NCBI RefSeq assembly: GCF_026153355.1
Contig: NZ_CP110636.1
Coordinates: 1,364,001 to 1,428,000 of the forward strand
Origin: Streptomyces endophytica
GTDB taxonomy: Bacteria; Actinomycetota; Actinomycetes; Streptomycetales; Streptomycetaceae
Length of the DNA: 64,000 nt
Direction: 5' to 3'
This document shows positions 1-64,000 of the stretch, one piece after another. The stretch's first letter is position 1, and every line of letters begins with the position of its first letter. The notes under the pieces are model-generated. The model did not search any database. It was not told the origin of the DNA and saw only the letters and a program-made list of their open reading frames with translations. A program made the position numbers and the translations under genes.

Positions 1-321
1 GATGCCCTCGGGCAGCGCGGCCAGGCCGAGGCGTACGGATTCCTGGCGGGTCTGCCCGCCGGGGACGACGACGAGCTCGGTGCGGTCGGCGAGCGGGTAC
101 TCGTGCAGCAGGCGGTCGACCTCGGTGGCGCCGTCGGACGGGGCGACCACGACGATGTGGGAGACGGCCCGGGAGGCGGCCATCGCTCGGACGGCGTGCA
201 CCAGCATGGGGGTGCCGCCCAGCGTGCGCAGCGCCTTGGGGGTGCCGGGACCGAGCCGGACACCGCGGCCGGCGGCCGGGATCACCACGGCGGTGCGGAT
301 CGGGCGGGTGGGATCTGACAT
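1..321 (-). CDS. ispD: 2-C-methyl-D-erythritol 4-phosphate cytidylyltransferase, 5' part (runs off the left edge)
   Basis: IspD transfers CMP from CTP to 2-C-methyl-D-erythritol 4-phosphate in the non-mevalonate isoprenoid pathway. The 107 visible residues start at ATG 319-321 (MSDPTRPIRTAVVIPAAGRG) and show the nucleotide-binding signature A-A-G-R-G-x-R-L-G followed by T-P-K-A-L, then HIVVVAPSD and a G-G-x-x-R-Q-x-S-V motif (GGQTRQESV), all usual for the N-terminal half of the family. The C-terminal half and any following ispF lie outside the window. It is downstream of carD on the same strand, 516 bp away, so cotranscription is possible but not obvious. Identification is by family motifs. 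Confidence 0.93.
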   Translation of the reverse strand, partial: MSDPTRPIRTAVVIPAAGRGVRLGPGTPKALRTLGGTPMLVHAVRAMAASRAVSHIVVVAPSDGATEVDRLLHEYPLADRTELVVVPGGQTRQESVRLGLAALPEGI

Positions 322-837
322 CGATGGCTCCGGAGTCCGGGGCGAGCCCGGAATTGGGGCAGACAGGTTTGTTTCCTCGGACGAGGTGGGTATGGCCTGG
401 GAGAACCCCCCGCCCGTAAGAGCTGGGGGAGTGCCGGGTGCGACGCCTTGACCGGACCCTTCCGTGACATCGGTCGGGGCAGCTGCCCGGGCCCGGCACA
501 CCTGGGTGGGCCCGGCGTCCCGTCGGCAGCCCGCCTTTCACGGACCGGCCTCGTTTCACCGCCGGTCCGTCACCACGCGATATCCACAGCGCGACTTTCA
601 CAGCGTGTCTTTCTCGGCGTGTTTTTCACAGCCGGATCGTCACGGCCGGATCGTCACAGCCAGATCATCGCAGCCAGGCGTCACAGTCAGGCGTCAACGT
701 CAGACGTCACAGCCAGATATGCCGCAGCGCCCGGCAACAGACCCTCCACAGAGGAGGTCGTCACTCGGGCACCGCGGCATTGCTACGTCATTGCTGCGTC
801 GCTCGCCGCTGCGTCGGCGGGGCGCCGGACAGCGTCG
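322..837. other. 516-bp gap between carD and ispD, no gene recognised
   Basis: No reading frame here has family signatures. The stretch carries the degenerate tandem array described separately at 626-720. Compared with its surroundings it is slightly less GC-rich around 590-720. It must hold the ispD promoter if ispD is not read through from carD; I could not pick a convincing -35/-10 pair. Confidence 0.5.
626..720. repeat. degenerate tandem repeat, about seven units of 13-14 bp
   Basis: Units read approximately TCACAGCCGGATCG, TCACGGCCGGATCG, TCACAGCCAGATCA, TCGCAGCCAGGCG, TCACAGTCAGGCG, TCAACGTCAGACG, TCACAGCCAGATA. The period slips from 14 to 13 bp midway, so this is an old or selected array rather than a recent slippage product. 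It lies between carD and ispD. Confidence 0.75.
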
Positions 838-1320
838 TCAGGACGCGAGGACCTCGTCGAGCAGGGCCTCGGCCTTGTCTTCGTTGGTGTTCTCGGCGAG
901 GGCGAGCTCGCTCACCAGGATCTGGCGGGCCTTCGCGAGCATCCGCTTCTCACCTGCGGAGAGCCCGCGCTCCCGCTCGCGCCGCCACAGGTCACGCACG
1001 ACCTCGGCGACCTTGATCACGTCGCCGGAAGCGAGCTTCTCAAGATTTGCCTTGTAGCGACGGGACCAGTTCGTGGGCTCTTCGGCATACGGCGCACGCA
1101 GCACCTCGAAGACCCGGTCCAGCCCGTCCTGACCAACCACGTCGCGTACGCCGACGAACTCCGCATTGTCCGCTGGCACACGAACAGTCAAGTCGCCCTG
1201 GGCGACCTTCAGCACCAAGTAGGTCTTGTCCACGCCTTTGATCTGGCGAGTTTCGATGGCCTCGATCAGCGCGGCCCCGTGATGGGGATAGACCACGGTG
1301 TCGCCAACCTTGAACGTCAT
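838..1320 (-). CDS. carD: CarD/CdnL family RNA polymerase-binding transcription factor
   Basis: CarD binds the RNA polymerase beta subunit and stabilises promoter open complexes; in actinobacteria it is essential or nearly so. The 160-residue protein starts [20 protein letters not shown] at ATG 1318-1320, which is the conserved beginning of the family; longer in-frame starts upstream add unconserved residues. Residues 1-65 form the RNAP-interacting barrel and the helical C-terminal part (around [17 protein letters not shown] and [14 protein letters not shown]) is the DNA-binding domain. It sits upstream of ispD, a common actinobacterial arrangement. The Shine-Dalgarno sequence is weak. Confidence 0.96.
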
Positions 1321-1360
1321 GTGACAGGTACCCCTTCCGTGGCTATCCATGCTAACACGG

Positions 1361-1373
1361 GAACGGACCGTTC
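1361..1373. promoter_or_regulatory. 13-bp palindrome in the carD upstream region
   Basis: GAACGGACCGTTC is a perfect 6+1+6 palindrome 41 bp upstream of the carD start. On the minus strand TAGCAT (1349-1354) lies just downstream of it and could be a -10 element. Position suggests an operator for carD; the binding protein is unknown. Confidence 0.4.
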
Positions 1374-1618
1374 TGAATGGCGTTTTCGCAGGTCAGGGCA
1401 TATCTCGGGGCTTGACAACAGCGGCCGGGACGTGCTGCGAGGGGGGCCGGGACGCGGGTATTCGCAGGTCGGAGGGGCTTCTCGGGTGAGCGGAAACGTG
1501 CCCGTCACACACCCGGAAGCCCTTGATCGAGAGGCCGAAAGTCCCGTTTTGCACGGATCCGCATGAGCGAGTTCCGCTACTCCGTTCGGCTGCTCACGGA
1601 CCCTTGCGGCCGTTTCCC

Positions 1619-1659
1619 GAATTGATCACCGCTCGACGGCCGAACAGTGTGATCAATTC
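1619..1659. repeat. 11-bp perfect inverted repeat with 19-bp loop in the carD/lipoprotein gap
   Basis: GAATTGATCAC (1619-1629) is repeated inverted as GTGATCAATTC (1649-1659). The gap 1321-2103 otherwise holds no recognisable gene, only upstream regions of carD (minus) and of the lipoprotein gene (plus). The arms are AT-rich for this genome, so it may be an operator for a dimeric regulator or a cruciform; there is no T-run that would make it a terminator. Confidence 0.55.
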
Positions 1660-2103
1660 CGCGGGGCCTTCACATTCCCTTCGAATACTCCTTTTCGGCC
1701 GGGGAAAACGGCGCGGATTCGGCGGGCCGGCACCCGAACGGCCGTCCGAAGATATTCCGGCGCGTTGTCGGTGTCCGTTCATCCTGGTTGTCGTCGGGTG
1801 TTCCGCACGCGCGTGAGTGTTCCGCGCGGGCGGCCGCGGATTCCCCGTCCCTTCGCCGGCCGGGGCCCGAACCACGGCCGGCTTTCCCCGGGGCGCGCGC
1901 GGGGCGGGGGCCCGTGATCCCGCTGGGGGCGGGTCGGGTGCGGCGGCGCGGGGACGGCTCGGTAACCTAGCGGCGCTGACACACCCTTAGGGCGGCTTTA
2001 CGTACCCGTCGTCATGACGCGTACGCAGGACCGCCCCAGCCGTCCATCCGCGACCGGGCACGAACGTTCGGCCGCCGTAGCTCGTCAAGGAGATGCCGCC
2101 GCC

Positions 2104-2766
2104 GTGAGCCGCAGCCTTCGACGCGGCGTCCTCGCCGCCACCGTCCTTTCGCTCTCGATCGCCTCGCTGTCCGCCTGCGGGGCCGGGAACGACGCCCAGA
2201 CGCTGCAGGTCAAGCCGGACAACGCCGCGACCTCCGCGGGCGACATCAAGATCCAGAACGCGTCCGTGGTCACCCAGCCCGACCTGAACGCCAAGGGCCC
2301 GGCCGTGGTCACCGCGACGGTCTTCAACAACGGCGCGAAGGACCAGAAGCTGACCGCCATCTCCGTCAACGGCACCGGCCAGTCGGCCAAGCTGTCGCCG
2401 GCCGGCGGCTCCGCGGGCGCGATCACCGTGCCCGCCGGTGGTTCCGTCGTGATCGGCGGCCAGGGCAACGCCTCGGCCGTGCTCGCCAGCGGCCGGGAGG
2501 CCGTCCAGGACGGCAACCTCCAGCCGCTGACGTTCAGCTTCAGCTCCGCCGGCAAGGTGAAGCTGGGCGCGTACGTCGTCCCGGCGAAGGCGTACTTCGA
2601 GGGCTACGGGCCCTCCCAGGTGCCGCAGCCGTCCGGCTCCGCCTCGCCGTCCGGCACCGCCTCGCCGTCCGAGTCGGCCTCGCCGTCGGAGTCCGGCAAG
2701 CCCAAGGCCGGCGCCGGCTCCGCCTCGCCCAAGACGTCGGCTTCGGCTTCGGCTTCGGCCCACTGA
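2104..2766 (+). CDS. secreted lipoprotein of unknown function
   Basis: A 220-residue protein starting at GTG 2104, chosen because AAGGAG lies 11 bp upstream (2087-2092) and because this start gives a clean lipoprotein signal: two arginines, a hydrophobic core, then lipobox L-S-A-C with Cys25. An upstream ATG at 2014 would add 30 unconserved residues. The mature domain (about residues 35-175) resembles the DUF461/copper-chaperone-like beta sandwich style of actinobacterial lipoproteins only loosely, so no function is assigned. Residues 178-220 are a Ser/Ala/Pro/Glu-rich low-complexity tail. It converges on phoP. Confidence 0.85.
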   Translation: MSRSLRRGVLAATVLSLSIASLSACGAGNDAQTLQVKPDNAATSAGDIKIQNASVVTQPDLNAKGPAVVTATVFNNGAKDQKLTAISVNGTGQSAKLSPAGGSAGAITVPAGGSVVIGGQGNASAVLASGREAVQDGNLQPLTFSFSSAGKVKLGAYVVPAKAYFEGYGPSQVPQPSGSASPSGTASPSESASPSESGKPKAGAGSASPKTSASASASAH

Positions 2767-2796
2767 CCCACGGCCCGCAAAGGGCCCGGAGAACGT

Positions 2797-2834
2797 GTCA
2801 GGGGCGCCCATCCCCCCGGATGGGCGCCCCTGAC
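2797..2834. terminator. bidirectional hairpin terminator between the lipoprotein gene and phoP
   Basis: A perfect 17-bp stem: arm 2797-2813 (GTCAGGGGCGCCCATCC), loop CCCC, arm 2818-2834. It sits between two convergent stop codons (2766 and 2902), as expected for a shared terminator; no U-run, as is usual in Streptomyces. Confidence 0.85.
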
Positions 2835-2901
2835 GCGTACTCCGGCGCGCCGCCGCGCACACCTGCCCGCGGCGGCCGTCGGCGTCCCCGAGAAGGTGTC
2901 T

Positions 2902-3582
2902 CTACGGCTCGAACTTGTAGCCCAGCCCGCGGACCGTGACGAGGTAGCGCGGCGCGCCCGGGTCGGGCTCGATCTTGGCCCGCAGGCGCTTGACGTGCAC
3001 GTCGAGGGTCTTGGTGTCGCCCACGTAGTCGGCGCCCCAGACCCGGTCGATCAGCTGCATGCGGGTCAGCACCCGGCCCGCGTTGCGCAGCAGCATCTCC
3101 AGGAGGTCGAACTCCTTCAGCGGGAGGTCGACCTTGCCGCCGGAGACCGTGACGACGTGGCGGTCCACGTCCATCCGGACCGGGCCGGCCTCCAGGGCCT
3201 GCGGGGTGACCTCCTCCGGCTCGCCGCGGCGGCGCAGCACGGCGCGGATGCGGGCGACCAGCTCGCGGGAGGAGAAGGGCTTGGTGACGTAGTCGTCGGC
3301 TCCTATCTCCAGGCCGACGACCTTGTCGATCTCGCTGTCCTTGGCGGTCACCATGATGACCGGGACGTTGGAGCGGTTGCGCAGCTGGCGGCAGACCTCG
3401 GTGCCGGGCAGACCCGGCAGCATCAGGTCCAGCAGGACGAGATCGGCGCCGTTGCGCTCGAACTCGTCCAGTCCGTCAGGGCCCGTAGCCGCGATGGCTA
3501 CCTCGAAGCCCTCCTTGCGGAGCATGTACGACAGTGCATCGCTGAACGATTCCTCGTCCTCGACGACGAGCACTCGGGTCAC
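2902..3582 (-). CDS. phoP: phosphate-responsive response regulator PhoP (OmpR family)
   Basis: DNA-binding response regulator of the phosphate-limitation two-component system. 226 residues: receiver domain (1-115) with the acidic pair near the N terminus (VEDEE), the phosphoacceptor in LVLLDLMLPG and the conserved lysine in VTKPF; OmpR-type winged helix (about 130-226) with DTKTLDVHVKRLRAKIEPDP and the final GLGYKFEP. Start is GTG 3580-3582 preceded by GGAGG. It overlaps the phoR stop by four bases (GTGA, 3579-3582), so the two are translationally coupled. Divergent phoU and PHO boxes at 4.92-5.04 kb support the identity. Confidence 0.96.
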   Translation of the reverse strand: MTRVLVVEDEESFSDALSYMLRKEGFEVAIAATGPDGLDEFERNGADLVLLDLMLPGLPGTEVCRQLRNRSNVPVIMVTAKDSEIDKVVGLEIGADDYVTKPFSSRELVARIRAVLRRRGEPEEVTPQALEAGPVRMDVDRHVVTVSGGKVDLPLKEFDLLEMLLRNAGRVLTRMQLIDRVWGADYVGDTKTLDVHVKRLRAKIEPDPGAPRYLVTVRGLGYKFEP

Positions 3583-4847
3583 GGAAGGACCTCCGGGGCT
3601 GGATGAGCAGGGAGCGGATCGTTGAAGGTCTCGTACGGGCGGTCCTCGTCGTCGAGGCCCTCCGCGGCGAGGTCGTCGGGCCGTTCGCGGTCGCGTACGG
3701 CCCCGGCTTCCGGGAGACGCAGGGTGAAGGTGGAGCCCTGTCCCTCAGCGCTCCACACCGTGACCTCCCCGCCGTGCGAGGCGGCCACGTGCTTGACGAT
3801 GGCGAGGCCGAGGCCGGTCCCGCCGGTGGCGCGGGAGCGCGCCGGGTCCACGCGGTAGAACCGCTCGAAGATGCGGTCCCGGTCCTTTTCGGATATCCCG
3901 ATGCCCTGGTCGGTCACGGCGATCTCGATCAGGTCGCCTCCGGGCGCGGAGATCCGCCGGCCGGCGATGCCGACGCGGGTGCGGGCCGGGGAGTAGTTGA
4001 CGGCGTTCTCGACGAGGTTGCCCAGGGCCGCGGCGAGCTGGCCGCGGTTGCCCCAGACGCTCAGGTCGGCGGTGCCTCCGGAGGCCATGGTGATCTGCTT
4101 GGCGCCGGCCTGCTGGCGGCAGCGGTCGATCGCCTCGGCGACCAGCTCGTCGACGCGGACCGGCTCGGCGTCCTCCAGCGGGTCGTCGTTCTGGACCCGG
4201 GAGAGGTCGATCAGCTCCTGGACGAGGTTGGTCAGGCGGGTGGCCTCGTTCTGCATCCGGCCGGCGAAGCGGGTGACCGCCTCGGGGTCGTCGCTGGCGT
4301 CCATCACGGCCTCGGAGAGCAGCGACAGCGCGCCGACCGGCGTCTTGAGCTCATGGCTGACGTTGGCGACGAAGTCCCGGCGGACCGCCTCTATGCGGCG
4401 GGCCTCGGTGAGGTCCTCGACCAGCAGCAGGACGAGCCGGGAGCCGAGCGGGGCGACCCGGGCGGAGACCGCGAGCGCCTCGCCGCGGCCGGTGCCCCGG
4501 CGCGGGAGGTCCAGCTCGACCTGGCGTATCTCGCCGTCCCTGCGGGTGTCCCGGGCCATCTGCATCATCGGCTCGACGGCGAGCTTGCCGCCGCGGACCA
4601 GCCCGAGCGCGTACGCCGCGGAGCTGGCCTTGACGACCGCGTCGGCCTCGTCGAGGACCACGGCGGAGGAGCGGAGCACCGACAGGACGGTGTCGACGCC
4701 GGGCGGCAGCACCGCGTCCGTGTGGAGCGAGGAGCGGGTGGGCTTGGCCTGGTCGCGCTCGCTCCAGCGGAACGCCAGCATCGCGAAGACACCGGTGCAC
4801 AACCCGGCGATCGCTGCCACTGCGGCGACGGCCGCATCCACGTTCAT
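3579..4847 (-). CDS. phoR: phosphate sensor histidine kinase PhoR
   Basis: Membrane-anchored kinase that phosphorylates PhoP when phosphate is scarce. 422 residues: one membrane segment near the N terminus (about 5-27), a PAS-like region, HisKA box FVANVSHELKTPVGAL with the phosphorylated His, then HATPase with N box (NLVENAVNYSP), G1 box DQGIGI and G2 box GGTGLGLAIVKH. Length and single TM anchor match SenX3/PhoR kinases of actinobacteria. The ATG is 74 bp from the first of two PHO boxes, consistent with autoregulation by PhoP. It is upstream of and overlaps phoP. Confidence 0.95.
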   Translation of the reverse strand: MNVDAAVAAVAAIAGLCTGVFAMLAFRWSERDQAKPTRSSLHTDAVLPPGVDTVLSVLRSSAVVLDEADAVVKASSAAYALGLVRGGKLAVEPMMQMARDTRRDGEIRQVELDLPRRGTGRGEALAVSARVAPLGSRLVLLLVEDLTEARRIEAVRRDFVANVSHELKTPVGALSLLSEAVMDASDDPEAVTRFAGRMQNEATRLTNLVQELIDLSRVQNDDPLEDAEPVRVDELVAEAIDRCRQQAGAKQITMASGGTADLSVWGNRGQLAAALGNLVENAVNYSPARTRVGIAGRRISAPGGDLIEIAVTDQGIGISEKDRDRIFERFYRVDPARSRATGGTGLGLAIVKHVAASHGGEVTVWSAEGQGSTFTLRLPEAGAVRDRERPDDLAAEGLDDEDRPYETFNDPLPAHPAPEVLP

Positions 4848-4920
4848 GACTCCAGAGTATGTGCCGGGTCCGACACTCCCCCAGCCTCGCGAGCCGCTGC
4901 TCGGACAGCCGTCGCCCAGA

Positions 4921-4953
4921 GTTCACCGTGGCGTCCGCGCGGGTTCACTCCGG
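4921..4953 (+). promoter_or_regulatory. PHO box 1 (three 11-bp direct repeat units) between phoR and phoU
   Basis: GTTCACCGTGG (4921-4931), CGTCCGCGCGG (4932-4942) and GTTCACTCCGG (4943-4953). Streptomyces PhoP binds 11-bp direct repeat units with core GTTCACC; units 1 and 3 match and are exactly 22 bp apart, unit 2 is degenerate. Located in the divergent phoR/phoU intergenic region, the classical PhoP-autoregulated promoter region. Confidence 0.85.
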
Positions 4954-5005
4954 GCGCCGGCACCGGGCGGACGGCCGCCCCGGAGGCGGTGGCAGGTCGC
5001 CCAGA

Positions 5006-5038
5006 GTTCACCTTGGCGTCGGCACCGGTTCACCCCCG
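5006..5038 (+). promoter_or_regulatory. PHO box 2 (three 11-bp direct repeat units), duplicate of PHO box 1
   Basis: GTTCACCTTGG (5006-5016), CGTCGGCACCG (5017-5027) and GTTCACCCCCG (5028-5038), again with the two strong units 22 bp apart. The flanking sequence GTCGCCCAGAGTTCACC precedes the strong unit in both boxes (4911-4927 and 4996-5012), showing that box 1 and box 2 arose by an 85-bp-offset duplication. Either box may serve phoR-phoP and phoU. Confidence 0.85.
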
Positions 5039-5229
5039 GTGGCACCGCAGGTCGCGATCCGGCCGCAGGGTGAGGGTGCGGTCCGGGTGACGGGCCGGTA
5101 CCGCCCGGGAGGGACCCGCGCGGACACGGACCGTGAGAGCGTGGACACCGGACCACCGCCGGGACCCACCGCCGCACTCCCCCCACGCGACACACGACAC
5201 CCGACACTCGACGCGAGAGAAGGACACAG

Positions 5230-5907
5230 ATGCGGGACGCGTACCACGAGGAGCTGGATTCGATCGGCGAGGGCCTGGTCGAAATGGCCCGGCTCGTCGG
5301 CTCCGCGATCGGGCGCGCCACCACGGCGATACTCGACGCGGACCTGAAGCTGGCCGAGCACGTCATCGCCGGCGACGAGAAGGTCGACGACCTCCAGCGC
5401 GACCTGGAGGCCCGGGCGATCGCCCTGCTGGCGCGGCAGCAGCCGGTCGCCACCGACCTGCGGATCGTCGTCACCTCACTGCGGATGAGCGCCGACCTGG
5501 AGCGCTCCGGCGACCTGGCCCAGCACGTGGCCAAGCTGGCCCGGCTGCGGTTCCCGGAGACGGCCGTGCCGCGCGATCTGCACGCCACCATCCTGGAGAT
5601 GGGGCAGCTGGCGCAGCGCCTGATGGCGAAGGCGGCCGAGGTCATCATCACCAAGGACGTCGAGCTGGCGCTCCAGCTGGAGCAGGACGACGACGCGATG
5701 GACCTGCTGCACCGCACGCTCTTCCAGCACCTGATGGACGACCGCTGGAAGCACGGCATCGAGACGGCCGTGGACGTGACCCTGCTCGGCCGTTACTACG
5801 AGCGATTCGCGGACCACGCGGTGTCCGTCGCCAAGCGGGTGGTCTACCTCGTCACCGGTGAGCACGCCGACGAGATCGCCCCGGCGGCACCGGTCGAGGG
5901 CGCGTAG
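5230..5907 (+). CDS. phoU: phosphate signalling accessory protein PhoU
   Basis: PhoU proteins are cytoplasmic all-helical proteins that damp PhoR signalling in response to Pst transporter activity. The 225-residue protein (MRDAYHEELDSIGEGLVEMA) contains two tandem three-helix PhoU domains (about 5-110 and 115-215), with conserved acidic clusters such as DEKVDDLQRDLEARA and LEQDDDAMDLLHR and the ERFADHAVSVAKR ending. ATG 5230 is preceded by GAAGGA. It is divergent from phoR across the PHO boxes. Confidence 0.95.
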   Translation: MRDAYHEELDSIGEGLVEMARLVGSAIGRATTAILDADLKLAEHVIAGDEKVDDLQRDLEARAIALLARQQPVATDLRIVVTSLRMSADLERSGDLAQHVAKLARLRFPETAVPRDLHATILEMGQLAQRLMAKAAEVIITKDVELALQLEQDDDAMDLLHRTLFQHLMDDRWKHGIETAVDVTLLGRYYERFADHAVSVAKRVVYLVTGEHADEIAPAAPVEGA

Positions 5908-6089
5908 GTCGTGACGCCGGCCGGGCCACGTGGACCTGCCGGGCCGGCCGGGGGCGCGTAGGTCCGCGGTCCGTCCGGTACGTCTGCCGGTGCGCCACCG
6001 TGCGCCGTTGCGGTGTGCCTCCGCGCGCCGTTGACGCGCCTCGGCGCGCGGGCATGCAATGGCTTCAGGTGACCCCTAGGAGGCAATGC

Positions 6090-6248
6090 ATGGCACTCAT
6101 GGCGGACTCTCCGAACCCCGCGTCCCCGCACACCCCGACGGCCGGCGACCGCCCGCAGCTCCCGCTGCTCGCCGGGTGCAGCTGCGGCCCCGGCTGCAGC
6201 TGCGGCTGCCAGTCGGGCGGCTCCTGCCAGTGCGGCGGCGGCTGCTAG
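6090..6248 (+). CDS. 52-residue Cys-rich, metallothionein-like protein
   Basis: Starts at ATG 6090, six bases after a strong AGGAGG (6078-6083). The first 29 residues are Pro/Ala-rich and lack Cys; residues 30-52 read CSCGPGCSCGC then QSGGSCQCGGGC and contain eight cysteines, mostly C-x-C or C-x3-C spaced by Gly and Ser, with no His and no aromatic residues. That composition is that of a soft-metal-binding (metallothionein-type) tail. It lies between phoU and the convergent nickel-binding-protein gene, with which it shares a terminator. Which metal it binds, or whether the tail has another job, cannot be told from sequence. Confidence 0.75.
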   Translation: MALMADSPNPASPHTPTAGDRPQLPLLAGCSCGPGCSCGCQSGGSCQCGGGC

Positions 6249-6291
6249 CGGCCCGTCACGACAGCCCCGCGTCACGACAGCACGGCGCACC

Positions 6292-6327
6292 CGGGCCCCG
6301 GCCGGCAGCGATACCGGCCGGGGCCCG
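6292..6327. terminator. bidirectional hairpin terminator
   Basis: Perfect 14-bp stem, CGGGCCCCGGCCGG (6292-6305) and its complement at 6314-6327, eight-base loop, flanked by further complementary CACGAC/GTCGTG bases. It lies between the convergent Cys-rich gene and the DUF4242 gene. Confidence 0.85.
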
Positions 6328-6336
6328 TCGTGCTGG

Positions 6337-6585
6337 TCACACGCTGAGCGTCAGCTGGTGGACCTCGTCCGCCTTGTGTCCGGCGCGCTCGTGGATGCGC
6401 TGGACGGCCTCCGCCGAGGGCGCCTCCGACAGGCAGAACACCTCACCGGAGTCGGTGTCGGCCCAGGCGTGCTCGAACGTCACGCCCTCCTCGCCCTGGA
6501 TGTCGAGGTCCGCCTGGTGCGCCTCTCTGAGCTGGTCGGCCGTGAGGCCCTTCATGTTGCGATGGATGTCCATGAACTTGGGCAT
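6337..6585 (-). CDS. DUF4242 nickel-binding protein (SCO4226-like)
   Basis: 82 residues, MPKFMDIHRNMKGLTADQLR onward; a ferredoxin-like alpha/beta DUF4242 fold. From memory, the S. coelicolor homologue SCO4226 was crystallised and binds nickel; conserved His (DIHRNMKG, FEHAW) and Cys (VFCLSEAP) residues are present here. ATG 6585 was chosen over the in-frame ATG 6594 because GGAAGG then lies nine bases upstream instead of touching the start. It is convergent with the Cys-rich gene, a second possible metal-binding protein. Confidence 0.85.
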   Translation of the reverse strand: MPKFMDIHRNMKGLTADQLREAHQADLDIQGEEGVTFEHAWADTDSGEVFCLSEAPSAEAVQRIHERAGHKADEVHQLTLSV

Positions 6586-6762
6586 CGCTCTCATCCTTCC
6601 CGTCGCGGAGGAATACCGCCGGCCCCTTCCCCGGCCGCCCCTTCCCTCCCTCCCATGCTGCCTCCGCGCGCCTCGGACGTCCCCCGGGACGTCGCCCGGC
6701 GCCTCGCCCCAACGGCTCCCCGCCGGTTGCGCCGCCGACCCCCGCCCGGCTCGATGGGACAC

Positions 6763-7200
6763 ATGGAGTCGAGTCAGCCCACACCGGAAAGCCGTTCCGT
6801 ACCGCCCGCCGAACGGTCCCACTGGGTCGCGTTCGCCGGCATCCTGCTGATGCTGAGCGGCCTGTTCGACCTGATCAACGGCTTCGTCGCGCTGCTCGAC
6901 CACGGCTATTACGCCACGACCGCCAACCACGGCAACCGCCTGCTGATCTTCAACTTCGCCTTCTGGGGCTGGGTGTGGATCATCATCGGCGCGGCCCAGA
7001 TCCTGACGAGCCTGGGCGTCTTCCTCGGGGCGCGGGCCGCGCGGATCACCGGCATCGTGCTGGCCTCCGCCTGCCTGGTGGGCCAGCTCATCTTCCTGTC
7101 GGCGTTCCCCTACTGGTCGATCTTCGTCATGGTCATGTCCCTGCTGGTCATCTACGGCCTGGTCTCCGTCCCCCGGCACGTACCGGGGGAGCGCGTCTGA
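6763..7200 (+). CDS. integral membrane protein, DUF7144-like, four TM helices
   Basis: 145 residues (MESSQPTPES...) with four hydrophobic segments at about 20-42, 65-88, 92-112 and 118-137 and the motif WIIIGAAQILTSLGVFLGARA between TM2 and TM3, typical of a small actinobacterial family of unknown function. ATG 6763 or the in-frame ATG nine bases upstream (6754) could be used; neither has a strong Shine-Dalgarno sequence. It is divergent from the DUF4242 gene. Confidence 0.75.
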   Translation: MESSQPTPESRSVPPAERSHWVAFAGILLMLSGLFDLINGFVALLDHGYYATTANHGNRLLIFNFAFWGWVWIIIGAAQILTSLGVFLGARAARITGIVLASACLVGQLIFLSAFPYWSIFVMVMSLLVIYGLVSVPRHVPGERV

Positions 7201-7384
7201 GGGCCACCGGGACCGCGAGGTCGCAGCGCGTAGTCGGCCCCGACAGCAGCCGAAAACGGCGATGGTGAGCTGACGTGAGCCGCAGCCCGTCTTCCCGCTC
7301 CATGAAGTTGATCTTGCTGGTAGCGTCGCGATCTTGTACGGCTCACCTGGAGTCTTGTACGACTCACCTGGAGAAAGAGGAAAC

Positions 7385-7752
7385 ATGCGTTACGCCCGGA
7401 CGCTGGGGGCCGTCGCCTTCGCCGCGGCAGCCACCGTGCTCGCGACCGCGCCCGCACACGCGGCCTCGTACACCGCACACCCCACTACATGAACAAGGGG
7501 AGCGCCGTGTTCAACAGCTCCACCAACACGCTCAAGGTGTGCGACAACGCCGCTGACGGCCTCACCGTCATGGTGACGATCGAGGACGACGGCAACTTCT
7601 TCGGCTACGACATGGCCAAGGGCAGCGGTCAGTGCCAGACGTACAAGCCGAAGCTCCACAACGGACAGCGGTTCACGCTGCAGGCATTCAACGGCAGGAA
7701 GGGTAAGGCCGTTTCGGGCTCCCACGGGTCCCTGGTCTACGGGATCGTGTAA
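7385..7752 (+). pseudogene. small secreted protein with a frameshift after the signal peptide
   Basis: ATG 7385 opens a perfect Sec signal peptide (MRYARTLGAVAFAAAATVLA...APAHA) that runs into a stop at 7492 after frame loss near 7470-7480. The mature part continues in another frame from about 7480 to 7752 (MNKGSAVFNSSTNTLKVCDN...), with two Cys (KVCDN, GQCQTY) that could form a disulfide. AGAAAGAGGAAAC precedes the ATG. One missing or extra base rejoins them into about 121 residues. Function unknown; a possible match to small spore-associated/secreted proteins is a guess. Probably a sequencing indel, possibly a true mutation. Confidence 0.65.
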
Positions 7753-7807
7753 CAGGCCCTGTACTGACGGCCCGCAGACGGCCCACAGCCGGCCCAGAAC
7801 GGCGACG

Positions 7808-7842
7808 GCCCCTCGCCTGCACCAAACATGCAGGTGAGGGGC
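7808..7842. terminator. bidirectional hairpin terminator downstream of gpmA
   Basis: Arms GCCCCTCGCCTGC (7808-7820) and GCAGGTGAGGGGC (7830-7842), 13 bp with one wobble, nine-base loop. It separates the convergent small secreted protein gene and gpmA. Confidence 0.8.
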
Positions 7843-7855
7843 GCGATCGCCATCG

Positions 7856-8616
7856 TTACTTCTTCTTGCCCTGGTTCTTCACGGCCTCGATGGCGGCCTT
7901 GGCGGCCTCCGGGTCGAGGTAGGTGCCGCCGGGGTGACCGGGCGGAAGTCGGCGTCCAGCTCGTAGGAGAGCGGGATGCCGGTGGGGATGTTCAGGCCGG
8001 CGATGTCCTCGTCGGAGATGCCGTCGAGGTGCTTGACCAGGGCGCGCAGGCTGTTGCCGTGGGCGGCGACCAGGACCGTCTTGCCCGTGAGCAGGTCCGG
8101 GACGATGCCGTCGAACCAGTACGGCAGCATGCGGACGACGACGTCCTTGAGGCACTCGGTCTGCGGGCGCAGCTCCGGCGGGAGCGTGGCGTAGCGGGGG
8201 TCGTCGAACTGCGAGAACTCCGCGTCGTTGGCGAGCGCCGGCGGCGGGGTGTCGTACGAGCGGCGCCAGAGCATGAACTGCTCCTCGCCGAACTCGGCCA
8301 GGGTCTGCGCCTTGTCCTTGCCCTGCAGCGCGCCGTAGTGGCGCTCGTTCAGGCGCCACGAGCGGTGCACGGGGATCCAGTGGCGGTCGGCGGCCTCCAG
8401 GGCCAGCTGCGCGGTGCGGATGGCGCGCTTCTGGAGGGAGGTGTGCACGACGTCGGGGAGCAGGCCGGCGTCCTTCAGCAGCTCTCCGCCGCGGACCGCC
8501 TCCTTCTCGCCCTTCTCGTTGAGGTTGACGTCCACCCAGCCGGTGAACAGGTTCTTCGCGTTCCACTCACTCTCGCCGTGGCGGAGCAGGATCAGCTTGT
8601 ACGGTGCGTCGGCCAT
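7856..8616 (-). CDS. gpmA: 2,3-bisphosphoglycerate-dependent phosphoglycerate mutase (one frameshift as written)
   Basis: Glycolytic/gluconeogenic interconversion of 3- and 2-phosphoglycerate. Start ATG 8616, [19 protein letters not shown], with the RHG phosphohistidine signature; then [21 protein letters not shown] and the second catalytic His in [15 protein letters not shown]. At about 7940 the frame breaks: coding sequence expects ACCCCGGGCGGCACC but has one G fewer; correcting it continues as [20 protein letters not shown] to the TAA at 7856-7858 (about 253 residues, normal length). As this is a central enzyme, a base-calling indel is much likelier than a null allele. Confidence 0.9.
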
Positions 8617-8651
8617 GCCGTCGAGCGTAATCGAAATCCGGATACGGCCTT

Positions 8652-8703
8652 GCCCAGGTCCAGGACCTGGGCGTCCGCGTGACGTTTGACGCTTTTCGTC
8701 AAA
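8652..8703. promoter_or_regulatory. two palindromes in the gpmA/MFS divergent promoter region
   Basis: GCCCAGGTCC-A-GGACCTGGGC (8652-8672) is a perfect 10+1+10 palindrome 36 bp upstream of gpmA. TTTGACG-CTTTT-CGTCAAA (8685-8703) is a second, 7-bp-armed palindrome 12 bp further. They lie between the divergent gpmA and MFS genes and look like binding sites for dimeric regulators; nothing in the window identifies them. Confidence 0.5.
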
Positions 8704-8856
8704 TGACTGGTGGCCGGGGCGGGGCGGTATGTAGGTTGCGCTTACGGCCAGCGCCACTTACACATCCGACAGTGAGCCGGTCGTCGACCGCCACTCACCC
8801 ACCACGCGACACATCGCACGGCACCGCACCGCACACCGCCCGGGGAATTCACTGTC

Positions 8857-10199
8857 ATGCCCACGCCCACTCCATCCCACGAGTCCCGCCCGGCCGGTTG
8901 TCCGCCCTCCGGCGAGCCGCCGTCGACAGCGTCTCCGGGCTGCCCCGGCAGTTCTGGTGGCTCTGGACCAGCACCCTGATCAACCGACTGGGCGCGTTCG
9001 TCGCCACGTTCCTGGCCCTCTACCTCACCGTCGAGCGCGGCTACTCCGCCTCGTACGCGGGCCTGGTCGGCGCGCTCTACGGGCTCGGCGGGGTGATCTC
9101 CTCCGTGGGCGCCGGGGTACTGACCGACCGGCTCGGGCGGCGGCCCACGATGCTGATCGCGCAGCTGTCGACGTCGGTGTCCGTGGCGGTGCTCGGCTTC
9201 ATGGAGGACCCGGTGGCCATCGCGGTGGTGGCCGGCGTCGTCGGGATGGCGACCAACGCCTCCCGCCCCGCCGTCCAGGCGATGATGGCCGACATCGTCG
9301 CCCCCGAGGACCGGGTGCGCGCCTTCTCCCTCAACTACTGGGCGATCAACCTCGGTTTCGCGATCTCCTCCACCGCGGCCGGCCTCATCGCGCAGCACGG
9401 CTATCTGGCCCTCTTCCTCGGCGAATCGACGCTGGTGCTGACCTGCGCGCTGGTGGTCTTCTGGAAGCTCCCCGAATCCCGGCCCACCGCCGGCGCCCCG
9501 GCCGGCCCGCAGGACCCCGCCGCCGAGGGCGCGTCCGCCGCCCCGGTCTCCATGCTGACCGTGCTGCGCGACGGCCGCTTCATGACCGTGGTCGGCCTCA
9601 ACCTCCTGCTGGCCCTGCTCTTCCAGCAGGCCTACGTCTCCATGCCGGTCTCGATGGGGCAGGACGGCTTCTCCAGCGCGGACTTCGGCGCCGTCATCGC
9701 GGTCAACGGCATCCTGATCGTCCTCCTGCAGATCCCGGTGACCCGCTTCATCGAGCACCGCAGCCCCGCGACGCTCCTCATCGGCTCGGCACTGCTCGCC
9801 GGCTACGGCTTCGGGCTGACCGCGCTGGCCGGCTCGGTCGCCATGTACGCCCTCGCGGTCGTCGTCTGGACGCTCGGCGAGATCATCAACTCCCCCACCC
9901 AGATGGGCCTGGTGGTACGCCTCTCCCCCGTACACGGCCGCGGCCGCTACCAGGGCATGTACGCGCTCTCCTGGTCCATCGCCTCCCTGTCCGCCCCTCT
10001 GATCGGCGGCACGGTCATCGACCACTACGGCGCGAACGCCCTCTGGGCCGGTTGCGCGGCGGTCGGCACGGTGGCGGCCCTCGGCTACGGCCTCCTGCTG
10101 CGCCGCCTCCCGGCCCAGCGGGCCACGACCACCACTCCCGCCTCCTCCTCGGCCACCGCACCGGCGGCCGCTCCGGCGACGGGGGAACCGGTCGCGTGA
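8857..10199 (+). CDS. MFS transporter (N-terminal frameshift as written)
   Basis: Twelve-helix major facilitator protein of the multidrug-efflux type. The main frame begins within LSALRRAAVDSVSGLPRQFWW and runs through TM1-TM12 to 10199; the intracellular loop after TM2 has the MFS motif A-like D-R-L-G-R-R-P (TDRLGRRPTML). No good start exists in this frame: ATG 8857, preceded by GGGGAA, reads MPTPTPSHESRPA in another frame and joins the main frame if one C is restored near 8893. I therefore place the start at 8857. Two palindromes lie upstream. The substrate cannot be inferred. Confidence 0.8.
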
Positions 10200-10260
10200 C
10201 GGCGGGCGGGGCGCCGGAAACCCGTCGCCCTTCCCGCCCTTCGTGGCCAGCCTCTCGGCC

Positions 10261-10609
10261 ATGTCACACGCCGCCTCCACGCCCCGGTCCAGGACCTCGT
10301 ACGTCTGCCTCCCCTGCCGGGCCTCCTACAAGCAGCCGTACGAAGGCGACCACGAACGCCGCTGCCCGCGCTGCGCGGAGCCCGTTGATCCACGTCGGTT
10401 CCGCGTTCGCGCCGCCGAAGCGCCGCGACACCGCGGGCTGGCGGGTGCTCTCGGTGCTGCTGAACGCCGGCATCCGATTCCACAAGAGCCGTTGCGGCGG
10501 CCCCGGTTACCGGCCCCGCACGCTCGCCGAGGTGCGCCGGCGCATGGCCTACGCCAAGGCCACCGGTGAGCCGTTCGCCCGCGCTCTGGTGCGCCACGAG
10601 GTGCCGTGA
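10261..10609 (+). CDS. conserved zinc-ribbon-like hypothetical protein (one frameshift)
   Basis: Starts at ATG 10261 (MSHAASTPRSRTSYVCLPCR) and has two C-x2-C pairs, VCLPCRASYKQ and RCPRCAEP, forming a likely zinc ribbon. The frame shifts near 10378 (an extra C, or two missing bases) and continues IHVGSAFAPPKRRDTAGWRV...RMAYAKATGEPFARAL to TGA 10607-10609, about 115 residues. The conserved tail (FHKSRCGGPGYRPRTLAEV) is characteristic of a Streptomyces family without known function. Confidence 0.7.
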
Positions 10610-10793
10610 CCCGGCGCCGGCAGCCGAGGCGCCCGGCCCGGCCACCCGATGTTCGTGGTAGCCCCACCCCCAAGAGACGTGGCTGCACGGTCGAGCCGGG
10701 CGGGGTGTTTCGGGACGCTGGTGGTGTGTACGGGCGGGCCGGCGAGCGGTCCGGGCGTACGGATGATCCGGCGGAACGGGCGGGGAGTGGGGC

Positions 10794-12142
10794 ATGGGCA
10801 CGGGTGTGGAGCGACGGGTGACGCGGTGGGCGCGACGGTCGGGGTGCTGGTGGCGGGTGGGGCGCTGGTGGCGGGAGGGGCGATAGCGACGGCCGGGACT
10901 GCGCCGGAGAAGCCCTCCGCGACGACGGCGGGGGCCGGCCGGCCGGTACGGGGGAAAGCCGCGCGGCGGCGGCCATGACCCTCCCCGCGCCCACCGGCCG
11001 CTATCAGGTCGGCACGGCGGCCCTGCCATCTGATCGACCGTCAGCGGCGCGATCCGTGGGGTGGCGGGACGCCGGGGCACCGGTACCGGGAATTGATGGT
11101 CAGCGTGCGGTATCCGGCAGGCGCAACGGCCGGGCGGTATCCGCGGGCCGCGAGATGACGCCGTGAGGCGGCCGCGTTCGACCGGGATGAACAGCTTCTC
11201 GGAGCAGGTACCGCCGGGGAAGGTCGCCTGGCAGGCCACCCGGACCGCCGCGCACACGGGGGCGCCGGTGGCGGCGCGGCGGCCCGGGCGGCGGCTGCCG
11301 GTGGTGCTCTACTCCCCCGGCGCGGGCGATCCCGCGGGTTCGGCAGCACGCTCTGCGACGAACTGGCGTCACGCGGATACGTGGTGGTCACCCTCGACCA
11401 CACCTACGAGGCACCGGCCGTGGAGTTCCCGGGCGGACGGGTGGCCCGCAGCGTGATGCTTGCGGAGATCGCCAAAGGCACAGAAGCCGGGGCGGATGAC
11501 GAGCTGTTGCGGAAGGTCAGCGCGGTGCGGGTGGCCGACACCCGGTTCGTACTGGACGAGTTGGGCCGGCGGGGGGACGCCTCCCCGTTGCCGCGTGGGC
11601 TGCGCGGGGCGCTGGACATGGGCGCGTGGGATGTTCGGGCAGTCGGCCGGCGGGTTCACCGCGGCGCAGACGATGCACGACGACCGGCGGATCCGGGCCG
11701 CGGCGAACCTCGACGGAGTGATGGGCTACACCCAGCGGACGACGACCCGTCGCACCCGTCGACGGTCGGCCGGACGGCGTCGACCGGCCGTTGCTGCTGA
11801 TGGGGATGGACGGGACACCCACCACACGGTGGCCTCCTGGGGCGCGGTCTGGGAACACAGCAAGGGCCGGGACGGCGCCTGGCTCGGACCTGACGCTGCG
11901 CGGCAGCCGCCACGCCACGTACACGGACGCGGAGACGCTGATCCCCGCAGGTCGCCCGGCGGGTGGGGCTGTCCCCGGCCGAGGTGGCGAAGATGATCGG
12001 GTCGGTGCGGCCGGCCCGGGCGGTCGCGGCGCAGCGGGCGTACGTCTCGGCGTTCTTCGACCGGTGGCTGCGGCGGACGGAGGACGGCGGGCTGCTGGAC
12101 CGGCCGTCGGCGCACTACCCGGAGGTCCGGTTCGTACCGTGA
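10794..12142 (+). pseudogene. secreted alpha/beta-hydrolase (PAF-acetylhydrolase/esterase-like), many frameshifts
   Basis: Pieces of one protein occur in all three plus frames: N terminus MGTGVERRVTRWAR and signal-like VLVAGGALVAGGAIATAGTA; LPAPTGRYQVGTAAL; MNSFSEQVPPGKVAWQATRT; LPVVLYSPGAGDP; RGYVVVTLDHTYEAPAVEFP; nucleophile elbow MFGQSAGGFTAAQ (G-x-S-x-G, about 11637); ANLDGVMGYTQR; LLLMGMDG; a likely catalytic His in LRGSRHATYTDAE; and a tail ending RFVP at TGA 12140-12142. Order and spacing fit a secreted esterase of the PAF-acetylhydrolase-like group. At least seven frame changes are needed, so it is either a true pseudogene or in a poorly sequenced stretch; the neighbouring genes share the problem. 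Confidence 0.65.
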
Positions 12143-12203
12143 GCACGCGGACCTGCCCGGCCGGGTCCGCGCGGACCGGCGGGCAGCTCGCCTTCCCGCC
12201 CCC

Positions 12204-13079
12204 TCACTCCGGCGACGACGCGTAATGCACCGTCTTCGCCGTCAGCAGGAACAGGTCCGGGCGCCGGTCGACGCCCGCCGGGTCGGCCGGGTCGAGGAGC
12301 CGGTCCAGGGTCGCGAGGTCTCGGCGTCCAGGTGGTCGGCGAGGGTCTCCCGGCAGCGCTCCAGGACCGCCGTACGAACTGCCGGGTGCCGTCCTCCAGC
12401 GGGGCCGGGCGGTCCACGAGGAAGGTCCGGCTCCGTGCGCCGGGTGAGCCCCGCGGCCCGCAGCATGCCCGGCCAGTCCTCGACCACCGCCACCGAGCCG
12501 GGCAGTTCGTCGCGCATCCGGGCCAAGCGGACCGCGGTCGCGCCGTCGATGCGTTCTGCAGGCCAGGACGGCCGAAGCCGAGGTCGCGCGGCAGCCAGCG
12601 GGGCGGCAGTCCGCCCTCGACGATGGCGAGCACGCCGCCCGGGGTGAGCAGCGGGCCAGCCGGTTCAGGGCGTCCTGCTGGTCGCCGACGTGGTGCACGA
12701 CCTGCGCGGACCACACCAGTCCGCCGGGCCCAGGTCGGCGAGGCCCGCCGGGAATTCGGCGACCCTGGTCCGCAGCGGCACGCCGAGCCGCTCGGCCCGC
12801 TCCCGGGCCCGGACCGCAGCTCCGGCGTGCCGTCCACCGCGGTGACCTCGGCCTGCGGGAACAGCGCCGCCAGCGGCAGGCGGCCACCCGGGGCCGCTGC
12901 CGATGTCCAGGACACGGCGCGGGCTCAGCTGCGTCAGCTCCTCGAACGCCTGGCGCACGTAGGGGCTGTGGACCTCGCCCTCCAGCTCCAGCAGATCGGC
13001 CATCGCGGCCCAGTCGAAGTCGCGTCGTCGTGCCCGAGGTGGTGGCCGTGGTGGTGCTGCCCGTGTTGTCACCGCTCAT
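12204..13079 (-). CDS. class I SAM-dependent methyltransferase, several frameshifts
   Basis: Start ATG 13079 (MSGDNTGSTTTATTSG) with GGAGGGA upstream; then in a shifted frame RRDFDWAAMADLLELEGEVHSPYVRQAFEELT and motif I VLDIGSGPG (about 12900), continuing LPLAALFPQAEVTAVDGTPEL, the Pro-Gly-Gly turn in LLTPGGVLAIVEGGLPPRW, VAVVEDWPGMLRAAGL and finally RRPDLFLLTAKTVHYASSPE, stop at 12204-12206. About five indels separate the pieces. Fold and motif I are clear; the acceptor substrate is unknown. It converges on the esterase gene. Confidence 0.65.
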   Translation of the reverse strand: MSGDNTGSTTTATTSGTTTRLRLGRDGRSAGAGGRGPQPLRAPGVRGADAAEPAPCPGHRQRPRVAACRWRRCSRRPRSPRWTARRSCGPGPGAGRAARRAAADQGRRIPGGPRRPGPGGLVWSAQVVHHVGDQQDALNRLARCSPRAACSPSSRADCRPAGCRATSASAVLACRTHRRRDRGPLGPDARRTARLGGGGRGLAGHAAGRGAHPAHGAGPSSWTARPRWRTAPGSSYGGPGALPGDPRRPPGRRDLATLDRLLDPADPAGVDRRPDLFLLTAKTVHYASSPE

Positions 13080-13170
13080 CGCTTCCGTCCCTCCAGTTGG
13101 TGTGCCATAGCCGACGATGCGGCGGACTGGGCGCACCGACAAGCATTGTTGCCGTTCCGGCAACGGCTTG

Positions 13171-13611
13171 CCCCACGTACCTGGCCGTCCCGCCGCGGGG
13201 CGCTGCGCTTTTGCGGCGCCTCCCACGTACTTGGCCGTCCCGCCGCGGGGTTCGCTCGCCGTTGCGCCCTGCGGGGCTGGGTTGTGGTGGTGCGTTGACG
13301 GACCTCCGGGGCCGGTGTGTTGGCTGCTGACGCTTTACGTCCACACCAACCGGCCCCTCCGGCCCGTCCCCTCCGTAAGAGGGGGAAGAAAACGACGGTG
13401 GGGTGCGTATGCCCACGCGCCCCAGGCAACGGATAGGCCCGCCCCCAACCAGCTAAGAACTCCCACTCACGGGAGGGGCTGGACCGGAGGACGAAGTCTG
13501 GAGGGCCGGCACCGCACCCGAAAACACCACGCCCGCCGCCAGGCGCAACGGCGAGACGACCCGCGGCGGGACGGCCAACTACGTGGGAGGCGCCGCAGAC
13601 AGGTACGTGGG
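13171..13611. repeat. inverted-repeat element (about 50-bp arms) filling the gap 13080-13611
   Basis: The unit CCCACGTACCTGGCCGTCCC followed by GCCGCGGGG occurs directly repeated at 13172-13200 and 13222-13250 and inverted at 13561-13588, with a partial fourth copy at 13600-13610. The neighbouring stretch TCGCTCGCCGTTGCGCC (13251-13268) also recurs inverted at 13541-13557. So arms of about 50 bp enclose about 270 bp without a recognisable gene (there is a G-run/purine stretch at 13380-13400). It resembles a non-autonomous mobile or intergenic palindromic repeat; no transposase or target duplication is evident. Confidence 0.6.
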
Positions 13612-14136
13612 CTACTCGCCCCTGCGCGTGAGATGCGTGAACGGCATCCCAAGTTCCGCGTCGACTCCCCCCGCGAGACCCGCCACGCGTACTCCTTGCG
13701 GATGGCCGTGGCGAAGCCCATTTCCAGGAGGGTGTTGAAGCTGCCGTCGGCGTTTTCGAGGACGGTGCCGAGGATGCGGTCCAGTTCGTCCGGCGTGACC
13801 CGCGATCAGCGGCAGCTTGCCGGCGAGGTAGATGTCGCCGAGCTTGTCGATCGCGTAACTCACGCCGTAGAGGCGGGTTTTGCGCTCCAGGAGCCAGCGG
13901 TGCACGGCCTCGGTTCTCGTCCGGGCGGCGGACGACGAAGGCGTTGATGGAGAGGGAGTGCCGGCCGACGATGACGAGCAGGTCGTCGACAGCTTGCGGG
14001 TCCCGGGGAGCTTGACGACGTAGGTGCCGTCGGACGGGGACTCCCATTCCAGGGCGGCGTCGTCCAGCGCCTTCTCGATCACCCGTCGTGCGTCCGCGGG
14101 GCGTACGTCGTCAGCCTGGGGCAGGTCGTCAGCCAT
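13612..14136 (-). CDS. YbjN-domain protein downstream of mshA, several frameshifts
   Basis: Start ATG 14136: [20 protein letters not shown], then [29 protein letters not shown]; in other frames [53 protein letters not shown] and [20 protein letters not shown]. These are the hallmarks of actinobacterial YbjN/type III chaperone-like proteins, a family of unknown function. Its ATG overlaps the mshA stop (ATGGCTGA, 14129-14136), so it is translationally coupled to mshA. At least four indels are needed; the stop may be the TAG at 13612. Confidence 0.7.
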
Positions 14137-15488
14137 GGGCCGATCGTAGGTGACGCCGCCGCTCCTGCATCGCGGCGGTGTAGACGTCGCCGGTGGCCGC
14201 GGCGGCGGTGTCCAGCCGAAGGACTGGGCGTGCCGGCGGCGTCGGCGCCCATGCGGGTGGCGAGGTCCGGGTCCTCCAGGAAGCGCCGCAGGGCGCGGGC
14301 GTAGTCGACGGGGTCGTGGCCGGTGACGAGGAAAGCCGCTGACGCCGTCGCGGACGGCCACCGGCAGGCCGCCGACCGCGGCGGCGATGACGGGGTGCCG
14401 CAGGCCTGGGCCTCGATGGCGACCAGGCCGAAGGACTCGCTGTACGAGGGCATGACCAGGACGGAGGCGGCGCGGTACCAGTCGGCGAGCTGTTCCTGGC
14501 CGACCGGCGGGGAACCGCACGAGGTCGGCGATGCCGAGCCGGGCGGCGAGCTTCTGCAGGCCCCGGGTTTGGCCAGGCCGCTGCCGCTGGGACCGCCGAC
14601 GACCGGCACGACGAGCCGGGAGCGCAGCGAGGGGTCCTCGGCCAGCAGGGCGGCGGTCGCGCGCAGCAGGATGTCGGGGCCTTGAGGGCTGTATGCGCCC
14701 GGCGAAGAGCGGGATGACCGCGTCCTGGGGGAGGCCGAGGCGGGCGCGGGCCGCGGCCCGGCTCTCGGCGATGCCGCCGTGGGTGGGGAAGCGGTCGAGG
14801 TTGACGCCGGGGTGGACGACCGCGACCTGGCCGGGGTCGGCGTCGTAATGCCGGATCAGCTCGTCGGCCTCCTCGGCGGTGTTGGCTATCAGGCGGTCGG
14901 CGGCCCCGGACGACCTGGGTCTCGCCGATGACCCGGGCGGCCGGCTCGGGGGTGTCACCGACGGCCAGGGCGGCGTTCTTGACCTTGGCCATGGTGTGCA
15001 TGGCGTGCACCAGCGGGACGCCCCAGCGCTCGGCGGCGAGCCAGCCGACGTGGCCGGAGAGCCAGTAGTGGGAGTGGACCAGGTCGTAGTAGCCGGGGCG
15101 GTGGCCGGCCCAGGCCGCATCACGCCGTGGGTGAAGGGCACAGCTGGGCGGGGAGCTCTTCCTTGGCGAGGCCCTCGTAGGGGCCGGCGTCGACGTGCCG
15201 GACGAGGACGCCGGGGGCGAGGTCGACGGCGGGCGGGAGGGTGCCCGTGGTGGCGCGGGTGAAGATCTCCACCTCGATGTTGATCGAGGCGAGCTTCTTG
15301 GCGAGCTCGACGATGTAGACGTTCATGCCGCCGGCGTCGCCGGTGCCGGGCTGGTGCAGCGGGGAGGTGTGGACGCTGAGCATCGCCACCCGGCGCGGAC
15401 GGCGCGCGCCGCCGGGCAGACGAAGCCGCGACGGTGCCGGGAACGGGCCATGGGGACGGCTGCGGAGCCGGGACACATAGGGGCTCAC
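14129..15488 (-). CDS. mshA: D-inositol-3-phosphate glycosyltransferase MshA (mycothiol), several frameshifts
   Basis: First step of mycothiol synthesis: GlcNAc from UDP-GlcNAc to 1D-myo-inositol 3-phosphate. GTG 15486-15488 with AGGAGG nine bases upstream; then [20 protein letters not shown] and [14 protein letters not shown] (donor/acceptor loop), [69 protein letters not shown] and, near the C terminus, [20 protein letters not shown] (the E-x7-E motif of GT4 enzymes). The pieces lie in three frames with about six indels, but order, spacing and total length (about 450 residues) are normal. Ends in ATGGCTGA overlap with the YbjN gene. Confidence 0.88.
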
Positions 15489-15584
15489 GTCGAGCTACCT
15501 CCTAGCCGGGGCGCGGCGGCACGCCACCGACCTGCTGCAACAACTCATCCGGGCGATGCATTTCCGTCCGGCGACTCATCGTCG

Positions 15585-15599
15585 CACTTTGCCAAAGTG
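15585..15599. promoter_or_regulatory. 15-bp palindrome between mshA and a divergent methyltransferase gene
   Basis: CACTTTG-C-CAAAGTG, perfect 7+1+7 palindrome, about 97 bp upstream of mshA. Just beyond it CACGTGACCG occurs twice (15615-15624 and 15629-15638). These look like regulator sites in the shared promoter region. Confidence 0.45.
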
Positions 15600-15675
15600 T
15601 GACCGTTCGGTGCACGTGACCGATCGCACGTGACCGTGGCACAAGGAGGGCTCCGGCCCCCATACTCTCGAAGCC

Positions 15676-16498
15676 ATGCCCCGCCGCCCCGCCCCCGCTC
15701 ACCCCGCGCCGACCCGGCCCGTCGGCAGCGCGACCCGCGGGACCACCAACCCCAACCGGCTGCGCCGGATGGACCGCTGGATAGCCGCGGAACACGGCGC
15801 CGCGCTGCGCCGCTCGGCCGACCCGGTCGCGGTCGACCTCGGCTACGGCGCCGCGCCCTGGACCGCGGTCGAGCTGCTGGGCCGGCTGCGCACGGTCCGC
15901 CCCGACGCCCGGGTCGTCGGCATAGAGATCGACCCGGCGCGGGTGGCGGCCGCCCGCCCGTACGAGAAGCCGGGGCTGGACTTCCTGCACGGCGGCTTCG
16001 AGGTGCCGCTGCCCGGCGACCGGGGGCGGGCGCCGGCTCTGATACGGGCCGCGAACGTGCTGCGGCAGTACGACGAGGACGAGGTGGCCGCCGTCTGGGG
16101 GCGGCTGTGCGCGCGGCTGGCCCCCGGCGGGCTGCTGGTCGAGGGCACCTGCGACGAGATAGGGCGTCGGCACGTATGGGTGGCGCTGGGCCCCGAAGGG
16201 CCCCGCACGGTCACCTTCGCGGCCCGCTCGGCACCCTGGAGACCCCTCCGACCTGGCCGAACGCCTCCCCAAAGCGCTGATACACCGCAATGTGCCGGGC
16301 GAGCCGGTGCACGCCTTCCTGCGCGACTTCGACCGGGCCTGGGCGGCCGCCGCCCCGCTGGGGGCGCTCGGGGCGCGGCAGCGGTGGCGGGCCGCGGTGG
16401 CGTCCCTCGCGGCGGACTGGCCGCTGGCCGGTGACCCGCGGCGGCGGCGCCAGGGCGAGGTCACGGTGCGCTGGGAGGCGCTGGCACCCCGCGGCTAG
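15676..16498 (+). CDS. class I SAM-dependent methyltransferase (two single-base deletions)
   Basis: MPRRPAPAHPAPTRPVGSAT, then LRRMDRWIAAEHGAALRRSADPVAVDLGYGAAPWTAVELLGRL (motif I D-L-G-Y-G), VVGIEIDPARVAAARPYEKP (motif II acidic residue) and LAPGGLLVEGTCDEIGRRHVW. Near 16226-16245 two bases are missing (GCCCGGCTC read as GCCCGCTC, ACCCCCTCC as ACCCCTCC); the protein then resumes VPGEPVHAFLRDFDRAWAAA and ends EALAPRG at 16498, about 273 residues. TACTCT (15663-15668) lies seven bases before the ATG, so the transcript may be leaderless. Substrate unknown. Confidence 0.8.
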
Positions 16499-16552
16499 GC
16501 GCGGTCCGGTGCGTTCGTCCCCGCGAGCGCCCGCGCGCCCGCCCGGACCGAG

Positions 16553-17440
16553 TCACACCGCCAGCGAGGTCGCCGCCGGCCCGCGGGCCGCGGCGGGCCG
16601 GGCCGCCAGCTCGCGCAGCCGCCGCTCGGTCGTCGAGCCGCGCGGGGCCGTGTACGTGACCAGCGCCTGGTCCGGGTCGGTGGGCAGCCGGAAGCTCTCG
16701 AAGGTGATCTCCAGGTCGCCGACGTCCGGGTGCTTCAGGCGCTTGGTGCCGCGCAGGCACTCGCGCACCGACTGGGCCTCCCAGATCCGCCGGAAGTCCG
16801 CGCTGCGCGCCAGCAGTTCGTTCACGACCTCGCAGATCCGCGGGTCGTCCGGGTGCCGGCCGCTGTCGGCGCGCAGATTGCCGACCACCTCGACGGCCTT
16901 GTCCTCCCAGTCGGGGTGCAGCGCGCGGGCCGCCGGGTCGAGGAAGACCAGCAGTGCGGTGTTCCGCCGGTCCGGGGTGAGCGCGTCCAGGTCGAAGGCG
17001 ATCCGGCCGCCGAGCGCGTTCCAGGCCAGGATGTCCAGGCCGCGGCCGATGACCATGGCCGGGACGGAGGTCGCCATGGCGTCCAGCAGCTGCCGGATCT
17101 CCGGCCGTACGGTCTGCCCGGCAACCGGCCCGGGCACGCAGTCCGCCTCGCTCCGGCGCCGGGGCACGGCGATGTTGCGCAGGTACGTCACCTCGCCGCC
17201 GGACAGCCGCAGCGCCCGGGCGATGGCGTCCAGGACGGAGTCGGAGATGGCGGGCGCCCGGCCCTGCTCGATGCGGGTGTAGTAGTCGACGCTGATGCCG
17301 GCGAGCTGGGCGACCTCCTCGCGCCGCAGCCCGCGCACCCGGCGGCGGCCGATCCCGCTCGGCAGACCCAGGTCGGCCGGGTCGAGCGCGGCGCGGCGCG
17401 CCTTGAGGAACGAGCTGATCTCGATTTCCGCGTGCAGCAT
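16553..17440 (-). CDS. helix-turn-helix regulator with MmyB-like ligand-binding domain
   Basis: 295 residues from ATG 17440 (MLHAEIEISSFLKARRAALD). XRE-type HTH at about 12-75 (RREEVAQLAGISVDYYTRIEQGRAPAIS split by a turn) and a C-terminal MmyB-like PAS-related domain (about 110-275) with typical MVIGRGLDILAWNALGGRIA and LVTYTAPRGSTTERRLREL. Such regulators frequently control a divergent short-chain or aldo/keto reductase, and here the divergent gene is an aldo/keto reductase 147 bp away. Ligand unknown. Confidence 0.9.
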   Translation of the reverse strand: MLHAEIEISSFLKARRAALDPADLGLPSGIGRRRVRGLRREEVAQLAGISVDYYTRIEQGRAPAISDSVLDAIARALRLSGGEVTYLRNIAVPRRRSEADCVPGPVAGQTVRPEIRQLLDAMATSVPAMVIGRGLDILAWNALGGRIAFDLDALTPDRRNTALLVFLDPAARALHPDWEDKAVEVVGNLRADSGRHPDDPRICEVVNELLARSADFRRIWEAQSVRECLRGTKRLKHPDVGDLEITFESFRLPTDPDQALVTYTAPRGSTTERRLRELAARPAAARGPAATSLAV

Positions 17441-17586
17441 CCGTCCAGTATGCGCCGCGGCGTCGCATGGGTGGTTCCGCCGGACCCAGGCTGCGACGGG
17501 CCTGGTCCGCCCTCCGCCACGGCGCCAGGGTGGTGCACGCCCCACTCGGGCAGGGATCACCCGCGAACACACGGCAGGAGCAGTTC

Positions 17587-18593
17587 ATGCAGCGCAGGAT
17601 CCTCGGCGGCACCGGCATCTCGGTCAGCGAGTACGCGCTCGGCGCGATGATGCTCGGCGCCTGGGGCAACACCGATCAGGACGACTGCGTACGGATCGTG
17701 CACCGCGCGCTGGACGCCGGCATCAACTTCGTGGACACCGCGGACGTGTACGCGGCGGGCGGGTCCGAGGAGATCGTCGGCAAGGCGCTCCAGGGGCGCC
17801 GCGACGACGTCGTACTGGCCAGCAAGTTCTTCAACCCGATGGGCCCGGACGCCAACCACGGCGGCAACTCCCGGCGTTGGATCATGCGCGCGGTGGAGGA
17901 CAGCCTGCGCCGGCTGGGCACCGACCACCTCGACCTCTACCAGGTGCACCGCCCCGACCCCACGACCGACATCGACGAGACCCTGTCCGCGCTCTCGGAC
18001 CTGGTCCGCTCCGGCAAGGTGCGGGCGATCGGCACCTCGACGTTCCCCGCCGAGCAGATCGTCGAGGCCCAGTGGACCGCCGAGCGCCGCGGCCACGTCC
18101 GCTTCCGCACCGAGCAGCCGCCGTACTCGATGCTGGCGCGCGGGGTGGAGAACGCGGTGCTGCCGACCGCGCAGCGCCACGGCATGGGCGTGCTGACCTG
18201 GGGCCCGCTCAGCGCCGGCTGGCTCTCCGGCCGCGATCTGTCGGCCAGTTCACGGGCCGCCCTGGAGACCCAGAAGTTCGACCTGTCGGTCCCGGAGAAC
18301 GCCCGCAAGGCCGAGGCGGTCCGCGCGCTGTCCGAGGTCGCGTCCGACGCCGGTCTCACCCTCCCCCACCTGGCCACCGCCTTCGTCCGCGCGCACCCGG
18401 CGGTGACCTCGGTCATCATCGGCCCGCGCACCCTCGACCAGCTGGAGAGCCTGCTGGACGGCGCCGATGTCACCCTCGACGCGGACGTCCTGGACCGCAT
18501 CGACGCCATCGTCCCCCCGGGCACCGACCTCAACCGCGTCGACAGCTACTACCTGCCCCGGCCGTCACGGATCCGGCACTGCGCCGCCGCTGA
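17587..18593 (+). CDS. aldo/keto reductase (C-terminal frameshift as written)
   Basis: NADPH-dependent (alpha/beta)8 oxidoreductase. ATG 17587 follows GGCAGGAG by six bases. Catalytic tetrad visible: Asp in FVDTADVYAAGG, its Tyr, Lys in VLASKFFNPMG and His in LYQVHRPDP. C-terminal cofactor-binding region SVIIGPRTLDQLESLL. Near 18556 one C is missing in the C-run (CTGCCCCCGGCC expected); correcting it gives the usual ending YLPPAVTDPALRRR and stop TGA 18591-18593, about 335 residues. Without the correction the frame runs on to 18762, antisense to the NUDIX gene. Probably regulated by the divergent MmyB-like HTH protein. Confidence 0.88.
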
Positions 18594-18605
18594 CGCGGGT
18601 CCGCG

Positions 18606-19103
18606 TCAGGCCAGGTGCAGCGCGGCGAGCAGGGCGTCGATCAGTGGCCGGTCCCGCTCCTGGGTGAGCCGGTTGCGGGCCTCCTCCGGCGCCAGCCACA
18701 CCAGCCGGTCGACCTCGTCGGTCGGCGTGAACGCCCCCGCCAACGCCTCGGCGGCCCAGTAACGGACCTGCTTGGGCCGCCCGTTGGCGAAGTAGTACGA
18801 AGTCGGCAGGGGCGCGCCGGGGCGGCAGTCCATGCCGGTCTCCTCGGCCACCTCGCGGACCGCTCCGGCCAGTGCGTCCTCGCCGCGCTTGAGCTTGCCC
18901 TTCGGGTGTGACCAGTCGTCATATTTCGGCCGGTGGACCAGCGCGATCTCCAGCCCGTACTCGGCGGACGGACGGCGCCGCCACAGGACGCAGCCCGCGG
19001 CCCTCACCGTCTTGCCGGCGTCCGGCCTACGGGCGTCCGGCTTACGGGCGTCCGGCTTACGGGCGTCCGGCTTACGGGCCGGCCTCTCCCCGGGGGCGGT
19101 CAT
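18606..19103 (-). CDS. NUDIX hydrolase (MutT1-like) with N-terminal RKPDA repeats
   Basis: 165 residues from ATG 19103. The Nudix box G-x5-E-x7-R-E-V-A-E-E-T-G is visible in GKLKRGEDALAG/AVREVAEETGMD, with HRPKYDDWSHPKG just before it, as in MutT1-type enzymes that act on (d)NTP, dinucleoside polyphosphates or diphosphoinositol. The preceding 30 residues contain four RKPDA/RRPDA repeats. Its ATG overlaps the stop of the CHAD gene (ATGA), placing it third in a ppk-CHAD-NUDIX operon, which fits a role in polyphosphate or nucleotide housekeeping. The histidine-phosphatase domain of mycobacterial MutT1 is absent. Confidence 0.9.
   Translation of the reverse strand: MTAPGERPARKPDARKPDARKPDARRPDAGKTVRAAGCVLWRRRPSAEYGLEIALVHRPKYDDWSHPKGKLKRGEDALAGAVREVAEETGMDCRPGAPLPTSYYFANGRPKQVRYWAAEALAGAFTPTDEVDRLVWLAPEEARNRLTQERDRPLIDALLAALHLA
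19018..19080. repeat. 15-bp in-frame tandem repeat, about four copies
   Basis: The unit GGGCGTCCGGCTTAC (plus strand) is repeated with only one substitution, encoding RKPDA repeats on the minus strand in the NUDIX protein. Near-identity of copies at DNA level points to recent slippage expansion. Confidence 0.85.
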
Positions 19104-20407
19104 CGGTCCACTCCCTTCAGCGCCTTCTCCCGTGACAGCCAGACGCGGCCGAAGGCGTAGCGGGCCGCCTCGACCTGGTGGCGCTGGTCGGCGTGGAGGA
19201 CGCCGAGGGCGTACGCGGTGGCCGGGGCGATGCGCGGGGTGCGGGCCGCGGCGGCGGCTGCGGCGGCGGCCTCGGCGGCGTCGCGGTGGCCCTCCAGGAG
19301 CCGGGCCGCCTCCGCCAGGCGGGGGTCGGCGCACTCGGGGACCAGCACCTCCTGGGCGTAGCGGCTCAGCCGGAGCAGCACCCGGACCTGGTGCCAGGGC
19401 GCGTCCTGGCGGGCACCGTCGGCCAGCGCCTCGGCGTTGTACGGCTGACCGGCGCGGACCAGCGGCAGCGCGCCGACCGCCTCGGCGAGCCGGCGGCCGG
19501 ACTGCTCGGCGAGCGGCGGCAGCGCCTCGGCGGCCGGGACGTCCGCGGCCGCACGGATCAGCGGCACCTCGGAGGCGAGCACGGCGACGGAGTCGGCGAC
19601 CGCGTGGAAGCGGGACGAGCCCAGGGCCTGGAGCGCGGCGGAGTGGGCGCGGGTGCGGGCGAGGGTGAGCTGGCGGTCCAGCAGCGCCCCGGCCCGCGCG
19701 GCACCGGCCGCGAGGACGGCATCGGCGTCCGGGACCTCGGTGTCCCGCGCCTCGACGGAGCCGGCGTCGGGGGCCTCCGCCCTACGGGCGCCGGTGTCCC
19801 GCGCGTCGGCGTTCCGGGCGCCGGCGGTGCGGGTGCCGCCCGGTGGTTCGGCGCGGTCGGTCCGTGCGCCGCGGCCGGTGCGCGGGGCGCGGTCGGTGCC
19901 GCGCTCGGGGCGGTCGGTGCGGCCGGTCAGGCGGGTCAGGGCGGCCATCAGCCGGTCGCGGCGGGCCGCGCAGGCCTGTTCGCGGGCCAGGGTCCCGGAC
20001 AACCAGCCCAGTTCGGCGAGGAGTTGGTCGGCCCAGGCCTCCTCGGTCAGCGGCCGGAAGGTGTGCAGGGTGGCGCTGATCCGGCGGGCGGCGCGGCGCA
20101 GCCCGCGGGCGGCCGCCCCGGCGCCCTCGGCGTCCGGCCCGCTCTCCCGGTGCAGCCGCAGACCGCGCAGGAAGTCCGCGGACTGCTGGTGGAGGTAGCC
20201 GGCGAGAACGTCCTCGGCGGTGCGCCCGGCGAGGTGCGGGCCGGCTCCGGCACCGGCCGCCGGGTCGTCGTACGGCGCCGGCGGACCGTACGGTCCGTAA
20301 GGTCCGTCCACCACCGCGGCACGGGCGCCGGCCGCCCCGCCGGGCTCGCATCCGGTGCCGAGGAGACCGGCCGGCCCCCCGGTCCGCTGGTCAGGTCGCT
20401 GGGCCAC
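19100..20407 (-). CDS. CHAD-domain protein, probably polyphosphate-associated
   Basis: 435 residues; CHAD domains are all-helical, rich in conserved His and Arg, and bind inorganic polyphosphate. Conserved features: [20 protein letters not shown] near residue 65, [40 protein letters not shown] and [19 protein letters not shown] at the C terminus. A Thr/Arg/Ala-rich, Gly-rich insertion (about 160-235) separates the halves. Start is GTG 20407, overlapping the ppk stop by 17 bp; its stop overlaps the NUDIX start by four. The ppk-CHAD order is the reason for assigning a polyphosphate role. Confidence 0.88.
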
Positions 20408-22675
20408 GCCGGCGCCTCCGGGCGTCGATGAGCATTTCCTGTACGTTGCGCAGCGGCGCGCCGTCCGCGTCCACGGCGCGCCGGGTCCAGTCGCCGTCCG
20501 GGCCCAGGTGCCAGGAGGACGTGGTGTCCGAGGTACCGGTCTCCAGGAGCCGGTTGAGGGCGGCGCGGTGCGCCGGGTCGGTGACCCGGACCAGCGCCTC
20601 GATCCGCCGGTCGAGGTTGCGGTGCATCATGTCGGCGCTGCCGAGCCACACCTCGGGCTCGCCGCCGTTGCCGAAGACGAAGATCCGGGAGTGTTCCAGG
20701 AAGCGGCCGAGGATGCTGCGGACCCGGACGTTCTCGCTGAGGCCGGGCACTCCCGGGCGCAGCGCGCAGATGCCGCGCACCCAGACGTCGACCGGGACGC
20801 CGGCCTGCGAGGCGCGGTAGAGCGCGTCGATGACGGCCTCGTCGACCATCGAGTTGACCTTGATGCGGACGTAGGCGGGCCGGCCCGCGCGCTGGTGCGC
20901 GATCTCCTTGGTGATCCGCTGGATCAGGCCGTCGCGCAGGGACTTGGGGGCGACCAGGAGGCGGCGGTAGGTCTCCCGGCGGGAGTAGCCGCTCAGCCGG
21001 TTGAAGAGGTCGGAGAGGTCGGCGCCCACCTGCGGGTCGGCGGTGAGCAGCCCGAGGTCCTCGTAGAGCCGGGCCGTCTTGGGGTGGTAGTTGCCGGTGC
21101 CCACGTGGGAGTAGCGGCGCAGCATGTCGCCCTCCTGGCGGACCACCAGGGAGAGCTTGCAGTGCGTCTTCAGGCCGACCAGGCCGTAGACGACGTGGCA
21201 GCCCGCCTCCTCCAGCTTGCGGGCCCACTTGATGTTGGCCTGTTCGTCGAACCGGGCCTTGATCTCGACGAGCACCAGGACCTGCTTGCCGGATTCGGCC
21301 GCGTCTATCAGGGCGTCGACGATCGGCGAGTCACCGGAGGTGCGGTAGAGGGTCTGCTTGATGGCGAGCACGTCGGGGTCGCCCGCGGCCTGCTCCAGGA
21401 ACGCCTGCACGGAGGTGGAGAAGGAGTCGTACGGGTGGTGCAGCAGGACGTCTCGGGCGCGCAGCGCGGCGAAGATGTCCGGGGCCGAGGCGGACTCCAC
21501 CTCGGCGAGGTCGCGGTGGGTGCCGGCGATGAACTTGGGGTACTTCAGCTCGGGCCGGTCCAGCGCACCTATGCCGAACAGCCCGGTCAGGTCCAGCGGG
21601 CCGGGCAGCGGGTAGACCTCGGCGTCGGAGATCTTCAGCTCCTGGACGAGCAGGTCGAGCACCGCCGGGTCGATGGACTCCTCGACCTCCAGCCGGACCG
21701 GCGGGCCGAACCGCCGCCGCATCAGCTCCTTCTCCAGTGCCTGGAGGAGGTTCTCGGCGTCGTCCTCCTCGACCTCCAGGTCCTCGTTGCGGGTCACCCG
21801 GAACATGTGGTGCGCGCGCACCTCCATGCCCGGGAACAGCTCCTCCAGGTGGGCGGCGATGACGTCCTCGATGGGGACGTAGCGCTGCGGGGAGGCCTCC
21901 AGGAAGCGGGAGAGCAGCGGCGGGACCTTGACCCGGGCGAAGTGGTCGTGGCCGCTGACCGGGTTGCGGACGACGACGGCCAGGTTCAGCGAGAGGCCGG
22001 AGATGTACGGGAAGGGGTGCGCGGGGTCCACGGCCAGCGGCGTGAGCACCGGGAAGATCTGCTGCCGGAACAGGGTGAACAGCCGGGCCTGTTCCTTCTC
22101 GGTCAGGTCGGGCCAGCGGATCAGGTGGATGCCCTGGTCGGCGAGGTCGGGGCGATGTCCTGCTGGAAGCAGGCGGCGTGCCGGGCCATGAGCTCGCGCG
22201 AGCGGGTCCAGATCAGGTCCAGCACCTCGCGGGGCTGGAGGCCGGAGGCGGAGCGGGTGGCGACGCCGGTCGCTATCCGCCGTTTGAGTCCGGCGACCCG
22301 GACCATGAAGAACTCGTCGAGGTTGCTGGCGAAGATCGCCAGGAAGTTGGCGCGTTCGAGCAGCGGGGTGGCCGGGTCCTCGGCGAGTTCGAGCACCCGC
22401 TCGTTGAACGCCAGCCAGCTGCGTTCCCGGTCCAGGAAGCGGTCGGCGGGCAGCTCGGCGCCGTCCGCGCCCACCTCGCCCTGGTCCACGTACGCGTCCG
22501 GGTCGGCGTCGAGGTCGGGTTCCAGGCCCGGCACCGTCCCGCGGACCGCGTGCGGCCGGTGCGCGGCGATGGAGCCCACGGAAGGCTGGGCCGAGGGGGC
22601 CGCCGGGGCCTTGGCGGGCCTGGTGGCCGGCATCTCGGGCTGGATCTGTGCCTGAGCGCTGGGCTGCTGGTTCAT
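20391..22675 (-). CDS. ppk: polyphosphate kinase 1 (one frameshift as written)
   Basis: PPK1 reversibly makes polyphosphate from ATP. ATG 22675 opens a 60-residue Pro/Ala-rich leader, then [41 protein letters not shown]. At about 22152 one C is missing (CCCCGACCTCGCC for CCCCCGACCTCGCC); the protein resumes [32 protein letters not shown], then catalytic HKD-like motifs [18 protein letters not shown] and [20 protein letters not shown], ending RRRRGPAT at 20391. Length about 760 residues, normal. First gene of the ppk-CHAD-NUDIX operon; known in Streptomyces to belong to the PhoP regulon, although I see no convincing PHO box directly upstream. Confidence 0.92.
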
Positions 22676-23092
22676 GGCCTTATTCTTCCGCGTCCGGGGG
22701 GTTCCAGGCGCGTCAGGAGGAGGCGGCGCGAGATGGAGCCTCGGGTTGGGGAGGTTCGGCACAGCGGGCTGCATTCAGCGATGCTCGCAACCGACCTTGA
22801 ATCAGCGGTAACGCGGATGTGGCGCACAGGCAAGCGGGACGCTACGGCGCGGGGCCGGGCGGCCGGCCGCGGCGCCGCCCGGAGCGGGCGGTTCCGCGGC
22901 CACTGTGCCACCGCGCCGCCACCCTGTCACCGCCGCCGTTCCACATGAGTAATACCCTCAGCCGCAATTAAGCAAGACCTCATGCAATTCGGCGAGGTGC
23001 ACCGGATTTTCCGCAATAGGGTTTTCCACGTCGCAACAAAAGGGCCGCGAAGGGGGAATGCAAAAGAAATTCATCGAGCCGAGGAGAAATCC
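22676..23092. other. 417-bp gap upstream of ppk, no gene recognised
   Basis: Contains the ppk promoter region (minus) and leader of the small gene at 23093 (plus). The part 22945-23090 is strikingly AT-rich for this genome (runs such as GGATTTTCCGCAATAGGG and CAACAAAAGGG), typical of foreign or regulatory DNA. I looked for GTTCACC-type PHO units and found none at 22-bp spacing. Confidence 0.4.
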
Positions 23093-23224
23093 ATGAGCTT
23101 CCGCAGGGTCGTCATCGCCGTCCCTGCCCGCCCGGCCCACCACTGCGGCCACGGCGACGTCGTCGCCGGCCACCGCGGCGGCGCGCGAACGACCGCCACC
23201 GCCCGCCGGGTGCTCGACGGCTGA
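23093..23224 (+). CDS. possible 43-residue peptide
   Basis: ATG 23093 is six bases after a strong GAGGAG (23081-23086). The peptide MSFRRVVIAVPARPAHHCGH then DVVAGHRGGARTTATARRVLDG has one Cys and four His, and no match I recognise. Upstream DNA is AT-rich. It precedes the ABC-exporter remnant. It might be a small-peptide gene, or the start of a gene broken by an indel: in the next frame a long Pro/Ala-rich sequence continues to about 23400. Confidence 0.35.
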   Translation: MSFRRVVIAVPARPAHHCGHGDVVAGHRGGARTTATARRVLDG

Positions 23225-23398
23225 CGGACCGTCGGCGACGGGCCCCGGTGCCGCGCCGGGACCCGTCCCGGGTCGCCGCGACCGGGCCGGCGAACGTCGG
23301 GCGGAACCTGAGAAAAACCCGAGAAAGGCACCGGAAAGGCCGGGGAAATGCTGTGAAAGGCCACCGGAAGGCCGGGAAAAGAGCCGGGAAGAGCGGGA

Positions 23399-24056
23399 AT
23401 GACGACGACGTACACGGCGCAGGAGAAAGGCGGACGCGGCAGAGCGGTCCGGCATTCGTTCCGCGCTTTCTGGCCACTGCTCAAAGGTGACCGGCGCTGG
23501 CTGGCGGTGATATGCGGCTGGCGACCGAGGCCCGCGCGCGGCTGCGCGCCTCGGTGCGCGGGGCCCGGGGGTTCGGCCAGCTGCTCGCGTTCGCCGCCTT
23601 CCTCAGCTGCCTCTACCCGCCGGTGCGGGCGCTGGGCCGGCTCGGGCTGACCGTCTCGGCGGCCACCGCCGGTGCCGAGCGGCTGCCGGAGATCCTCGAC
23701 GCCCGGCCCGCGGTCACCGATCCGCCGGCCCGGACCGTCCCCTCGTACCGCCGGGCCCGCGGGGGGCCGCCTTCGAGGAGGTCTCGTTCCGCTACCCCGC
23801 CCCTGCCGCCGCGAAATCCGGGGCCGCCACCCCGGACGCCCCGGCCGGCGCCCCCGCCCTGGACGCCGTGACGTTCACCGCCCGGCCGGGCGAGCCGGTG
23901 CTGATCACCCACGACCTCCAGCCGGCCCCGGACGCCGACCGGATCCTGGTGCTCGACCGCGGCCGGCTGCTGGAGTCCGGCCGGCACGCGGAACTGCTCG
24001 CCCGCGCCGGGACGTACGCCCGGCCGCACCGGTCAACCACCGGGCAGCCGGCCCCG
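23399..24056 (+). pseudogene. ABC exporter remnant lacking Walker A to Walker B
   Basis: Fragments of a fused TMD-NBD ABC exporter: N terminus MTTTYTAQEKGGRGRAVRHS/FRAFWPLLKGDRRWL; then, after loss of most of the membrane domain and a frame change, GFGQLLAFAAFLSCLYPPVRALGRLGL and ATAGAERLPEILDARPAV; then FEEVSFRYPA (A-loop region) and LDAVTFTARPGEPV directly joined to LITHDLQPAPDADRILVLDR (H-loop) and GRLLESGRHAELLARAGTYA. The Walker A, Q-loop, C-signature and Walker B segments between GEPV and THDL are absent, so ATP hydrolysis is impossible. This is a genuine internal deletion and not explicable by single-base errors. Confidence 0.8.
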
Positions 24057-24067
24057 GTTGGCGGAGG

Positions 24068-25009
24068 TCAGGTCTCCGACCGGTACATCAGGTCCGTCTC
24101 GTGCGTGACGAACCCCATCCGCTCGTAGACGCTCACCGCCGCCGCGTTGTCGGCGTCGACGTACAGCATCGCGGTCGGCAGCCCCTGCCCGGCCAGGTGG
24201 CGCAGACCGACCGAGGTGAGCGCCTTGCCCAGGCCGCCGCCCTGCGCGCCCGGCCGGACGCCGAGGACGTAGACCTCGCCCAGGCCCTCCTCGGCGTGCA
24301 CCTTCGTCCAGTGGAAGCCGACCAGCCGCCCGCCCCGCTCGGCCAGGAAGAAGCCCTTGGGGTCGAACCACGCCTCGGCCTTGCGGTCCTCCAGGTCGCG
24401 CTGGGTCAGCGAGCCCTGCTCGGGGTGGTGGGCGAAGGCCTCCGCGTTCACCTCCAGCCAGGCCGCGTCGTCGGTGCCCGGCTGGAAGGTCCGTACGGTC
24501 ACGCCCTCGGGCAGTACGGGCTCGGGCAGCTCCAGGTCGCCCAGCGAGCGCCGCATCTGCCGCAGCTCGCGGAACATCGTCAGGCCCAGGGTCTGCGCGA
24601 GGTGCCGGGCGGCCGGGTGCCCGCCATGGGCCCAGACCCGCAGCCGGCGCCCGGACAGCTCCAGCAGCTCGGTGCCCAGCGCCCGGCCGTGCCCGCGGCC
24701 GCGGTGCCCGGCGTGCACCACCAGCTCGGCGGCCGGCGCCTCCACCGGATCGGTGTCCTCCAGCTGGCCGTAGCCGACCAGCAGCTCCTCGCCCGCCTCC
24801 CCGTGCGCGTACACCAGCACATGCGCGACACCCGGGCGCTTGCCGCCCCGCAGCTGCAGCCGTCCCTGTTCGGACACCGCGGGCTGCCCGTCCGTGCGCG
24901 CGGCCCGTTCGATCAGCTCCAGGACGGCCGCGGCCGTTTCCGGCGCGACCTCGTCGACCACCTGGATCCTGCGGCCGGTCCGGCCCATCTCCTGTGCAGC
25001 GTCAGTCAT
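24068..25009 (-). CDS. mshD: mycothiol synthase (acetyl-CoA:Cys-GlcN-Ins acetyltransferase)
   Basis: Last step of mycothiol synthesis. 313 residues with two tandem GNAT domains: N-terminal (about 50-140, motif HRGRGHGRALGTELL) and C-terminal (about 165-310, VYVLGVRPGAQGGGLGKALT, then YVDADNAAAVSVYERMGF). Conserved MshD elements include FHWTKVH and GFVTHETDLMY. Intact frame. Together with mshA at 14-15.5 kb it indicates a mycothiol-producing actinomycete. Divergent from the 5'-nucleotidase gene. Confidence 0.95.
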   Translation of the reverse strand: MTDAAQEMGRTGRRIQVVDEVAPETAAAVLELIERAARTDGQPAVSEQGRLQLRGGKRPGVAHVLVYAHGEAGEELLVGYGQLEDTDPVEAPAAELVVHAGHRGRGHGRALGTELLELSGRRLRVWAHGGHPAARHLAQTLGLTMFRELRQMRRSLGDLELPEPVLPEGVTVRTFQPGTDDAAWLEVNAEAFAHHPEQGSLTQRDLEDRKAEAWFDPKGFFLAERGGRLVGFHWTKVHAEEGLGEVYVLGVRPGAQGGGLGKALTSVGLRHLAGQGLPTAMLYVDADNAAAVSVYERMGFVTHETDLMYRSET

Positions 25010-25207
25010 GTGTGCAGCGTACGACCCTGCCGGGGTGTCGCACCGGCATCAGGGCGCCGCCGTACGGTTCTGCCCGCCGGGCCACGCCGGTGCCGCCCGC
25101 CGGTCCGCCGCTCCCCGGCAACCGTCCCGTAACCCGGCACCCCCTGTTGCGCTACGCGCGTCGACAATAAGCTGCGGTCCGCTCAGGACCATCCAGGAGG
25201 GGAACCC

Positions 25208-27034
25208 ATGCCAGCGACACCGCAACGGCGCCGCGCCATCAGCAGATTGAGGACCGGTTCGGCCGCACTGGCCGCCGCCGTCGGGATCGGCGTCACCGTC
25301 GCCGCCCTGCCGGCCGGGGCCGACACCGTGCACCCGGACCGGACCGGTCACCCCGGCCGCACCGTCGACGTCCAGCTGCTCTCCTTCAACGACTTCCACG
25401 GCAACCTCGAACCGCCGCAGGGCTCCTCCGGCACGGTCGAGGAGCTGCAGGCCGACGGCACCAAGAAGAGCGTGCCGGCCGGCGGCGTCGAGTACCTGGC
25501 CCAGTCCCTGCGCACGGCCCGCAAGGGCCACCCCTACTCGGTCACCGCGGCGGCGGGCGACCTGGTCGGCGCCAGCCCGCTGCTGTCCGGGCTGTTCCAC
25601 GACGAGCCGACCATCGAGGCCATGAACAAGCTGGGCCTGGACGTCACCTCCGTCGGCAACCACGAATTCGACGAGGGCCGCGCGGAGTTGACCCGCCTGC
25701 AGAACGGCGGCTGCCACCCCAAGGACGGCTGCTACGAGGACGGCAAGAAGTTCGCCGGCGCGGACTTCCCGTACCTGACCGCCAACGTCACCGACGAGAA
25801 GACCGGCAAGCCGCTGCTCAAGCCGTACACCGTGTGGCGGCACAAGGGCGTGAAGATCGGCTTCATCGGCGTGACCCTCGAAGGCACCCCGGACATCGTC
25901 AGCGCCAACGGCGTCAAGGGCCTGAAGTTCCACGACGAGGTCGAGACGATCAACAAGTACGCCAAGGTCCTCAACAAGCAGGGCGTCAAGGCGATCGTGG
26001 CCCTCATCCACGAAGGCGGCCTGCCCGCCTCCACCTCGTACAACTACAACTGCGACAGCCCTGGGCCCGGCGACGGGATCTCCGGTCCGATCACCGAGAT
26101 CGCCAAGCACGTCACGTCCAAGGTCGACGCGCTGGTCACCGGCCACACCCACCAGGCCTACGCCTGCACCATCCCCGACCCGTCGGGCCGGCCGCGCACC
26201 GTCACCTCCGCCGCGTCCTACGGCAAGCTCTACACCGACACCGAGCTGACCTACGACCGGCGCACCCACGACATCGTCCGCACCAGCGTCAAGGCGCCCG
26301 GCGCGGTCAACCACGTGGTCGACCGCACCCAGCCCAAGGCCGCGGACATGACGTCCCTGATCGGCCGCTGGAACAAGCTGGCCGCGCCGGTCGCGGCCCG
26401 CCCGGTCGGCCACATCGCCGCCGACATCGCCGGCCGCGGCGCGGAGGCCCCCGAGTCCCCGCTCGGCGACGTCATCGCCGACGCCCAGCTCGAAGCGACC
26501 AAGGCCGCCGACAAGGGCGGCGCCCAGCTCGCCCTGATGAACCCCGGCGGCATCCGCTCCGACCTCGCCTACCAGGCGTCCGGCCCCGAGGGCGACGGCG
26601 TCGTCACCTACGGCGAGGCGTTCACGGTCCAGCCCTTCACCAACATGATGAACGTCGTCGACCTCACCGGCGCCCAGCTGCTGACCGCCCTCCAGCAGCA
26701 GGTCAGCGGCCCCAACGAGGCGTCCCCCAAGATCCTCCAGATCTCCGACGGCCTCACCTACACCCTCGACATGACCAAGAAGGGCGCCGACCGCGTCGTC
26801 AAGGACTCGGTCAAACTGAACGGCGCCGCGCTCGACCCGGCCAAGACCTACCGCGTCGCGATGAACGAGTTCCTCGCCGGCGGCGGCGACGGCTTCCCCG
26901 CCTTCAAGGACGCCAAGAACAAGTACGTCGGCCCGTCCGACCTCGACGCCTTCACGGCGTACCTGACCGCCCATTCCTCGGCGTCGTCGCCACTGACGCC
27001 GCCTGCGGCCAACCGCATCACGGTGGTGAAGTGA
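25208..27034 (+). CDS. secreted bifunctional UDP-sugar hydrolase/5'-nucleotidase
   Basis: 608 residues, secreted. Arg-rich N region and hydrophobic core with cleavage near PAGADTV (about residue 38). Metallophosphatase domain: LLSFNDFHGNLEP, AAGDLVGAS, SVGNHEFDEG, IVALIHEGG and VTGHTHQAY, the full set of dinuclear-metal ligands. C-terminal 5'-nucleotidase domain with LMNPGGIRSDL, YGEAFTVQPFTNMMN and GGGDGFPAF substrate-binding motifs. Start ATG 25208 follows GGAGGGGAA. Such enzymes release phosphate from extracellular nucleotides and are PhoP-controlled in streptomycetes; no PHO box was seen in the 198-bp upstream gap. Confidence 0.95.
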   Translation: MPATPQRRRAISRLRTGSAALAAAVGIGVTVAALPAGADTVHPDRTGHPGRTVDVQLLSFNDFHGNLEPPQGSSGTVEELQADGTKKSVPAGGVEYLAQSLRTARKGHPYSVTAAAGDLVGASPLLSGLFHDEPTIEAMNKLGLDVTSVGNHEFDEGRAELTRLQNGGCHPKDGCYEDGKKFAGADFPYLTANVTDEKTGKPLLKPYTVWRHKGVKIGFIGVTLEGTPDIVSANGVKGLKFHDEVETINKYAKVLNKQGVKAIVALIHEGGLPASTSYNYNCDSPGPGDGISGPITEIAKHVTSKVDALVTGHTHQAYACTIPDPSGRPRTVTSAASYGKLYTDTELTYDRRTHDIVRTSVKAPGAVNHVVDRTQPKAADMTSLIGRWNKLAAPVAARPVGHIAADIAGRGAEAPESPLGDVIADAQLEATKAADKGGAQLALMNPGGIRSDLAYQASGPEGDGVVTYGEAFTVQPFTNMMNVVDLTGAQLLTALQQQVSGPNEASPKILQISDGLTYTLDMTKKGADRVVKDSVKLNGAALDPAKTYRVAMNEFLAGGGDGFPAFKDAKNKYVGPSDLDAFTAYLTAHSSASSPLTPPAANRITVVK

Positions 27035-27056
27035 CGGGCAGGGGCCCGCAGTAGCC

Positions 27057-27127
27057 CCGGGGGCTTCCTCTCGTTGTCCAGGCTGCACCACCACGATCAG
27101 CCGGAAGAGCAGAGAGGAAGCCCCCGG
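27057..27127. repeat. 16-bp perfect inverted repeat with 39-bp loop, between the 5'-nucleotidase and the toxin-antitoxin pair
   Basis: CCGGGGGCTTCCTCTC (27057-27072) and its exact complement (27112-27127). It may terminate the nucleotidase transcript, but the long loop is unusual, and it lies only 19 bp before the antitoxin start, so it could also be a TA operator or a cruciform. Confidence 0.7.
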
Positions 27128-27146
27128 CCTCATGAAAGGACTGTGC

Positions 27147-27470
27147 ATGGACGACTCCGAGGTCCGCCTTCCGGATATCCCACGCACCATCGGTGCCATC
27201 GCCGAGGCACTCCCCGAACACCGGCTCCCCGGCTTCTGGCAGCAGGTGGGTGCCCTGGGCGACGGCGACGACCTGGAACTCCTGCTGGACGACTGGTGGC
27301 TCCAGGCCGTGGTCGACAGCGCTGGCGACAACGACCTTCGCCGGGCTCAGCTGGAGGAGGCGGCGGAGCTGCATCTCGCCGAGCGGGTGAAGTCCTCTCA
27401 GCGGCCGCTGCTGGCCCACCACGAAGTGGAGGCGCTCCTTGCCGAGGACGCACGGGAGGCGCAGCCGTGA
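27147..27470 (+). CDS. antitoxin of a type II toxin-antitoxin pair (RelB-like position)
   Basis: 107 residues, acidic (many Asp and Glu), MDDSEVRLPDIPRTIGAIAE... with Trp-rich centre (LLLDDWWLQAVVD) and a C-terminal tail LLAHHEVEALLAEDAREAQP typical of the toxin-contacting end of such antitoxins. Start at 27147 is chosen because AAAGGA lies six bases upstream; ATG 27132 has no Shine-Dalgarno sequence. Stop overlaps the toxin GTG by four bases (GTGA). Family unnamed; assignment rests on composition and on the RelE neighbour. Confidence 0.75.
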   Translation: MDDSEVRLPDIPRTIGAIAEALPEHRLPGFWQQVGALGDGDDLELLLDDWWLQAVVDSAGDNDLRRAQLEEAAELHLAERVKSSQRPLLAHHEVEALLAEDAREAQP

Positions 27471-27724
27471 AGTACACCCTGGTATGGACGGCCGAAGCCA
27501 CCGCAGCGATGCGCAAGCTCATCCAGCGCGACGGTGACAAGGTGAAACCGTTCAAGGACGCGGTCAACGCCCTGGCCCGCAACCCGAAACCGTCCTGCGC
27601 GACGCAGCTCGGCTCCACGGATGTGTGGCGCTTACGCATCGGAAGCTACCGGGCGACATACGAGATCAACGCGGGACGCGTCCACGTCAAGGTCCTTCTC
27701 GTCGGCAATACGCCGGTCAGTTAG
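27467..27724 (+). CDS. RelE/ParE-family toxin
   Basis: 85 residues, basic, VKYTLVWTAEATAAMRKLIQ ... LGSTDVWRLRIGSYRATYEI ... VHVKVLLVGNTPVS. The RelE fold is shown by the N-terminal W-T-x-E-A motif, the conserved L-x-G-x-x-x-W-R-L-R-I-G-S-Y-R-A strand pair and the terminal V-x-V-L-x-V-G strand. mRNA interferase or gyrase inhibitor, depending on subfamily. GTG start overlaps the antitoxin stop. Codon 56 (27632-27634) is the rare leucine codon TTA, making translation dependent on the developmentally regulated bldA tRNA in Streptomyces. Confidence 0.88.
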   Translation: MKYTLVWTAEATAAMRKLIQRDGDKVKPFKDAVNALARNPKPSCATQLGSTDVWRLRIGSYRATYEINAGRVHVKVLLVGNTPVS

Positions 27725-27732
27725 CACCCCCT

Positions 27733-27768
27733 GTGGGGCCCCTCCGCCGTGCGGCGGAGGGGCCCCAC
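27733..27768. terminator. hairpin terminator after the relE-like gene
   Basis: Near-perfect 16-17 bp stem, GTGGGGCCCCTCCGCCG (27733-27749) with its complement at 27752-27768. Starts nine bases after the toxin stop codon. Confidence 0.9.
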
Positions 27769-27814
27769 CATGAGGAGGACGACCCGGCCGCGGGGCCGCT
27801 CCTAGCGTGCAGGT

Positions 27815-28345
27815 ATGACGTCGATACGCGGTGGGGCGGGTCCCAAGAGTCGGCAGGCGACAAGCGCCTGGGCCTACGGGGCCTTCGGGTGGCTCGTGGT
27901 GTCGTTCGTGTGGCACGTGTGGATGGGCGTGGACCATCGCACGGCGATGGGCGCGCAGGACGACGTGCCCGTGTGGGTGTTCCTCGCCTATGACGGGCTG
28001 ATCGTGGCGATGTCGGCGGTCGGCGCGGTCGTGAGCCTGGCGACCGTACGGCCGTGGGGGCGGCGGCTGCCCTGGTGGATGGTGGCGGTGCCGCTGTGGT
28101 GCGGTGCCGGATTGCTGGTCGTACGGGGCGTGCCGGGCCTGGTCGAGAACATCACGACGGCGGCCGGGCTCACCCCGTACGGCCTGCTGGGGCTGGCGGA
28201 GCAGCCCGCCGATCCCGCGTCCGGGGGGTTCTGGACGGAGATGGCGATCAATACGTACTTCTTCGTGGGCGCGGTGCTGATGGTGCCGCTGGCGGTGCGG
28301 AGCCGCCGTCGGCACCGGGCCGGTCAGGAGAAGTCGGCCGCGTGA
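27815..28345 (+). CDS. integral membrane protein, four TM helices (DUF3995-like)
   Basis: 176 residues, MTSIRGGAGPKSRQATSAWA..., with hydrophobic segments at about 20-40, 58-80, 90-110 and 145-165 and the motifs FVWHVWMGVDH and NTYFFVGAVLM. Conserved small membrane protein of unknown function. ATG 27815 has no obvious Shine-Dalgarno sequence. Its 3' end overlaps the convergent NmrA-like gene by 22 bp. Confidence 0.75.
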   Translation: MTSIRGGAGPKSRQATSAWAYGAFGWLVVSFVWHVWMGVDHRTAMGAQDDVPVWVFLAYDGLIVAMSAVGAVVSLATVRPWGRRLPWWMVAVPLWCGAGLLVVRGVPGLVENITTAAGLTPYGLLGLAEQPADPASGGFWTEMAINTYFFVGAVLMVPLAVRSRRRHRAGQEKSAA

Positions 28346-29184
28346 TCGCGCGCCCACTCGGCGAACGTGCGGGCCGGACGGCCGGTGACCCGTTCGACCG
28401 CGTCAGAGAGCGGGAAGGCCGGGGCGTCGACCGTGCTGCCGAACATCCGGACCAGCTCCAGGGCCGCCTCCTTCGGCAGGTGGGGGCCGGACATCGCCTC
28501 GGCGGCGGCCTCCTCGGTGATCTGCTCGACCCGGGTCTCGCGGCCGATCGCCCGGCCGATCTCGGCGACCTGGTCGGCGACGGTCAGCGCCTCGGGGCCG
28601 GTGACGAGGTAGGCCTGGCCGGTGTGGGTGCCGGTGCGGTCCAGGAGGGCGACGGCGGCGACGTCCGCGAGGTCCGCCTCGTGGACCGGGACGCCCTGGG
28701 CGCCCGGGTGGGCGTCGCGGACCACTCCGGATTCGCGGATCGCCGGACCCCAGGCGAGTGCGTTGGTGGCGTAGTTGCCGCCGCGCACGAAGGTCCACTC
28801 CAGGCCGGAGTCGCGCACCGCGCGCTCCACCGTGGCGTGCATGCGGGCGATGAAGTTGTTCTCGTCGGCGGGGGTGTCGGTCACCGCCATCGAGGAGTTG
28901 AGGACGATCCGGCGGACGCCGGCCTTGGCGGCGGCCTCGACGAGGGCGAGCGCGGCCCGGTCGCCGCCGGCCGCCAGGTTGAGGAAGAGGGCGTCGGCCC
29001 CGGCGAGGAGCGGCGCGAAGTCGGCGGCGCTGCCGGTGAGATCGGCGCGTACCACCTCCGCCCCGGCGGGCAGTTGGGCGCGCGCCGGATCGCGGGTCAG
29101 GGCGCGCACCGCGGCGCCGTCCGCGAGGAGCCGGTCGACGAGGCTGCGGCCGATGTTGCCGGTTGCTCCGGTTACCACGATCAT
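28324..29184 (-). CDS. NmrA-like NAD(P)-binding oxidoreductase
   Basis: 286 residues of atypical SDR type. N-terminal Rossmann motif MIVVTGATGNIGRSLVDRLL (G-x-x-G-x-x-G), then AVRALTRDP (NADP-binding basic residue) and RIVLNSSMAV. No catalytic YxxxK is evident, as in NmrA/quinone-oxidoreductase regulators such as QOR2. Starts at ATG 29184 after AAGGTGG. Probably NAD(P)H-dependent reduction or redox sensing; substrate unknown. Confidence 0.87.
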   Translation of the reverse strand: MIVVTGATGNIGRSLVDRLLADGAAVRALTRDPARAQLPAGAEVVRADLTGSAADFAPLLAGADALFLNLAAGGDRAALALVEAAAKAGVRRIVLNSSMAVTDTPADENNFIARMHATVERAVRDSGLEWTFVRGGNYATNALAWGPAIRESGVVRDAHPGAQGVPVHEADLADVAAVALLDRTGTHTGQAYLVTGPEALTVADQVAEIGRAIGRETRVEQITEEAAAEAMSGPHLPKEAALELVRMFGSTVDAPAFPLSDAVERVTGRPARTFAEWARDHAADFS

Positions 29185-29373
29185 GGGGCCACCTTCGGGA
29201 GGAACGGTAGGAGCGCGGAGGCGCGGGAGGCGCCGGAAGAGCGCTGACGGTAATTCAGCAACCGTTGGCGGCGCGGAAAAATTTCCTCAAGAGCGCTACG
29301 ACAAGCTTCGCGTATCCGACATACCTTCGGTAAGACTTGCGTTCGAGGGCCCCGATCGTGGTGGGATGTACGG

Positions 29374-30756
29374 ATGCGAACCCCCACACGCATATCTTCA
29401 CCCTCGCCCGAGCCCGCCGCCTCGTACCGCCCCCACACCCCCGTCACGAGCGGCGCCCAGGACGATCCCGCCGGCGACACCAGAAGGCTCTCCCCGATCA
29501 ACCCGTACGCCGACCTGGCCGCCCTCGCCGACCCCGAGCCGGACCCCGCCGCGGAGACCGGACCGGAGGACGACGCCTCCGCGTACGCCGGCACCACGCG
29601 CCGCCGCGGCTACCTCAACGAGCGTGACGACAGCGACGATCCGCTGGGCCTCGGGCTGCGCCCCGACGAGGACGAGGCCTGGTCGCCGCCCAACCACCGC
29701 CGGACCAAGCGCGGGATCAGCCGCTTCGCCGCCGTCCCGATCACCGTGAAGCTGCTGGTCGCGGTGCTGGTGTGCACCGCCTTCCTGACCCTCTTCGACC
29801 GGTTCGCGGTGCTGTACGCGCAGAACAAGACCGCGGAGAAGCTCAAGAGCGCGCTGCATCTGAACGCCACGCCCGAAGTCGACATCCAGGGCTTCCCGTT
29901 CCTCACCCAGGTCCTGGACAAGCGGGTCGACCAGGTGAAGGTCACCATCCCCGACCTGGCCGCCGACCGGGTCTCGCTGGCGAAGTTCGAGGCGACCGCG
30001 CGCGACGTCCGCCTCGACGGCGATCTGCCCAGCTCCATCAAGGGCGCCACGATCGGCTCCATGCACGGCGACGTGCTGCTCGCCTTCGACGACATGAACC
30101 GCGAACTCGGCGCCTCCCAGGTGAAGTTCAGCGGCCTGGGGCACGATTCCGTGCGCGCGGTGGGCCAGTTGCCGATCGCCGGGCAGGAGCTCCGCGTCCG
30201 GGCCGAGGCGCGCATCCGGCGGGCCGGCGACCGCGGGGTGTCCACCGACATCAGCCGGATGCGACTGGACATCGGCGACGTCGCCGTCTACCGGCCGGGC
30301 ACCGGCAAGGAGGAGGGCCTGCGGCTGACCCGCAAGGCCGCCGCCGAGCTCAGCCAACAGGCCGCCAAGGTCAAGGCGATGCTGAGCATCCCGGCGATCG
30401 CCCAGCGGATCGGCATCCCGAAGGCGTACCTCGACGAGGCGCTGCGCAGCGACGACAAGCTGCACCAGCTGACCGGGTCGCCGCGCTTCGTCCACGAGCT
30501 GATGAAGGTCAACCTCGTCGACGTGGTGATGGACCACCCCTGGCTGCTGCGGAAGGTCGGCATCGACCCGAAGGTCCTCGGCGCGCTGAGCGGCCTGACC
30601 AAGCCGCAGCTCGCGGACCGGCTGTCGCTCTCCTTCCAGCTCCCCAAGACCCCCGGTGACGTCCGGCTGCGCAACATCTCCGTCGAACGGGACGGCATCC
30701 GGGCCCAGCTGTCGGGGACGAACCTGCCGTTCGGGGACGCGGCCAAGAAGAAGTGA
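29374..30756 (+). CDS. LmeA-like DUF2993 membrane-anchored protein
   Basis: 460 residues. Disordered, acidic N-terminal part (1-115, Pro/Asp/Glu-rich), one TM helix at about 130-150 (VKLLVAVLVCTAFLTLFDRF), then DUF2993 domain starting AQNKTAEKLKSALHLNATPE and the family motif VDIQGFPFLTQVLDKRVDQV. Mycobacterial LmeA of this family is implicated in mannan/lipomannan elongation in the envelope. A shorter paralogue is at 44067-44768. Start ATG 29374 has only a weak GGTGGG. Confidence 0.85.
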   Translation: MRTPTRISSPSPEPAASYRPHTPVTSGAQDDPAGDTRRLSPINPYADLAALADPEPDPAAETGPEDDASAYAGTTRRRGYLNERDDSDDPLGLGLRPDEDEAWSPPNHRRTKRGISRFAAVPITVKLLVAVLVCTAFLTLFDRFAVLYAQNKTAEKLKSALHLNATPEVDIQGFPFLTQVLDKRVDQVKVTIPDLAADRVSLAKFEATARDVRLDGDLPSSIKGATIGSMHGDVLLAFDDMNRELGASQVKFSGLGHDSVRAVGQLPIAGQELRVRAEARIRRAGDRGVSTDISRMRLDIGDVAVYRPGTGKEEGLRLTRKAAAELSQQAAKVKAMLSIPAIAQRIGIPKAYLDEALRSDDKLHQLTGSPRFVHELMKVNLVDVVMDHPWLLRKVGIDPKVLGALSGLTKPQLADRLSLSFQLPKTPGDVRLRNISVERDGIRAQLSGTNLPFGDAAKKK

Positions 30757-30774
30757 CGCGGCGCGGCGGGCCGC

Positions 30775-32277
30775 TCAGCCCGCCGCGGGCGGCTCCGGCG
30801 GGCCGGGTGGCGGGGTGGGCGGCTCCGGTGGGGCGGGCCTCCCCGGTGGGACGGGCCTCCCCGGTGGTGGGGTCGGTGCGCCCGGCAGGGTGAGGATCGC
30901 CTCGGTGCCGCCGAGGTCGGCGGAGCGCAGTCGTACCGCGCCGCCCGCCTGCTCCGCCGTACGGGCCACGATCGACAGGCCCAGCCCGCTGCCGGGCAGG
31001 CTGCGGGCGGACGGCGAGCGCCAGAACCGCTCGAAGACATGCGGCAGTTCGTCCTGCGGGATGCCCGGGCCGTGGTCGCGCACGGTCAGCTGCCCGCCGG
31101 CCAGCCGGACCTCGACCGTGCCGCCCGGCGGGCTGAACTTCACCGCGTTGTCGAGCAGGTTGACCACCGCCCGCTCCAGCGCGGCCGGCTCGGCGCGCAC
31201 GTACCAGGGCGCGACGTCCGCGGCGAGGGTCAGCGACGGGCCGCGCAGCCGGGCCCGCTCCAGCGCCGATCCGACGATCTCGTGCAGCGCGACGACCTCG
31301 ACCGCGCTCTGCCCCGGCTCGGGCGGCCGGGACAGCTCCTGCAGATCGCCGATCAGCGCCGCCAGCTCGCCCATCTGTGCCTTCACCGACGCCAGCAGGG
31401 CCGCCTTGTCGGCGGGCGGGATCGGGCGGCCGGACTGCTCACTGCGCACCAGCAGGTCGATGTTGGTGCGCAGCGAGGTCAGCGGGGTGCGCAGCTCGTG
31501 GCCGGCGTCCGCGATCAGCTGCTGCTGGAGGTCGCGGGAGGCGGCCAGCGCCGCGGTCATCGCGTTGAACGAGCGGGACAGCCGGGCGATCTCGTCGTCG
31601 CCGTCCGCCGGGATGCGGATGGCCAGGTCCTGCGTACGGGCGACGTGCTCGACGGCGTCGGTGAGCCGGTCGACGGGCTTCAGGCCGGCCCGGGCCACCC
31701 ACAGTCCGGCGGTCGCCGCGCCCAGCACGCCCACTCCGGCGACCACCAGCAGTACCAGCGCGAGCTGGTTGAGCGGGTCGGTGACCTGCTTCATCGGCAT
31801 CGCGACGGAGATCGCCAGCCGGTTGCCCGCCGCGTCGGTGAGCGGCCCCTCGAAGGGCTTGGTCGACACCCGCATCTCGGCCCCGTCCTGGGCCCGGGTG
31901 GTGTGCTGGGACGTCGCCAGCCGTCCCGCGGCCACCGCGGTGTCCGCGCGCTGCGGCGGGATCGGCGACTTGTCCGGCGAGGTGCAGACGTAGCCGCCGG
32001 CCGACACCAGCTGGATGGTGTACGGGGTGGGCTGGAAGTGCACCCCGTCCGGACTGTTGCAGTAGGCGGTGAGCGCCCGGACGTACCCGGCGTCCACCTC
32101 GACGCTGCTGAGCTGGGTGTCGAGCTGCTCGGTCAGCCGGTCCCGGGTGATCAGCCAGCAGGCGGCGGCCGAGAGGGCCACCGCGAAGGCCACCGCCACC
32201 GCCGTGAGCATCGCCAGTCGCGAGCGCAGCGGCAGCCGGTGGAACCGGGCCATCGGGCCCGGACGGCCGGTGCTCAT
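30775..32277 (-). CDS. sensor histidine kinase, MprB-like
   Basis: 500 residues. Two TM helices (about 22-42 and 170-192) flank a periplasm-side sensor domain of about 125 residues; HAMP linker; HisKA with [18 protein letters not shown]; HATPase with N box [15 protein letters not shown]1 DHGPGIP and G2 [16 protein letters not shown] Pro-rich tail (about 465-500) follows, consisting of PPGRP/PPEPP repeats. ATG overlaps the stop of the response regulator gene (ATGA, 32274-32277). The neighbouring trypsin-like protease makes the set resemble mycobacterial mprA-mprB-pepD, an envelope-stress system. Confidence 0.9.
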
Positions 32278-33011
32278 TCCGCCCCGCCCTCCGCCCGCAG
32301 GACGTAGCCGACCCCCCGCACGGTGTGCACCAGGCGCGGTTCGCCGCCCGCCTCCGTCTTGCGGCGCAGGTACATCACGTACACGTCGAGGGAGTTGGAG
32401 GTGGGTTCGAAGTCGAACCCCCAGACGGCCTTGAGGATCTGCTCACGGGTGAGGACCTGGCGCGGATGGGCGAGGAACATCTCCAGCAGGGTGAACTCCG
32501 TACGGGTCAGCTCGACCGGCCGGCCGCCGCGGATCACCTCCCGGGTGGCGAGGTTCATCCGCAGGTCGGCGAAGCCCAGCGTCTCGTCCTCCGCGGGCTG
32601 CGCGCCGGCCGCCGCCGTGTAGGAGCTGCGGCGCAGCAGGGCGCGGATCCGGGCCAGCAGTTCGTCGAGCTCGAAGGGTTTGACGAGGTAGTCGTCGGCA
32701 CCGGCGTCGAGGCCGGTGACCCGGTCGCCGACGGTGTCGCGGGCGGTGAGCATCAGGATCGGCACGGTGACCCCGCTGGCCCGCAGCCGGCGGGCGGCGG
32801 TCAGCCCGTCCATGCGGGGCATCAGGACGTCGAGCACGATCAGTTCGGGGTCGTAGCCGGCGACCTTCTCGACCGCGTCCAGACCGTCGACCGCCTCCTC
32901 CGTCCCGTACCCCTCGAAGACGAGCGAGCGCCGCAGCGCCTCGCGGACCGCGGGCTCGTCGTCGACGATGAGGATGCGGGCGGGGTGGTCACCGTGCTCG
33001 GCGGGACTCAT
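32274..33011 (-). CDS. response regulator, OmpR family, MprA-like
   Basis: 245 residues. Receiver (about 12-125) with IVDDEPAVR, phosphoacceptor in [14 protein letters not shown] and conserved Lys in [11 protein letters not shown]; winged helix (about 150-240) with [20 protein letters not shown] and [18 protein letters not shown], ending [15 protein letters not shown] style. Start ATG 33011 ([20 protein letters not shown]). It is upstream of and overlaps the kinase gene, so the two are coupled. Confidence 0.92.
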
Positions 33012-33104
33012 GTGCGTGGTTACCTCGGCTGGGATACGGAAACGGACGGCTGCTCTTCAGCCTCGCACGGCAGGGGGCGATGTGGGGGTGACACGGAGCG
33101 CCGG

Positions 33105-34163
33105 TCAGACGCCGCTGTTGCTTCCGCCGCTGCCGCCGCCGCGCAGCGAGTCGAGGTCGGCCTTGACGGTGTTGATCGGAATGGCGAAGCCCAGGCCGAC
33201 GCTGCCCGCGGTGCTGCTGTTGGCCGAACTCGGCGAGTACATCGCGGAGTTGATGCCGACGATCTGGCCCTGGAGGTTGATCAGGGCGCCGCCGGAGTTG
33301 CCGGGGTTGAGCGAGGCGTCGGTCTGTATCGCCTTGTACGAGGTCTTCGAGGAGCCGGTGTCGCCGTTGTACTGGTTGCCGCCGAACTCGAACGGCCAGC
33401 CGCCGCCGTCGCCCGGGCCGCCCTGCCGGTCCTGCCGGCCCTGGCGGTCCTCCTTGGGGACGGTCACATCGCGGTTGAGGGCGGAGACGATGCCGCTGGT
33501 CACCGAGCCGGTCAGGCCCTCCGGCGAGCCGATCGCCACCACGCCGTCGCCGACCGCGATCTTGTCGGAGTCGCCGAGCGAGGCCGGGGTGAGCCCCTTC
33601 GCCTGCTGGACCTTGATCAGCGCCAGGTCCTTGTCCGGGTCGGTGCCGACGACCTTGGCGGTCTTGCGGCTGCCGTCGCTGAAGGTCACCTGGACCGTGT
33701 CGGCGCCGGAGACCACGTGGTTGTTGGTGATGACCTCGCCGCTGCGGGTGAGCACGACGCCGGAGCCGGTGGACTCCCCGTCGGTGGTGCGCGCCTTGAT
33801 CTCCACGATCGACGGGCTGACCGCCTTGGCCACCGCCGAGACGCCGCTGCCGCTGTCCTTGCCCGCGTTCACCAGCGGGGTGCCGACGGTGTTCTGGTCG
33901 GCGCGCGTGGTCGCGCCGGCGATCAGCGCCGCGCTGCCGCCCCCGATGAGACCGGAGGCGAGCGCGACCGCCGCGATCAGCGCGACCGGCTTACGGGCCC
34001 GTGGCGGCGCACCGGGCGGTGCCTCGGCCGCCCCGGCCGTCCCGCCGTGTCCCGGTGCGTACGGGGGCGGCGGCGGGAAGGCCTGCCCGGCCCCGTGCGC
34101 GAACCCCTGCGCGAACCCCTGCTGGTGGATCTCATCGCCGCTTCGGCGGTAGCTGTCGGTCAT
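33105..34163 (-). CDS. trypsin-like serine protease (HtrA/DegP type without PDZ), membrane-anchored
   Basis: About 352 residues from ATG 34163 (MTDSYRRSGDEIHQQGFAQG); an in-frame ATG eight codons earlier has no better signal. Cytoplasmic Pro-rich head, TM helix at about 60-85 (ALIAAVALASGLIGGGSAAL), extracytoplasmic chymotrypsin fold: catalytic His in VITNNHVVSGAD, Asp in GTDPDKDLALIKVQ, Ser in SLNPGNSGGALIN. A Gly/Asp/Gln-rich loop (GRQDRQGGPGDGGG) is inserted in the domain. C terminus lacks the PDZ domain and is Gly/Ser-rich. Next to an MprAB-like system, suggesting envelope proteolysis under stress. Confidence 0.92.
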   Translation of the reverse strand: MTDSYRRSGDEIHQQGFAQGFAHGAGQAFPPPPPYAPGHGGTAGAAEAPPGAPPRARKPVALIAAVALASGLIGGGSAALIAGATTRADQNTVGTPLVNAGKDSGSGVSAVAKAVSPSIVEIKARTTDGESTGSGVVLTRSGEVITNNHVVSGADTVQVTFSDGSRKTAKVVGTDPDKDLALIKVQQAKGLTPASLGDSDKIAVGDGVVAIGSPEGLTGSVTSGIVSALNRDVTVPKEDRQGRQDRQGGPGDGGGWPFEFGGNQYNGDTGSSKTSYKAIQTDASLNPGNSGGALINLQGQIVGINSAMYSPSSANSSTAGSVGLGFAIPINTVKADLDSLRGGGSGGSNSGV

Positions 34164-34271
34164 GAGATGACTGTGCGTGCGGTGCATGAGAACCGTCTGA
34201 GAACGCCGTGAGAGACCCGGCAGAAGTAGATATGCCCGGTATAAAGAGGACCGGTGCGGCGCCGCGCGCGG

Positions 34272-35297
34272 TCAGCCGCCGCAGCCGCACGACCGCCGGA
34301 CGACCAGCCGCGACGGGAACTGCCGCAGCCGCTCGCGGCGGGAGCCGACCACCCGCAGCCCGTCGTCCAGGACCAGGTCGACCGCGGCCCGCGCCATCGC
34401 CTGACGGTCCGAGGCGACCGTGGTCAGCGGCGGGTCGGTGAGCCCGGCCTCCTTGACGTCGTCGAAGCCGGCCACCGCCAGCTCGCCGGGCACGTCGATG
34501 CGCAGCTCGCGGGCGGCGCGCAGCACGCCGATGGCCTGGTCGTCGGTCGCGCACATGATGGCCGGCGGCCGGTCGGGCCCGGCCAGCAGCTTCAACGCGG
34601 CCTGGTAGGCGTCGTAGCGGTTGTAGGCGGCCTGGTGGTAGTGGCCGTCCGGGGAGCGGCCGGACTCCAGCATGGCGCGCCGCCAGCCCTCGACGTGGTC
34701 GGTGACCGGGTCGCCGGACTTCGGGGTCTCCTCCGTGCCGCCGAGGAAGGCGACGTACGGGTGCCCGTGCTCCAACAGGTGCCGGGTCGCCAGCTGGGCG
34801 CCCCAGATGTCGTCGGTCATCACCGCGACGTCGTCGATGGCGTCCGGCCGGCGGTGCAGCAGCACCACCCGGGCGTCCCAGGCGTCGATCTCGGCGGCGG
34901 CGTGCTCGCTGGGGCCCTGGCTGATCAGGATCAGCCCGGCCACTCGCATGCCGAGGAACGCCCGGAGGTAGTGCACCTCGCGCTCGTCGAGGTAGTTGGC
35001 GTTGCCGACCAGCACCATCTTGCCCCGCTCGGCGGCGGCCTGTTCGACGGCGTGCGCCATCTCCGCGAAGAACGGCTGCCGGGTGTCCGGCACGATCAGG
35101 CCTATGAGGTCGGTCCGGCGGGACGCCATCGCCTGCGCGACACGGTCCGGCCGGTAGCCGAGCTCCTTGATGGCGGCGAGCACCCGCTCGCGCGTGGCCG
35201 GGGCGACCGGCCGTGGTCCGTTGTTGATGACGTAACTGACAACGGCGGTGGACGTCCCCGCCAGTCTTGCCACATCATCCCGCGTCACCTTGGCCAC
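34272..35297 (-). CDS. LacI-family transcriptional regulator
   Basis: 341 residues: HTH at 4-50 ([40 protein letters not shown]), then a periplasmic-binding-protein-like sensor domain with [49 protein letters not shown] and [20 protein letters not shown]. The C terminus ends with three Cys (RSCGCGG), unusual for the family. Start ATG 35297, 24 bp after glnR on the same strand. Effector unknown. Confidence 0.9.
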
Positions 35298-35321
35298 GCG
35301 CGGCAGTCTACGCGGGTCGTT

Positions 35322-36167
35322 CTACCTGCGGGCAGGCCGTGGGCCTGCGGAGTCCGCGGTCGCGGAGACCGCCGGGTCCGGGCCGTCGGCGCCCGACGTG
35401 GTGCGGCCCTGCGCAGTGCCCTCCTTACGGTCGGATTCCGCCCGCTTCGCCCCCTCGTCCTTGGCCTTGCCGCCGCTCTCCGCGGAGCGCTCGGGCTTCT
35501 CGGGGGTGACGAAGCGGTAGCCGACGTTGCGAACCGTGCCGATGAGCGACTCGTGCTCGGGGCCGAGCTTGGCGCGCAGCCGGCGGACGTGGACGTCGAC
35601 GGTCCGGGTGCCGCCGAAGTAGTCGTAGCCCCAGACCTCTTGCAGGAGCTGGGCGCGGGTGAAGACCCGGCCCGGGTGCTGCGCGAGGTACTTGAGCAGC
35701 TCGAACTCCTTGAAGGTCAGGTCCAGCACCCGGCCCTTGAGCTTGGCGCTGTAGGTGGCCTCGTCCACCGAGAGATCGCCGTTGCGGATCTCCATCGGCC
35801 CGTCGTCGGTGGTGATCTGCTGGCGGCCCATCGCCAGCCGCAGCCGCGCCTCGACCTCGGCGGGGCCGGCCGTGTCCAGCATGACGTCGTCGACGCCCCA
35901 GTCGGCGGTGACGGCGGCCAGGCCGCCCTCGGTGACGACCAGGATCAGCGGGCAGCCGGGTCCGGTGGACCGCAGCAGCTGGCACAGCGAGCGCACGTGG
36001 GGAAGGTCACGCCGGCCGTCGATCAGTATGACGTCGGCGCCGGGGGTGTCGATGAGCGCCGGACCCTCGGCCGGGGCCACCCGCACGCTGTGCAGCAGCA
36101 GCCCGAGCGCCGGGAGCACCTCCGTCGACGGCTGGAGTGCGTTGGTCAGCAGCAGGAGCGAACTCAC
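35322..36167 (-). CDS. glnR: global nitrogen regulator GlnR
   Basis: OmpR-type orphan regulator activating glnA, amt and other nitrogen genes. 281 residues: [20 protein letters not shown], atypical receiver-like domain (1-115; one Asp in [11 protein letters not shown] but no full acidic pocket), winged helix (about 130-225) with [20 protein letters not shown] and [20 protein letters not shown], then a charged/Ala-rich tail (230-281), longer than usual. Start is GTG 36165-36167, overlapping the stop of a short upstream reading frame (see 36164-36241). Highly similar in memory to S. coelicolor GlnR. Confidence 0.96.
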
Positions 36168-36241
36168 CTGCGACCACCTACCCGGTTCTCGGGGTGTTGC
36201 ATCCTCTTCTGCTCGCGGTCCTGCCTGCTTCGCTCGCCCAT
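36164..36241 (-). CDS. possible 25-residue leader peptide coupled to glnR
   Basis: ATG 36239-36241, with GAGGAGGA about 11 bases upstream, opens [20 protein letters not shown] then VGGRR and stops at TGA 36164-36166, overlapping the glnR GTG (GTGA). The peptide is extremely charged/Gln-rich. The same frame extends upstream to 36442 without a stop. Ribosomes finishing it would be placed directly on the glnR start, so it may be a coupling leader. Not a known family. Confidence 0.45.
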
Positions 36242-36355
36242 GACGTCTGGTTCCTCCTCGGTCCCTGCGACGGGGGCACCTCCCGGCTCGGCCGGGGTGT
36301 CTGCGGCACTGCTTCGTACGGTCCTCGCAGCCGCGCGGAACGTGGCTGAAAGCAC

Positions 36356-36389
36356 AAAAGGACCCGGGGGCAACGCTGCCCGGATCCTT
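36356..36389 (-). terminator. hairpin with T-run in the glnR leader, possible attenuator
   Basis: On the minus strand AAGGATCCGGGC pairs with a region ending CCCGGGTCCTT and is followed by TTTT (36359-36356). It lies 189 bp upstream of glnR in the same direction. It can be the terminator of the upstream gene at 36787, about 400 bp away, or an attenuator in a long glnR leader. The gap 36168-36786 holds no other gene I recognise. Confidence 0.5.
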
Positions 36390-36786
36390 CTTGCCCAGCA
36401 GAATAGCTCAGATGGGTACCCGACCCGAGGCTGATTTTGCACGTTCTTGTGTTCCGTCGATCACTTCGAGTGGTCGTCACGGGTCTCCGTTGACGGCCGC
36501 CGGGGCAGGGATCATGACTTCCCGAACCGCCCGAACGGCCCAGTAGGAGGGCGAGTTGGGAGCCTGCGGACACCCCCCGCCGCCGGCCCGCCCACGCCCT
36601 TCGACCAGCGGTCCGTCCGGCCCCGCGGCGCCTCGATCCGCCCCCCGAGGCGTCCCGGCATGCGGACATGATCAGTCCGGACCACGGGACGCCGCGTCCC
36701 CGGCGACCGGCGGCGGGCGGCCGTTCCCGGGGCCGGGGAGCGCACGGGGAGCGCACGGGTGCGCGCACCGGCACACTCCCCACGCC

Positions 36787-37050
36787 TCAGTCGTCGGTCT
36801 CGGTGCCGTCGGTGAAAGCGATGACGACCGGGTGCACGATCAGCGCCCAGGTCACCCGCCAGGCCAGGATCGACTCCTCGTAGGAGTTGATGTGCAACGT
36901 GGCGTGGACGGTCTGCCAGATGTACTTCCGGAGATGCGCCAGGCCCCGGTACTCGTAGCGCAGGATCGCCTGCGGCCGCCCGTCCGCGTCCATGCCGGTG
37001 ACCTGGGGATCGTCGACGTCCAGCACCTCCTGGCCGGTACGCGGCCGCAC
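36787..37050 (-). CDS. conserved hypothetical protein, probably 5'-truncated at the tnpB element
   Basis: 87 codons from GTG 37050: VRPRTGQEVLDVDDPQVTGM..., then YRGLAHLRKYIWQTVHATLH, INSYEESILAWRVTWALIVH and ending AFTDGTETDD. Amphipathic; no recognisable motifs. The GTG has no Shine-Dalgarno sequence and lies about 10-20 bp from the right end of the tnpB element, and the first codons are unlike a normal start, so the original 5' end was likely removed by the insertion. Alternatively translation begins at the internal ATG of GMDADG. Confidence 0.5.
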   Translation of the reverse strand: MRPRTGQEVLDVDDPQVTGMDADGRPQAILRYEYRGLAHLRKYIWQTVHATLHINSYEESILAWRVTWALIVHPVVIAFTDGTETDD

Positions 37051-37059
37051 CCCTTGGCG

Positions 37060-38380
37060 TGACTCCTCCCCCGCGTGAATGCGGGGGCTTCTCGCTATGC
37101 CCGTACGGCTTCGCGACGGACCAGCCCGGCCCGTAGAACGTTCAGGGCCCCGACCGTGTCAGCGTGCTCCTGGTGGCCACACGAGACGCAGTGGAAGGTC
37201 TCCTGTGTGGGCCGGTTCTCCTTGGCGGTGTGCCCGCACTCGGGGCACCGCCGGGAGGTGTCGCGGGGGTCCACGGCCATCACCTCCCGTCCGGCGCATT
37301 CTGCCTTGGCGGTGAGTATCTGGAGGAACACCCCCCATCCGGCATCGGCGATCGAACGGTTGAGCCCTGCCTTCGCAGCAGCCCCGTTGGGCAGGAAGCT
37401 GCCGGGCCTCTCGGGGTCCGGCACCTGGGCCGGGGTCTTGCTCATGTTGCGGATCTCGAGGTCTTCGTGCGCGATGAACTCGCGCTCACGAACGAGATCG
37501 CAAGCGGTCTTGTGCGCATGATCGAGTCGCTGGCGACGGACCTTGCGATGCAGACGAGCCACAGCCTCCACGGCCTTGCGACGCCGCTTGCTGCCGCGCT
37601 TGCACCGGGAGAGTGCCTGCTGCGCAGCTGCCAACTTGGCGGCGGCCTTCCGGCCATGTCGCGGATTGGGTACGAACTCGCCGTTGGAGTCTGCGAGGAA
37701 GTTGGCTATGCCCATGTCGATGCCGACCACGCTTCCCGTCGCCGGAAGCGGTTGGGGTGCGGTCCGCTCGGCGGTGAGGACCACGTACCAGCGTCGTCCT
37801 TCCCGCTTCACACTGATCGTCTTGACCTTGCCGATCACGGGCCGGTGCTGGTGCACCTTGACGTGCCCGACGCCCTGCAGCCGGACGCGGGTAACGGGGT
37901 CGTGCGGGGCTGCATCCCAGCGGCAGCCGTCGCCGTCCTTCGGCCACTCCACGGTGTCGAACCTCTTGCCCGAGCGAAAGCGCGGATAGCCCGGCTTGTC
38001 CCCGGCCTTGGCCCGGCGGAAGAAGGCGGCGAACGCCTTGTCCAACCGGCGAAGCGTGGCTTGCTGGGAGGAGAACGACCAGCGCCCCTGACGCTCCGGA
38101 TCAAAGGCACGGATGTCCTTGAGTTGTGCGGACTGCTGCCCGTACCGAACAGTCGTCTTCGAGCTGTGCCGGTAAGCGTCACGACGCTCCTGCAGCGCGG
38201 CGTTGTAGAGCGAGCAGTGATCACGCAGCATCTCGGCGAGCGCGCCACCTGACCCACGGTGGGCCGCATGAGGAACTTGTACGCACGGATCACCCGACCC
38301 ACCCCCTTTCGTCGCCGTGCGTGACGTGTTGACCACACGATAGCGGCGCGCCCGTATGACCTACACATAAATCCGCAATC
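37060..38380 (-). mobile_element. IS1341-type (IS200/IS605 family) element with tnpB only; ends approximate
   Basis: Contains tnpB and no Y1 transposase tnpA. Downstream of tnpB lies the usual right-end hairpin: CCCCCGC (37068-37074), loop, GCGGGGG (37081-37087), followed by AGGAGTCAC on the minus strand. Upstream, the left end lies somewhere in 38300-38380. The 3' end of tnpB plus the right-end hairpin should form the omega-RNA guide. Such elements insert without target duplication, so the ends cannot be fixed from this copy. Confidence 0.7.
37095..38293 (-). CDS. tnpB: RNA-guided nuclease TnpB of an IS200/IS605-type element (one frameshift)
   Basis: OrfB/TnpB protein of about 400 residues. 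Start GTG 38293 (VIRAYKFLMRPTVGQVAR), after GGGGGTGGGT. One G is missing near 38247 (GCGCGGCTCGCC read as GCGCGCTCGCC); the rest runs EMLRDHCSLYNAALQERRDA to AGLVRREAVRA. RuvC residues: Asp in SVVGIDMGIANF, Glu in IAHEDLEIRNMSK, Asp in EHADTVGALNVL. Zinc ribbon CPECGHTA and CVSCGHQE. All catalytic and zinc residues are present, so the nuclease may be active if the frameshift is an artefact. Confidence 0.85.
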
Positions 38381-38421
38381 TCCAGGGGGAGTTGGGTTTA
38401 CTCGCAGGTCATACGGGCGCG
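38347..38421. repeat. 16-bp perfect inverted repeat next to the tnpB element left end
   Basis: CGCGCCCGTATGACCT (38347-38362) and AGGTCATACGGGCGCG (38406-38421), with a 43-bp AT-rich loop. It may be the left-end structure of the element, or the terminator between the ABC exporter (stop 38457) and the element. Too long and too exact to be chance. Confidence 0.7.
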
Positions 38422-38456
38422 GGTGCGGTAAGGGGCCGGCCGGCGCGCGGGCCGGG

Positions 38457-40469
38457 TCAGTCGGCCTCCACCACCGCCTCGGCGAACTGGGCCGCGTACA
38501 GCCGGGCGTAGGCGCCGTCGGCCGCCAACAGGGCGTCGTGGGAGCCCTGTTCGACGATGGCGCCGTTCTCCATGACGAGGATGGTGTCGGCGTCCCGGAT
38601 CGTGGAGAGGCGGTGCGCGATCACGAAACTGGTGCGCCCGGACCGCAGTTGGGCCATCGCGTGCTGGATGAGGACCTCGGTGCGGGTGTCGACCGAGCTG
38701 GTGGCCTCGTCGAGGACGAGGATGGCGGGCTCGGCGAGGAAGGCCCGGGCGATGGTGATCAGCTGCTTCTCGCCGACCGAGACGTTGCTGCCCTCGTCGT
38801 CGAGGACGGTGTCGTAGCCGTCGGGGAGGGTGCGCACGAAGCGGTCCACGTGGGTGGCCTTGGCGGCCGCCACGATCTTGTCCATCGAGGTGCCGGCCGG
38901 CGCGCCGTAGGCGATGTTCTCCGCGATCGTGCCGCCGAAGAGCCAGGTGTCCTGGAGGACCATGCCGATGTTGGCCCGCAGCTCCTCGCGGGACATCGCG
39001 GCGATGTCCACGCCGTCCAGGGTGATCCGGCCGCCGCGCACCTCGTAGAACCGCATCAGGAGGTTGACCAGGGTGGTCTTGCCGGCGCCGGTCGGGCCGA
39101 CGATGGCGACCGTCTGGCCGGGGTGGACGGCCAGCGACAGGTCCTCGATCAGCGGCTTGTCCTCGGCGTAGGAGAACGACACGGACTCGAACCCGACGTG
39201 GCCGCGGACGTGTTCGGGGCGGGCCGGCCGCTCGGGGTCGGGGTCCTGCTCCCGGGCGTCGAGGAGTTCGAAGACCCGCTCGGCGGAGGCGACGCCGGAC
39301 TGGACGAGGTTGGCCATCGAGGCGACCTGGGTCAGCGGCTGGCTGAACTGGCGGGAGTACTGGATGAACGCCTGGACATCACCGATGGACAGCGCCCCGG
39401 AGGCGACGCGCAGCCCGCCGACCACCGCGACCAGCACGTAGTTCAGGTTGCCGATGAACATCATCGCGGGCTGGATGATGCCGGAGATGAACTGGGCCCG
39501 GAAGCCGGCCGCGTAGAGCGCCTCGTTCTGCACGCGGAAGAGCTCGGCGGACTCCTTCTGCCGGCCGAAGACCTTCACCAGGCTGTGGCCGGTGTACATC
39601 TCCTCGATGTGGGCGTTGAGCTTGCCGGTGGTCTTCCACTGCTGGACGAACTGCGGCTGCGCCCGCTTGCCGATCTTGGTGGCGACGACCACCGAGACCG
39701 GGACGGTGACCAGCGCGACCAGGGCCAGCAGCCAGGAGATCCAGAACATCATGGCGAGCACGCCGAGGATGGTCAGCAGCGAGGACACGATCTGGCTGAG
39801 GGTCTGCTGGAGCGTCTGCTGGATGTTGTCGATGTCGTTGGTGGCCCGGGAGAGGACCTCACCGCGCTGCTGCTTGTCGAAGTAGCTCAGGGGCAGCCGG
39901 CCGAGCTTCTCCTCGACCTGCTCGCGCAGCCGGAAGACGGTCCGCTGGACGACCTTGGTGGCGATCCGGGCCTGGACGAACCCGAAGAGCGAGGCCGCGG
40001 CGTAGATCACGGCGACCCAGAGCAGGACCACGCCCACCGTGCCGAAGTCGATGCCGCGGCCGGGCACGAACGGCATGGCGCCGAGCATGTCGGCCAGTCC
40101 GCCCTGGCCGTGCGCCCGCAGCCGGGCCACGGCCTGGGCCTTGGTGATGCCCTCGGGCAGCCGGCGGCCGATGATGCCGGACATGATCAGGTCGGTGGCG
40201 TGGCCGAGGACCTTGGGGCCGACGACCGTCAGCGCCACGCTCGCCACGCCCAGCAGCAGGGCGACGGAGATGATGCCGCGCTCGGGCCGCATCTGGCCCA
40301 GCAGGCGCTTGCCGGAGCCCTTGAAGTCCATGGATTTCTCGGTGGGTTGCCCGCCCATGAAGCGGGCCGGGCCGGCCGCCGGGGCCGGCCCTCGTCTCGG
40401 GGCCGCCGTGGTCGTCCCCTCGGTGGCCGCCGGGGCGCGGGTGGCCGCCCCCTTGTCCGCGGTGGTCAC
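38457..40469 (-). CDS. ABC exporter, TMD-NBD fused, second half of a heterodimer
   Basis: 670 residues from GTG 40469 (VTTADKGAATRAPAATEGTT), overlapping the previous ABC gene by four bases (GTGA). Pro/Ala-rich cytoplasmic head (1-50), six TM helices (about 70-390), NBD with Walker A IVGPTGAGKTTLVNLLMRF, Q-loop MVLQDTWLFGG, signature NVSVGEKQLITIARA (VSVGE instead of LSGGQ), Walker B ILVLDEATSSVD and H-loop IAHRLSTI. The degenerate signature marks one asymmetric ATP site as in TmrAB-type heterodimers. Multidrug or lipid export is the usual role; no substrate clue. Confidence 0.93.
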   Translation of the reverse strand: MTTADKGAATRAPAATEGTTTAAPRRGPAPAAGPARFMGGQPTEKSMDFKGSGKRLLGQMRPERGIISVALLLGVASVALTVVGPKVLGHATDLIMSGIIGRRLPEGITKAQAVARLRAHGQGGLADMLGAMPFVPGRGIDFGTVGVVLLWVAVIYAAASLFGFVQARIATKVVQRTVFRLREQVEEKLGRLPLSYFDKQQRGEVLSRATNDIDNIQQTLQQTLSQIVSSLLTILGVLAMMFWISWLLALVALVTVPVSVVVATKIGKRAQPQFVQQWKTTGKLNAHIEEMYTGHSLVKVFGRQKESAELFRVQNEALYAAGFRAQFISGIIQPAMMFIGNLNYVLVAVVGGLRVASGALSIGDVQAFIQYSRQFSQPLTQVASMANLVQSGVASAERVFELLDAREQDPDPERPARPEHVRGHVGFESVSFSYAEDKPLIEDLSLAVHPGQTVAIVGPTGAGKTTLVNLLMRFYEVRGGRITLDGVDIAAMSREELRANIGMVLQDTWLFGGTIAENIAYGAPAGTSMDKIVAAAKATHVDRFVRTLPDGYDTVLDDEGSNVSVGEKQLITIARAFLAEPAILVLDEATSSVDTRTEVLIQHAMAQLRSGRTSFVIAHRLSTIRDADTILVMENGAIVEQGSHDALLAADGAYARLYAAQFAEAVVEAD

Positions 40470-42199
40470 GCCGCCTCCTGCTCGGTGAGCTGGGAGAGCA
40501 CGATCTCCCGGTAGGTCTCGTTGTCGGCCATCAGCTCGGTGTGGGTGCCGGTGCCCACGATGCGGCCCTCGTCGAGCACGACGATCCGGTCGGCGCCGCG
40601 GATGGTGGCGACCCGCTGGGCGACGATCACCACCGTCGCCCGGTCCGTCTCGCGGGAGAGCGCGGCGCGCAGTGCGGCGTCGGTGGCGTAGTCCAGCGCG
40701 GAGAACGAGTCGTCGAAGAGGTAGATCTCGGGCCGGCGGACCAGTGCGCGGGCGATCGCCAGCCGCTGCCGCTGGCCGCCGGAGACGTTGGAGCCGCCCT
40801 GCGCGACGGGCGCGTCCAGACCGCCCTCCATCCGCTCGACGAAGTCGCGGGCCTGGGCGGTCTCCAGGGCCTGCCACAGCTCGTCGTCGGTGGCGTCCGG
40901 GTTGCCGTAGCGGAGGTTGCTCGCCACCGTGCCGGAGAAGAGGTACGGCTTCTGCGGGACCAGGCCGATGGCGCCGGCCAGCGTCTCCGGGTCGAGGCCG
41001 CGGACGTCCTCGCCGTCGACGAGGACCGCGCCGCCGGTCGCGTCGAAGAGCCGGGGCACGAGCCCGAGGAGGGTGGACTTGCCGCTGCCGGTGGAGCCGA
41101 TGACGGCGGTGGTCTCACCGGGGCGGGCGGTCAGCGAGATGTCCTTCAGGACCGGCTGCTCGGCGCCGGGGAAGCGGAACTCGACGTTGCGGAGCTCCAG
41201 TTCGCCGCGGCGGCGCAGCGTGGTGACCGGGTCCTGCGGCGGGACGACGCTGGAGTCCGTGGCCAGCACCTCCTGGATGCGCTCGGCGCAGACCTCGGCG
41301 CGCGGCAGCATCATCACCATGAACGTCGCCATCATGATCGACATGAGGATGTACATCAGGTAGCTGAGGAAGGCCGTCAGTGCGCCGATCTGCATCCCGC
41401 CGCTGTCGATGCGCAGTCCGCCGAACCAGACGACGGCCACGCTGGAGAGGTTCACGATCAGCATGACCAGCGGGAACATCATCGACATCAGCCGGCCGGC
41501 GCGGAGCGAGACGTCGTAGAGGCCGGTGTTGGCCCCGGCGAACCGCTCGCGCTCGTGCCTGTCGCGGACGAAGGCGCGGATCACGCGGATGCCGGTGATC
41601 TGTTCGCGCAGTACGCGGTTGACGGTGTCGATGCGCTCCTGCACGCCGCGGAAGAGCGGCCGCATCCGGCGCACGATCAGTGAGACGAGGATCCCGAGGA
41701 CCGGGACGATGACCAGCAGGAGGCCGGACAGCGGCACGTCCTGGTTGAGCGCCATGACGACACCTCCGACGCACATGATCGGCGCGGAGACCATCATCGT
41801 GAACGTCATCAGCACCAGCATCTGGACCTGCTGGACGTCATTGGTGGTACGGGTGATCAGCGACGGGGCGCCGAAGGTGCCGACCTCGCGGGCGGAGAAG
41901 GACTGCACCCGGTCGAAGACCGCGGCGCGGATGTCCCGGCCGAGGGCCATGGCCGTGCGCGCGCCGAAGTAGACGGCACCGATCGCGCAGACGATCTGCA
42001 GCAGGGTGACGGCGATCATGAAACCGCCGGTACGGAAGATGTAGCCCGTGTCCCCCTGCACGACACCGTTGTCAATGATGTCGGCGTTGAGGGTGGGGAG
42101 GTAGAGGGTGGCCAGGGTCTGGATCAGCTGGAGCAGCACGATCAGGGTCATCGAGCGCCGGTGGGGGCGCAAATGCGCCCGCGCGAGTCGTACCAACAC
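40466..42199 (-). CDS. ABC exporter, TMD-NBD fused, first half of a heterodimer
   Basis: 577 residues. Start GTG 42199 (MLVRLARAHLRPHRRSMTLI); the transcript may be leaderless. Six TM helices (1-310), NBD with Walker [22 protein letters not shown]-loop GLVPQKPYLFSG, canonical signature NVSGGQRQRLAIARALV, Walker B EIYLFDDSFSALDYATD (Asp replacing the catalytic Glu: LFDDS) and H-loop replaced by Gln (VIVAQRVATIRGAD). The lost catalytic Glu and His define the inactive site of the heterodimer, complementing the partner gene. Upstream region has palindromes typical of MarR/TetR control. Confidence 0.93.
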   Translation of the reverse strand: MLVRLARAHLRPHRRSMTLIVLLQLIQTLATLYLPTLNADIIDNGVVQGDTGYIFRTGGFMIAVTLLQIVCAIGAVYFGARTAMALGRDIRAAVFDRVQSFSAREVGTFGAPSLITRTTNDVQQVQMLVLMTFTMMVSAPIMCVGGVVMALNQDVPLSGLLLVIVPVLGILVSLIVRRMRPLFRGVQERIDTVNRVLREQITGIRVIRAFVRDRHERERFAGANTGLYDVSLRAGRLMSMMFPLVMLIVNLSSVAVVWFGGLRIDSGGMQIGALTAFLSYLMYILMSIMMATFMVMMLPRAEVCAERIQEVLATDSSVVPPQDPVTTLRRRGELELRNVEFRFPGAEQPVLKDISLTARPGETTAVIGSTGSGKSTLLGLVPRLFDATGGAVLVDGEDVRGLDPETLAGAIGLVPQKPYLFSGTVASNLRYGNPDATDDELWQALETAQARDFVERMEGGLDAPVAQGGSNVSGGQRQRLAIARALVRRPEIYLFDDSFSALDYATDAALRAALSRETDRATVVIVAQRVATIRGADRIVVLDEGRIVGTGTHTELMADNETYREIVLSQLTEQEAA

Positions 42200-42212
42200 A
42201 CAATGAGCCTAA

Positions 42213-42235
42213 GTGAACACTTGCCTTCGGCAATC
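42213..42235. promoter_or_regulatory. overlapping palindromes in the ABC exporter promoter
   Basis: AAGTG-AA-CACTT (42213-42224) and TTGCC-TTC-GGCAA (42223-42235) adjoin, 14 bp upstream of the exporter GTG. On the minus strand TTGCCG and TAGGCT are 16 bp apart and could be -35 and -10, which would put the repressor site on the core promoter. The regulator itself is not in this cluster. Confidence 0.5.
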
Positions 42236-42389
42236 GATTTTCCGGAAGGCCGCCGGGAGCGGGACGAAAGCCGCCACCGGAACTCGCCCCGGACGGCCCC
42301 GGCCGCCGCGTACGCCATCATGGAGGCGGCAACGACGGGGCCGCCGCCATCGAGGGCGGTCCCCCGACCGACACGACGAAGAGGCCGCC

Positions 42390-42653
42390 GTGACAACAAC
42401 TGGCACCGTGCGCTACTGGGCCGCGGCCAAGGCCGCCGCGGGCACGGCAGAGGAGCCCTACAGGGCGGCGACGCTCGCCGAGGCGCTCGACGCGGCGCGC
42501 GCCGCGCACGCCGCGAACCCCGAGTTCGCCCGGGTGCTGATGCGCTGCTCGTTCCTGGTGGACGGCGATCCGGTGGGCACCCGCGACCACGCCGGGGTGC
42601 CGCTGGCCGAGGGCGGCACCGTCGAGGTCCTGCCGCCGTTCGCGGGAGGGTGA
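42390..42653 (+). CDS. MoaD/ThiS-like sulfur carrier protein
   Basis: 87 residues; ubiquitin-like fold. GTG 42390 (VTTTGTVRYWAAAKAAAGTA) with GAAGAGG upstream. Ends EVLPPFAGG; the terminal Gly-Gly is the site adenylated and thiocarboxylated in molybdopterin synthase small subunit and related carriers. The partner MoaE is not adjacent, so the exact pathway (molybdopterin or another sulfur-transfer route) is uncertain. Confidence 0.88.
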   Translation: MTTTGTVRYWAAAKAAAGTAEEPYRAATLAEALDAARAAHAANPEFARVLMRCSFLVDGDPVGTRDHAGVPLAEGGTVEVLPPFAGG

Positions 42654-42663
42654 GCAGCCGATC

Positions 42664-43827
42664 ATGAGCGACCACCAGCCGCAGGGCCACCAGCCGTACC
42701 AGCCGCACGACCCGTACGCCCCGCAGAGCCCGTACGCCCCCCAGGACCCGTACGGGTCGCAGGCCCCGTACGGGCAGCCCGGCCCCTACGCCCCGCAGGA
42801 CGCATACGGCCGTCCGGCTCCCTATGGGCAGCCCGAGCCCTACCAGGAGCAGCAGTACGGCGGGCCCGACCCCTACGGGCAGCCGGCGCACCAGCCGGCC
42901 ACCGCCCCGCACGACCCCCAGGCCGCCTACGGCGACCCCTACGGGCAGTCCGGGTACGGCCACGACCGGCCCGGACCGGAGCAGCCCGGGCACGCCGCGC
43001 CGCTGCCCGCTCCGCAGCCGGCCGCGACCGCCACCATGGCGGCCGCCCCGCCCTCGCTGCCCGCCGCACCGCTCGCGCCCAACCAGCGCGCCCGCCTGGA
43101 GGGCCGCTCGCCGATCATCCCGCCGGGCATCCAGCCGGCCGCGCTGACCGCCGTCCTCGCGCTGCTGCTGGCCCTGACCGCGCCGCTGGCCCAGCCGGTG
43201 CTCGCGGTGCCGGTGGTGCTCCTCCAGGCGGTCACCGCCGCCGGCTGGTTCCGGCTGAACGGCATGTGGCCGGCCCGCCAGGGCATCGCGCTGGCGTTCC
43301 TGGCCGGGCTGGCCACCGACGCGGCGCTGCTGGGCACGGACCCCGCGAGCGCGCCCCTGGTGGGCATCGGCACGCTCGGCGTGTGGTGCCTGCTGGTCCT
43401 GATCCTCCAGCTGCGCAACCGCAGCAGCGCGGACGAGCGGATGTACGCGCTGACCGCGGGCCTGACCTCGACCGCGCTGGCGGTGCTCGCGGCCGGCCAC
43501 CTGGCCGCGAACCCGCACGCGGTGGTCGTCGGCGCGGCCGCGGTCGGGGTGGCCACGCTCGCCCGGGCGCTGCCGCTGCCCTCGTTCGTCTCGGTCGGGA
43601 TCTCGCTGGTTGCGGCGGCCGGTGCCGGGATCGCGGCCGGCCAGCTGACCGGCCTGGGCACGTCCGGCGCCCTGCTGGGCCTGGCGGCCGGCGGCTGCGC
43701 CCTGATCGGCCTGCGGGTGGCCAGCTACGACTACCCCTCCCGCTTCGTCCACATGACGGCCGGCGTGGCCCTGCCGCTGGCCCTCGCCGCCCCCGCGGTG
43801 TACGTCCTGGGGCGGGCGCTGGGCTAG
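42664..43827 (+). CDS. membrane protein with Pro/Tyr/Gln-rich cytoplasmic head
   Basis: 387 residues. Residues 1-125 are low-complexity PYGQP/PYAPQ/DPYG repeats rich in Pro, Tyr, Gln, followed by about eight hydrophobic segments (about 155-385). ATG 42664 is eleven bases after the MoaD stop with GGGAGGG upstream, so the two may be cotranscribed. No family assigned; the repeats resemble the disordered heads of many actinobacterial membrane proteins. Confidence 0.75.
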   Translation: MSDHQPQGHQPYQPHDPYAPQSPYAPQDPYGSQAPYGQPGPYAPQDAYGRPAPYGQPEPYQEQQYGGPDPYGQPAHQPATAPHDPQAAYGDPYGQSGYGHDRPGPEQPGHAAPLPAPQPAATATMAAAPPSLPAAPLAPNQRARLEGRSPIIPPGIQPAALTAVLALLLALTAPLAQPVLAVPVVLLQAVTAAGWFRLNGMWPARQGIALAFLAGLATDAALLGTDPASAPLVGIGTLGVWCLLVLILQLRNRSSADERMYALTAGLTSTALAVLAAGHLAANPHAVVVGAAAVGVATLARALPLPSFVSVGISLVAAAGAGIAAGQLTGLGTSGALLGLAAGGCALIGLRVASYDYPSRFVHMTAGVALPLALAAPAVYVLGRALG

Positions 43828-43879
43828 ACCCGGACCCCTCGGGCGGGCCCTGGGCCCGACGACCCGCGCCGGATGCCTC

Positions 43880-43927
43880 AGCGGCGGCCGCGGGCGAGCG
43901 CTTCGGCGCCCGCCCGCGGCCGCCGCT
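43880..43927. terminator. long GC hairpin terminator
   Basis: AGCGGCGGCCGCGGGC (43880-43895) pairs with the GCCCGCGGCCGCCGCT-type arm ending at 43927, with a small internal bulge around GAGCGCTTCGGCGC. It follows the membrane protein gene by about 50 bp and precedes the DUF2993 gene. Confidence 0.8.
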
Positions 43928-44066
43928 CCCCTTTGGGGAAGGCGTCGTTTAGGGTCTGATCCACCGGACAGGCCCCTGGGGACCGTCCGGATCGCAGGCA
44001 GGGGGCCTGCACGCCAAGCGACGGGCCGGCCGGGCAGTGCCGGCCCAGTGTGGGGGTAGTGGTTCG

Positions 44067-44768
44067 ATGCGTGCACTGAAGGTGCTGTTGGTCCTCGTCG
44101 TCATATTCGGCGGGCTCTTCGTGGCCGCCGACCGGGTGGCGGTGAACCTCGTCGAGGACAAGGCCGCGGAGAAGATCCGCAGCAGCCAGGGGCTCGACAA
44201 GAACCCGGAGGTCACCATCAAGGGCTTCCCGTTCCTGACCCAGGTCGCCGGGCGGGACCTGCAGGAGGTGGACGCCGAGCTCGGCGGGATCGAGGCCCGC
44301 GCCGGCGGGCACGCGCTGCGCATCGACAAGCTGTCGGCGCAGTTCCACGACGTGGCGCTGACCAGCGACTACATGTCCATAGAGAGCGCGGCCACGGCCA
44401 CCGGCAACGCCCGGATCAGCTACGCGGACCTCACCAAGGCCGCGGGCGGCGGCGTCAAGATCACTTACGGCGGGCAGAAGAACGGCCGCAGCCAGGTCAA
44501 GATCTCGCCGAACCTGCCGCTCCTCAGCTCGCTGGACGTGACCGGCTCGATCAGCATCGTCCACGGCACCACCGTGCGGCTGCGCGCCGACGGGCTGCCC
44601 GCGATGTGCCGGGCGCTGCCGGGCTGCGAGTCGAAGGTGCGGGCCCAGACCGACCACGACTGGAAGCTGGACCAGCTGCCGGGCAACCTGAAGCTGGACA
44701 AGGTGGCGACGCTGGCCGACGGGCTGTCGATCTCCGCCTCCGGCACGGACGTCAAGCTTCCCGGCTGA
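44067..44768 (+). CDS. DUF2993/LmeA-like secreted or anchored protein
   Basis: 233 residues from ATG 44067 (MRALKVLLVLVVIFGGLFVA), an N-terminal TM/signal anchor, then ADRVAVNLVEDKAAEKIRSS, the family motif VTIKGFPFLTQVAGRDLQEV and a C-terminal WKLDQLPGNLKLDKVATLAD. Cys pair in AMCRALPGCESK. Shorter paralogue of the gene at 29374 and nearer in length to mycobacterial LmeA. Envelope glycolipid role inferred from the family only. Confidence 0.85.
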   Translation: MRALKVLLVLVVIFGGLFVAADRVAVNLVEDKAAEKIRSSQGLDKNPEVTIKGFPFLTQVAGRDLQEVDAELGGIEARAGGHALRIDKLSAQFHDVALTSDYMSIESAATATGNARISYADLTKAAGGGVKITYGGQKNGRSQVKISPNLPLLSSLDVTGSISIVHGTTVRLRADGLPAMCRALPGCESKVRAQTDHDWKLDQLPGNLKLDKVATLADGLSISASGTDVKLPG

Positions 44769-44780
44769 CCCCGGGCGCCC

Positions 44781-44808
44781 GCGGCGGGCCGCCCCACCGG
44801 CCCGCCGC
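44781..44808. terminator. hairpin terminator after the DUF2993 gene
   Basis: GCGGCGGGCCG (44781-44791), loop CCCCAC, CGGCCCGCCGC (44798-44808), 12 bp after the stop codon. Confidence 0.75.
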
Positions 44809-44975
44809 CCGGCCCGACACTGACTCGACCACCCGGCCGTCCATTTGCTGAGACACCCGGGTCCGCACCCCAGACCCCCCACCGCCGAACGGCCTCCGGC
44901 GCCCGGCCGGTGGCCGCCCGCTCCCGCCTCGTATCTCACATCGCGGACAAACGCGTCTCATCATTCGACACGCCG

Positions 44976-45005
44976 GTGACATGCCCGGCTTCGCGTCCCT
45001 ACGAT
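44976..45005 (+). promoter_or_regulatory. putative promoter of the sulfur leader peptide/sulfurtransferase operon
   Basis: GTGACA (44976-44981) and TACGAT (45000-45005) are 18 bp apart, resembling a sigma-70-type promoter. The leader ATG at 45013 lies seven bases after the -10, so the transcript would be leaderless. Confidence 0.5.
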
Positions 45006-45012
45006 CGGTGCC

Positions 45013-45120
45013 ATGCAGAGCGCATTGAGCCGTTCCCGTCCGCGGGGACTGGCGGTCCTCACGAAGCGGCGGGCAGTGGACCTGTGCCGCGTCGCCGCCA
45101 TGCTCTGTCGCCCTGTCTGA
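45013..45120 (+). CDS. 35-residue putative Cys-sensing leader peptide
   Basis: MQSALSRSRPRGLAVLTKRR then AVDLCRVAAMLCRPV, ending at TGA 45118-45120. The pattern L-T-x-R-x-x-V-D-L-x-R-V-x-x-x-x-C-R recurs in actinobacterial peptides annotated as leaders of sulfur genes, in which Cys codons are thought to sense cysteinyl-tRNA and control the downstream genes. Here two Cys codons lie in the last eleven residues and the next gene is a sulfurtransferase 217 bp downstream. Too short for normal gene finding. Confidence 0.7.
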   Translation: MQSALSRSRPRGLAVLTKRRAVDLCRVAAMLCRPV

Positions 45121-45337
45121 CGGGGTGCGCCCCTCCCCCAGGCTCGTCATGAGCACGGGGTGTTCCCCTCGCCCGGCCGGCCGGCCGCTCCGGCCGAATC
45201 CCCCGCGTGTCCCCCGCACCGCGCCGCTCCGGCGCCCCGACGATCGTCAGTGGGCCGTCCGGAAGCCTCCGGCGCGCCCGGCGTACCCGCGTGCCACCTC
45301 CCCAACCGCCCCCGTAACTGCCCCGGAGGAGAAGAAC

Positions 45338-46183
45338 ATGAGCCGTAGCGACGTCCTCGTAGACGCCGACTGGGTCGAGGCCCACCTCGAGGACCCGAAG
45401 GTCGTGATCGTCGAGGTCGACGAGGACACCTCGGCCTACGACAAGAACCACATCAAGAACGCGGTCCGGATCGACTGGAAGAAGGACCTCCAGGACCCGG
45501 TCCGCCGCGACTTCGTCGACCAGGCGGGCTTCGAGCAGCTGCTCTCGGCCAAGGGCATCGCCAACGACGACACCGTCGTCCTCTACGGCGGCAACAACAA
45601 CTGGTTCGCCTCCTACGCGTACTGGTACTTCAAGCTCTACGGCCACGACAGCGTCAAGCTGCTCGACGGCGGCCGCAAGAAGTGGGAGCTGGACTCCCGC
45701 GACCTGGTCGACGGCTCCGAGGTCCCCAACCGCCCGGCCACCCAGTACAAGGCCAAGGCCCAGGACACCTCGATCCGCGCCTTCCGTGACGACGTCGTCG
45801 CCGCGATCGGCAGCCTCAACCTGGTCGACGTCCGGTCCCCCGACGAGTTCAGCGGCAAGCTGCTCGCCCCCGCGCACCTGCCGCAGGAGCAGTCGCAGCG
45901 CCCCGGCCACGTGCCCAGCGCCCGCAACATCCCGTGGTCGAAGAACGCCAACGACGACGGCACCTTCAAGTCGGACGAGGAGCTCACGGCCCTCTACGAG
46001 GAGGAGTCGGTCGACCTGGCCAAGGACACCATCGCCTACTGCCGGATCGGTGAGCGCTCCGCGCTGACCTGGTTCGTGCTGCACGAGCTGCTCGGCCAGA
46101 CCAACGTCAAGAACTACGACGGCTCCTGGACCGAGTACGGCTCCCTGGTCGGCGTCCCGATCGAGCTCGGCGCCAACAAGTAA
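45338..46183 (+). CDS. sseA: thiosulfate/3-mercaptopyruvate sulfurtransferase, tandem rhodanese
   Basis: 281 residues. ATG 45338 follows GGAGGA by seven bases. N-terminal inactive rhodanese domain (about 5-125, VVIVEVDEDTSAYDKNHIKN) and catalytic C-terminal domain (about 150-275) with active-site loop TIAYCRIGERSALTW, Cys followed by R-I-G-E-R-S as in CysA-type actinobacterial enzymes. VDVRSPDEFSGKLLAP is the rhodanese signature. Makes sulfane sulfur available, e.g. for thiosulfate use or cyanide detoxification. Probably in one operon with the DUF1416 gene 39 bp downstream, controlled through the upstream leader peptide. Confidence 0.94.
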   Translation: MSRSDVLVDADWVEAHLEDPKVVIVEVDEDTSAYDKNHIKNAVRIDWKKDLQDPVRRDFVDQAGFEQLLSAKGIANDDTVVLYGGNNNWFASYAYWYFKLYGHDSVKLLDGGRKKWELDSRDLVDGSEVPNRPATQYKAKAQDTSIRAFRDDVVAAIGSLNLVDVRSPDEFSGKLLAPAHLPQEQSQRPGHVPSARNIPWSKNANDDGTFKSDEELTALYEEESVDLAKDTIAYCRIGERSALTWFVLHELLGQTNVKNYDGSWTEYGSLVGVPIELGANK

Positions 46184-46222
46184 ACAAGGCTTCTCCCCCG
46201 AACCCCTCAAGGAAGTACCCCT

Positions 46223-46510
46223 ATGTGTGGAGCACAGGCCGGCGGCCCGGACGCCTCGACCATCAAGCCCGGTGAGACCACGATCCAGGGCAGCGTGACC
46301 CGCGACGGCCAGCCCGTCACCGGTTACGTCCGACTCCTGGACAGCACCGGCGAGTTCACCGCCGAGGTTCCCACCTCCGCGACCGGACAGTTCCGCTTCT
46401 ACGCGGCCGAGGGCACCTGGACGCTGCGCGCGCTCGTCCCCGGCGCCACGGCGGACCGCACCGTCGTCGCCCAGCAGGGCGGGCTGGCGGAGGTCGCCAT
46501 CGCCGTCTGA
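46223..46510 (+). CDS. DUF1416 protein, partner of the sulfurtransferase
   Basis: 95 residues, MCGAQAGGPDASTIKPGETT..., beta-sandwich (carboxypeptidase-regulatory-like fold) with VTGYVRLLDSTGEFTAEVPT and FRFYAAEGTWTLRALVPG. Almost always found directly after sseA/cysA in actinobacteria, and Cys2 is conserved, suggesting a sulfur-transfer role, but the function is unproven. Start ATG 46223 after AAGGAAG. Confidence 0.9.
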   Translation: MCGAQAGGPDASTIKPGETTIQGSVTRDGQPVTGYVRLLDSTGEFTAEVPTSATGQFRFYAAEGTWTLRALVPGATADRTVVAQQGGLAEVAIAV

Positions 46511-46546
46511 CGGCGACCCCTGTCCGTACCTTCCGTACGGCCGTGA

Positions 46547-46591
46547 GGGCCGCACCCCCGAGGCTTGGACGCCTTGGCGGGGGTGCGGCCC
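46547..46591. terminator. hairpin terminator after sseA-DUF1416
   Basis: GGGCCGCACCCCC (46547-46559), 19-base loop, GGGGGTGCGGCCC (46579-46591), 37 bp after the stop. Confidence 0.8.
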
Positions 46592-46666
46592 TTCGCGTTG
46601 CCCCGGCCGCGGAACCGGGCCGCGCCCCGGCTTCTTTCCGGACCCCCGCGGATTTACCGTGGAATC

Positions 46667-46954
46667 GTGTACGCGCACCAACAGACCCCCGCAGAGCGCC
46701 GTCACCGCCGGTACTTCGTGCTGATGGGCGTGTGCCTCGTGCTGTTCGTGCTGGCCTGGGGCGTGGTCCGGCTGTGGTCGGTACCGGTCGCGGTCGGCAT
46801 GTGCGTCGTCGCCATGGTCATCCCGCCGGTCGCGGCGATCATCGGCAACCGCCGCGAGCCCGGCGAACGCTGGTGGGACGAGTCCGGCGACCCGGAATCG
46901 GACCGCTGGTGGCGGGAGCTCGACGACCGCGGCGACGACAAGCACCCGCGGTAG
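46667..46954 (+). CDS. DUF3099 small membrane protein
   Basis: 95 residues from GTG 46667 (VYAHQQTPAERRHRRYFVLM) with two TM helices (about 20-40 and 45-65: FVLMGVCLVLFVLAWGVVRL, VAVGMCVVAMVIPPVAAIIG) and a Trp/Asp-rich tail (RWWDESGDPESDRWWREL). Actinobacterial family of unknown function. No Shine-Dalgarno sequence precedes the GTG, so leaderless initiation is probable. A longer in-frame start at 46565 would overlap the preceding terminator. Confidence 0.8.
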   Translation: MYAHQQTPAERRHRRYFVLMGVCLVLFVLAWGVVRLWSVPVAVGMCVVAMVIPPVAAIIGNRREPGERWWDESGDPESDRWWRELDDRGDDKHPR

Positions 46955-47010
46955 CGCCCCCCGGCCGCCCGGGGACGGCCAGGGGCACCGCGGTCGGCTC
47001 CCGGGAGTGG

Positions 47011-47376
47011 TCAGTACACCAGCGCCTGCACGTCGTCCGGCATGATCTCGCTGACGAAGACCTGGGCCCCGGCGATGCCCGCGCCCTCGATCAGGTCCTT
47101 CTGCTCGATGTTGCGGCGGGCCGCACACTGCGTGCAGACCGTGATCGCGCCGCCGCCCGCACGGATTCCGTCGATCAGCTCCGGCAGCGGTGCGGCGTGC
47201 GGCAGCTCGAACTCCGCCGCCCGCCCGGGCAACGCGAACCACACCGACTCCCCGGTCAGCCAGAGCGACACCTCGACGCCGCTGGCCGCCGCCACCGCCG
47301 CCACCGTGAACGCCTGCGAGCACCGCTCGGGTGCATCCGACCCCGCCGTCACCTTGATCACGAGCTTCTTCGCCAT
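47011..47376 (-). CDS. DsrE/DsrF-like sulfur-relay family protein
   Basis: 121 residues, MAKKLVIKVTAGSDAPERCS..., with CSQAFTVAAVAAASGVEVSL and VCTQCAARRNIEQKDLIEGA (C-x2-C) followed by VFVSEIMPDDVQALVY. Small alpha/beta DsrE fold; conserved Cys in TVCTQC can carry persulfide. Lies on the opposite strand from the sulfurtransferase cluster, 57 bp from the convergent DUF3099 gene. A sulfur-relay role is an inference from family and neighbourhood. Confidence 0.85.
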   Translation of the reverse strand: MAKKLVIKVTAGSDAPERCSQAFTVAAVAAASGVEVSLWLTGESVWFALPGRAAEFELPHAAPLPELIDGIRAGGGAITVCTQCAARRNIEQKDLIEGAGIAGAQVFVSEIMPDDVQALVY

Positions 47377-47488
47377 GGGGCAAGAGTAGGCGCGGGCCGG
47401 CGGCAGACCTCACAGCGCCGTGGCCGATGCCGCCGACTAGACTCGCAAGCGGTCCGTTACTTCCTCACTCCGTCCAAGGAGCGCACCC

Positions 47489-47590
47489 GTGCTTGAGGCA
47501 TTCTTCACCACCCTGCTGGTCCTGGTCGCCGTCGGCGTGATCGCGTTCGCCGGTCTGACCTGGGCGAAGCTGTTCCAGGGCCAGCGCTGA
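47489..47590 (+). CDS. 33-residue single-TM membrane peptide
   Basis: GTG 47489 with AAGGAG eight bases upstream; VLEAFFTTLLVLVAVGVIAF then AGLTWAKLFQGQR and stop TGA 47588-47590. One hydrophobic helix (about 5-24) with a basic C terminus, so probably N-out/C-in. Strong ribosome site and GC-biased codons indicate a real gene. Precedes the nitrobindin-like gene by 47 bp. Function unknown. Confidence 0.75.
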   Translation: MLEAFFTTLLVLVAVGVIAFAGLTWAKLFQGQR

Positions 47591-47637
47591 CGCACGCGGA
47601 CACCCCTTTCCCCTCTCTACAGATCGCCTGAGCTCTC

Positions 47638-48225
47638 ATGATCGAGATCCCCTCCGACCTGAACCCGGCCCTGGTGCCGCTCGCCTTCCTCCTCGGCCAC
47701 TGGGAGGGCGCCGGCGTCGCCGACTTCCCCGGTGCCGAGAAGTGCAACTTCGGGCAGGAGGTCACGTTCTCCCACGACGGCCGTGACTTCCTGGAGTACA
47801 CCTCGCACAGCTGGGTGCTCGACTCCGAGGGCAAGAAGGTCCGCCCGCTGGAGAGCGAGAGCGGCTACTGGCGGGTGGACGCGGACCGCAAGGTCGAGGT
47901 CGTGATGGTCCGGGACCAGGGCGTCGTCGAGGTCTGGTACGGCGAGCTGGCCCACCAGAAGCCGCAGATCGACCTGGCCACCGACGCCATCGCGCGGACC
48001 GCCGCGTCCGGCCCGTACAGCGGCGGCAAGCGGCTCTACGGCTACGTCAACAGCGACCTGATGTGGGTCGGCGAGAAGTCGACCCCGGACGTGCCGCTGC
48101 GGCCGTACATGTCCGCGCACCTGAAGAAGGTCGCCGGCCTGAAGGAGTGGGCCGAGAGCCTGCCCGACGACATGCCGGACGGGGTCTCCTTCTTCAACCC
48201 CGACGGCACTCCGTACCAGGGCTGA
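47638..48225 (+). CDS. nitrobindin-like heme-binding beta-barrel protein
   Basis: 195 residues, MIEIPSDLNPALVPLAFLLG, lipocalin-like ten-stranded barrel family (formerly DUF1794, THAP4/nitrobindin). Signature LLGHWEGAGVADFPG (G-x-W-x-G-x-G), then FGQEVTFSHDGRDFLEYTSH, SGYWRVDADRKVEVVMVRDQ and RPYMSAHLKKVAGLKEWAES, whose His is the likely proximal heme ligand. These ferric heme proteins react with NO and peroxynitrite. Located directly upstream of a cobalamin riboswitch, but cotranscription is unlikely. Confidence 0.88.
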   Translation: MIEIPSDLNPALVPLAFLLGHWEGAGVADFPGAEKCNFGQEVTFSHDGRDFLEYTSHSWVLDSEGKKVRPLESESGYWRVDADRKVEVVMVRDQGVVEVWYGELAHQKPQIDLATDAIARTAASGPYSGGKRLYGYVNSDLMWVGEKSTPDVPLRPYMSAHLKKVAGLKEWAESLPDDMPDGVSFFNPDGTPYQG

Positions 48226-48240
48226 CCGGCCCGCACACAC

Positions 48241-48340
48241 AGCTTGACGCGCCCCCGCGGGGGAAGTCCGGTGAGAGTCCGGCACTGACCCGCAACGGTG
48301 AGCGGAAGCCTCCCTTCCGCAAGTCCGATCGCCCGCGGCG
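48241..48340 (+). promoter_or_regulatory. cobalamin riboswitch
   Basis: Conserved landmarks in order: GGGAAGTCCGGTGAGAGTCC (48270s), CGGCACTGACCCGCAACGG, GTGAG and a B12-box-like AAGTCCGATCGCCCG (48321-48335). This is the consensus architecture of the adenosylcobalamin riboswitch core (P3-P6) as seen in actinobacteria. It ends about 120 bp before a transporter operon, the 48341-48457 gap providing room for the expression platform. Binding of cobalamin would turn the downstream genes off. Confidence 0.88.
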
Positions 48341-48457
48341 GCGCACGTTCCCGACAACTCGCCGTGGACTGCGAGGGGACGCCGCCGGGCACCAGCGCGC
48401 CGGGCCGCCGCTCCTTCCTCCCTCAGGACGCGGCCCGAGCGTTGAGGTGTCCGCCCC

Positions 48458-49501
48458 TTGGCCCGCCCCGCCCGCACCGCGCCCCTGGTGGCCGCGCTCT
48501 TACTCGCCCTGCTCGGCTCCGTGCTGTGCGGGACCGGCCTCGGCGCCGCCGGGGTGGGCTGGGCGGAGGTGGTGCACCACCTCACCGCCGGGCTGACCGG
48601 CGGCACGATCACCTCCGGCGAGGTCCCCGCCTACACCATCGTGTGGGAGCTGCGCTTCCCGCGGGCCCTGCTGGCCGCGGTCGTCGGCGCCGGGCTCTCC
48701 GCCGTCGGCGTCGCCGTGCAGGCGCTGGTCCGCAACGCGCTCGCCGACCCGTTCGTCCTCGGCATCTCCTCCGGCGCGGCGGTCGGCGCCAACGCCGTGC
48801 TGCTCTTCGGGGCGCTGGGCGGGCTCGGGGTCTGGGCGCTGTCGGTGTCCGCGTTCGGCTCCGCGCTGCTCGCCATGACCCTGGTCTACGCGGCCGCCCG
48901 CACCGCCCAGGGGCTGACCCCGCTGCGGCTGGTGCTGACCGGCACCGCGATGTACTACGGCTTCTCCGCGATCAGCACCCTGATGGTGTTCACCGCCGAC
49001 CGCGGCGAGGCGGCCCGCTCGGCCATGATGTGGCTGCTGGGCAGCCTGAGCGGGGCCGGCTGGGGGTCGCTGCCGATCGCGGTGGTGGCGGTGGCCGCCG
49101 CGCTGGTCCATCTGCGGCTCTCCGCGGGCCGGCTGAACGCGCTGGCCATGGGCGACGAGACCGCCGCCGCGCTCGGGGTGGACGCCGGGCGGCTGCGCCG
49201 GGAGCTGTTCGTGGTGGCCGCCGCGGTCACCGGCGCGGTGGTCGCGGTCAGCGGCGCGATCGGCTTCGTCGGGCTGATGGTGCCGCATGTGACGCGGATG
49301 CTGACCGGCGCCGACCACCGCCGGGTGCTGGCCGTCGCCCCGCTGGTCGGCGCGGTGCTGCTGGTGTGGGTGGACCTGGTCTCGCGGGTGCTGCTGGCGC
49401 CCGTCGAGCTGCCGGTCGGCGTGGTCACCGCCGTCATCGGGGTCCCGTGCTTCGTGCTGCTGATGCGGCGGCGCGGCTACACGTTCGGGGGCGGTGCCTG
49501 A
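48458..49501 (+). CDS. btuC: FecCD-family ABC permease, cobalamin uptake (BtuC-type)
   Basis: 347 residues; about ten TM helices. FecCD signatures [40 protein letters not shown] and [20 protein letters not shown], plus the coupling region. Start TTG 48458 is the best in frame; GAGG lies 12 bases upstream. First gene after the cobalamin riboswitch, which identifies the substrate as cobalamin or a corrinoid rather than siderophore. Stop overlaps the ATPase start (TGATG). Confidence 0.9.
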
Positions 49502-50294
49502 TGCGGCTGGACATCACCGGTCTGTCGGTGGAGGTGGCCGGGACCCGGCTGGTCCACGACATCACCCTGCGGGCCGCGAGCGGCCGGGTCGTCGGCCTGG
49601 TCGGGCCCAACGGCAGCGGCAAGTCGACGCTGCTGCGCTGCGTCTACCGGGCGCTGCCCCCGGCCGCCGGCGCGGTCCGGCTGGACGGCGCGGACCTGCA
49701 CGCCATGGACGCCCGGGCCGGCGCCCGGCTGCTGGCCGCACTGCCCAGGAGTCCGGGACCGAGTTCGACTTCACCGTGGCCGAGGTCGTGGCGATGGGGC
49801 GGCTGCCGCACCAGCGCGGCGCGGGCCGGGCGAGTGCCGCGGACACCGCGGTGTGCGCGCGGGCCCTGGCCCGGGTCGGCGCGGCCCACCTGGCCGGGCG
49901 GGGCTTCCTCGGGCTGTCCGGCGGCGAGAAGCAGCGGGTGCTGATCGCCCGCGCGCTGGCCCAGGAGCCGCGCGTCCTGGTCCTCGACGAACCGACCAAC
50001 CACCTCGACATCGCCCAGCAGTTGGCGGTGCTGGCCCTCGTCCGGGACGGCGACGCCGCCCGGGCACGCCTGACGGTGCTGACCGCCCTGCACGACCTCA
50101 ACCTGGCCGCCCGGTTCTGCGACGAGCTCCACGTCCTCTCCCGGGGCCGGATCGTCGCCGCCGGCCCGCCGTACGACGTGCTCACCCCCGAGCTGCTGGC
50201 CGAGGTCTTCGGCGTCCGCGCCCACCGCGTCCGGCACCCCGAATCCGGCGCCGTCCAGCTGCTGTTCGACCGTCTGCCGCCCGCCTCGTCCTAA
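49501..50294 (+). CDS. btuD: ABC transporter ATPase, cobalamin uptake (BtuD-type), one frameshift
   Basis: About 264 residues. ATG 49501 ([20 protein letters not shown]), Walker [21 protein letters not shown]; near 49748 one C is missing (CTGCCCCAGGAG read as CTGCCCAGGAG), then resuming in frame [20 protein letters not shown] (Q-loop region), signature [20 protein letters not shown], Walker [16 protein letters not shown] and H-loop [15 protein letters not shown]. Second gene of the riboswitch-controlled operon. Confidence 0.88.
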
Positions 50295-50303
50295 GGACCC
50301 GTC

Positions 50304-51336
50304 ATGCCCCGCCGTTCCGCCGCGCTGCTCACCGTCCTCGCCCTGGCCCTGACCGGCTGCGGCGCCCGGGTCGCCGACGATCCCGCCGGCGCCGGCACCG
50401 CCGGCCGGGAGACCGCCGGCGGGCGCCCGGCCAGCGCCCCGTCACCGTCGAGAACTGCGGGGTGCGCAAGACCTACGACCACGCGCCGCGCCGGGTGGTC
50501 ACCAACGACGTCGGCATCACCGAGATCATGTTCGCGCTGGGCCTCGCGGACCGGATGGCCGGTTACGTCATGCCGGACGACAAGGGCCGGGTCGACGCCG
50601 TCCCGTGGAAGGCCGCCTACGACCAGGTCCCTGGCTGTCGAAGAAGACCCTCACCAGGGAACTCGCCCTGGACGCCCGGGCCGATCTGGTCTTCGCGGGC
50701 TGGAACTACGGCTTCGGTGAGGACAACGGCCTGACCCCGGCGTCCCTGGAGAAGCTCGGCATCGACGCCTACGTGCTGACCGAGTCCTGCCGGCACGGCG
50801 CGGACGGCGGCGCCCGCGGCGTCATGCCGCCCCTGGAGGCGCTCTACACCGACCTGACGAACCTCGGGAAGATCTTCGGCGTCGAGGACCGCGCCGCCGC
50901 CCTGGTGAAGCGCTACCGGCGGCAGATCGCCGAGGCCGCCGACCGGGCCCCCGCCCGCCGGCCCTCCGTCTTCCTCTACGACGACGGCCGCGACAAGCCG
51001 CTGACCGCCGGCCGGTACGCCGGTCCGCACGACATCATCACCAAGGCCGGCGGGGCCAACGCCATGGCGGACCTCAAGGACTCCTGGACCACCGTCGGCT
51101 GGGAGACCGTCGTCGAGCGCGACCCCGACGTGATCGTCATCAACGACTACGGCGACACCTCCGCCGCGCAGAAGAAGGCGTTCCTGCTGTCCTACCCGCC
51201 GCTCGCCCACGTCTCCGCGATCAAGCACCGGCGGATCTACGCGATGGACTACGCCGAGCTCGTCGAGAGCCCCCGCAACCCGGCCGCGGTCGGCGCCCTG
51301 GCGCGCTACCTGCGGGGCGTACCCGCGGGCGGCTGA
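50304..51336 (+). CDS. btuF: substrate-binding lipoprotein, cobalamin uptake (BtuF-type), two frameshifts
   Basis: About 344 residues. ATG 50304 with AAGGA upstream, MPRRSAALLTVLALALTGCG lipobox (L-T-G-C, Cys19). Frames break near 50433 and 50632: the middle piece reads VENCGVRKTYDHAPRRVVTN then DVGITEIMFALGLADRMAGY, the last piece KKTLTRELALDARADLVFAG ... VIVINDYGDTSAAQKKAFLL ... RYLRGVPAGG. Class III (helical-backbone) periplasmic-binding fold as in BtuF/FhuD. Third gene of the operon; operon context rather than motif assigns the ligand. Confidence 0.85.
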
Positions 51337-51403
51337 CGCCGGGTACGGGCGGGGGCTGACGCGGCGCGTACCCCGCCGCCGTCCACCCTCCTACACTGGC
51401 GGT

Positions 51404-51841
51404 GTGGTGACCACCGACTGGCAGAGCGACCTCCGCAGGCGCGGATACCGCCTGACCCCGCAGCGGCAGCTCGTCCTGGAGGCCGTGGACAGGCTGGAAC
51501 ACGCCACCCCGGACGACATCCTCACCGAGGTGCGCAAGACGGCCGGCGGCGTGAACATCTCCACGGTCTACCGGACCCTGGAGCTCCTGGAGGAGCTGGG
51601 CCTGGTCAGCCACGCCCATCTCGGCCACGGCGCGCCGACGTACCACCTCGCCGACCGCCACCACCACATCCACCTGGTGTGCCGGGACTGCACCGAGGTC
51701 ATCGAGGCGGACCTGTCGGTGGCCGAGCCGTTCACCGCGACGCTGCGCGAACAGTTCGGCTTCGAGACCGATATGAAGCACTTCGCGATCTTCGGGCGGT
51801 GTGCGGCCTGCCGCGCCAAGGCCGCCGGCGACGAGGGCTGA
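51404..51841 (+). CDS. nur: nickel-responsive Fur-family repressor Nur
   Basis: 145 residues. Winged helix RRRGYRLTPQRQLVLEAVDR and NISTVYRTLELLEELGLVSH, metal/dimer domain with HHHIHLVCRDC and C-terminal C-A-A-C. All ligands I remember from the S. coelicolor Nur structure are in place with identical numbering: His33, His70, His72, His86, His88, His90 and His126; length is also identical. Start GTG 51404 is seven bases after TACACT (51391-51396), so it is probably leaderless. Neighbour of the cobalamin transporter; Nur represses nickel uptake and Fe-SOD genes. Confidence 0.9.
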   Translation: MVTTDWQSDLRRRGYRLTPQRQLVLEAVDRLEHATPDDILTEVRKTAGGVNISTVYRTLELLEELGLVSHAHLGHGAPTYHLADRHHHIHLVCRDCTEVIEADLSVAEPFTATLREQFGFETDMKHFAIFGRCAACRAKAAGDEG

Positions 51842-51885
51842 AGCCACCCCGGCCGAAAGCCGCGACCGCGTCGTAGGCTGGGGCC

Positions 51886-52866
51886 ATGCTGCGACAATCA
51901 CCCGTCAGCCCGCTGCTGTCGCTGCCCGGCGCCGTCCCCGCCGAGGCCCCCGACGAAGGCGTCGCCGCGCACTACGGCGACCTCTTCCGGGAGCAGCGCG
52001 CCCTCGCCGACGGCACCGGCTTCGTGGACCTCTCGCACCGCGGCGTGCTCACCGTCAGCGGCCCCGAGCGGCTGAGCTGGCTGCATCTGCTGCTCACCCA
52101 GCACGTCAGCGAACTCCCGCCCGGCCAGGCCACGGAGGCGCTGATCCTCTCCGCGCACGGCCACATCGAGCATGCGCTGTACCTGGTCGACGACGGGGAG
52201 ACGACCTGGCTGCACACCGAGCCGGGGGGCCAGGAGGCGCTGATCGCCTACCTGGAGAGCATGAAGTTCTTCTACCGGGTCGAGATCGCCGACCGGACCG
52301 ACGAGATCGCGGTGGTCCACCTGCCGGCCGGGTCCATCACCGAGGTACCCGAGGGCACCGTCGTCCGGGAGACCGCGCACGGCCGTGACCTGTTCCTGCC
52401 GCGCGCGGAGCTGCCGGCGTTCGCGGACGCCCACGGCCCGGCGATCGGCGTGCTGGCGCTGGAGGCGCTGCGCGTCGAGGCGCACCGCCCGCGGCTCGGC
52501 CTGGAGACCGACCACCGCACCATCCCGCACGAGCTCGGCTGGATCGGCACCGCCGTCCACCTCCAGAAGGGCTGCTACCGCGGCCAGGAGACCGTCGCCC
52601 GGGTCCACAACCTGGGGAAGCCGCCGCGCCGGCTGGTCTTCCTGCACCTGGACGGCAGCGAGGTGCACCTGCCCCCGCACGGCGCCCCGGTCCGGCTCGC
52701 CGCCGACGGCGAGGAGGGCCGCCAACTCGGCTTCGTCACCACCTCGGCCCGCCACCACGAACTCGGCCCCATCGCCCTGGCCCTGGTCAAGCGCAACGTC
52801 CCCGTGGACGCACAACTGACCGCGGGCGGCACGGCGGCGGCACAGGAGACGGTGGTGGAGCCGTAG
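51886..52866 (+). CDS. ygfZ: YgfZ/GcvT-family folate-binding protein
   Basis: 326 residues, aminomethyltransferase-like fold; supports Fe-S cluster enzyme maturation. The family signature K-G-C-Y-x-G-Q-E is present as LQKGCYRGQETVARVHNLGK; N-terminal DLSHRGVLTVSGPERLSWLH and EALRVEAHRPRLGLETDHRT are also typical. ATG 51886 (MLRQSPVSPLLSLPGAVPAE). Intact frame, follows nur by 44 bp on the same strand, a conserved actinobacterial neighbourhood. Confidence 0.92.
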   Translation: MLRQSPVSPLLSLPGAVPAEAPDEGVAAHYGDLFREQRALADGTGFVDLSHRGVLTVSGPERLSWLHLLLTQHVSELPPGQATEALILSAHGHIEHALYLVDDGETTWLHTEPGGQEALIAYLESMKFFYRVEIADRTDEIAVVHLPAGSITEVPEGTVVRETAHGRDLFLPRAELPAFADAHGPAIGVLALEALRVEAHRPRLGLETDHRTIPHELGWIGTAVHLQKGCYRGQETVARVHNLGKPPRRLVFLHLDGSEVHLPPHGAPVRLAADGEEGRQLGFVTTSARHHELGPIALALVKRNVPVDAQLTAGGTAAAQETVVEP

Positions 52867-53016
52867 GCGGAATACCCGCCCCGCTCCACCCCGTTGTGGC
52901 CCCGCAGGGGGCGTTCACGTCCCCTAGGGAATCCGTTCGCCTCCCCCTACGGGCCCTGACCGGCGCCTCGTCCCCCTGAAGCCGCCGCCCGAGCCCCCGC
53001 CCCGGCCCCCCGTCCC

Positions 53017-53442
53017 TCACACCTCGACCAGGACCGTGAACGGCCCGTCGTTCGTCAGCGAGACCTTCATCTGCGCGCCGAAGCGGCCGGTCTCGACGTG
53101 GGCGCCCAGCGCTCGCAGCTGGGCGACGACCTCGTCGACGAGCGGTTCGGCGACCGGGCCGGGGGCCGCGGCGTTCCAGGTGGGACGGCGGCCCTTGCGC
53201 GCGTCACCGTAGAGAGTGAACTGGCTGATCACCAGCAGCGGCGCCCCGGTGTCCGAGCAGGACTTCTCGCCCTGCAGCATCCGTACCGACCACAGCTTGC
53301 GGGCGAGCTGTGCCGCCTTCTCCGGGGTGTCCTCGTGGGTGACGCCCACCAGGACGCACAGCCCCTCCCCGACAATCTCCCCGACCGTCTCGCCCGCCAC
53401 CTCGACGCGGGCGCCGTCAACTCTCTGCACCACGGCTCGCAT
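53017..53442 (-). CDS. dtd: D-aminoacyl-tRNA deacylase
   Basis: Hydrolyses D-amino acids and glycine mischarged on tRNA. 141 residues from ATG 53442 ([20 protein letters not shown]); the family always starts M-R-A-V-V-Q-R-V, so longer starts are rejected. Active-site motifs [12 protein letters not shown] (S-Q-F-T-L) and [13 protein letters not shown] (N-x-G-P-x-T, Gly-cisPro). Intact. Confidence 0.95.
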
Positions 53443-53616
53443 ACCCGCCATCATGCCGGTCGGCGGTACGGCTTCGGACAGCCGTGCCCCTACGGGGGCC
53501 GTTCGGGTGCCATGGCCCTGCAGAAGGACCGCACAGAGTGGCACGATGCGTGCACGTGGTGCGTTTCATGGACAACATGCCCTGGACGCGGCCCGGACGA
53601 GGGGACGGAACCATTC

Positions 53617-54420
53617 ATGAGCACTGCCGGCGCCGGACAGACACCCGGTCCCGTACCGAGCGCCCGTACGACACCGAGCGCCCGTACGACATCGACCGAA
53701 CCACCGGCTCCGGCCGCCACCACCGCATCCGGCACCGGCCGGTCGGCACCCGCCGCCCCGGCGGCCCCCGGCGCGTCGACGGCCACCACCGCATCCCCCA
53801 CCACATCCACCACAGCCACCACGACGACCACGGCAGCGGCTCCCGGTGAGCCGGCCGGCACCAAGGACGGCCCCATGCTCCAGGCAGGCCAGGCGCAGCA
53901 CCCCCGCCCCCCGCAGCAGCGCGACCGCTGCCGCCCGGCCGACACACCCGATCTCTCCGGACTGGAGCTGCCCGAGCTGCGCGTCGTACGCCGGGACTCC
54001 CAGCAGGAGGAGGCCGACCTGAGTTATCTACGGCGGCTGCTGCAGGGCCGGATCGACATCCTGCGGGCCGAGATCGCCCGCCGTACCGCCCAGCACTCCC
54101 CGCTGCTGGACCGGCTGCCGGAGATCCTGACGGACCTGCCGTCGCGGCACCGCTCGTCGGCCCGGCATGTGACGCTCGGCACACCGCACAGCGAGGAGTA
54201 CCGCAGGATGGCGGACGAGATGCTCGGTGAGGTCGAGCTGTCCGACCTCACCGCGCGGACCGACCAGGAGCTGCACGACGCGATGGGCCGGCTGATCCGC
54301 TACGAACGCCAGGTCTCACAGCGCCGTGGGGCGCTGCAGCGCACCACCGACGAGTGCAGTGCGGAAATCGCCCGCAGGTACCGTGAAGGCGAAGCACAAG
54401 TGGACGACCTGCTGTCCTGA
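53617..54420 (+). CDS. rsiG: c-di-GMP-dependent anti-sigma factor RsiG (AmfC)
   Basis: 267 residues. RsiG holds the sporulation sigma factor WhiG inactive when loaded with c-di-GMP. It forms an antiparallel helical hairpin, each helix carrying an E-x3-S-x2-R-x3-Q-x3-D binding signature. Both are exactly present: E132-S136-R139-Q143-D147 (EADLSYLRRLLQGRID) and E230-S234-R237-Q241-D245 (ERQVSQRRGALQRTTD). Residues 1-105 are a Thr/Ala/Pro-rich low-complexity head. Conserved core starts LSGLELPELRVVRRDSQQEE. ATG 53617. The former name AmfC reflects its aerial-mycelium phenotype. Confidence 0.93.
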   Translation: MSTAGAGQTPGPVPSARTTPSARTTSTEPPAPAATTASGTGRSAPAAPAAPGASTATTASPTTSTTATTTTTAAAPGEPAGTKDGPMLQAGQAQHPRPPQQRDRCRPADTPDLSGLELPELRVVRRDSQQEEADLSYLRRLLQGRIDILRAEIARRTAQHSPLLDRLPEILTDLPSRHRSSARHVTLGTPHSEEYRRMADEMLGEVELSDLTARTDQELHDAMGRLIRYERQVSQRRGALQRTTDECSAEIARRYREGEAQVDDLLS

Positions 54421-54476
54421 CGGGCCACGAGCCTCCCGGGCGCGGGTCGGCCCCGTCCCCGTCCGGAAGGCCGCCG

Positions 54477-55470
54477 ATGACCTCGTCCTCGCCCACCCCG
54501 ATATCCGTTCCGACCCCGCGTTCCCCGGAGGACGTCTCCCCCGTCCTCGCGGAGGTCGTGCGCTCCGGTTTCGTCGAGGGCCGGCACCGCGGCTCGCTGG
54601 TGGTGCTGGCGGCGGACGGCAGCGTCGAGACGGCTCTGGGAGACGTGACGGCGCCGGTCTTCCCGCGTTCCACGAACAAGCCGATGCAGGCCGCGGCCGT
54701 CCTGCGCGCGGGGCTTGAGCTCTCCGGCGAGCGGCTGGCGTTGGCCGCCGCGAGCCACTCCGGCGAGTCCTTCCACCTCGATCTCGTCCGGACCATGCTG
54801 GCCGAGCACGGGCTCACCGCCGACCAGCTTCAGACGCCGCCCGACCTGCCGCTGGACCCGGAGGAGGCGGAGTCGTACCTCGCCGGGGGCCAGGTCCGCG
54901 ACCGGCTGGCCATGAACTGCTCGGGCAAGCACACCGCGATGCTCGCCGCCGGCGCGCAACGGCTGGCCGCTGGCGTCGTACCTGGACCCGGCGCATCCGC
55001 TGCAGCAGCTGGTGGCCGAGGCCGTGCGCGGCGCGAGCGGCGAGGACGTCGCACACGTCGGTACGGACGGCTGCGGTGCCCCGCTGCTCTCGCTCTCCCT
55101 GACGGGCCTGGCCCGCGCCTTCCGGCACTTCGTGCTGGCGGACCCGGGCACGCCCGAGCGGCAGGTGGCGGACGCGATGCGCGCCCACCCGGAGTACGTC
55201 GCCGGCACCCGCCGCCCCGACACCTGGCTGATGCGGGAACTGCCCGGCACGCTGTCCAAGATGGGCGCCGAGGCGGTGCAGGCGGTGGCCCTGCCGGACG
55301 GCCGGGCGCTGGCCTTCAAGATCGACGACGGTGCCGGGCGCGCGCTCGGCCCGGTCCTCGTCCGCACCCTCCGCCTGATGGGCGTCGACGCGCCGGTGCT
55401 GTCCCGTCTGGCGGAGGTCCCGCTGCTGGGCGGCGGGGTCCGGGTGGGCGAGATCCGCGCGGCGTTCTGA
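54477..55470 (+). CDS. L-asparaginase II family protein (one frameshift)
   Basis: About 330 residues of the thermolabile asparaginase II family (PF06089). ATG 54477 with GGAAGG upstream: MTSSSPTPISVPTPRSPEDV, then VVRSGFVEGRHRGSLVVLAA, FPRSTNKPMQAAAVLRAGLE, LALAAASHSGESFHLDLVRT and MNCSGKHTAMLAA. The frame changes near 54963 (two bases missing or one extra) and resumes WPLASYLDP-like then VAEAVRGASGEDVAHVGTDG CGAP, KMGAEAVQAVALPDGRALAF KIDDG. Releases ammonia and aspartate; family activity is mostly inferred. Confidence 0.85.
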
Positions 55471-55665
55471 CCCGGCCGCTGACGCCGACTCCCCCGGGGG
55501 TGGCGCCGGTGCGGGGTGCGCCGGCGCTGCCGGGAGGGCGGTGGCCTGCATAAAGTGGCGATGACGGTGCAGGAACCAAGTGCACGCAGGTACCGCACGG
55601 GTATCACGCACTCGTCCCGTACCGATCATGCACGTACCACTCACGACAGCAGGAGGCCGGCGACC

Positions 55666-56097
55666 ATGAGCGACGCGAATCCCCAGCCGCAGGGGCCCGA
55701 GTCGATCGAGCATGCGCATGACCCCGAGGTACTGCAGCTCGCGTCCAAGGTGTTCGACCTGGCGCGGCACGGAGACACCGACACCGTCGCCGCGTACGTG
55801 GACGCCGGCGTGCCCGCCAATCTGACGAACGACAAGGGCGACTCGCTCGTGATGCTGGCGGCGTACCACGGCCATCCGGCGACGGTGGAGGCGCTGCTGC
55901 AGCGCGACGCCGATCCCGACCGCCCCAACGACCGTGGCCAGACGCCGCTGGCCGGTGCGGTGTTCAAGGGCGACGACGAGGTCGTCAAGGTGCTGATGGC
56001 GCACGGGGCCGACCCGTCGGCGGGCGCGCCGTCGGCGATCGAGACGGCCCAGATGTTCCAGAAGACGGAGCTGCTGAAGCTGTTCGGCGTGGAGTGA
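55666..56097 (+). CDS. ankyrin repeat protein
   Basis: 143 residues from ATG 55666 (MSDANPQPQGPESIEHAHDP), AGGAGG nine bases upstream. Three ankyrin repeats: DLARHGDTDTVAAYVDAGVP, DSLVMLAAYHGHPATVEALL and TPLAGAVFKGDDEVVKVLMA (each with the TPL/LxxAA and G-x-x-x-x-V-x-x-L-L pattern). Likely a protein-interaction scaffold in the cytoplasm; in other bacteria such proteins sit beside catalase or asparaginase genes, as here (asparaginase directly upstream). Confidence 0.88.
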   Translation: MSDANPQPQGPESIEHAHDPEVLQLASKVFDLARHGDTDTVAAYVDAGVPANLTNDKGDSLVMLAAYHGHPATVEALLQRDADPDRPNDRGQTPLAGAVFKGDDEVVKVLMAHGADPSAGAPSAIETAQMFQKTELLKLFGVE

Positions 56098-56232
56098 TCG
56101 GGGTGGCGGGTGCGGGGTGATCGGCGTGGAGCGCGTGGAGTAATCGGCGTGGAGTGATCGGCGGGGTCCGTCCGGCCGGGCGGTGCTCCACGGCGGCGGG
56201 CGGTGCTCCGCGGCGACGGTCCCGGGGCGCGC

Positions 56233-56263
56233 TTGACCTCAAGTTCGATTGAGGTCCTAGCTT
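56233..56263 (+). promoter_or_regulatory. SoxR-type promoter with 19-bp spacer upstream of an FMN reductase gene
   Basis: -35 TTGACC (56233-56238) and -10 TAGCTT (56258-56263) are 19 bp apart, the over-long spacing typical of MerR-family-activated promoters. The spacer carries GACCTCAA-N6-TTGAGGTC (56235-56256), which matches the SoxR box CCTCAAG..CTTGAGG known in Streptomyces. The downstream gene is an NADPH-dependent FMN reductase, a class of known SoxR targets. Confidence 0.8.
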
Positions 56264-56324
56264 CGGATCCCGACGGCGAACCCCGCCGTCCACCGACCCC
56301 GGCCGTCCGCCACGGAGGATCCGC

Positions 56325-56891
56325 ATGTCCGAGCACACCTACCGCCTCGCAGTGATCGTCGCCAGCACCCGGGAGGGCCGGTTCGCGCCCGTCATCGCGA
56401 ACTGGTTCTCCCGGCAGGCGGAGACCCGCGCCCAGGTCGACCTCGATGTGATCGACCTGGCCGAGGTCCGCCCGTACGAGCTGCGCCACGGCAGCGAGCA
56501 GTACGAGACCTTCGCCAAGCGCGTGGAACAGGCGGACGCGTTCGTGGTGATCACCCCGGAGTACAACCACTCCTTCCCGGCCCCGCTCAAGCACGCCATC
56601 GACCTGCTGTTCCCGCAGTGGCAGGCCAAGCCGGTCGGCTTCGTCTCGTACGGCGGGATCTCCGGCGGGCTCCGCGCCGTCGAGCAACTGCGGCTGGTCT
56701 TCGCCGAGTTGCACGCGACGACGGTGCGCGAAACGGTGAGCTTCGCGCTGGCCGGCAACCTCTTCGACGACCAGGGCCGACTGCACGACCCGGCCCCCGC
56801 CGACAAGGCCGCCGACGCGCTGCTCCGCCAGCTGGAGTGGTGGGCCCTGGCCCTCCGCGAGGCCCGCACGGCACGCCCTTACGGGGGCTAA
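56325..56891 (+). CDS. NADPH-dependent FMN reductase, probable SoxR target
   Basis: 188 residues. Flavodoxin-like fold: VIVASTREGRFAPVIANWFS (FMN phosphate loop), then VVITPEYNHSFPAPLKHAID and VSYGGISGGLRAVEQLRLVF. Reduces FMN/quinones with NADPH. ATG 56325 follows GGAGGATCC. It lies 61 bp downstream of a clear SoxR-type promoter and resembles S. coelicolor SoxR-regulon member SCO2478 as I recall. Confidence 0.9.
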   Translation: MSEHTYRLAVIVASTREGRFAPVIANWFSRQAETRAQVDLDVIDLAEVRPYELRHGSEQYETFAKRVEQADAFVVITPEYNHSFPAPLKHAIDLLFPQWQAKPVGFVSYGGISGGLRAVEQLRLVFAELHATTVRETVSFALAGNLFDDQGRLHDPAPADKAADALLRQLEWWALALREARTARPYGG

Positions 56892-57042
56892 GGGGCTAGG
56901 GGGCTAGGGGAGCCAGGGGGCCCAGTCCGAGCCCCTACGGGGTCGTTACGCGGGAGGGCGCGCCTTTACGGGGTAGGGCGCGTGCCCATCGGAGCCGGGG
57001 CGCACCCTTACGGGCCCTGGGGCCGGACCGGCCGGAACGCCG

Positions 57043-57639
57043 CTACCCCGGCTCCCCCGACGGCCCGATCGTGCGGTCGACGAGTGCCGTGATCAGCCCG
57101 TCGGTCTCCTCGGCGGGCACCACGCCGGGCAGGGTGAGCTGCTCCAGCATCAGCCCGGTCATGGCGAGATACGTCAGCAGCACGGCGGTCCGGTCGCCCG
57201 GCAGCCCGCTCTCCAGGTGGAAGCCGATGTCGCCGTCGAGCGTCGCCCGCATGACCCGGGTCAACTCGGCCTGCAGCTCGGGGCGGCGGGTCGCCTCCAG
57301 GCGCAGCTCCAGCATCGCCAGATAGCCGGTGCGGTTCTCGGTCACCCGGCGGTTGATCCACCGCATCAGGTCGGCCACCAGCGCCCGGCTGCGCGGCGCC
57401 GCCATCACCTCGGCGACCTCGTCCGGGTCGGGCGCGATCCGCTGGTGGATCCGGCCGGTGACCTGGCCCAGCAGATCGTCCCTGTTGGAGAAGTAGTTGG
57501 ACGCGGTGCCACCGGGCACCCCCGCGGCCGCGTCGACGGCCCGGAAGGTGAGCCCGCGCGCACCGTCCCGCGCCAGCACCTCGATCGCGGCATCCACCAA
57601 CGCCGCTCGCCGCTCCGGATTACGCACCATCTCGAACAC
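57043..57639 (-). CDS. TetR-family transcriptional regulator
   Basis: 198 residues from ATG 57639 (MFEMVRNPERRAALVDAAIE). HTH at about 8-55 (FRAVDAAAGVPGGTASNYFS), then a helical ligand-binding domain with WINRRVTENRTGYLAMLELR. In-frame ATG three codons later is also possible. Divergent from the VOC gene at 57805, with palindromes in between that could be its operator. Confidence 0.88.
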   Translation of the reverse strand: MFEMVRNPERRAALVDAAIEVLARDGARGLTFRAVDAAAGVPGGTASNYFSNRDDLLGQVTGRIHQRIAPDPDEVAEVMAAPRSRALVADLMRWINRRVTENRTGYLAMLELRLEATRRPELQAELTRVMRATLDGDIGFHLESGLPGDRTAVLLTYLAMTGLMLEQLTLPGVVPAEETDGLITALVDRTIGPSGEPG

Positions 57640-57664
57640 CTCGGATATCTGGGATTCTCTGGAC

Positions 57665-57718
57665 GTTTTCGAAAACCTCTTGCAACCACTACAGTCAGAG
57701 TACTACAACTGGAGTTGT
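57665..57718. promoter_or_regulatory. putative TetR operators between the regulator and the VOC gene
   Basis: GTTTTCGAAAAC (57665-57676) is a perfect palindrome 26 bp upstream of the TetR start, and ACAACT-GG-AGTTGT (57705-57718) is a second one near the VOC side. One or both likely bind the divergent TetR protein. Confidence 0.5.
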
Positions 57719-57804
57719 TGCACCGGTGGTGGCCGTAACCGCCCTGACCCGGTGGCACCCCACCGCGCCGCCGGACCGCCCGGCCGCGCCCGGAGAGGAT
57801 CCTT

Positions 57805-58217
57805 ATGCGCTTCGCCAAGTTCGGCACCGCCCTGCTCACCGACGACGTCGCGGCCAGCACCCGCTTCTACGTCGACCACTTCGGCTTCCGGCCGCTCGTC
57901 GAGCTCGACTGGTACGCCAGCCTCCAGCACCCCCAACACCCCGACTGCGCCCTGGACTTCACCCTGCGCGGGCACGAGGCCATGCCTCCGGACTTCCGCC
58001 ATCAGAAGACCGCCGGCGCCCTCCTCGGCTTCATGGTGGAGGACGCCGCGGGCGAGGAGGCCGCCCTGCGTGCCAAGGGGGTCCCGATCGCCGTACCGCT
58101 GCGCGACGAGCCCTGGGGGCAGCGCCGCTTCAACGTCTGGGCCCGGAAGGCACCCTGATCGAGGTCCTCCAGACCATCGACCCGGACCCGGCGTGGATGG
58201 CCGCCCAGGGGCTGTGA
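57805..58217 (+). CDS. VOC/glyoxalase-fold protein (one frameshift)
   Basis: About 137 residues. ATG 57805 with GGAGAGGA upstream: MRFAKFGTALLTDDVAASTR then FYVDHFGFRPLVELDWYASL and GALLGFMVEDAAGEEAALRA. One G is missing near 58140 (TGGGGCCCGG expected, TGGGCCCGG seen); corrected it ends GPEGTLIEVLQTIDPDPAWM to 58217, the conserved DP-x-G/E-G-x-x-I-E/D VOC end. Probable dioxygenase, antibiotic-resistance or isomerase relative; function unknown. Probably controlled by the divergent TetR. Confidence 0.8.
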
Positions 58218-58377
58218 GGGCGCGCCGGCCGTCGCCCGCCAACCGCTCCCCGGCCCTGGATACTTGTTCCAGCGGGAAGGGCGCGTCAGAACGCACTGGA
58301 GCACACCACAGCGCGCGGAACGCGTCAGCACCCGCCAGAACTCGTCAGGACGCCATCAGGGGGAGCCGGGCCCGGTC

Positions 58378-58730
58378 ATGAGCGCACGCAACAAGCCGTA
58401 CGAATGCGGACTGGACGCCGCGGTGGACGTCATCGGCGGCAAATGGAAGGTGCTGCTGCTGTGGGCGCTGGCCGAACGCCCGCACCGGTTCGGCGAACTG
58501 CGCCGCGGCCTGCCGAAGATCACCGAGAAGGTGCTGACCCAGCAGCTGCGTGAGCTGGAAGCCGACGGCATCGTGCACCGCGAGACCTTCCCCCAGGTGC
58601 CGCCGAGGGTCGAGTACTCCCTCACCGAGGCCGGCCGCTCCCTCAACGAAGCGCTGGCCCCCTCGGCGCCTGGGGCACGGCCCACATGTCCCACCTGGAG
58701 GCCACGTACGACCAACGGCACCCGGGGTAG
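58378..58730 (+). CDS. HxlR-family transcriptional regulator (one frameshift)
   Basis: About 117 residues. ATG 58378 (MSARNKPYECGLDAAVDVIG), with the HxlR hallmarks GGKWKVLLLWALAERPHRFG, ELRRGLPKITEKVLTQQLRE and EYSLTEAGRSLNEALAP. The single Cys near residue 10 is the redox/aldehyde-sensing Cys of many HxlR proteins. One C is missing near 58665; corrected, the protein ends HMSHLEATYDQRHPG at TAG 58728-58730. No divergent partner; target unknown. Confidence 0.85.
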
Positions 58731-58742
58731 CGGGGGCGGGAG

Positions 58743-59575
58743 TCACGCCTCCCGCACCGCCGTGGCGATGTGCACCCGCATCGCGCACGGGATCCGGCCG
58801 TCCGGCAGTGCCAGGGCCGCCGCCTCCCGCGCGAAGCGGACCCGCAGTTCCGCGGCGACGGCGGGGTCGAGCGGCCCCAGGTCGTAGATGCCGCCCACGG
58901 TCGCCCAGACGCGCTCCGGCGGTCCGGTCAGATCGATCCGTACGGTCTCCCAGCGCACGGGCCCGAATCCGGCCGGGCCGAACACCGCGTCGAACCCCTC
59001 GCGGCTCCGCAATCGCCGGTCGCCGAGCGAGGGAATCCGCTGGTCGGCGGGTGCGGCCTGGAACAGCGGCCGGGCCACGCGCAGGAACGCCGCATACGCC
59101 TCGTCCCCGGCCGCGCCGCCGCCCACGGCGACCGCCAGCGTGCCGCCGGGCGCCAGCACCCGGGCCACCTCGGCCGCGACCTGCTCGGCGTCACCCATCA
59201 GCATCAGCGCCATATGGGACACACAACCGTCGAACCGGCCGTCCTCGAAGGGAGTTGCTGGGCGCGTCCGGTCCGCAGATCGGCCCGGGCGAGACCGGGG
59301 CGGCGGCGGGCCAGCGCCAACTCCTCGGCGGAGAGGTCGAGTCCGGACAGCGCCCGGCCGCGCCGCCGCCCCCGCTCGGCGAGGAGTTCGAGCAACAGCC
59401 CGTCACCACAACCGAGATCCAGCACCCGGTCGCAGGCCGCCACCCGGTCCCGGAGGATCTCGTAGCTCGACCGCCCGTCCTCGGCCCGTCCGTGCGCCAT
59501 CGTCCGTACGGTCACCGCGGGGTGCGCCGCGTGGAACGCCCGCAAAAACGCTTCCTGCTCCCGAACCGTCGCCAT
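58743..59575 (-). CDS. class I SAM-dependent methyltransferase (one frameshift)
   Basis: About 277 residues. ATG 59575 (MATVREQEAFLRAFHAAHPA), motif I RVLDLGCGDGLLLELLAERG, then GLDLSAEELALARRRPGLAR (motif II) and, after a missing T near 59245 (CCTTTCGAG expected), the frame of MSHMALMLMGDAEQVAAEVA, RVLAPGGTLAVAVGGG (motif IV/post I) down to MRVHIATAVREA at 58743. Acceptor unknown; resembles UbiE-like small-molecule methyltransferases. Confidence 0.82.
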
Positions 59576-59654
59576 CCCCCGATCGTAGACACGACTTCGG
59601 GGGGCGGGCGGGGCGATGCGGGGAGCGGGGCGGGGCGGCCGGCTGCGGGGTGGC

Positions 59655-60071
59655 CTACCCCCCGTCGCCTTCGGGCCCCTCCTGCAACGACCAGCCGTTG
59701 CCGTCGGGATCGGTGAAGTAGACGAACGAGTTCCACGCCCCGCCGGGCCCGTCGGCCAGCGCGCCGTCCTCGACGTGCTGCACGGGGCTCGCCGCCACCC
59801 CCCGCTCGACCAACTGCGCCCGGGCCGCGGCCACATCGGACACCACCAGCTGAAGCCCCTGCACGGAACCGGGCGGCACCTCGGTGACCCCCGTGCCCGC
59901 CCCGATGACGATCGAGCACTCCGAGCCGGGCGGGGTCAGCTGCACGATGCGCGCCTGGCCGCCGACCGAGACGTCGTGGTCGACGTCGAAGCCCAGCTGC
60001 TCGCTGTAGAAGCGCTTGGCCCGCTCCACATCGGCCACCGGAACCGGCACCAGTTCGAGCTTCCAGTCCAT
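59655..60071 (-). CDS. VOC/glyoxalase-fold protein
   Basis: 138 residues from ATG 60071 (MDWKLELVPVPVADVERAKR), intact. VOC motifs FYSEQLGFDVDHDVSVGGQA, VQLTPPGSECSIVIGAG and WNSFVYFTDPDGNGWSLQEG. Common lactoylglutathione-lyase-like family with unknown substrate. No Glu/His metal set can be assigned confidently. Confidence 0.87.
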   Translation of the reverse strand: MDWKLELVPVPVADVERAKRFYSEQLGFDVDHDVSVGGQARIVQLTPPGSECSIVIGAGTGVTEVPPGSVQGLQLVVSDVAAARAQLVERGVAASPVQHVEDGALADGPGGAWNSFVYFTDPDGNGWSLQEGPEGDGG

Positions 60072-60393
60072 GACACGCCGCCCTTCCGTACGACGACGGC
60101 AAGAAACCCGCACCAGAGCGCCCCGGCAGCACCGCACTCCGCGCTCCGCAACGACGGGACCCCGCCGCGATGACGAGAGCTGACGAGAGCTGACCAGACC
60201 CACCGCGCCGCACGAAGTCCACCGCGAGGAGCCCGAAGCGAAAACTCTGCCGCAAGCAATCCGCGAGCAATCCGCTGCGAGCGATCCGCTGCAAGAAGTC
60301 TAAGGAGCGTTCGGCGGTCATGCGCGGCGCGCGGCCAGGCAGGGATGACGAGGTGCGGACGACCAGGCAAGGAAGACACGGCAAGGAAGACCA

Positions 60394-60449
60394 GGCACGG
60401 ACGGCGTGGCACGGACGGCGTGGCACGGACGGCGTGGCACGGACGGCGA
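60394..60449. repeat. 14-bp tandem repeat, four copies, in the 60072-60532 gap
   Basis: Unit GGCACGGACGGCGT repeated at 60394, 60408, 60422 and 60436, the last with one change. Flanked by shorter GGAAGACCAGGC repeats. The 461-bp gap 60072-60532 holds no gene I can support, only this array and the TetR promoter at its end. Confidence 0.85.
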
Positions 60450-60496
60450 GGCGGAAGACCAGGCGTGGCCGGGAGACCGGCGAGGAGAACGAGCGA

Positions 60497-60526
60497 TTGA
60501 CGGAGTGAGCACTCACTCCGTACCAT
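60497..60526 (+). promoter_or_regulatory. autoregulated TetR promoter with operator between -35 and -10
   Basis: -35 TTGACG (60497-60502) and -10 TACCAT (60521-60526), 18-bp spacing. ACGGAGTGAG-CA-CTCACTCCGT (60500-60521) is a perfect 10+2+10 palindrome lying across the core promoter. Transcription would start at or next to the ATG 60533, i.e. a leaderless mRNA. Repressor binding here would block RNA polymerase. Confidence 0.82.
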
Positions 60527-60532
60527 GGGAGC

Positions 60533-61195
60533 ATGACCCCACAACCTGCACGCCGGCGCGCACCCGGCATGAGTGTGGAACAGCGCCGGGCCATGATCGT
60601 GGCCGCCGCGCTGCCGTTGGTGGCGGAGTACGGCGCGGCCGTCACCACCAGCCAGATCGCCCGCGCGGCGGGCATCGGCGAGGCCACGATCTTCCGGGCC
60701 TTCAAGGACAAGGACGAGGTGCTGGACGCCTGCGTCCGCGAGGCGGTCAGCACGGACCACGTCCTGCGCGAACTGGCCTCGGTCTCCCTGGACGAGCCGC
60801 TCGCCGCCCGGCTGACGGAAGCGGCCGAGGCGCTGCGCGCCCATATGGAGCGGATCGGTACGGTCGTCGGCTCCCTGCACGCCTCCGGCCACCTCCGCGG
60901 CCGCGGCCGCGAGCCCGGCCCCGTCACCCCGGAGGCCGGGGCCAAGACGGACGGACCGCCGGAGGACCCCCGGGCCCGGTCCGCCGCCGCGCTACGTCAA
61001 GCCGTCACCGAACTGATCGAGCCGGACCGGGACGCCTTCCGACTGGCCCCCGAGAAGGTCGCCGGCGCCTTCCTGGGCCTCCTCTTCACCCGCCTCCCCA
61101 CCCCGGTCTCCGAGGCCGATGCCCCCCTCACCAGCGAGGAACTCATCGCCGTCCTCCTCCACGGCACCCTCACCCACCCCGGCAACGACACGTAG
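60533..61195 (+). CDS. TetR-family transcriptional regulator, autorepressor
   Basis: 220 residues, ATG 60533 (MTPQPARRRAPGMSVEQRRA). HTH at about 17-63 with TTSQIARAAGIGEATIFRAF, then a helical domain with LRAHMERIGTVVGSLHASGH and a C-terminal EKVAGAFLGLLFTRLP. Its own promoter contains a perfect palindromic operator. Effector and other targets unknown; next genes are a VOC protein and an aldo/keto reductase on the other strand. Confidence 0.9.
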   Translation: MTPQPARRRAPGMSVEQRRAMIVAAALPLVAEYGAAVTTSQIARAAGIGEATIFRAFKDKDEVLDACVREAVSTDHVLRELASVSLDEPLAARLTEAAEALRAHMERIGTVVGSLHASGHLRGRGREPGPVTPEAGAKTDGPPEDPRARSAAALRQAVTELIEPDRDAFRLAPEKVAGAFLGLLFTRLPTPVSEADAPLTSEELIAVLLHGTLTHPGNDT

Positions 61196-61604
61196 GACCA
61201 CCCGCGGCCAACGCCCCCACTCCGCCCCTCAGGCAACGCACCGCCGCCGGCCGTCCGCCGCCCACGCCGCACCACCGCGCACCGGCGACAACAACAACCC
61301 GCGGACCGCGCAGCACCCTCGAACCCGCTCCGCACGCCGGCCACGAGGCGTTCCGCCCCACCGGCGGCCAACGGCCGTTCCCGCAGCGACGCATCCCCAC
61401 CGCCTCGCAAGCCCCGGCCGCAGCCCCGGCCGCAGCCCCGGCCGCAGCCCGGCGATGCGCGATGGACCGCCGCCCGACCCCGGCGACAACGCACCAGCGC
61501 TCCCGGCAACGACATCCCATCCCCTTGCCCGGGGAACGACGAACGATCGCACCCACCAGCCACGAGTGGCCGTGCCCGTCCGCCCCGACCCTCAGGAGTC
61601 CTCC
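61196..61604. repeat. 409-bp gap with 12-bp tandem repeat at 61411-61453
   Basis: The unit GCCCCGGCCGCA occurs three times in perfect tandem from 61411, followed by a partial copy. Nothing else recognisable lies between the TetR stop and the VOC start; no open frame has family motifs. Confidence 0.6.
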
Positions 61605-61978
61605 ATGCCCGTGACCCTCAACCACACGATCGTCCCGGCCGTCGACCACTGTGCCGCTGCGCGGTTCTTTGCGCAGGTCATGGGGCTGACGGAGCTTCCG
61701 CCGGCCGGTCGGCTGGGGCATTTTGCGCCGGTTCGGGTCAACGAGACGCTCACCCTCGACTTCATGACCGTGCCGGACGCCGAAGGCCACCATCTCGCCT
61801 TCGACGTGGACCCCGAGACCTTCGACGGGATCCTCTCCCGCATCGAGGCGGCCGGCATCCCCTACGGCAACGACCCCGCGCCCCGGACAACGGCCGCATC
61901 GACCACCCGCTGTGCCCCCGCGGCCTGTTCTTCACCGACGACTCCGGCAACCTCTACGAGGTGATGTCGCCCGCGTAG
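61605..61978 (+). CDS. VOC/glyoxalase-fold protein (one frameshift)
   Basis: About 125 residues. ATG 61605 with AGGAG seven bases upstream: MPVTLNHTIVPAVDHCAAAR, FFAQVMGLTELPPAGRLGHF, LDFMTVPDAEGHHLAFDVDP. Near 61878 one G is missing (CCCCGGCGCC expected); corrected it continues DNGRIDHPLCPRGLFFTDDS to GNLYEVMSPA and TAG 61976-61978. Conserved His near residue 7 and Glu near the end fit VOC metal ligands. Substrate unknown. Confidence 0.82.
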
Positions 61979-62023
61979 CCGGCCCGGGAGGGCCAGCCGG
62001 CCGGGGTGGCCGGCCCCGGCCGG

Positions 62024-63016
<993 letters not shown>

Positions 63017-63078
63017 AGTGCTGGTACCTCCTGGACGGGCCGGCGGGCCGGCGGGCCGTGTGATCAATCCCGTTCTGG

Positions 63079-63109
63079 ACGGTAGGAGTTGGAGTGCGCT
63101 CCAAGTCAA
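63079..63109 (-). promoter_or_regulatory. MerR-type promoter upstream of the aldo/keto reductase
   Basis: On the minus strand: -35 TTGACT (63109-63104), 19-bp spacer, -10 TACCGT (63084-63079). The spacer holds TTGGAG-TGCG-CTCCAA (63089-63104). Overlong spacing plus a centred palindrome is the hallmark of activation by MerR-family twisting. Confidence 0.82.
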
Positions 63110-63152
63110 CACGGCGCGGTGCGGGACCGGTCCCGGCCTCGGCCTCCGCTCG

Positions 63153-63479
63153 TCAGCCCATGCCCTCGGCTATCGCCCGCAGGGCCTGGCAGTGGGCGGC
63201 GAACGCGCTGCGGCCGTCGGAGGTCAGGGCGAGCCAGGTGCGCGGGCGCTTGCCGACGTAGCCCTTGGTGACGGCGACGTAGCCGGCCTTCTCCAGGGTG
63301 GAGACCTGGCGCGAGAGGACCGAGTCGCTCACCTCGACGGTATCGCGGACGAAGGCGAACTCGGCCTTGTCGGCGGCCGCCAGGGTCGCCACGATGGAGA
63401 AGCGGACGGGCGCGTGGATGACCTCGTCGAGCCCGTGCCGCGGATGAGCCCCCTGGGGCAACTGCCGCGAGCTGCTCAC
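63153..63479 (-). CDS. winged-helix transcriptional regulator (MarR/ArsR-like)
   Basis: 108 residues from GTG 63479 ([20 protein letters not shown]). wHTH of the type with motif [40 protein letters not shown] and [20 protein letters not shown] (helix-turn-helix followed by a basic wing). The GTG overlaps the stop of the preceding membrane-protein gene (GTGA, 63476-63479), so both are coupled. Likely regulates its own operon through the repeats at 63966-63995. Confidence 0.87.
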
Positions 63480-63901
63480 CGGCGGGCCTCCGCGTAGCCG
63501 CCTATCAGCCCCGGAAGGGCCACCAGGACCGCTCCGGCCACCCACCACGCCGTGACTCCCTGGAACCAGATGAAGCCGGGCACCTGCACCGCGTTGTAGA
63601 GCAAACCCCAGGCGATGATCAGGCCGGCGTGCCAGCGGCCGAAGCCGCGCCGGGCGACCCGCTGCCGGGCGGCGTAGACCGACAGTCCGCCCACGGTGGC
63701 GCACCAGAGGATGCTGCTGAGCGCCACTCCGTACGGCTGTCCCAGCAATCCGAGGGCCAGCACCATCACCCCGGACCCGCAGCCGAAGATCACCTGGTAG
63801 CGGACGGACCACTTCGTGCTCGCCCGGACCGTACTGCCCAACTCCTGTGCGCGGGCCAGCGCGGCCGCCGCGTCCTCGGATGCGTATGCCTGCTCGGGCA
63901 T
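63476..63901 (-). CDS. integral membrane protein, four TM helices
   Basis: 141 residues from ATG 63901 (MPEQAYASEDAAAALARAQE); chosen over an in-frame ATG eight codons earlier because GGGGGG/AGGGGG precedes 63901 at normal distance. Hydrophobic helices at about 40-60, 62-80, 95-115 and 118-138. Coupled to the winged-helix regulator gene, a frequent actinobacterial pairing of unknown role. Confidence 0.82.
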   Translation of the reverse strand: MPEQAYASEDAAAALARAQELGSTVRASTKWSVRYQVIFGCGSGVMVLALGLLGQPYGVALSSILWCATVGGLSVYAARQRVARRGFGRWHAGLIIAWGLLYNAVQVPGFIWFQGVTAWWVAGAVLVALPGLIGGYAEARR

Positions 63902-63965
63902 ATCAGTCCCCCCCTGACGTTCCATCGGTTCGGCTCCCCCGCCGAACCCGTGCTTTCAGCATGCC

Positions 63966-63995
63966 AAGTACTTTCCACTTCGACAAGTACTTTCC
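63966..63995 (-). promoter_or_regulatory. direct-repeat operator in the promoter of the membrane protein-regulator operon
   Basis: AAGTACTTTCC occurs at 63966-63976 and again at 63985-63995 (19-bp spacing), each centred on the palindrome AAGTACTT. It lies about 65-94 bp upstream of the operon at the edge of the window. Likely binding sites for the winged-helix regulator; the distal side of this promoter is beyond the window. Confidence 0.6.
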
Positions 63996-64000
63996 TGAAA

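Follow-up and report, generated by a model that had tools for sequence, protein, structure and literature searches.

Two PHO-box arrays between phoR and phoU in Streptomyces endophytica: probable duplication and division of a shared ancestral operator

The window, a 64,000-nucleotide stretch of the Streptomyces endophytica genome (contig NZ_CP110636.1, positions 1,364,001 to 1,428,000), contains a divergent phosphate-control locus. On the minus strand lie the open reading frames of phoR, encoding a sensor kinase (3579..4847, with the A of the start codon at 4847), and phoP, encoding a response regulator (2902..3582), and on the plus strand lies that of phoU (5230..5907). PhoU matches the model TIGR02135 (phoU_full) with 193.9 bits against a cut-off of 130.25. 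PnpS/PhoR kinase models are the best NCBIfam matches of PhoR, and PhoP matches OmpR/PhoB-class models; as both lie below the cut-offs, these two proteins are named by the synteny of the locus. The start codons of phoR (4847, minus strand) and phoU (5230, plus strand) enclose an intergenic region of 382 bp, which holds two arrays of GTTCACC-type PHO-box units, both reading towards phoU. A sigma-70 and terminator scan of this segment and an Rfam search found nothing.

Both arrays consist of 11-nt direct repeats with a GTTCACC core, with at least two units in register. The original prediction placed two PHO boxes here, at 4921-4953 and 5006-5038 and thus offset by 85 bp, and this is borne out: the strong units, of GTTCACC type, start at 4921 and 4943 in the first box and at 5006 and 5028 in the second, a spacing of 22 bp in each, and weaker units precede and separate them. 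It counted three units per box, but each box has four, because the 10 bases preceding it belong to a conserved first unit in 11-nt phase (CGTCGCCCAGA and GGTCGCCCAGA), which hardly varies ahead of op1 across 154 distinct intergenic regions from Streptomyces. Operator 1 (op1; 4910..4953, plus strand), the predicted phoRP operator, therefore comprises units 4910-4920, 4921-4931, 4932-4942 and 4943-4953, and operator 2 (op2; 4995..5038, plus strand), the predicted phoU operator, comprises units 4995-5005, 5006-5016, 5017-5027 and 5028-5038, each array spanning 44 bp. The first unit of both probably corresponds to unit DRu1, which scored 3.3 bits in S. filipinensis (PMC6283541). The 17 identical bases once described as flanking the boxes, GTCGCCCAGAGTTCACC (4911-4927 and 4996-5012), are indeed identical, but they are made up of the 10 bases before each box and the first 7 bases of the box itself. 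Likewise, the 22-bp spacing of strong GTTCACC units holds in both boxes, although the last unit of the first box is GTTCACT, matching at 6 of 7 positions.

Judged by their letters, both 44-bp arrays match the published PhoP operator. With a 44-column operator matrix built from 158 op1 sequences, op1 scores 51.1 bits and op2 45.0 bits, and the two share 37 of their 44 bases. Within the 382-bp intergenic region, the best 44-nt self-match is 38, against a maximum of 30 in 400 dinucleotide shuffles, and the longest exact repeat is 17, against a shuffle maximum of 14. The pattern GTTCACC-N(10-20)-GTTCA occurs 13 times in the 6.9-Mb genome (4 times for a reversed-pattern control); three of the 13 matches have the 22-bp unit spacing, and two of these are in the intergenic region of the window. 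The two arrays also occupy conserved positions, op1 by its distance to phoR and op2 by its register with the phoU promoter. The two PHO-box arrays are a real and conserved feature of the phoR-phoU region.

Elsewhere in the genome, outside the window, two copies of GTTCACCGATCAGGTCAGTGGTTCA lie 37 bp apart (L089/L090; G000:C1:2398841-2398902), close to where a 464-aa ORF begins; its product looks like an enzyme of the menaquinone futalosine pathway.

Several further elements can be placed around the operators. On the phoRP side, a predicted -10 element (TACTCT; 4854..4859, minus strand) aligns by its distance from the start codon with the S. filipinensis -10 TAACCT and falls in conserved columns 7-12, and a predicted -35 element (CTGGGG; 4879..4884, minus strand; conserved columns 32-37) lies 19 bp from it, as in S. 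filipinensis. Between this promoter and op1 is CTCGGACAG (4900..4908, plus strand), the window's variant of a phoRP-side element, CTCGAACAC, conserved left of op1 across most of the genus. The spacer between the operators (4954..4994) has no detected phoU promoter motif. Op2 is followed by a predicted but diverged phoU promoter (5039..5084, plus strand), in which CACCGC (5043-5048) and CAGGGT (5066-5071) are separated by 17 bp. Further downstream, a phoU-promoter-like motif, GACCGTGAGAGCGTGG, matching CGTGRGAGCGTRG, stands without an operator at 5129..5144 (plus strand).

The locus was compared across relatives. A first set comprised the best 80 of at least 526 confirmed phoU matches. A genus sample, drawn evenly, counted 270 of 291 Streptomyces genomes with a phoU match; such a match was absent in 4 of 295 Streptomyces genomes (G050, G113, G130 and G135). 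A family search gave 48 loci, some of them from Streptomyces. One locus (L265) was left out before any counts, as its phoU start was not found. The resulting 399 upstream regions reduce to 369 distinct ones after merging of identical regions. The alignment of 154 distinct regions omitted four that lacked the phoR start pattern; with these added later, 158 regions served for the operator matrix. A locus titled Microtetraspora glauca NRRL B-3735 (L063) falls inside a Streptomyces clade with a 64-bp operator spacing, and its label may be wrong.

Op1 is found in all 399 loci at an almost fixed distance from the phoR start, 74 bp in 356 (the window among them), 75 bp in 41 and 73 bp in 2. The assigned phoR starts are ATG or GTG in every locus and open for 60 codons, and over these 60 residues the PhoR N terminus shows a median of 50 identities to that of the window (minimum 19). 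In the 154-region alignment, which located the phoR start by a sequence pattern, unit 1 and the core of unit 2 hardly vary, and their distance from that start is constant to within one base. Transcripts of phoR are reported to be leaderless (PMC6283541 section 8; S. filipinensis, S. coelicolor and S. lividans), and so the fixed distance to the start codon would also fix the distance from op1 to the phoRP transcription start, in the window by extension from these species. On the phoRP side, the left element CTCGAACA, scored with at most one mismatch over 8 nt and shifts of up to 2, stands left of the operator in 242 of the 290 regions that have just one. The units of a standard PhoB-type activator of phoRP would be expected in the orientation opposite to that of the op1 and op2 units, which point to phoU.

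Two sets of additional repeats were rejected as operators. What looks in many relatives like a third repeat, GTTCACGTCC, 85 bp before op1, is the coding start of phoR, ATGGACGTGAAC, read on the other strand; in many of L001-L080 these start codons give GTTCAC on the opposite strand, a coincidence of coding. Matches to GTTCACC at +57 or +77 from op1 lack the first unit and, by eye, lie in or adjoin the phoU promoter motif.

Whether a second operator is present can be read cleanly from the scores. In the 158 regions, 58 have one at 28.7-60.6 bits, the remaining 100 score -1.5 or less, and the two groups do not overlap; the highest score on the minus strand is 10.8. Among 120 held-out loci, 5 have a second operator and the other 115 score 1.8 or less. 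Over all 399 loci, 89 have a second operator, each scoring at least 28.7 bits, and 79 of the 369 distinct regions and 54 of the 270 genus-sample genomes, that of the window included, carry a second full operator. The commonest spacing between the two operators is 85 bp, as in the window (29 of 89 two-operator loci). The 28 distinct loci sampled outside Streptomyces within the family showed no second operator at a 12-bit threshold, and some of their single operators are themselves weak: the matrix was trained on op1 of the same Streptomyces genomes and loses sensitivity outside the genus (one single operator there scores 12.4).

The two-operator genomes are spread over several clades. On a tree of 133 loci, switches between one and two operators number at least 6; a tree of the 369 regions gives 13, a rough figure, as many rows of that tree rest on short partial coding sequence and gains and losses were not read from its root. 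The clade of the window has 12 members, all with a second operator, and its nearest relatives (five loci) have one. The original prediction had asked whether one or two boxes is ancestral; because all 28 loci from other genera and the nearest relatives of the window's clade have a single operator, one is probably the ancestral number, with repeated gains of a second. A relative inside the S. violaceusniger clade, L033, carries just one operator, which suggests either an operator loss or two gains around it.

In six members of the window's clade (L003, L094, L096, L097, L099 and L241), whose operators are spaced by 161/162 bp, a single inverted unit, GGTGAAC, lies 115-116 bp from op1; it is not found in the window.

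The flanks of the operators indicate what each copy serves. In S. filipinensis, the phoU promoter was mapped by 5' RACE, and its -35 element lies four bases from the last unit (PMC6283541). Most single-operator Streptomyces have CTCGAACA to the left of the operator and the phoU promoter to the right. We built a phoU promoter matrix from 131 single-operator regions, and it gave a median of 49.1 bits on another 131 that were held out. In the 79 two-operator regions, its median is -22.1 after op1 and 44.8 after op2; the score is higher after op2 in all 79 and exceeds 20 bits there in 64. The best register after op2, among shifts from -12 to +12, is that of single-operator regions (register 0) in 79/79. 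The left element is divided the opposite way, standing left of op1 in 64/79 and left of op2 in 0/79, so that genus-wide each copy keeps the flank of one promoter. Since the left element stays with op1 and the phoU promoter register with op2, one operator for each promoter is the simplest reading of the region and, by these alignments, its best-supported function. After the single operator of other genera, the phoU promoter matrix has a median of only -2.5 (28 loci); for this reason, single-operator Streptomyces serve as the model of the ancestral layout.

Similarity between op1 and op2 is 0.11 at position -12, 0.77 at -11 and 0.96 at -10; it thus begins abruptly at the first unit and fades past the fourth. 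Comparison of the spacer with a decayed promoter or with the left flank gave no clear homology and no clear excess over neighboring registers, and so the duplication is read from the operators. Op2 is also conserved. In six clade sets, hand-chosen and mostly taken from the tree of 133 loci, the identity of the op2 core is 0.90-0.97, against 0.57-0.86 for the spacer, and five members of the window's clade have a pairwise identity of 81% in op2 and 57% in the spacer.

The window and its clade stand apart in their phoU promoter. Right of op1, the phoU promoter score of the window is -22.9, and shuffled spacers have a median of -18.8 with a similar matrix. After op2, the best register is again 0 within the range -12 to +12, and the score is 3.8, 4.9 or -0.1 bits depending on the training set. 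Fifteen of the 79 two-operator regions score 20 bits or less at this position, and they include all 12 members of the window's clade. The original prediction offered one box per divergent promoter as one role for the duplication; the anatomy of the genus agrees with this in the constancy of op1 and the register of op2, but the phoU motif is weak in the window and in 12/12 clade members. Because the adjacent promoter scores weakly, the target of op2 in this clade is read from the register and from conservation: the mean share of the commonest base among the 12 members is 84% in the op2-adjacent promoter and 66% in the spacer. The distal motif CGTGRGAGCGTRG is present without mismatch in 11 of the 12 and with one mismatch in the other, at 96-240 bp beyond op2. 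In this clade, phoU may thus have two promoters, one of them PhoP-independent.

PHO boxes in the phoRP-phoU region have been published before, as has the S. natalensis count of four. Two boxes have been described for S. filipinensis and S. coelicolor and four for S. natalensis, and in S. filipinensis the number of boxes showed no simple link to the strength of phosphate control (PMC6283541). The region described there resembles that of the window in its 11-nt direct repeats towards phoU, its four units, its leaderless phoR and a phoU -35 element four bases from the last unit. In those species the DNA-binding domain of PhoP shifts the region. The S. filipinensis units form two boxes of two in apparently one stretch, in contrast to the two four-unit arrays 85 bp apart in the window. 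If the S. natalensis boxes are also of two units, its four phoU-phoRP boxes would equal the two four-unit operators of the window (Mendes 2007, as cited in PMC6283541). This four-box count probably reflects the same doubled operator. S. hygroscopicus record L013 (strain NBRC 13472) has two operators 85 bp apart, like the window. For another S. hygroscopicus strain, var. geldanus NRRL 3602, two DNase-protected regions are reported in phoRP-phoU, with 11-nt repeats like those of the window and with no distance between the regions stated (PMC6784220 section 6.3). S. natalensis belongs to the S. lydicus group, close to the window's clade. The genus-wide recurrence and the division of flanks between two operators were not found described in the literature searched, which included PMC6283541, PMC6784220, PMC4415409, PMC4700089, PMC7866108, PMC6988585, PMC7244524 and PMC11019849.

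Other readings of the doubled operator are unlikely to different degrees. PhoP bound at op1 might cooperate with PhoP bound at op2, through contact or looping, and so sharpen the phosphate response at both promoters, as the original prediction suggested; we regard this as unlikely. The discovery-set spacings (64, 85/86, 96, 105-107, 161/162 and 171 bp) did lie strikingly close to multiples of roughly 10.8 bp, which would place the operators on one face of the helix; scanning the period over these 6 clusters gave R 0.95 and p 0.002-0.003. However, the 120 held-out loci brought new spacings of 113, 124 and 185 bp beside two known values, so that the range is now 64 to 185 bp, and the signal faded. 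With all 9 clusters taken together, p rises to 0.14 under a scanned period and to 0.52 at a fixed 10.5 bp; the 13 distinct spacings, held-out loci included, retain a p of 0.038 with the period scanned but give 0.13 at 10.5 bp. Across the 9 clusters, a restriction of operator spacing to whole helical turns is not supported, and a cooperative, sharper response has no clear support.

Op2 could instead be a bystander left by passive duplication, with op1 alone controlling both phoRP and phoU. This would accord with the presence of op1 in every locus, with the single operator of L033, which implies that two are not essential, and with the weak op2-adjacent promoter in the window's clade. It is nevertheless very improbable, as op2 is conserved well above the spacer in the six clade sets, carries the phoU promoter register in 79/79 regions and has counterparts in several clades, with at least 6 changes among 133 loci. 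A second copy that is unconserved in relatives would have spoken for passive duplication; op2 is conserved, and all 12 clade members have a second operator. We give hardly any credence to the second array being mainly a site for a different regulator with the same repeat recognition, AfsR for example, or for competition between it and PhoP. In S. coelicolor, the PHO boxes upstream of phoRP are reported targets of AfsR (PMC6988585), but op2 matches the op1 matrix strongly over all four units, and the sequence comparison does not single out an AfsR preference.

We therefore favor, as the probable explanation, a duplicated and then divided ancestral shared operator, in which op1 (4910-4953) would serve the phoRP promoter and op2 (4995-5038) the phoU promoter. 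The ancestor would have had a single operator between the divergent phoRP and phoU promoters that was used by both. After duplication of the segment carrying it, one copy, op1, would have stayed with phoRP and the other, op2, with phoU, allowing autoactivation of the kinase-regulator operon and induction of its negative modulator phoU to be tuned separately. In the window's clade, the promoter beside op2 has diverged, and the downstream operator-free motif may allow some PhoP-independent transcription of phoU. More tentatively, and with somewhat less than even confidence, the shared operator may have been duplicated and divided time and again within the genus (no fewer than 6 changes on the tree of 133 loci, and 13 on the weaker tree of 369), so that the positive arm of the feedback loop was uncoupled from the negative one convergently; the window's clade would add an operator-free phoU promoter.

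In Streptomyces, PhoP-PhoR controls the response to phosphate and thereby antibiotic production. If some lineages have dedicated operators and others share one, relatives would provide natural experiments on whether the activator operon and its negative modulator have to respond together, and the locus would offer repeated instances of an operator being duplicated and divided at a divergent bacterial promoter.
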